A DNA stretch of 21,057 nt from Mikrocytos mackini (Eukaryota > Endomyxa > Ascetosporea > Mikrocytida > Mikrocytiidae), in the NCBI GenBank assembly GCA_030180075.1, contig JASNJN010000001.1, positions 1-21,057 on the forward strand, given 5' to 3'. The translations under genes were made by a program, and so were the position numbers. This document shows positions 1 through 21,057 of this stretch, one piece after another. Every line of letters begins with the position of its first letter. Position 1 is the first letter of the stretch. The notes under the pieces were generated by a model, which had not been told where the DNA came from, made no database searches, and worked only from the letters and a program-made list of their open reading frames with translations.

Positions 1-207
1 TTTCCAAACGCTCCACACAAAGTCTAATTCACTTTTTAAAGAGGTCCTGCAAACAGNAGGTAACCTCCTGGGCAAACAAACCNAAGCGTATCCGNACAAT
101 TAACCACCTCGTTGGAAAACCCCAGAATGTGGGGTTGAAAGGATCCTTGGTGATCTACAGCTGGCTGAGGGGGCCGCTGAGATCGTAGCCGAAGAAAGCG
201 GCGTATG
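1..207. other. GC-rich edge fragment, unassigned
   Basis: This stretch is much richer in G and C than the rest of the window, most clearly at 110-205, and has ambiguous bases near 57, 83 and 95. On the plus strand, the frame starting at position 2 is open through 71 codons except for one TAA near 100, so it may be the decayed end of a coding sequence, for example of a mobile element. I do not recognise a family. The minus strand is also open but low-complexity. It could be foreign or misassembled sequence at a contig edge. Confidence 0.3.
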
Positions 208-257
208 AAGAAGATAAAGAATACTATCATATTAATTAATTAATTCTTTATCTTCTT
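208..257. repeat. 15-bp perfect hairpin
   Basis: AAGAAGATAAAGAAT (208-222) is repeated in perfect inverted orientation at 243-257, with a 20-base A/T loop that includes a short TTAA-type repeat. It lies exactly where the GC-rich edge gives way to the AT-rich foldback element, so it may be a terminal hairpin or a boundary of a mobile element. No function is known. Confidence 0.6.
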
Positions 258-261
258 AAAA

Positions 262-759
262 AAAAATTGTGGTTCAAAACACCTGTTTTTGAGATATCAA
301 CACAACGAATATTTTTCCAAAATACTTTTGAATGAGTATTCTAGATCTATCGCTTAGAAAGTTATTAAAAAAATTTTAGCAAAAAATGTGGGTTTAATTT
401 ATAAAATTTTGAGGTTGACTTTTTACATAAAAATCAAAAAAATTAAAAAAATAATTTTTTTGGTAATTCAATTTTTTTAGTAATTTAGATACAATCTAAT
501 GTTATTAATAGTAAAAAGCGACTTTTAATGATAAGTATTAAAAATTTTTTAAGAAAAATTTTTTCCTATTTTTTAATATTTTTTTTGATTTTTATGTAAA
601 AAGTCAACCTCAAAATTTTATGAATTAAACCCACATTTTTTGCTAAAATTTTTTTATAACTTTCTAAGCGATAGATCTAGAATACTCATTCAAAAATATT
701 TTGGAAAAATATTCGTTGTGTTGATATCTCAAAAACAGGTGTTTTGAACCACAATTTTT
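262..759. mobile_element. Foldback / long-TIR MITE
   Basis: Two arms of about 178 bp (262-440 and 580-759) are inverted copies of each other, with about three substitutions or one-base indels and a central spacer of about 140 bp. The outer ends read AAAAATTGTGGTTCAAAAC on the left and its complement on the right. The arm includes the marker CTAGATCTATCGCTTAG. The spacer has no ORF. TTAA occurs on both sides (256-259 and 758-761), which could be a piggyBac-like target duplication, but in such AT-rich DNA this is weak. The near-identity of the arms implies a recent origin or gene conversion. Transcripts would form a long hairpin. Confidence 0.75.
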
Positions 760-2474
760 AAATTTTAATAATAATGTGATTGAAACATTTTTGAAATTTT
801 TTTATTATTTTTATTATTTTTATTTGTAGATCTTTTGATAATACAACGATCAAAAAAATGTTGAAAAAATTAGTCCAAAAAAATTAATGTTTTTAGATGT
901 TGACTTTTTTGAAATTTTCCAAGGGGGTCCCCTTGAAATTTTCCCCCAAAAAATTTTTTTTCGAAAATCGTTGTTAGGCCATAAAAACACATTTTTGATG
1001 AAATAATTTTTTATGTACAAAAAATTAGGGGAGAATGAGTCAAAATGGGGGAGAATTTATTTTAATGGGAGAATGAGTCAAAATAGGGGAGAATGAGTTT
1101 CAATCCCAAAAAAGACATGATGTTGAACATGTTTTGATTAGATTGTTAGCCAATATATGTAAACGATTTATCTAGCGCTAATTTAAATGATATGTTGTTT
1201 TTAATTTGTTTAATTTAGTAGATGTTTGAAAATTTTTAAAATTAAGATTTTTCACACAAAACAATGTAATATGGCCATTCTTATATTTTATTCAACAAGA
1301 ACTAATTATTTCGAAAGTAAAAGCATTTATGTGATAAATCAGCGATAGACATAGAATTAGGCTTGTTTTGATATAAATTCGGCCTAATTATGATGTATAA
1401 AAACGTAAAATACGGGGTAACTTTTTCCAGATTTCTTCGTTTAGTCATATGTTCCCCGTTTTCTTCCTCTTTCCTCACTCTGGTCAAATTTATCATAAGT
1501 AGGCTCTGAAAATGGTAATTTGATATCATGTTAAAGCTGTATGCTCATATTAGACCCATACTATGTCTATTTAATACTACCCATGACTTCTCTAGTCAAG
1601 ATTTGTATGAGTCTTAAAAGTAATGTTTGATATTGCTACAGCAAGATGAGCGATCAACACTCTAAGTATTTACCTAATATTATTTGTTATCGTTCTACCA
1701 ATCAATTATGAACCTAATTGCACTATAATTTGTTAAACAGGCATCTTTCTTTGAATTATTTTTTATTCCATTTTTGATACAAAATATGATAAATGAGGTC
1801 GAAAAATACGAATTTTTAAGAATAATTTTTAAAACAATTGCAAATATATAACCGATAAGAGTTATTAAATAGATTTTATATATTTTTGAAAATTTAAAAC
1901 CGGATGGCTGCTCTGAATTTCCAAAGAAACTGATCCCGATTACATGACAGCAGTTCTAAATAGCTTATAACTCGAATGAATATGAATTTGTCACCTTGTA
2001 TTTCATTACGCACTATTAATCGTCAACAAACATGCTAAGATAGCGATTAGGGCAATTGAAGAAAGTGTGGAAGGTGAAATTTCAACCAGAACTAAGATCC
2101 TAGGGTTTTTATTCCAATGTTTTAAATATTATTATTTGTTTAAAATATTGAAGTGTTACCATTTGACTAGGTATGTCCAGTCATAACTCTTCACAACCAT
2201 GTTCAGAAAAATTTCCTATAAAATCGTTGCATAGAGCGTTATAAATATTTTTTACATCCCGAGTATAACAACAGATCTTACCAAGAGTGATATTTAAATC
2301 ACAAATTAATCCAAACAATGTGATTCCGTGTTGTATTTCACAAATAAATATGACTTTTCTAAATAATGTCGTTTTATTAAGCCACACCAAAGGAAACAAA
2401 CATCATATTACATAAAATTTTCATTAATTATTTTTGCTTGGTTGTTAGTTTTTTTTGTTGACTTTGGATTTTAA
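760..2474. other. Long AT-rich stretch without a convincing gene
   Basis: Apart from the tandem repeat at 1028-1105, I see only A/T-rich sequence with homopolymer runs and a small G/C hairpin (AAGGGG-GT-CCCCTT) near 920. Two short minus-strand ORFs exist (75 codons at 1302-1529 with an ATG, and 72 codons at 2181-2399 opened only by TTG). Neither has a recognisable domain and I do not call either as a gene. Confidence 0.5.
1028..1105. repeat. Short tandem repeat, about 4 x 19-20 bp
   Basis: Four head-to-tail units of the type GGGGAGAATGAGTCAAAAT begin near 1028, 1047, 1067 and 1086. Units 1 and 3 are nearly identical; unit 2 has a diverged second half (GAATTTATTTTAAT) and unit 4 ends in TTTCAAT. 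It may be a minisatellite or the subterminal array of an eroded transposon. Confidence 0.65.
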
Positions 2475-3614
2475 ATGTTTTACATTATTTTTATAATTCT
2501 GTGTGAACAATTAAAGGGCTCCTTTTCTATACTAGAAAACGATATAAATAATGAATATATTTGGTTTTCTATGTACTTCGCATCAAATATTCACAATATA
2601 AACTCCAATATATTCTCTGATTTCAGGAATATACAACAAGATTGGTTTGGAATATTCAAATCAATATCAAATAGAAAAAATAACAAATTGGATATTGAAT
2701 ATGAAAACAAAATAAGGTCACAAATAGTGTCCAAATCGCTTTATGATGGTCTAAAGAACTTTAAAAGCTTTTATAACGCCCTTGAAACCCACGAGGTTGA
2801 GTTAATGAGGGGAATTAAAGATGTTAAAACCATTTTGTTATCATTCGCCAACTTAATTATGCGTATCATTTACTTTGAATTTCTAAAACAGCAATATTAC
2901 GCCAATCGGCTACTGCAAATTTCAGATGAAATGTCATCGATAACTTTGATCCAAAATATACGTTTTAAGCTTGATTCTGTCCTCTCCATTCCTTCTACAA
3001 TCTCAAAAAGTCTGTTTTATAATTTTCTCAGAAATGAAATTTTATCAAGAGACTCAAACAAACAGAATCAAAACGACTCACTCGAAATCCTAGAGAACAT
3101 CCGCGTCTTGTTTAGTTCAACAGAAAGTACAATAAATCAATTACTGCTGAATTGTAGCCACAAGGTCGAAATACTGAAAAAAATCCTTATTCAAGAAACA
3201 GAGGAAATATACAACAACCAAGTACGGATTACATCCTTTAAAGAAGCCATGTCTCACTTTTCTAGGTCCACACTATTAGGCGCTTTCTACCGCGTCCTGC
3301 CTAGCCTTATAGATTACTCTTTAACTACAGAAGTTCCAAACCAAAGCGCCGATATAGACACAGGTTCATTTATCAAAATAGTCGACGAGGTTAAAGATTA
3401 CTTAATGAGAGTTATAGTTACAGCTCTTCTTAACAAGCCAGAGTCAATACAAAGAGATGTAATAAATTTACTAATCAACAAACGAGCGAGAAAAGTTAAA
3501 AACATCAATGAAAGAAAGAAATACATTAAAACGTTAAAGAACAAAAGAAATAAAGACATTATAACTGTGCTGTGGAATTTGATTGATGATTTAGAACCAA
3601 CGATAATGGGATAA
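2475..3614 (+). CDS. Hypothetical protein with N-terminal hydrophobic leader
   Basis: A 379-residue intronless ORF starts at an ATG in an A/T-rich leader. I do not recognise the family. Residues 1-17 (MFYIIFIILCEQLKGSF) resemble a cleavable signal peptide, suggesting a secreted or endomembrane protein. The body is predicted to be mostly helical and is rich in Asn, Ile, Lys and Ser, with no obvious transmembrane segment after the leader, although 105-125 is fairly hydrophobic. The C-terminal ~50 residues are strongly basic (a KRARKVKN-type stretch and several further Lys/Arg clusters), then end in an acidic helix. It converges on the cytidylyltransferase gene across only 79 bp. A lineage-specific host-exposed protein is possible, but no catalytic motif supports a function. 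Confidence 0.7.
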   Translation: MFYIIFIILCEQLKGSFSILENDINNEYIWFSMYFASNIHNINSNIFSDFRNIQQDWFGIFKSISNRKNNKLDIEYENKIRSQIVSKSLYDGLKNFKSFYNALETHEVELMRGIKDVKTILLSFANLIMRIIYFEFLKQQYYANRLLQISDEMSSITLIQNIRFKLDSVLSIPSTISKSLFYNFLRNEILSRDSNKQNQNDSLEILENIRVLFSSTESTINQLLLNCSHKVEILKKILIQETEEIYNNQVRITSFKEAMSHFSRSTLLGAFYRVLPSLIDYSLTTEVPNQSADIDTGSFIKIVDEVKDYLMRVIVTALLNKPESIQRDVINLLINKRARKVKNINERKKYIKTLKNKRNKDIITVLWNLIDDLEPTIMG

Positions 3615-3693
3615 ATAATTGAAAGGAATATTAAAACACCTACAAACTAGATATATAAGTGCATTCTTTGTACAAGTTTAGATAGTTAATCAG

Positions 3694-4158
3694 TTACGAA
3701 AGACAACTGCTTGTAGTGGCAGATAGTTTTATGGCCTCGATAATTTCTGTGGTGCAAACATCCACTTCTCTGGGAATATGAATGAGCATGTTGTTGTCCC
3801 TTACGTGTTGGTAACCATCCTTCCCATCTGTGCCAGGATAAAGCGCACTGTCACGAGCTACAAAGTCTATGTTGTATTTTTCAACGAATTCTTTGGTTGG
3901 GAAGAAAGGAACATCCGTAAGGATTTCATCGGCGTCACGGAGCTGTGATATGATAGTAACTCTGTCCTCAAATGTGTAAATAGGATATCGTTTAATAGCT
4001 ATAGAATCAGCATCCTTGTTGATACCAACAATCAAATGGCAATCTGGAAATTTTCTTTTTATTTTCTGGAGTAGCAGAATATGGCCATGGTGTGTTAAAT
4101 CAAATACCCCGTCCGTATATACACGAAGTTTGGTTTCTTTGAGGGGTTTAAAAGTCAT
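3694..4158 (-). CDS. Phosphocholine (or phosphoethanolamine) cytidylyltransferase
   Basis: This 154-residue protein is a bare catalytic domain of the nucleotidyltransferase (cytidylyltransferase) family. It transfers CMP from CTP to phosphocholine or phosphoethanolamine, giving the CDP-alcohol used in the Kennedy pathway of phospholipid synthesis. The TDGVFDLTHHGH segment near residue 15 carries the HxGH nucleotide-binding motif. A VGINKDAD strand, a DEILTDVPF strand and a DFVARDSALYPGTDG loop follow in family order. The REVDVCTTEII segment near 130-140 corresponds to the RTEGISTSDII signature, with the first Arg and the T-E/D-I-I part kept. The membrane-binding amphipathic helix and phosphorylation tail of animal and yeast choline enzymes are absent, so membrane-regulated activity is unlikely. 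Choline versus ethanolamine specificity cannot be settled by eye. The start is the only upstream ATG, in an ATTTATGAC context. Confidence 0.9.
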   Translation of the reverse strand: MTFKPLKETKLRVYTDGVFDLTHHGHILLLQKIKRKFPDCHLIVGINKDADSIAIKRYPIYTFEDRVTIISQLRDADEILTDVPFFPTKEFVEKYNIDFVARDSALYPGTDGKDGYQHVRDNNMLIHIPREVDVCTTEIIEAIKLSATTSSCLS

Positions 4159-4971
4159 AAATACAAATTTTTAATTTCGGACTTTTGAATATAAAATGTA
4201 AAAATCGACAGAAAACATAAAAGTAATAGTTTATTTTCTCGTGTTTAATAAAAACACTAACGAGTGTCTATAATACGTTGTATCACAAACAAATGACGTT
4301 TCTAAAAATAAAAGTTAAATATTTTGAGAAGTCGGTATTGTAATTTCAAGACCAGGAACACATTACTTGTGGTATGCATAACTGGGATAAGGATGTGTAG
4401 TAGTCTCGATTATATGTGCTATGTCGATAGAATGGCTGTGAGATTCGTCTTTTTGATGATTGAAACCGATGTTCTAGAATCTGTAGAGAGTTGTGCTATT
4501 TGATTGATAGTGGAGACAGTTAGTGCTTCTTATTGATACTATGTTTTACACCGATGTCAAGTTATTACTTTTGGACTATCCAAATCAGAATTATATCCCA
4601 CCTTCAAAACAATTCTACAACCAGAAATTCTAATTCCATGTACTCACTTTTATCGGAGATTGTTAAACTTTTGACTCAGACATTGTATCCGTTTAACACG
4701 CCTCTATTCTATCTATCGAGTAGAGCTTTAACAGATATCAACGTTTACCATGGGAACTAGGTAGCTTTCAATTACCAGGTACATACAATGCGATTATATC
4801 ACCTTGTAGACATTCACACTTAGTCTACTTAAAATAATTTTATTTCATTTTACATCAGAAAGTTTTTAGAATGCACATAACTCATTGTTATGTGATCATC
4901 TAAACGGTCATAAAATAATAGAGTTGGATTGATTTTCAAAATTCATAAAGATTTTGTTCATAAAAATTGAA
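4159..4971. other. Intergenic region between divergent genes
   Basis: About 800 bp separate the cytidylyltransferase (-) and the membrane protein (+). They presumably contain both promoters. An open stretch at 4554-4760 (68 codons from an ATG) has no recognisable feature. No tRNA-like A/B boxes or other RNA gene are visible. Confidence 0.5.
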
Positions 4972-5889
4972 ATGTCAAATGCAAAAGAAGTAGCATCCAT
5001 AAGCACTTTCAGACGCAGAGCAATACTTACAGCCATAATACTTACGATCTGTTCGCTTCTAGGTGTTTTTGGAATTTTTGTTTATCAAGAAATCAACAAA
5101 AATAAAAAACCCTCTAACTCGCCTTCAAGCCCACCACCTAAAAGTCAACCACAGCCCCTAACAAATTCGAGCACACCTGACCTGCTATCTAACGCGGGGA
5201 AACCCGCGCCTTTGGTAGATCCATCCAAAAAAGAAAGCGAGATATTAAACCTCACAACAGACTCTGATGACAAGACTTCCATTAATTCAGATCCAATTAA
5301 GACGGGGAATGAAACACTTAAAAAACCTGGACAGGGAATTGATGATGACCATGGAAAAGTGGACATTTCTGAAGAATCTAATAAAACCATGACAAAATCA
5401 CAAAATCTAAACCAAGGTGACAAGTCTGCGGGTGAACAAAAACAAAATCAACTAGCTAGTTTAGTAGGACAACAACTCGCATTTAACATTAAAGAAAAAA
5501 TAAAATCAGTAATGAGTTCCTTTATGGAGAATGATGAGGGTTCTGAGAATAAGAAATTAAGTGTATTCGAAAAGTCTCTAAAATCAAAACTTTATGCCAT
5601 ACATTCTCCGCTTCCTAACAGATACGAAGAAAATAATCTGACCCAAGACGTGTTACAAAAAGTTGAGAATTCTAATCTAAAAAGCGAAAACAGTAAATTG
5701 AACACATCATGGAGTAGTGTTCATAAGGAAGAAAGTAAAAATGATTTATCCTTTGATCAACATAAAAATGATAATAGCACTGATGTGCTACAAACTGGTG
5801 TCCCAGGCAATAGTGATCAAACAAGTGGCCTTGATCAAACTTCCAATGACGAACAAGAGTTAATCAAAAAACCCCACAATTCAAGATGA
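4972..5889 (+). CDS. Signal-anchored low-complexity protein, 5' part
   Basis: The start is placed at the ATG at 4972 (MSNAKEVAS) because the longer reading opens only with TTG. The 305 residues begin with a short basic N-terminus (FRRR), then one transmembrane segment (about residues 18-39, hydrophobic up to VYQE). After this comes a Pro/Ser-rich stretch (PSSPPPKSQPQP) and a long hydrophilic Ser/Asn/Lys/Asp-rich region. This suggests a type II (N-in) membrane protein or an uncleaved secretory anchor. Conserved domains are not recognised. The frame ends at TGA 5887-5889, but the next frame continues with the same composition to 6466, so this is probably the 5' part of one gene of about 500 codons. 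The leader AAAAATTGAAATGT (4962-4975) is identical to the context of the ATG at 9976. Confidence 0.7.
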   Translation: MSNAKEVASISTFRRRAILTAIILTICSLLGVFGIFVYQEINKNKKPSNSPSSPPPKSQPQPLTNSSTPDLLSNAGKPAPLVDPSKKESEILNLTTDSDDKTSINSDPIKTGNETLKKPGQGIDDDHGKVDISEESNKTMTKSQNLNQGDKSAGEQKQNQLASLVGQQLAFNIKEKIKSVMSSFMENDEGSENKKLSVFEKSLKSKLYAIHSPLPNRYEENNLTQDVLQKVENSNLKSENSKLNTSWSSVHKEESKNDLSFDQHKNDNSTDVLQTGVPGNSDQTSGLDQTSNDEQELIKKPHNSR

Positions 5890-6466
5890 AGTAACAAACA
5901 AGATAAAAACTAACATACTTGAATATTCGGCAGCCATATTTTACAATGAGAACACCAAACAGGCCGAAGACAGCCAGGATAAAGAACAGATCAATTTGAT
6001 ACAGGCATCTTTTCTAAACAAAATGCAAGATATTCTTTCTTCCGAATCTACGGATATTAACAATAATCCTACGGAGGAAGATATTAATACAAACAGACAA
6101 GAAAATTATGAGAACAAACCAGATCAGTTTGCAGAAAAAATGGCCAATTTGATTGTCGACCAAGAAGACGATGATTACATGAACATGTTTGAGTATATTA
6201 CAGGGAATTTTGACAACATAAATGAATTTAATGCTGAGGGTAATCAACATATCAATGTTTTGGAACAAAAGAAAGCAAAATTTGAGGAAGGAATTAAAAA
6301 AATGATAAATGAAAAACAAAAATATATGGATGATATACAGAAGAAATACACACCAGAAGATTACAATGAACAGGGTGAACTACAAAAAGAAGAAAAGGGA
6401 GGACTCACGTGGGACATTTTGGTTGAAGGCGTGAACTCAATCTTTGCAACAGTTACAGGATATTAA
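5864..6466 (+). CDS. Signal-anchored low-complexity protein, 3' part after probable frameshift
   Basis: The plus-one frame is open from just after a TAA (5861-5863) to TAA 6464-6466 and has no good ATG at its beginning; the first ATGs are at 6023 and beyond. It continues the Asn/Asp/Glu/Lys-rich style of the preceding ORF (EVTNKIKTNILEYSAAIF, then a coiled-coil-like KKAKFEEGIKKMINEKQKY segment, then a more hydrophobic C-terminus, WDILVEGVNSIFATVTGY). The frames can only be joined within 5864-5886, where an A6C4 homopolymer (5866-5875) sits, a classic place for a one-base sequencing or real indel. If it is a separate gene, it would be about 148 residues from 6023. AATAAA overlaps the stop codon. 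Confidence 0.6.
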   Translation, partial: SKNPTIQDEVTNKIKTNILEYSAAIFYNENTKQAEDSQDKEQINLIQASFLNKMQDILSSESTDINNNPTEEDINTNRQENYENKPDQFAEKMANLIVDQEDDDYMNMFEYITGNFDNINEFNAEGNQHINVLEQKKAKFEEGIKKMINEKQKYMDDIQKKYTPEDYNEQGELQKEEKGGLTWDILVEGVNSIFATVTGY

Positions 6467-6470
6467 TAAA
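6465..6470 (+). terminator. Poly(A) signal overlapping the stop codon
   Basis: AATAAA shares bases with the TAA stop of the preceding coding region. Stop-overlapping polyadenylation signals suit very short 3' UTRs, as reported for microsporidia. AATAAA is a frequent word in AT-rich DNA, so this is a weak site call. Confidence 0.4.
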
Positions 6471-6720
6471 TCAGACGAGTATACACATTAAATAATTCTT
6501 GCTATTATCTATCGAGCATATGATTTAGTATCACTTTAAAAACAACAATTTGTCTTTATAAAAAATTATTAACTATCGGCCATGTGTGGTAATGTGATTT
6601 GGGTAGGAATATCTTGAATAAACCCTTACTTTTGTTTTTATTACTTGATAATAATTATTTATTTATAAATCTATTTATATTTATTATGGGATAGGAATTT
6701 GAATTTGAACATTAAAATAG

Positions 6721-6726
6721 TTTATT
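6721..6726 (-). terminator. Poly(A) signal overlapping the stop codon
   Basis: On the minus strand the end of the 625-residue gene reads GATAAATAAAC, so AATAAA overlaps the TAA stop. The facing gene on the plus strand has the same arrangement. The caution about AT-rich sequence applies here too. Confidence 0.4.
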
Positions 6727-8599
6727 TATCTTCATCCCACATTTCCTTATTATTTTTAATAAATTCAATCAATTTCTTTAAAAATTGTCCAAAAACTGAC
6801 GTGTCGTCATTGCCAAATATAATCGCATCTAGTTGTCCATTTATCACAAATCTTTTTGAATTTAATTCTTTTATTTCCTTTAAAAGGTTAACAATTTCCA
6901 CGGTTTTATTGTTATAAAACCCAAATTCATCAAATTTTCTTTTAATATATTTTTGGACTTCTTTCTTTACCTTAAGCTTTACAAATCTATCTTTAACCTC
7001 ATCATCTATTCCTTTAAAACGTAATCTACTCAAATTCAATTGGTCTGTAACTTCTTGATAGTAAGAAATGTCTGGTTTGCTGTTAATCACTAACCCCGCA
7101 AGTTTATTGTTATCTAAATTTCTTAAAATTAACGCTAATGAACTGATTGGCATCGGTACACTTTTCGCTTCCATCCCAAATACATTTTTGTCTGTTTCCT
7201 TGTCAATTAGCCCGTTTATATAAGCTGCTGTGTTTTTTAATTGTGCTGTATACTCAGGTTTATATGTATTTGTAACACTATTGTAATAACTTGCAATGTT
7301 TATTAGTTTGGTGTTGATGTCTTTCATCAATGGGTCTACAGCTACTGCCCCAGCCTTTGTAAATACTTCTTTCGTAATCTTTGTAATGTTTTCCGATTTA
7401 ATGATGAACGTAACAAAATCGTCCATGTCTATTAAACTGGCGAAGTATTTTAATACAGATTCAAAGTCCTTTTTAAAGAATATATATAAAGATTGATAAA
7501 GAAAATAAACACTGTTTATGTTTACTTCTTTCTTAACATTCGTTTCTTCTAGAGTAGCATCTACATCGCTTTTTGGCTTCTTTTCAATAGAATCATTGTT
7601 TAAAATGGGTTCGAAATATTTGAGTAAATCTTTTATCTTTTCCACATCTTCAAAAAACAAATTCGGCTTTTTAGGCGCATAATGTAAGCTCGCGTAATCT
7701 GGGAACACTTGCGAATAATTAGTTTTAAGATAGTTCGTTATAGCTGCTTCTATTTTCTTTCTTATTCCATCGTTAATTAGCAGCGATATTTTCTCATCTA
7801 ATAATTTGAGTTTAGGTTCGTCAATAGTCCCAGTAGGGCCTTTAAAATCAAGCAAATTATCCCATTTCTTTTTAATTTTTTCTGTTACATTTGAGTAATT
7901 GTTTATAAATAGTAAATTCATTGTTTTTAATGCGTCTCTATTTGTACCACCAGGGGTTGTAGAAGTTAAACTTTCGATTACTGGTTTTACATCTTTGTTT
8001 GAAGTGTCTTCTTTTTTAAAATCTGTTATTTGTAAAATGAAATCTTTAAACACTAGCAAATTTTTGAACACAACTAAATTCATTTCTGTATATTTAACAC
8101 TGTTGTAAGGAACAGGGTTATTTCCATCAAGTTTCTCTCTGGTAATATTGTCGAAAGTAAGAGCTTTGTTGAATATACCAAGAGTTTGTTTATAATTGAA
8201 TGCACCTGAAGTCGTATGTAGTTCTTTAAGGAGCGAGGAACAGTTTTGAAGTACGTACCGCTTTTTGTGTGCAGTTGTTTGTATGCGGGGGTCTTTATTT
8301 GTTACGAAAGTTGTGAAGTATTTACCCTCGGGAGTTAGACGGGAATCGTTAATGAAAGCTGAGCACGCAGAGAGAGCTGTTTTGTAGTTGGAGGAATCTT
8401 CGAGAAATGTTACGAGCGAAAATAATGTTGAAATAGCTAAAATGAGAAGTATTCCACATAAAAGGTAAGGTGAATATATTCTCACGTAGTCTCTGAATGA
8501 GTGTGCTCGACTTCGGAATAATTCATGTTGTTCTTTTAAGTCGGCTTTGTCATAGACGTTGATGGTTTCTAGGGCTTCCGTATTTTCAAGATTGTCCAT
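6722..8599 (-). CDS. Large signal-anchored hypothetical protein (625 aa)
   Basis: I do not recognise this family. The protein has a hydrophilic N-terminus of about 45 residues containing Arg residues (FRSRAHSFRDYVR). One transmembrane segment follows at about 46-66 (LLCGILLILAISTLFSLVTF), then about 560 residues of helical, Lys/Asn/Asp/Leu-rich sequence without further membrane segments. By the positive-inside rule this is a type II protein whose large C-terminal domain is in the secretory lumen or outside the cell. Cysteines occur mainly soon after the membrane segment (residues ~80 and ~120). The start ATG is preceded by an AATTTTTATTTTTCAAA leader. The next gene upstream on the same strand (ending at 8830) is 230 bp away, so separate transcription is likely. 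Convergent with the gene ending at 6466. The size and topology suggest a lineage-specific surface or secretory protein. Confidence 0.75.
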   Translation of the reverse strand: MDNLENTEALETINVYDKADLKEQHELFRSRAHSFRDYVRIYSPYLLCGILLILAISTLFSLVTFLEDSSNYKTALSACSAFINDSRLTPEGKYFTTFVTNKDPRIQTTAHKKRYVLQNCSSLLKELHTTSGAFNYKQTLGIFNKALTFDNITREKLDGNNPVPYNSVKYTEMNLVVFKNLLVFKDFILQITDFKKEDTSNKDVKPVIESLTSTTPGGTNRDALKTMNLLFINNYSNVTEKIKKKWDNLLDFKGPTGTIDEPKLKLLDEKISLLINDGIRKKIEAAITNYLKTNYSQVFPDYASLHYAPKKPNLFFEDVEKIKDLLKYFEPILNNDSIEKKPKSDVDATLEETNVKKEVNINSVYFLYQSLYIFFKKDFESVLKYFASLIDMDDFVTFIIKSENITKITKEVFTKAGAVAVDPLMKDINTKLINIASYYNSVTNTYKPEYTAQLKNTAAYINGLIDKETDKNVFGMEAKSVPMPISSLALILRNLDNNKLAGLVINSKPDISYYQEVTDQLNLSRLRFKGIDDEVKDRFVKLKVKKEVQKYIKRKFDEFGFYNNKTVEIVNLLKEIKELNSKRFVINGQLDAIIFGNDDTSVFGQFLKKLIEFIKNNKEMWDEDK

Positions 8600-8829
8600 T
8601 TTGAAAAATAAAAATTAAATTTCAAAACAATGAATAGATGATTATCATCACTACAGACACCCTAAGATACGGAGCATCGTACTGGCATATCAATTAGTTT
8701 CTTTCGGCGATATAATCGACAAACAGCTGAAACCAATATCGAACCAAATATTTAGCATTACACTTCGAACTAACTTTTCCAGCCTTTAAACTTACCACAA
8801 CGAAACAGTTTACACATTTATTAACTTAT

Positions 8830-9693
8830 TTAAATATCCTGCGCATCCGGCTTCCCTTTATAAATAGTGACTCTCTGTTTCCTCTTAAATTTCTTTCTTT
8901 GATAATAATAGAATACACCAAGTGTAACCAGAATCAATAAAAGCAGCACTATCGTTTTGGTTACAAAGACAATCAATACTTTCTTTTCTGACTTATCTTT
9001 CGGTTTCAACATCAAATTATAATGCAATTCGTTTGTAAAGTCAATAGCAGTCTTAAATGAAAAGTCTTCAGGATAACTGTTTACTACAGATCGGCTCCCA
9101 TCGGCAATATCAATTTCATATAAAGTTACTTTTAAAAGGTTACCATTGTTCACTACGTTTTGATCAACTTGTATAATTAAAGTGTGTTTTGATTTGTCTC
9201 CTTTGGGCACGCAAAAATTATCGATTTCAAAAGTTATTGAACTGTCCGTAGAAATGAAACCTTCTATCTTGTCGTTAAATTTGATTGGTTCGATGGGATG
9301 GTCACTTTTGGATAGCTTAATCCATTCTTTTACTATATTCTCCGCGGAAACCATCCAATGCTTTTTGTTTGCTTCTTTGAGCTTGTCTATGGCATCTGAA
9401 GTTACCGTATATCTTTTTTTGAAGATGTTCGAATCTGATACGTTGAGGAAATACTGAGTTTTGTCTCCTTCTTCAGTTTGGGTTGTGATAAGTTCGATTT
9501 GCACGACTATATTAGAAACAGGGTTTGTTTCTATATAGCAAATTGTTAGGTTTAATTCTTTGTCTCCGGTGTTAAGTTGGTCAGTATGAAGAAAAGAAGT
9601 TTCTAGATCTAAATTTATTGTTTTGGAAGTGGAAGTGGAATATGCATAAACAAAACACCATAGAGTAAGAACTATGATTTTTATACTAAACAT
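8830..9693 (-). CDS. Type I membrane protein with signal peptide, unknown function
   Basis: A 287-residue protein with clear topology but no recognised family. Residues 1-18 form a signal peptide (KIIVLTLWCFVYAYS). Next comes a lumenal or extracellular domain of about 220 residues, rich in beta-like alternating hydrophobic patterns (NLTICYIETN, FEIDNFCVP, HTLIIQVDQ, LLKVTLYEID). It has only two cysteines in the ectodomain, which could pair, and potential N-glycosylation sites (NLT, NVS). A single transmembrane helix (about 240-263, VLIVFVTKTIVLLLLILVTLGVF in part) is followed by a stop-transfer basic cluster (QRKKFKRKQR) and a short cytosolic tail. This is consistent with a receptor-like or surface-coat protein. 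AATAAA lies about 10 bases after the stop. The start is the first ATG, directly before the signal peptide. Confidence 0.8.
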   Translation of the reverse strand: MFSIKIIVLTLWCFVYAYSTSTSKTINLDLETSFLHTDQLNTGDKELNLTICYIETNPVSNIVVQIELITTQTEEGDKTQYFLNVSDSNIFKKRYTVTSDAIDKLKEANKKHWMVSAENIVKEWIKLSKSDHPIEPIKFNDKIEGFISTDSSITFEIDNFCVPKGDKSKHTLIIQVDQNVVNNGNLLKVTLYEIDIADGSRSVVNSYPEDFSFKTAIDFTNELHYNLMLKPKDKSEKKVLIVFVTKTIVLLLLILVTLGVFYYYQRKKFKRKQRVTIYKGKPDAQDI

Positions 9694-9879
9694 GTTATAT
9701 TTGGTGCGGTGTATCCTCTTTCGGTAAATATAGTGAAACCTGGGAAATTTAAAATTTTAATTTATCTATACCGATCAATAAGTAGCATATCCATATTGTC
9801 AATGGATGACAAATGCGACATTAGTGTCGTGCCCGGCTTCCGGATTTGAAGTGTAGTATGACTCTGTGTCATCGTAATA

Positions 9880-9902
9880 CAGTCAAACCTCGACTATCAG
9901 AA
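9880..9902 (+). repeat. Possible pogo/Tigger-type terminal repeat remnant
   Basis: TA followed by CAGTCAAACCTCGACTATC resembles, from memory, the terminal repeats of pogo/Tigger-like elements, which duplicate a TA target. No matching inverted end (…GACTGTA) is found before 9996, so at most one end is present. It lies about 100 bp upstream of the ATG at 9976 and could be part of its leader region. Confidence 0.3.
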
Positions 9903-9975
9903 ATATCTATCCGTAACTATCTTCGTAACCGTGATTATTTATGGGGGTTTTGGCCGTGATTTTGGAAAAATTGAA

Positions 9976-9996
9976 ATGTTCAGGGTTGTTTATATT
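9976..9996 (+). pseudogene. Native 5' end (7 codons) of the interrupted P-loop NTPase gene
   Basis: An ATG at 9976 opens seven codons (MFRVVYI) that run exactly to the left end of the retrotransposon. If the element (9997-14540) and one copy of the 5-bp target duplication are ignored, these codons lie in the same frame as the downstream NTPase coding sequence resuming at 14543. The context AAAAATTGAAATGT (9966-9979) is identical to that of the ATG at 4972. This is therefore most likely the original start of the NTPase gene. It is inferred from frame, context and target duplication, not from a homologue. Confidence 0.65.
9992..9996 (+). repeat. Left target-site duplication of the retrotransposon (imperfect)
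   Basis: ATATT directly precedes the TGTTA terminus of the 5' LTR. The five bases after the 3' LTR are CTATT (14541-14545), a 4 of 5 match. Ty3-type elements make 5-bp duplications. Confidence 0.5.
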
Positions 9997-10014
9997 TGTT
10001 ACGTCATGGACAAT

Positions 10015-10022
10015 GACATAAC
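10015..10022 (+). repeat. Left 8-bp target duplication of the MITE
   Basis: GACATAAC at 10015-10022 is repeated exactly at 10222-10229. The uninterrupted 3' LTR has this sequence once (14367-14374), which proves the duplication. Confidence 0.9.
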
Positions 10023-10221
10023 TAGGGGTCGGAAAATATATGACAAAAAATCGGCAAATATATGATTATATATGATTTTGTCAATATCTAATTATAATTT
10101 TGAATTTTCAATAAAATAAAATATATGAATTCCTTCAAATCTGAGTAATTATGGGTGAAAATTTTCCAGAAAATTGGTAAAATATATGATTTATACCAAA
10201 TCACATGTTTTCCGACCCCTA
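10023..10221. mobile_element. hAT-like MITE (199 bp) inside the 5' LTR
   Basis: The element has terminal inverted repeats TAGGGGTCGGAAAA…TTTTCCGACCCCTA and an exact 8-bp target duplication (GACATAAC), the hallmark of hAT transposition. It has no ORF, so it must have been moved by a transposase coded elsewhere. The subterminal regions carry several copies of a TATATGA motif in both orientations, as expected for hAT transposase binding. Comparison with the empty site in the 3' LTR gives both ends unambiguously. It lies upstream of the TATA-like region and separates it from the first TTACGTCA motif. Confidence 0.9.
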
Positions 10222-10229
10222 GACATAAC
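10222..10229 (+). repeat. Right 8-bp target duplication of the MITE
   Basis: This exact copy of GACATAAC follows the right terminal repeat. Confidence 0.9.
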
Positions 10230-10312
10230 TAATGACGTCATTGGCTTACGTCATTTTTAATTGTTTATAAATAAATATAATAATATAATAAAAACAGCAT
10301 CATCAATTATAA

Positions 10313-13300
10313 ATGTTCTTAAATAACTACAATAGACAAATGTCAACATCGACTAGTGTATATGACCACTATGTCACCCTAGGGCATATTAACATGATAT
10401 CATGTGATAAAATCGAAAGTTATTTATCAAACCCAAACTCAGAACATTCAGACTACAGCGACCACGATCCTTCATACAAAGCAGAAAAAGCAACCTTCGC
10501 ATTAAGCATCCCTAACACCAGTATAACAGTACAGAGATCATTGAACTTGTTAGCGGATACTCACAAACAGAACCTTATACAATGGGAAGAGGACTTCAAA
10601 GAAACAGTTTTATTCTGTCGATGGAGCCAGCAGACATCTAACCAAATACTGCATACCCTCTTAGCCAGTAGCATTCTCCCTATAGTTAAGGACCATATCA
10701 CCACACAGGATAAGTTACATGCGCTTCTCAAGCATAAATATCCGAAGGGAAAGAGCATCTTTTACTATAATGAACTGAATAAGATAAAACAAAGAAACTT
10801 CTTGACTATCACTCAGTACCATCAGCGTATCAAAGGGGTAGTAAAAAGATTATCTATCTGTCTAGAATGGAATGAAATGGACTACTATAAAAAGGTAGAA
10901 GAAGCTTTTTACGCGGGACTTACAAGGAAGACTAGTTTAGAGATTGTAAAGTTTACAGCATTGAATTTTGAAGAGTTAGTCGACTATATAAAGACACAAG
11001 AGGAATCGCTTATACAGATGGCATTAGACGATCATACAAAATACAACAACCGTCCAACTAAGCCCACTAACGCATTCTGTTCTTATCATCAGACTACTTC
11101 ACGCTCAACAAAAGACTGTAAAGCATTACACAGAGGAAACACTAGAAATCAATCCTTCCGTACACGCGAGCAAACAACACAAGACAGATCATCTTATAAT
11201 AGATCAGCCAACAGCGGCCAAAGAACGTGGAATACGAACAACCGTAGTTATTCACCTCAAGAGTCTACACAGAATAGACCACAATCGATAGAAAACGGAT
11301 CCTTTAGAAGATCAACCAACTCTTACAGTTCAAACAATAATAATAGAGCGAATAATAACCCTCGTAACTCAAGATCTTGGGCGCTCAAAGAACCACAAGA
11401 GATTCCAGATGTTTGTAGGACCAACGGAAAGGTCAACGAACTCCCAATAGAAATTGTATGGGACACAGGATCTGCATACAACTACTGTGGACCGGAAATT
11501 ATAAAGAAAAACAATATTAATTCAAATTCTATTCCAAATCAGAAGGTAGAACTTGCAAATGGCGAACAAATAACCGTCAATGAAGAAGCAAGGATTGACT
11601 TTAAGATAGGAAACGATTCAGAACACAAATTTAGCGGTAATTTTAGAATAATACCCGCAAGAAACAATGAACTTCTGATAGGTATGGACTTCATGAGGAA
11701 TAATGAAACCAAAATCGACCTAAAGAACAACCTCTTAGAAATAGATTCAAATCATTTCTTTAAATTAGGACTTACAAACAATAATAGTTCCAATGAGTTA
11801 CTTAACGACACTGAGAAAACGGTGATACAAAAGACGAAAATCTATAAAACCATTTCCAAAATTGAAAAACCAAAAGAAAAAGAACAAGACTTGGAAACAT
11901 ATATAGCAAAAGTTAAACTAAACAATCCTGCATTAGGTAAGATCGATAATGCTTTTCACAGAATTCCCTTAACAGAAGATAAATCAGTGAGTAGAAGACA
12001 ATACAATATTCCTTTAGCAATAAGAGAAGATACTAAAGATGAACTAAACAAATTACTAGACATGGAAATTATCAGATACAGTAACAGTACATTTTCTTCG
12101 CCAGCGTTTCCAGTATTAAAAAAGAATGGAAGCATTCGCCTAGTAGTTGACTACCGCGAATTGAATGGCATAACGAGAAAAGAACCATGCCCTCTAGAGA
12201 ACAGTTTCTTTAATCTTCTACAAGCCAAGGATATGAAAAATTTTTCGAGTAGAGATCTTAACATGGGTTATTACCAAATCCCAATTCACAAAGACGATAT
12301 TCATAAAACAGGATTTTCAGCGTGCGGAGAACATTATGAATTTGTGCGTATGCCCTTTGGCTTAGCAAATGCTCCTGCAACATTCCAAAAAACGTTAAAC
12401 AGAATAGTTGGGAATGAGAAAAACGTACATGTTTACCCAGACGACATTCTCATAGCGTCACCCAATGAAGAACAACATATCTCGGACGTTAAAAGAATTA
12501 TAAACAAGCTTGTGGAACACAACATATCTATAAACTTCGACAAAAGTAAATTCAATCAAAAAGAAATAGAATACCTTGGATTTATAGTTTCAGAAAACGG
12601 ATTAAACATAAAGAAAGAAGGTTTAGAACAAATAGGAACTACCACACCAAAGAAAACAAAAGATATACAAAAAATAATGGGACATCTTAATTGGTTTCGT
12701 AATTTCGTAAAAGATTTCAGCAGCAAAACAGAATTTCTTACAAATTTACTGCACAGAAACACGAAATTTAAATGGACTTCAGAAGAGGAAACGAAGTTAA
12801 CAAATCTACTTAAAGATATTAAAGAATCACAAACACTCAGCTTTCCAAAACCAGGAAAAGAATTCATACTAGAAACAGATGCCAATCTCACAGGTATCGG
12901 AGGAGTTTTAAAACAAGACGACCAAGTAGTCGCAATATTCAGCTATAAACTTAAAAATAGCGAAATTAATTACACAATTACAGAAAAAGAAACATTTGCA
13001 GTTGTCAAATCACTTGAATTCTTCAAACCAATAATATTTAACTCAAAAATAATAGTCAAAACAGACAACATGAATTTAATAGAAACAAAAGACTTGTCTA
13101 AGAGACAACAAAGATGGAAACTCTTACTAAGCGAGTACTGCCTCCAAATTCAACACATTAAAGGAGAAAATAACCAGTTAGCAGACGCAATGTCGAGACT
13201 TTCTTTTATTAAACAGATCAAAACAGACGTCGAGACAGCTAAAGAAAAGATAATAAAAGAATTCGCCGTCATAACAAACAAAGAAGAAGATAAACAAATA

Positions 13301-14374
13301 AAAGTATACGAACAAAACGTTTCTTTAGATGAGAGAGGTAGAGTCCTTATTGCTGACAACAAGCACATTAAAATGCTTACCTTTCTTCATAAATTCTTGA
13401 TACACCCGGGATCTAAAGCATTGGCACAAAGTGTGCGGAAATACTACAACATTCCTAAACTAAAGGAAGCATGCAAAAGAGTCACACATGCCTGTAAGTT
13501 GTGTCCAAAGATCAAGACACCTAAACAGAAATATGGAAACTTGAGCGGGCATTTAGCGAAGAAGGAAAACGATCACACCTTAGCTATTGACTTACTTGGA
13601 CCATTAGATACCAAGCACTTTAAGATGAACACAAAAACTAAAGAGTTCTCTATTCTAGTAATGGCAGATGCCTACACGAAGATGACAAAGTTAGAACTTT
13701 TATTAAAGACGTCTACAAACATAATTACAAAGAAGATTGAGAAAGGATGGTTCCCGGACATGGGAGTACCAAGGTTTATACTTAGTGATAACGGACCACA
13801 ATTCACGTCCAATGATTTCCTAAGCTTCTTAGCCGAACATGGCATACAAGAGACCAAAACGAGTCCTTATAACCCAACGAGCAATGCACTTATGGAAAGA
13901 CGTAATTCTGAAATACTAATCGGATTACGAGCTCAAAAGGGTATGGAAATAAAAGAAGTAATAAAGAAAATAGAAAGAAAACTAAACGTGAACAGCAGCG
14001 ACGAAATGAAACTCTCACCCCTTGAACTGTTAGAAGAACATGGACAACTTTATCCATTGGGAAGAGACCTGAATCAAGAGATAACAAAGGGAGTAGAAAT
14101 GAGAGAAGAATTAGCAAACTTAAGACTAACAAAAAGAAACGAGAAGCGTATAGCGCATGAGTATCAAGCAGGCGATTGGGTCTGGCTTAAGAACTTCAAT
14201 AAGAAAGATAAATTAGATTACAAATATAAAGGACCTTACCTTATTCTAGATACTTTAGGAGATAACAAACAAGTAGTAATAAAGTTCGGACATACAATAA
14301 GGAAACATAATGTGAAGAACATATTACCTTTTAATGAAAGAGACCAGGATGTTACGTCATGGACAATGACATAA
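10313..14374 (+). CDS. Ty3/gypsy Gag-Pol polyprotein
   Basis: A single 1353-residue frame without Gag/Pol frameshift. Gag (about 60-240) is followed by a zinc-knuckle-like C256-x2-H259-x4-R264-x4-C269, where a His is expected at 264. Protease has D384-T-G. Reverse transcriptase (about 555-735) has D648 and the box Y708-P-D-D, with Pro in place of the usual Leu, Val or Ile. RNase H has D856, E893, D918 and D958. Integrase has the zinc site H1026/H1031/C1061/C1064, the DD35E triad D1093, D1159, E1195, and a GPY module at G1307-P-Y. The N-terminal 27 residues are coded by the 5' LTR and the last codons and stop by the 3' LTR. Role: particle formation, cDNA synthesis and integration. No chromodomain is seen. 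The length is normal for a one-ORF Ty3 element. Confidence 0.95.
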   Translation: MFLNNYNRQMSTSTSVYDHYVTLGHINMISCDKIESYLSNPNSEHSDYSDHDPSYKAEKATFALSIPNTSITVQRSLNLLADTHKQNLIQWEEDFKETVLFCRWSQQTSNQILHTLLASSILPIVKDHITTQDKLHALLKHKYPKGKSIFYYNELNKIKQRNFLTITQYHQRIKGVVKRLSICLEWNEMDYYKKVEEAFYAGLTRKTSLEIVKFTALNFEELVDYIKTQEESLIQMALDDHTKYNNRPTKPTNAFCSYHQTTSRSTKDCKALHRGNTRNQSFRTREQTTQDRSSYNRSANSGQRTWNTNNRSYSPQESTQNRPQSIENGSFRRSTNSYSSNNNNRANNNPRNSRSWALKEPQEIPDVCRTNGKVNELPIEIVWDTGSAYNYCGPEIIKKNNINSNSIPNQKVELANGEQITVNEEARIDFKIGNDSEHKFSGNFRIIPARNNELLIGMDFMRNNETKIDLKNNLLEIDSNHFFKLGLTNNNSSNELLNDTEKTVIQKTKIYKTISKIEKPKEKEQDLETYIAKVKLNNPALGKIDNAFHRIPLTEDKSVSRRQYNIPLAIREDTKDELNKLLDMEIIRYSNSTFSSPAFPVLKKNGSIRLVVDYRELNGITRKEPCPLENSFFNLLQAKDMKNFSSRDLNMGYYQIPIHKDDIHKTGFSACGEHYEFVRMPFGLANAPATFQKTLNRIVGNEKNVHVYPDDILIASPNEEQHISDVKRIINKLVEHNISINFDKSKFNQKEIEYLGFIVSENGLNIKKEGLEQIGTTTPKKTKDIQKIMGHLNWFRNFVKDFSSKTEFLTNLLHRNTKFKWTSEEETKLTNLLKDIKESQTLSFPKPGKEFILETDANLTGIGGVLKQDDQVVAIFSYKLKNSEINYTITEKETFAVVKSLEFFKPIIFNSKIIVKTDNMNLIETKDLSKRQQRWKLLLSEYCLQIQHIKGENNQLADAMSRLSFIKQIKTDVETAKEKIIKEFAVITNKEEDKQIKVYEQNVSLDERGRVLIADNKHIKMLTFLHKFLIHPGSKALAQSVRKYYNIPKLKEACKRVTHACKLCPKIKTPKQKYGNLSGHLAKKENDHTLAIDLLGPLDTKHFKMNTKTKEFSILVMADAYTKMTKLELLLKTSTNIITKKIEKGWFPDMGVPRFILSDNGPQFTSNDFLSFLAEHGIQETKTSPYNPTSNALMERRNSEILIGLRAQKGMEIKEVIKKIERKLNVNSSDEMKLSPLELLEEHGQLYPLGRDLNQEITKGVEMREELANLRLTKRNEKRIAHEYQAGDWVWLKNFNKKDKLDYKYKGPYLILDTLGDNKQVVIKFGHTIRKHNVKNILPFNERDQDVTSWTMT

Positions 14375-14399
14375 CTAATGACGTCATTGGCTTACGTCA
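14352..14399 (+). promoter_or_regulatory. Cluster of CRE/bZIP-like motifs in the LTR
   Basis: TTACGTCA (14352-14359), the perfect palindrome TGACGTCA (14379-14386) and TTACGTCA (14392-14399) lie within 48 bp, about 60-110 bp upstream of the ATG. TGACGTCA is the classic CREB/ATF-type bZIP site. The cluster is also in the 5' LTR, where the MITE splits off the first motif. That it binds a bZIP protein in this organism is inference. Confidence 0.5.
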
Positions 14400-14407
14400 T
14401 TTTTAAT

Positions 14408-14437
14408 TGTTTATAAATAAATATAATAATATAATAA
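14408..14437 (+). promoter_or_regulatory. TATA-like core promoter of the LTR
   Basis: GTTTATAAATAAATATAATA and following A/T run lie about 25-50 bp before the ATG at 14459, and the same stretch is present in the 5' LTR. It is the best candidate for the core promoter that drives the polyprotein from the left LTR and possibly the NTPase gene from the right LTR. Confidence 0.45.
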
Positions 14438-14458
14438 AAACAGCATCATCAATTATAA

Positions 14459-16072
14459 ATGTTCTTAAATAACTACGATAGACAAATTTCAACATCGACT
14501 AGTGTATATGACCACTATGTCACCCTAGGGAATATTAAATCTATTGCAAAACAACACGATGACACAAAGCCACGAGGAACTACAGATAAGAAATATTCAA
14601 TATGGAAAATCTTCGAAAGAGATCCTGTATTCTTTATTAATGACATTCGCCTTGCTATCAAGCTCCTTAATTTCATCGCACAAAGACATATGAGTATGAT
14701 AATCAATGAATCCTCTGCCTCAGGCAAAACATCCTTTATAGAAGTTTTCACCGGGATAATCCAACATGGCGCCAATAAGATGTATTTAAACACATTAGAA
14801 TGTGAAGACACAAATAACGAAATCAAAGAGGTATGTGAAACTATTGTTTCTATAAGTTTAAATTTTTCTATAATTTACAAGAGAGTTTGGAGTAGTTGCG
14901 AATTGGAAAAAGATTTTATTCGTGAAATAATAAAAGAGATTATATCCCAGGCCAAATCTAGAATACAATTGACCCATTTACAGGAAGGCTTCCTTGATAA
15001 TTATTTGGATGATATCCAACGACTCGAAAACCAATCCTCTTATGGTTTAGTAAGGATACACAACGACCTTATGTTCATTTTAATAGATGCGGTATATAAA
15101 GAAAGGCTATACAAAAAGACGGTTTGCAAAGAAAACAAAATAAAAGAGAATAACCAAACAAACTCCAAGATGATAACGAAGATCATCTTTATAATTGATG
15201 AAATCAACGTGTTTGAACTAAAAAATATCCGTTCAACTCTTTTAAACGACAACACTCAACATCGCAACTGGTATATACAAATGATGGAGGCTGCCATATC
15301 ACCAGATAAGGACCATCTTGGACGACGTAGCTATTCATTTATTCTTACTTCCATATTACCCATTTCTTTTGAAAGAGAAGAAGAAAACAAACGTATACGT
15401 TTTACATCTTTTTCTAAGTTTCTATCTACATTTGAAGAAAAGGATAGAACTTCGTTTGGAGAGGTTACATACGGTTTCTATAACGAAATAGCAAAAGCCG
15501 AAGGTGAAAATAAACTAAAAACATTTTTAGAACAAATCCGAATAAAAAAGAACATATTAGAAGATTACTTAGATGAAAATATTGGAAATGGAAAGGTAGA
15601 AATGAACAAAGTTTGGTTCCACTGTTTCCCAAAGAATTTATACAGAGGAAATAAAATGAAATCTGGAATTACACATCAAGAAAGAATAAATAGATCTTTT
15701 AGCTTTTTCCAAGTCTTATGGGGACAATTTGTTTATAAAGTGAAATTCGACAATGACCTATTAAGACGGGGACTTAAATACAATATGTGTGCAGAAAGCA
15801 ACAAAGAAAGTGTATACAACATGTATAAGATAAACACGGGTTATTTCATGCATTTTTTAATGAACGAAACGGCTAAAAATAGCATATCAATCAAACAAGA
15901 GAGCAATGTTTCTAGTGAGAAATATATGGAGAATTTTTGGGCAGGTTACACCAATCTTAAAGAGAGATATAGCATTGAGGATTATTCAATGTATTTATCA
16001 GACGAACATGCCCATATGTTATATGATCAGTCGAAACTTATAAAACACAATTGCTTCGAGAAGACTATTTAA
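14459..16072 (+). CDS. P-loop NTPase (Crinkler/RHS-like) with LTR-derived N-terminus
   Basis: The 537-residue ORF starts at the ATG inside the 3' LTR; residues 1-27 are LTR-coded and match the start of the retroelement polyprotein (MFLNNY, STSTSVYDHYVTLG). From residue 28 on it is host sequence. A divergent Walker A is at E84-S-S-A-S-G-K90-T-S and a Walker B at about 243-248 (FIIDE), after a helical, Lys/Glu-rich region. This build, an N-terminal leader, a P-loop NTPase and a C-terminal nuclease-like part, recalls Crinkler/RHS-type proteins that are often linked to transposons; that assignment is inference. The original start is probably 9976. An in-frame TAA (16070-16072) ends this part, but the same frame stays open to 16600. 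It may be transcribed from the LTR, though the gene is likely damaged. Confidence 0.75.
   Translation: MFLNNYDRQISTSTSVYDHYVTLGNIKSIAKQHDDTKPRGTTDKKYSIWKIFERDPVFFINDIRLAIKLLNFIAQRHMSMIINESSASGKTSFIEVFTGIIQHGANKMYLNTLECEDTNNEIKEVCETIVSISLNFSIIYKRVWSSCELEKDFIREIIKEIISQAKSRIQLTHLQEGFLDNYLDDIQRLENQSSYGLVRIHNDLMFILIDAVYKERLYKKTVCKENKIKENNQTNSKMITKIIFIIDEINVFELKNIRSTLLNDNTQHRNWYIQMMEAAISPDKDHLGRRSYSFILTSILPISFEREEENKRIRFTSFSKFLSTFEEKDRTSFGEVTYGFYNEIAKAEGENKLKTFLEQIRIKKNILEDYLDENIGNGKVEMNKVWFHCFPKNLYRGNKMKSGITHQERINRSFSFFQVLWGQFVYKVKFDNDLLRRGLKYNMCAESNKESVYNMYKINTGYFMHFLMNETAKNSISIKQESNVSSEKYMENFWAGYTNLKERYSIEDYSMYLSDEHAHMLYDQSKLIKHNCFEKTI
14541..14545 (+). repeat. Right target-site duplication of the retrotransposon (imperfect)
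   Basis: CTATT follows the 3' LTR and matches ATATT at 9992-9996 in four of five bases. The first full host codon of the resumed NTPase frame is ATT at 14543. Confidence 0.5.
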
Positions 16073-16600
16073 GAATCTTACTATTTAGGCCATACTATAT
16101 TAATGCTCACACAGATTGAAAATGATGGAGCTACAAGAAGAGAACAATTAGCGGATGGTTCATCAAGAGAAATAATGGAGGATGGAAGCTTACAATTTGA
16201 ATTAGTGACCTCGAATTTAATGAAGGAGCGACATGTTTACAATTGTCACCAAAACTATATAAACAATTTAGTGAATTTACATGGGATTACGGATTCTGAG
16301 AAAAGAAATTTCAAAAAAGTGACATTCAACATAAAATTTTGGAAGAACTTCATAATATCACTTAAGAAAGAAATACAAAGTCCAAGATTCGTCGCAGATG
16401 AGGCATTTTCGGAAAAAGATTTCGAGACAGCATTTATAACGCTTATAAATGAGCGATTGCTCGACTATATTTCTAAGGCAACCACAATTAGCGACAAAGA
16501 TAAACTCAAATACATGGTTGGAAAGGCAGAGCCACAGCAGGTGTTTGGGAAAAAAATCCCTGAAGAACAAGGCAGTGAAACGTCGCGAATTGATATTTAA
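16073..16600 (+). pseudogene. NTPase gene, middle part after in-frame stop
   Basis: The frame of the preceding ORF continues without further stop from 16073 (ESYYLGHTILMLTQIEND…) to TAA 16598-16600. An ATG at 16103 would give 165 residues. The part is hydrophilic, with helical stretches (FWKNFIISLKKEI, DFETAFITLINERLLDYI), and no domain is recognised. Because frame and character are continuous, I read the TAA at 16070-16072 as a premature stop in one gene. Alternatively it is the true end and this is a separate short gene. Confidence 0.55.
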
Positions 16601-16986
16601 TACAGTTAACTGCAGAACACAAAGAAGGCGAGCGATTCTATGCTGTATTTGAATTGAAGATCGATAGACCACATCTTAAGAACTTAGATATATTGGTAAA
16701 CGAAGGTAAAAATTATGATACAATTGGATTCTTAAATAGAGAAAAGAAAGTTTTTATTGGAGCAACTCTGAACAAACCGGGCTTCCCTCCACAAAGCGAG
16801 GTACGCACATTTTCGTGTATCATGGCAGAATCAATAGGTCAATCTGTAAGAGATGAAGAGTGTACAAAAATCGTCTTTGAATGTATGGGAGGTAAACAAG
16901 AAAATAGAGATAGGATGTTTATGAAACAATTTATTGGAACTAAAGAAAATTGTTTAAATAATAAAATAACAATTCGAAGAAGATAA
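16592..16986 (+). pseudogene. NTPase gene, C-terminal part in a shifted frame; possible REase-fold tail
   Basis: The neighbouring frame opens after TGA at 16591 and runs to TAA 16984-16986 without an ATG at its start. It contains AEHKEGERFYAVFELKIDRP, where a hydrophobic strand ends in E-x-K (E at 16651-16653, K at 16657-16659), as in the (D/E)xK motif of PD-(D/E)XK nucleases. A second strand-like stretch, KKVFIGATLNKPG, and a basic C-terminus (KITIRRR) follow. A one-base indel between about 16592 and 16620 would connect it with the preceding part. In Crinkler/RHS-type proteins a restriction-endonuclease-fold domain follows the NTPase, which fits, but the upstream acidic residue of the motif is not assigned. 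Function is inferred. Confidence 0.5.
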
Positions 16987-17501
16987 AATATTATTAACTC
17001 ATTTAAAATATATGGTTATCCAAGGTCTTCGACTTTTAAACACTTAACTGATTTTTATTCCTATCGTTCCCTTTACTTTATCCAGAATACAATGCGATAT
17101 AGAACTTTTGGAACACCTAAAAAAGTTTTTTTATCAACAAACTTTTTGAGAGAGGTAGAAACTGGGTCTAGACCTTGGTCTGGTCTGGACCATGGTCCAG
17201 ACCGGTTGTTGGTCCAGACCGAATTCTGGTCTACGAGTTGTAGAAGTCCGTAAATTTTGTGTTTTGAAAATAAATTTGGCAAATGTTTGTTGTCGTTATG
17301 GCGAAGTGTTTTGGGACATAACCAAGTGTTTATTAAAGCATGTATATGTAATTTTATATTTGAAATTGATCTATAACTAAAAACACCTCTTAAATCAGAC
17401 CATTATCTATATAATTTTGATTTGTTTTGTGAATCATATTGTTAGATACCTCGTATTTTGTAAAACCAAATTCATCTAAAGTTTAAATTCAAATTCAAAA
17501 A
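16987..17501. other. Intergenic region with palindromic GGTCTGGACC cluster
   Basis: About 515 bp without a gene. The remarkable part is the palindromic cluster at 17165-17230; the rest is AT-rich. Short open stretches on both strands here are products of that repeat and are not called. Confidence 0.5.
17165..17230. repeat. Cluster of GGTCTRGACC palindromes
   Basis: GGTCTAGACC (17165-17174) is a perfect 10-bp palindrome. 17182-17203 is a perfect 22-bp palindrome built from GGTCTGGACC, AT-centre and its complement. A further GGTCCAGACC is at 17211-17220, and more half sites (GGTCT) are at 17178 and 17227. It is a G/C-rich island in AT-rich DNA, some 280 bp upstream of the transposase ATG. It could be a microsatellite-like repeat, a transposon end or a protein-binding array. 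Confidence 0.7.
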
Positions 17502-18719
17502 ATGACCATAAATGCACCAGAGAAAATCACGGTATCTGGAAGAATATATTCTTATAAATGTGATTTATCAGGTAATAAACTTTCTTATCGCTGCATATAT
17601 CGTTCTAAATGCAAAGTATCATTACATCTAAACAATGAGCACTTATTTGACGAAAGCAAAACAGAAATAATACCGTTAAAAGTAGTAAATGAACATACAT
17701 GCTCCCCAAAAACAAATTCAAATAATTTAACTTTAGCTATAGAAAAAGAACAAGAGTATTCAGAAATTCAAAAAAAGGCGATATATTTAATTAGTCTCAA
17801 TCATACTAAAGAAGTTTCCTGGCATATAGACAATATCAGGCAGAACAACATAGGATTAACTGACAATCAAGTGAAGTATCTCCTACATAAATATCGCTCA
17901 TCTACTTTTCCTAATGATCTTGAGTATATGAAAGACCCATTCTATTTGAAGAATTCAATAAATAGAGATAGTGGGAATAATGAGGAACCGTTGTGCCTGT
18001 CATATAACAAATTCTACAATCCTTCCAAAAGAACTATAGAAGTCTGGTTAGTCTATTCTTCCTACTTCCACCTCAATATACTTGCAAATAGTAAACAGGT
18101 CTTTGTTGATGGTACATTTAGAACATGTCCAAATGGCTTCTACCAAGTTGTAGTAGTTCATGCTTTCGATACTTTGTCTTCGACNGTAAGGCCAGTTTTA
18201 CATGCCATACTCTCATCTAAGACGCTCGAGATATACCATGCACTGTTCGTTGAGATCAAAAGAAAGACTGAAGAAATGAACTTAAGTTTGTGTTGGGAGG
18301 TCGTCCATAGTGATTTTGAGAAAGCTTTATATTCTCCCGTAATGAAAAGAATCCCAAAGATAAACTTCAAAGGGTGTTATTTTCATTACGTTAAAGCTAT
18401 TTGGAATAATTTAAAGAAACATCAACTCATAAAGAGGACAACAAAAGGAGTTATTTTAAATGTTGTTTATGTGTTAAAGAAACTTCCATTTTTAGAGATT
18501 AATTTTAGAAAACGATGCTTTGGTTTATTTAATATTGAAGTTAATAAATTATTACGAGAAAAGAAAATGAGCAGCGAATATATTTATAAATTTAATGAAT
18601 TCATGAAATATTACAATAAGAATTGGACGACTTATGAAATCAGTTGGAAGTATGGGAGCAATGTTGGATTTTATCCTAAATATACAACAATGTTTGTGAG
18701 ATTTACAACAAAAAGCTAA
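17502..18719 (+). pseudogene. MULE (Mutator-like) transposase, N-terminal and core part
   Basis: The 405-codon frame starts at ATG in an A-rich leader. Residues 20-67 form a zinc-finger-like region, C31-x5-C37 … H65-x-C67, of the FLYWCH/WRKY-GCM1 kind that binds transposon ends. The MULE catalytic core follows: FVDGTFRTCP with D203, SDFEKAL with D271, and GCYFHYVKAIW, which carries the family's C-x2-H motif. The third catalytic acid is absent in this frame because the frame is lost about 18 codons before the stop. The downstream segment carries the missing part in another frame. One ambiguous base lies at 18185. The enzyme family cuts and pastes DNA transposons with 9-10 bp duplications. No matching long terminal inverted repeats were found around it. 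Confidence 0.85.
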
Positions 18720-18991
18720 ACAATAAGGTGGGTATTAAGAAACCGAAGATTTCATACTTGGTATCCGTTATCAACCAACTAACAGCCCATGATTATAATG
18801 AATATTGTGCACATATAGGATCGCCAAAAAAGATAAAAATGTCAAATACATTGATTGAATACAAATACGAAAATGATGAGGAAATGTTTAGAAAATTTTT
18901 GGAAGTCAAGGATTTGAATATTTTATTTTCGGTAAAACTGTTAAATGATGTTACGGAAAAATTTGGTGATGAATATTTTGATTTTAATTAG
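18680..18991 (+). pseudogene. MULE transposase, C-terminal part after a one-base frameshift
   Basis: After a TAA at 18677-18679 this frame is open to TAA 18989-18991. It begins with NNVCEIYNKKLNNKVGIKKP, the expected sequence after the core, with E at 18698-18700 in the position of the third catalytic acid of the DDE triad. There is no ATG at its start (GTG at 18728 is not a likely eukaryotic start). One missing base at about 18680-18688 accounts for the switch. Thus a mutation or a sequencing error splits one transposase of about 495 residues. The rest is a lysine-rich tail. Confidence 0.75.
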
Positions 18992-19457
18992 AATAATATT
19001 GTTATTATAAGTTCTATGTTTGTATGAATATTTAATTTATTTTTAAACGGAAATATTAATATTTATAGAGGCAAGAAATTGAGTTTGGTAATTTTTCACT
19101 ATAGAGAGTAATATTATATAAGCATGTTACGTTATTTTCGTATATAAAATTTTTCAAATATAATATCAAAAAATAATTGGTATTTTAACTCTCATTTGGA
19201 GATTTGCTAATTATTTATTGATTCTGAAGACACTATTGCTTTAATACTTGGGGAATCATAGCCTGTGTCATCGTTTTATAATCACGTCATACGTCTGTGT
19301 GTAATTACGTAGGCTCAGCGATTGTTGGAGGGGATATAATTTATGACATATTCATAAAAATTATATTAAAGTGCCCAACGACTAATTTTCATTCCCATAA
19401 TAATTCTGTTTTTATTTATATTACCTGATATTTAAAGCAGAGTTTAGTGCTTATGAC
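18992..19457. other. AT-rich region without gene
   Basis: About 465 bp follow the transposase with no coding sequence, RNA gene or clear terminal inverted repeat. CTGTGTCATCGT at 19263-19274 also occurs at 9863-9874 on the same strand; I see no further similarity around the two copies. Confidence 0.45.
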
Positions 19458-20092
19458 TAGGGTCCGGATAATATATGATTCCATTTATTTCATATATATC
19501 AATATATTCGACATAAAATTCGGGAAAATTTTACATGCAAAGTCATATATTTCCATATACACGAGGACAATTTTGAAGTCAAATCCAAAAATTAAAACTT
19601 AAAATTTGAGTGCTTTTATACTCAAAAAGTACTTATAAAGTATTGTTAAATGTTTAGGTATAGTTATTTAGAAAATTTATGAATTTTCGCTTGATAAAAA
19701 TAAGTTTTGGTAAACTGGTTTGGACAAAATGCATGATCATCCAAAAATTCCATATTTTGACGTTTTGAATCATTAAAAACATAAACATTGTTTAATTTAT
19801 CAAAACAAACCATTAGGAACATTTTCGAGGGTTTTTAAGAGTAAATTTCCAAATTTTATTTTTTTGTGTGTCACAAAGTACTGTCAAATATACAACATAA
19901 TTTTAATACGTTTTGAACCACAAAAGTTTTTACAACTTACGTCGCCACAACAACTAAATCTGGTTTTATATTCAAAACTAGGGGGAAAAGATTAAAACAT
20001 AATTTATTTCAAAAATCATATATCCATCGCCAAAAAGTCATATATTCATATATTTTTATGGCATAAAAAAGTCATATATTATCCGCACCCTA
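19458..20092. mobile_element. hAT-like non-autonomous element (635 bp)
   Basis: The left end TAGGGTCCGGATAATATATG and the right end, whose complement is TAGGGTGCGGATAATATATG, match in 19 of 20 positions. The flanks CTTATGAC (19450-19457) and ATAATAAC (20093-20100) match in five of eight, which could be an eroded 8-bp duplication. Inside there is no ORF; several (T)CATATATT(T) motifs in both orientations lie near the ends. The ends resemble those of the 199-bp MITE at 10023 (TAGGGGTCGGAAAATATATG), so the two may share a transposase. Confidence 0.8.
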
Positions 20093-20204
20093 ATAATAAC
20101 AACCAAGATACATAGTAAGACGAAATTATATATTGGAGTTATCAATATTCGTTTTGTAACCAATTCGAATACTCGGAAATAATCCCTTTTCCAGATATTC
20201 GTGA

Positions 20205-20529
20205 TAAAGATTGGACTTACGAATATTGGGCCAAAATTGAATTTCTGGTATTCGTTTTCCGAATATTTTATAAAATAATTTCAAATTTTACGAAAATTTC
20301 AAAAATATTCGTTAATTTTTGATTAAAAATATTAAAGTTTGGAATTTAATAAATTATGTGCAATATGTAATGTTTTAAACTAGAATAACAGAATCAATAT
20401 TAGAAATATATTTATTTTAAATTTTCAATATATTAANANATTTCNAAATNCCGGAAATTATTCGANTATTCTTCTACTTGGAAAATTGTGCTTTGAATAT
20501 TCGTGTATTTTGCAAGTGTCCAATCTCTA
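20205..20529. mobile_element. Candidate hAT-like MITE (about 325 bp)
   Basis: The left end TAAAGATTGGAC and the right end, complement TAGAGATTGGAC, are inverted repeats with one mismatch. A GAATATT motif lies inside each end and GAATATTCG-like words recur in the interior. No convincing target duplication is seen. Ambiguous bases lie within the element. Confidence 0.5.
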
Positions 20530-20692
20530 ATCCCACCAAATACAATATATCCAAATTTTACTATGATGATGATACATTTACCTTTTGAATCTAAATAATT
20601 AAGAAATTACTATTCAGTCCTGGAAATTCCTGACATTTTAATCCTAAACTCCGGAAGTCGGAATTCTATTCCATCAAATATGAGGGACTGAG

Positions 20693-20937
20693 AATCAAAA
20701 GAGCGCAAAAGGGCATATTTACCATTTTCGAAAAAAATAATTGTTGTAAAATTTTGACGGTATTTATAAAATATTCAATAAATGGGTTTTTATAAATTAC
20801 ATATCATATATCTTTATTGATGTCCCAAAGTTTAATACATCTCTAAACTTAAGTATAATATATTCAAACATAGACAATTCGATAAAATTAATAAATACGT
20901 GGATGAATTTGTATGCATGAAAAATCAAAAGAGCGCA
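20693..20937. repeat. 15-bp direct repeat pair
   Basis: AATCAAAAGAGCGCA occurs at 20693-20707 and again at 20923-20937, 230 bp apart in the same orientation. Its G/C content is unusual for the surroundings. It may mark the ends or subterminal repeats of an unrecognised element. Confidence 0.45.
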
Positions 20938-21057
20938 TAAAAATCACCTCGGAGGAATTTTGAATTTTTTTTAAATTTTCTTTTTATATATTACAAGTAC
21001 GAAATTTTTGATTTTTCGAATTTCTATACAAATATTACAATCAGATCTAAAATAAGC

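What the first reader, a model, noticed from the sequence alone, without database searches (positions are those of the whole stretch)
9976..14560. Retrotransposon inserted seven codons into an NTPase gene, with the LTR supplying a new in-frame start
The left flank holds an ATG (9976) and seven codons that end exactly at the 5' LTR. If the element and one 5-bp target copy are ignored, this frame continues in the NTPase coding sequence from 14543. Independently, the 3' LTR has its own ATG (14459), which is in frame with the same sequence. So the insertion may not silence the gene but replace its promoter, start and first residues. This needs both the right LTR phase and the right insertion frame (about one chance in three for the frame), so it may be chance or the survivor of selection.
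Basis: partly seen in the sequence, partly recalled or inferred. Interest (0 to 1): 0.82.

Follow-up and report, generated by a model that had tools for sequence, protein, structure and literature searches.

The report
Jumping gene split an NTPase gene
A virus-like jumping gene (a gypsy-type retrotransposon) lies next to the larger part of an NTPase gene in a genome that is probably that of an oyster parasite, and the end of the jumping gene carries its own start codon in frame with that gene; but the seven codons first noted on its other side are part of an unrelated repeat, the gene's real first 40 codons appear to lie on another piece of the assembly, and the new start is likely a chance fusion to a gene that is cut short further on.

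Summary
The 3' LTR (14350-14537) does carry an ATG (14459) in frame with the NTPase sequence (537-aa ORF, 14459-16072). The "seven codons" part is wrong. Bases 9878-9996, with the ATG at 9976, belong to a dispersed DNA repeat found at 15 other places that reach the same edge; nine of nine copies read go on into unrelated DNA. The proposed target copy fails too: the element's ends are flanked by ATATT and AATCT. AATCT recurs on contig C483, left of a 99% identical element, and the 40 codons before it match the N-terminus of the closest NTPase paralogue. Most simply, a gypsy element inserted after codon 40 of the NTPase gene; its left half is on C483, its right half here, joined through the element to a second insertion in the repeat by mis-assembly or recombination (undecided). 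The LTR start is the element's own Gag start: the Gag-Pol ORF begins inside the LTR and is open to its edge. The NTPase frame meets a stop (16070-16072) and a frame change (about 16597) relative to a 789-aa relative. A protein search with the NTPase part found one relative (54%), none from this gene. The in-frame start is real; a working LTR-driven gene is unsupported.

The parts
9878..9996 (+).
   Evidence: 15 other places run to the same edge; 9 of 9 copies read continue into other DNA
9997..10391 (+). 5' LTR of the gypsy element (188 bp of LTR, plus a nested 198-bp insert and nine duplicated bases)
   Evidence: 98% repeat of the 3' LTR over 171 bp; left edge TGTTACG shared with C483
10025..10222 (+). 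Small nested transposon (MITE-like) in the 5' LTR, ends GGGGTCGG/CCGACCCC, flanked by nine-base duplication ACATAACTA (10016-10024, 10223-10231)
   Evidence: 39 other long rows at 91-98% (which scored 40 of 205 candidates); absent from the C483 copy
10313..14374 (+). Gag-Pol ORF, 1353 aa; starts inside the 5' LTR and ends inside the 3' LTR; protease, RT, RNase H, integrase in that order
14350..14537 (+). 3' LTR; ACGTCA/TGACGT boxes, a TATAAATA (14412-14419), then ATG 14459 with a frame open to the LTR's right edge
14459..16072 (+). Fused ORF, 537 aa: 26 LTR-encoded codons, then NTPase sequence, ending at TAA 16070-16072
14538..14542 (+). AATCT, read as the right copy of the target duplication; the left copy is at C483:1729-1733
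14538..16770 (+). 3' part of a P-loop NTPase-like gene, interrupted by a stop (16070-16072) and a frame change near 16597 relative to P0001

Best explanation
A gypsy-type retrotransposon appears to have inserted in the sense direction after codon 40 of an NTPase gene, and its right LTR, which carries the element's own Gag start codon in a frame open to the LTR's edge, gives the rest of that gene an in-frame ATG that is likely a one-in-three accident. The gene's own first 40 codons and the matching target-site copy (AATCT) are on contig C483, beside a 99% identical copy of the element. The window's left flank is the edge of a second insertion, in a dispersed DNA repeat. The two insertions are joined through the element on this contig: inferred, most likely by mis-assembly of two near-identical copies in a short-read assembly, otherwise by recombination between the copies. 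Shown by sequence: the two half-sites, the shared AATCT, the matching frames, the LTR start, the later stop and frame change. Inferred: that the two half-sites are one gene, that the gene no longer works, and that any LTR-started product would be a truncated fusion.
For: C483:1614-1733 (ATG, 40 codons, ending at the LTR) aligns without gaps over 39 residues to the N-terminus of the closest paralogue (C297, 74% identical to the window's NTPase); score 81 against 22.1 +/- 4.5, 0 of 2000 shuffles reach it. The same test on the window's left 40 codons: score 17, 1578 of 2000 reach it. C483:1729-1733 and window 14538-14542 are both AATCT, with TCT a codon in both frames. LTR edges fixed independently. 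The C483 left piece has no other near copy among the held contigs (that search also missed the 75% stretch in C297, so only near copies are excluded), and the next best NTPase match to the window is 74% (all 67 candidates scored). The left-flank repeat has 15 other places to the same edge, and its uninterrupted form TTGTTTATATTGGTTAAAAATA is found 13 times. Decay downstream: one stop and one frame change against P0001.
Against: The C483 N-terminal piece matches only C297 strongly; against three other relatives its scores are 15 (P0001; 1957 of 2000 shuffles reach it), 21 (L005; 811) and 29 (L003; 43), so N-termini of this family diverge fast. The expected right half of the repeat insertion (LTR end, then ATATTGGTTAAAA) was not found: 0 of 21 pattern hits. 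C483 does not carry it either: from base 4121 it passes into another gypsy element. No reads were available to say whether the window's join is real. dN/dS of 0.21 against C297 shows past constraint on this copy or its relative, so the gene need not have been long dead.
Confidence: 0.83

Rival explanations
1. A version of the best explanation in which the window is a true recombinant, not a mis-assembly: a break inside the element in the NTPase gene was repaired at one end by copying from the second element in the dispersed repeat (giving this window) and at the other end by end joining to an unrelated gypsy element (giving C483), splitting one gene over two places.
For: Both window junctions are clean LTR edges. 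The C483 switch at 4121 shares only short patches with both partners, which an overlap assembler would hardly join without spanning reads (inference). Before that switch the window and C483 copies differ by 17 mismatches (of 20 mismatches and a two-base gap in the whole 2398-column alignment), so they are separate copies up to that point.
Against: No reciprocal product was seen in the LTR and pattern searches of the held contigs. The genome probably comes from a short-read MIRA assembly reported as very fragmented, with 56% of predicted genes of transposon origin (PMC10245619, passages read), in which mis-joins through repeats are expected (inference).
Confidence: 0.35
2. One reading: one insertion after codon seven of the NTPase gene, the seven codons being the gene's own N-terminus.
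For: The frame of 9976-9996 is in phase with the NTPase frame if the element and five bases are ignored (by reading).
Against: The flank is a dispersed repeat; flanking five-mers differ; paralogues carry longer, unrelated N-termini; an N-terminus that fits is on C483.
Confidence: 0.02
3. The LTR has taken over the gene: promoter boxes, TATA-like sequence and ATG in the LTR drive a functional shortened NTPase with 26 new residues.
For: An ORF of 537 aa where the four other LTR right edges examined run only 36-46 aa from the same ATG; ACGTCA/TGACGT boxes and TATAAATA upstream; dN/dS 0.21 against C297.
Against: Stop and frame change remove the C-terminal part present in the 789-aa relative. A search with the NTPase part returned one protein among 7334 candidates, a 54% relative, and a search with the Gag part none among 812, in a database that holds at least one Mikrocytos mackini transcript protein. 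The three differences between the 3' LTR and C483's 5' LTR are too few to show selection. One in-frame case has a one in three chance.
Confidence: 0.08

Closest known systems
Ty3/gypsy LTR retrotransposons
   Same: LTR pair; protease, RT, RNase H and integrase in gypsy order in one ORF; five-base target duplication for a solo LTR of a related type (C82) and for the split NTPase insertion
   Different: The Gag-Pol ORF starts inside the LTR and is open through the LTR's right edge; not claimed to be unique among gypsy elements
Ty1 of yeast (copia type)
   Same: Its primer binding site lies within the GAG ORF (PMC4974528, passages read), which implies that GAG starts in or at the LTR, as here (inference; also my recollection)
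   Different: Ty1 is of the other superfamily with a different pol order (recalled)
Mouse ORR1A0 LTR chimeric transcripts (PMC4056533, passages read)
   Same: An LTR inside a gene acts as a promoter for downstream gene sequence
   Different: There each ATG in the consensus LTR exon is followed by an in-frame stop; here the LTR ATG is open into the gene. Transcription was shown there, not here
Crinkler/RHS-type NTPase-nuclease proteins
   Same: A large divergent family with a P-loop-like motif (SGKTS) and a C-terminal FELK stretch (seen; their meaning is recalled)
   Different: No Pfam match, no solved relative (best E 0.61), fold model too poor to use; papers on such proteins seen only as a search listing

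Membership tests
Ty3/gypsy LTR retrotransposon | Pol domains in the order protease, RT, RNase H, integrase | tested here: met
   Pfam: protease 359-473, RT 602-759, RNase H 847-942, integrase 1099-1188
Ty3/gypsy LTR retrotransposon | Paired direct LTRs | tested here: met
   98% over 171 bp; 188-bp LTR once the nested insert is set aside
Ty3/gypsy LTR retrotransposon | Five-base target duplication flanking this copy's two ends | tested here: not met
   ATATT against AATCT in the window; met for C82 (GTTGC) and for C483-left with window-right (AATCT)
Ty3/gypsy LTR retrotransposon | Primer binding site next to the 5' LTR | not tested
   No tRNA comparison was made
LTR-driven host gene (exaptation) | Start codon in the LTR in frame with host coding sequence | tested here: met
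   ATG 14459, 537-aa ORF
LTR-driven host gene (exaptation) | Transcript starting in the LTR | not testable with these tools
   No reads held; two protein searches gave no product of this locus
LTR-driven host gene (exaptation) | Intact coding sequence downstream | tested here: not met
   Stop 16070-16072 and frame change near 16597 against P0001
Crinkler/RHS-type protein | Significant match to a family profile | tested here: not met
   No Pfam family for the three window pieces at E 0.1, nor for P0001 and the C483 ORF at E 5

The most novel reading that the evidence does not exclude
Gypsy elements of this rhizarian carry, at the edge of their LTRs, a portable cassette of promoter boxes, start codon and about 26 open codons. 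An insertion into one NTPase gene, followed by a break inside the element, split that gene over two chromosomal places and left its 3' part as a new gene with an LTR-made N-terminus, so retrotransposons here act as translational gene traps that reshape a large host gene family.
Probability: 0.1. Interest if true: 0.72.

Novelty: new member of a known kind. Interest (0 to 1): 0.36.

Why it matters
It corrects a tempting inference: the left flank of an element in a fragmented, repeat-rich assembly need not belong to the gene on its right, and it shows how to find the true partner (target duplication plus paralogue N-terminus). The general point worth keeping is that the Gag start lies inside the LTR and its frame is open to the LTR edge in this element, and apparently in two related types, so each sense insertion in coding sequence has about one chance in three of making an LTR-started fusion frame. 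A genome-wide count of such fusions against chance would be a simple, decisive test.

Tried and rejected

Led nowhere: the third protein search, on the Gag part (0 of 812 candidates); a search with the cytidylyltransferase ORF at E 1e-30 (0 of 21 candidates); the fold of P0001 (mean pLDDT 32; no fold search made); solved structures (best E 0.61); two of three further element regions fetched (C694, C144) showed no LTR pair, and in the third (C324) no frame of more than 150 aa crosses the 5' LTR edge. Paper searches for LTR-encoded starts and for mikrocytid gypsy elements (whose 8 listed of 2433 papers held no use of the word Mikrocytos) showed in their listings no report of this insertion; only those listings and the passages of the papers named were seen.

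Full report
What was claimed. The letters are there. The element is a gypsy-type retrotransposon: Pfam finds protease, reverse transcriptase, RNase H and integrase in that order in a 1353-aa ORF, 10313-14374.

Where the LTR ends. In a related element on C324, two LTR copies are identical over 133 bases up to CATATTA and then diverge. A solo LTR on C82 runs from TGTTACG to CATATTA between two copies of GTTGC. By these two independent guides the window's LTRs are 9997-10391 and 14350-14537; the first holds a nested 198-bp insert with a nine-base duplication, and without these both LTRs are 188 bp. The flanking five-mers are then ATATT on the left and AATCT on the right, so this copy has no target duplication of its own.

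The left flank is a repeat. Searching the window's own assembly (G000, 733 contigs, 13.6 Mb) with 9700-9996 gave 21 rows: the window itself, 15 places that match through to base 9996, one that stops 19 bases short, and four that match only 9822-9878. A pattern search allowing three mismatches gave 21 hits: 13 are the uninterrupted repeat, 8 are other sequences, and none has the LTR end in front of the repeat's right half. So the seven codons belong to a dispersed DNA repeat.

The gene's real beginning. A 99% identical copy of the element lies on contig C483 from base 1734 (20 mismatches and a two-base gap over 2398 columns, 17 of the mismatches before the point where C483 leaves the element). 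The bases just left of it are AATCT, the same as right of the window's element. The 40 codons before it, from an ATG at 1614, align without gaps over 39 residues to the N-terminus of the closest NTPase paralogue (C297), score 81 against 22.1 +/- 4.5, 0 of 2000 shuffles as high. The same test with the window's left 40 codons gave 17 (1578 of 2000). Against P0001, L005 and L003 the C483 piece scored 15, 21 and 29 (1957, 811 and 43 of 2000) and the window piece 17, 14 and 15 (1096, 1958 and 1499), so only C297 is informative. TCT of the duplication is a codon in both halves. The C483 piece has no other near copy among the held contigs, and no other NTPase copy is nearer to the window than 74%. 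I compared the halves separately and did not join them.

How the window came to look like this. Two insertions of near-identical elements are joined here: one in the dispersed repeat (left) and one in the NTPase gene (right). C483 carries the left part of the NTPase insertion, then passes at 4121 into a different gypsy element (99% to C694), with only short shared patches. Either the assembler switched copies, or real recombination did.

Source. The species is probably Mikrocytos mackini: the only protein relative found (1 of 7334 candidates) is from accession GAHX01, that parasite's transcriptome (PMC9998036, passages), and one G000 contig of 69,612 bases exceeds the 40,223 maximum of the sister species Paramikrocytos canceri but not the 76,988 of M. 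mackini (PMC10245619, passages). Against this simple match, the published assembly has 16,018 contigs and 49.7 Mb, G000 only 733 and 13.6 Mb; every contig length shown to me was above 10 kb, so G000 may hold only the long contigs (inference). The published assembly was made from short reads with MIRA and is described as very fragmented; a re-assembly gave 15.4 Mb, the difference being laid to the handling of repeats (PMC11069148, passages). I hold mis-assembly somewhat more likely than recombination, without reads to decide.

The LTR start. The ATG at 14459 corresponds to the element's own Gag start at 10313, which lies inside the 5' LTR. Two related types look alike: in the C324/C82 type the LTR has an ATG with a frame open to its edge and pol similarity begins inside the LTR (residue 11 on), though the C324 copy is broken and no frame of more than 150 aa crosses its 5' LTR edge; in the C694 type the ATG starts a 531-aa frame, the LTR edge there being judged from where C694, C483 and C612 diverge, since no LTR pair was found on C694. 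Run-on from this ATG is 537 aa in the window and 46, 41, 39 and 36 aa at the four other LTR right edges examined (C82, C324, C483 second element, C612). An in-frame result in a sense insertion into coding sequence has one chance in three, so one case proves nothing about selection. Upstream in the LTR are ACGTCA/TGACGT boxes (four word hits, two of them overlapping) and TATAAATA; promoter activity is untested.

Is the downstream gene intact? Against the 789-aa P0001, the window frame meets a TAA at 16070-16072 and changes frame near 16597. Before that, dN/dS against C297 is 0.21 over 501 codons, past constraint in this copy or its relative. The three differences between the 3' LTR and the C483 LTR all lie in the LTR's coding part, too few to interpret. 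The protein database gave one relative of the NTPase part, at 54%, and none of Gag (0 of 812 candidates).

Verdict. The in-frame LTR start is real, the insertion into an NTPase gene is well supported, the seven-codon N-terminus is not. Functional takeover by the LTR is possible but has evidence against it.

Noticed in passing
10025-10222: MITE-like insert in the 5' LTR with nine-base duplication ACATAACTA; 39 other long rows at 91-98% (40 of 205 candidates scored). A Mutator-type (MULE) transposase ORF lies at 17487-18719 (Pfam E 3e-10); whether the two are related was not tested.
   Followed up: partly
C483:4121 (L039): The second copy of the element switches in mid pol into another gypsy element's integrase end and LTR, with only short shared patches: chimeric element or mis-join.
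   Followed up: partly
G000, 52 rows: The NTPase belongs to a large, fast-diverging family (52 match rows, 11 with stops inside); no Pfam family matches. P0001, L005, L003 and the C483 piece start with MP; C297, L006 and L008 do not.
   Followed up: partly
14350-14458 and the C324 LTR: ACGTCA/TGACGT boxes repeated in LTRs that are only about 80% identical (four and three word hits), like bZIP-type sites (motif recalled).
   Followed up: no
L023 1652-3118 (C365): The DNA repeat in which the left insertion sits is followed on C365 by a palindrome of about 1.5 kb (93% self-complementary).
   Followed up: no
9822-9878: This stretch matches places on both sides of a gypsy pol on C634, so it may be an LTR fragment of another family, making the left flank a nest of repeats.
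   Followed up: no
262-759 and 1029-1104: A 124-bp inverted repeat with 250-bp spacer and a 38-bp tandem pair at the window's left end.
   Followed up: no
3694-4158: Minus-strand cytidylyltransferase-like ORF (Pfam E 7e-17), the only one of the non-transposon ORFs tested with a clear Pfam match.
   Followed up: no
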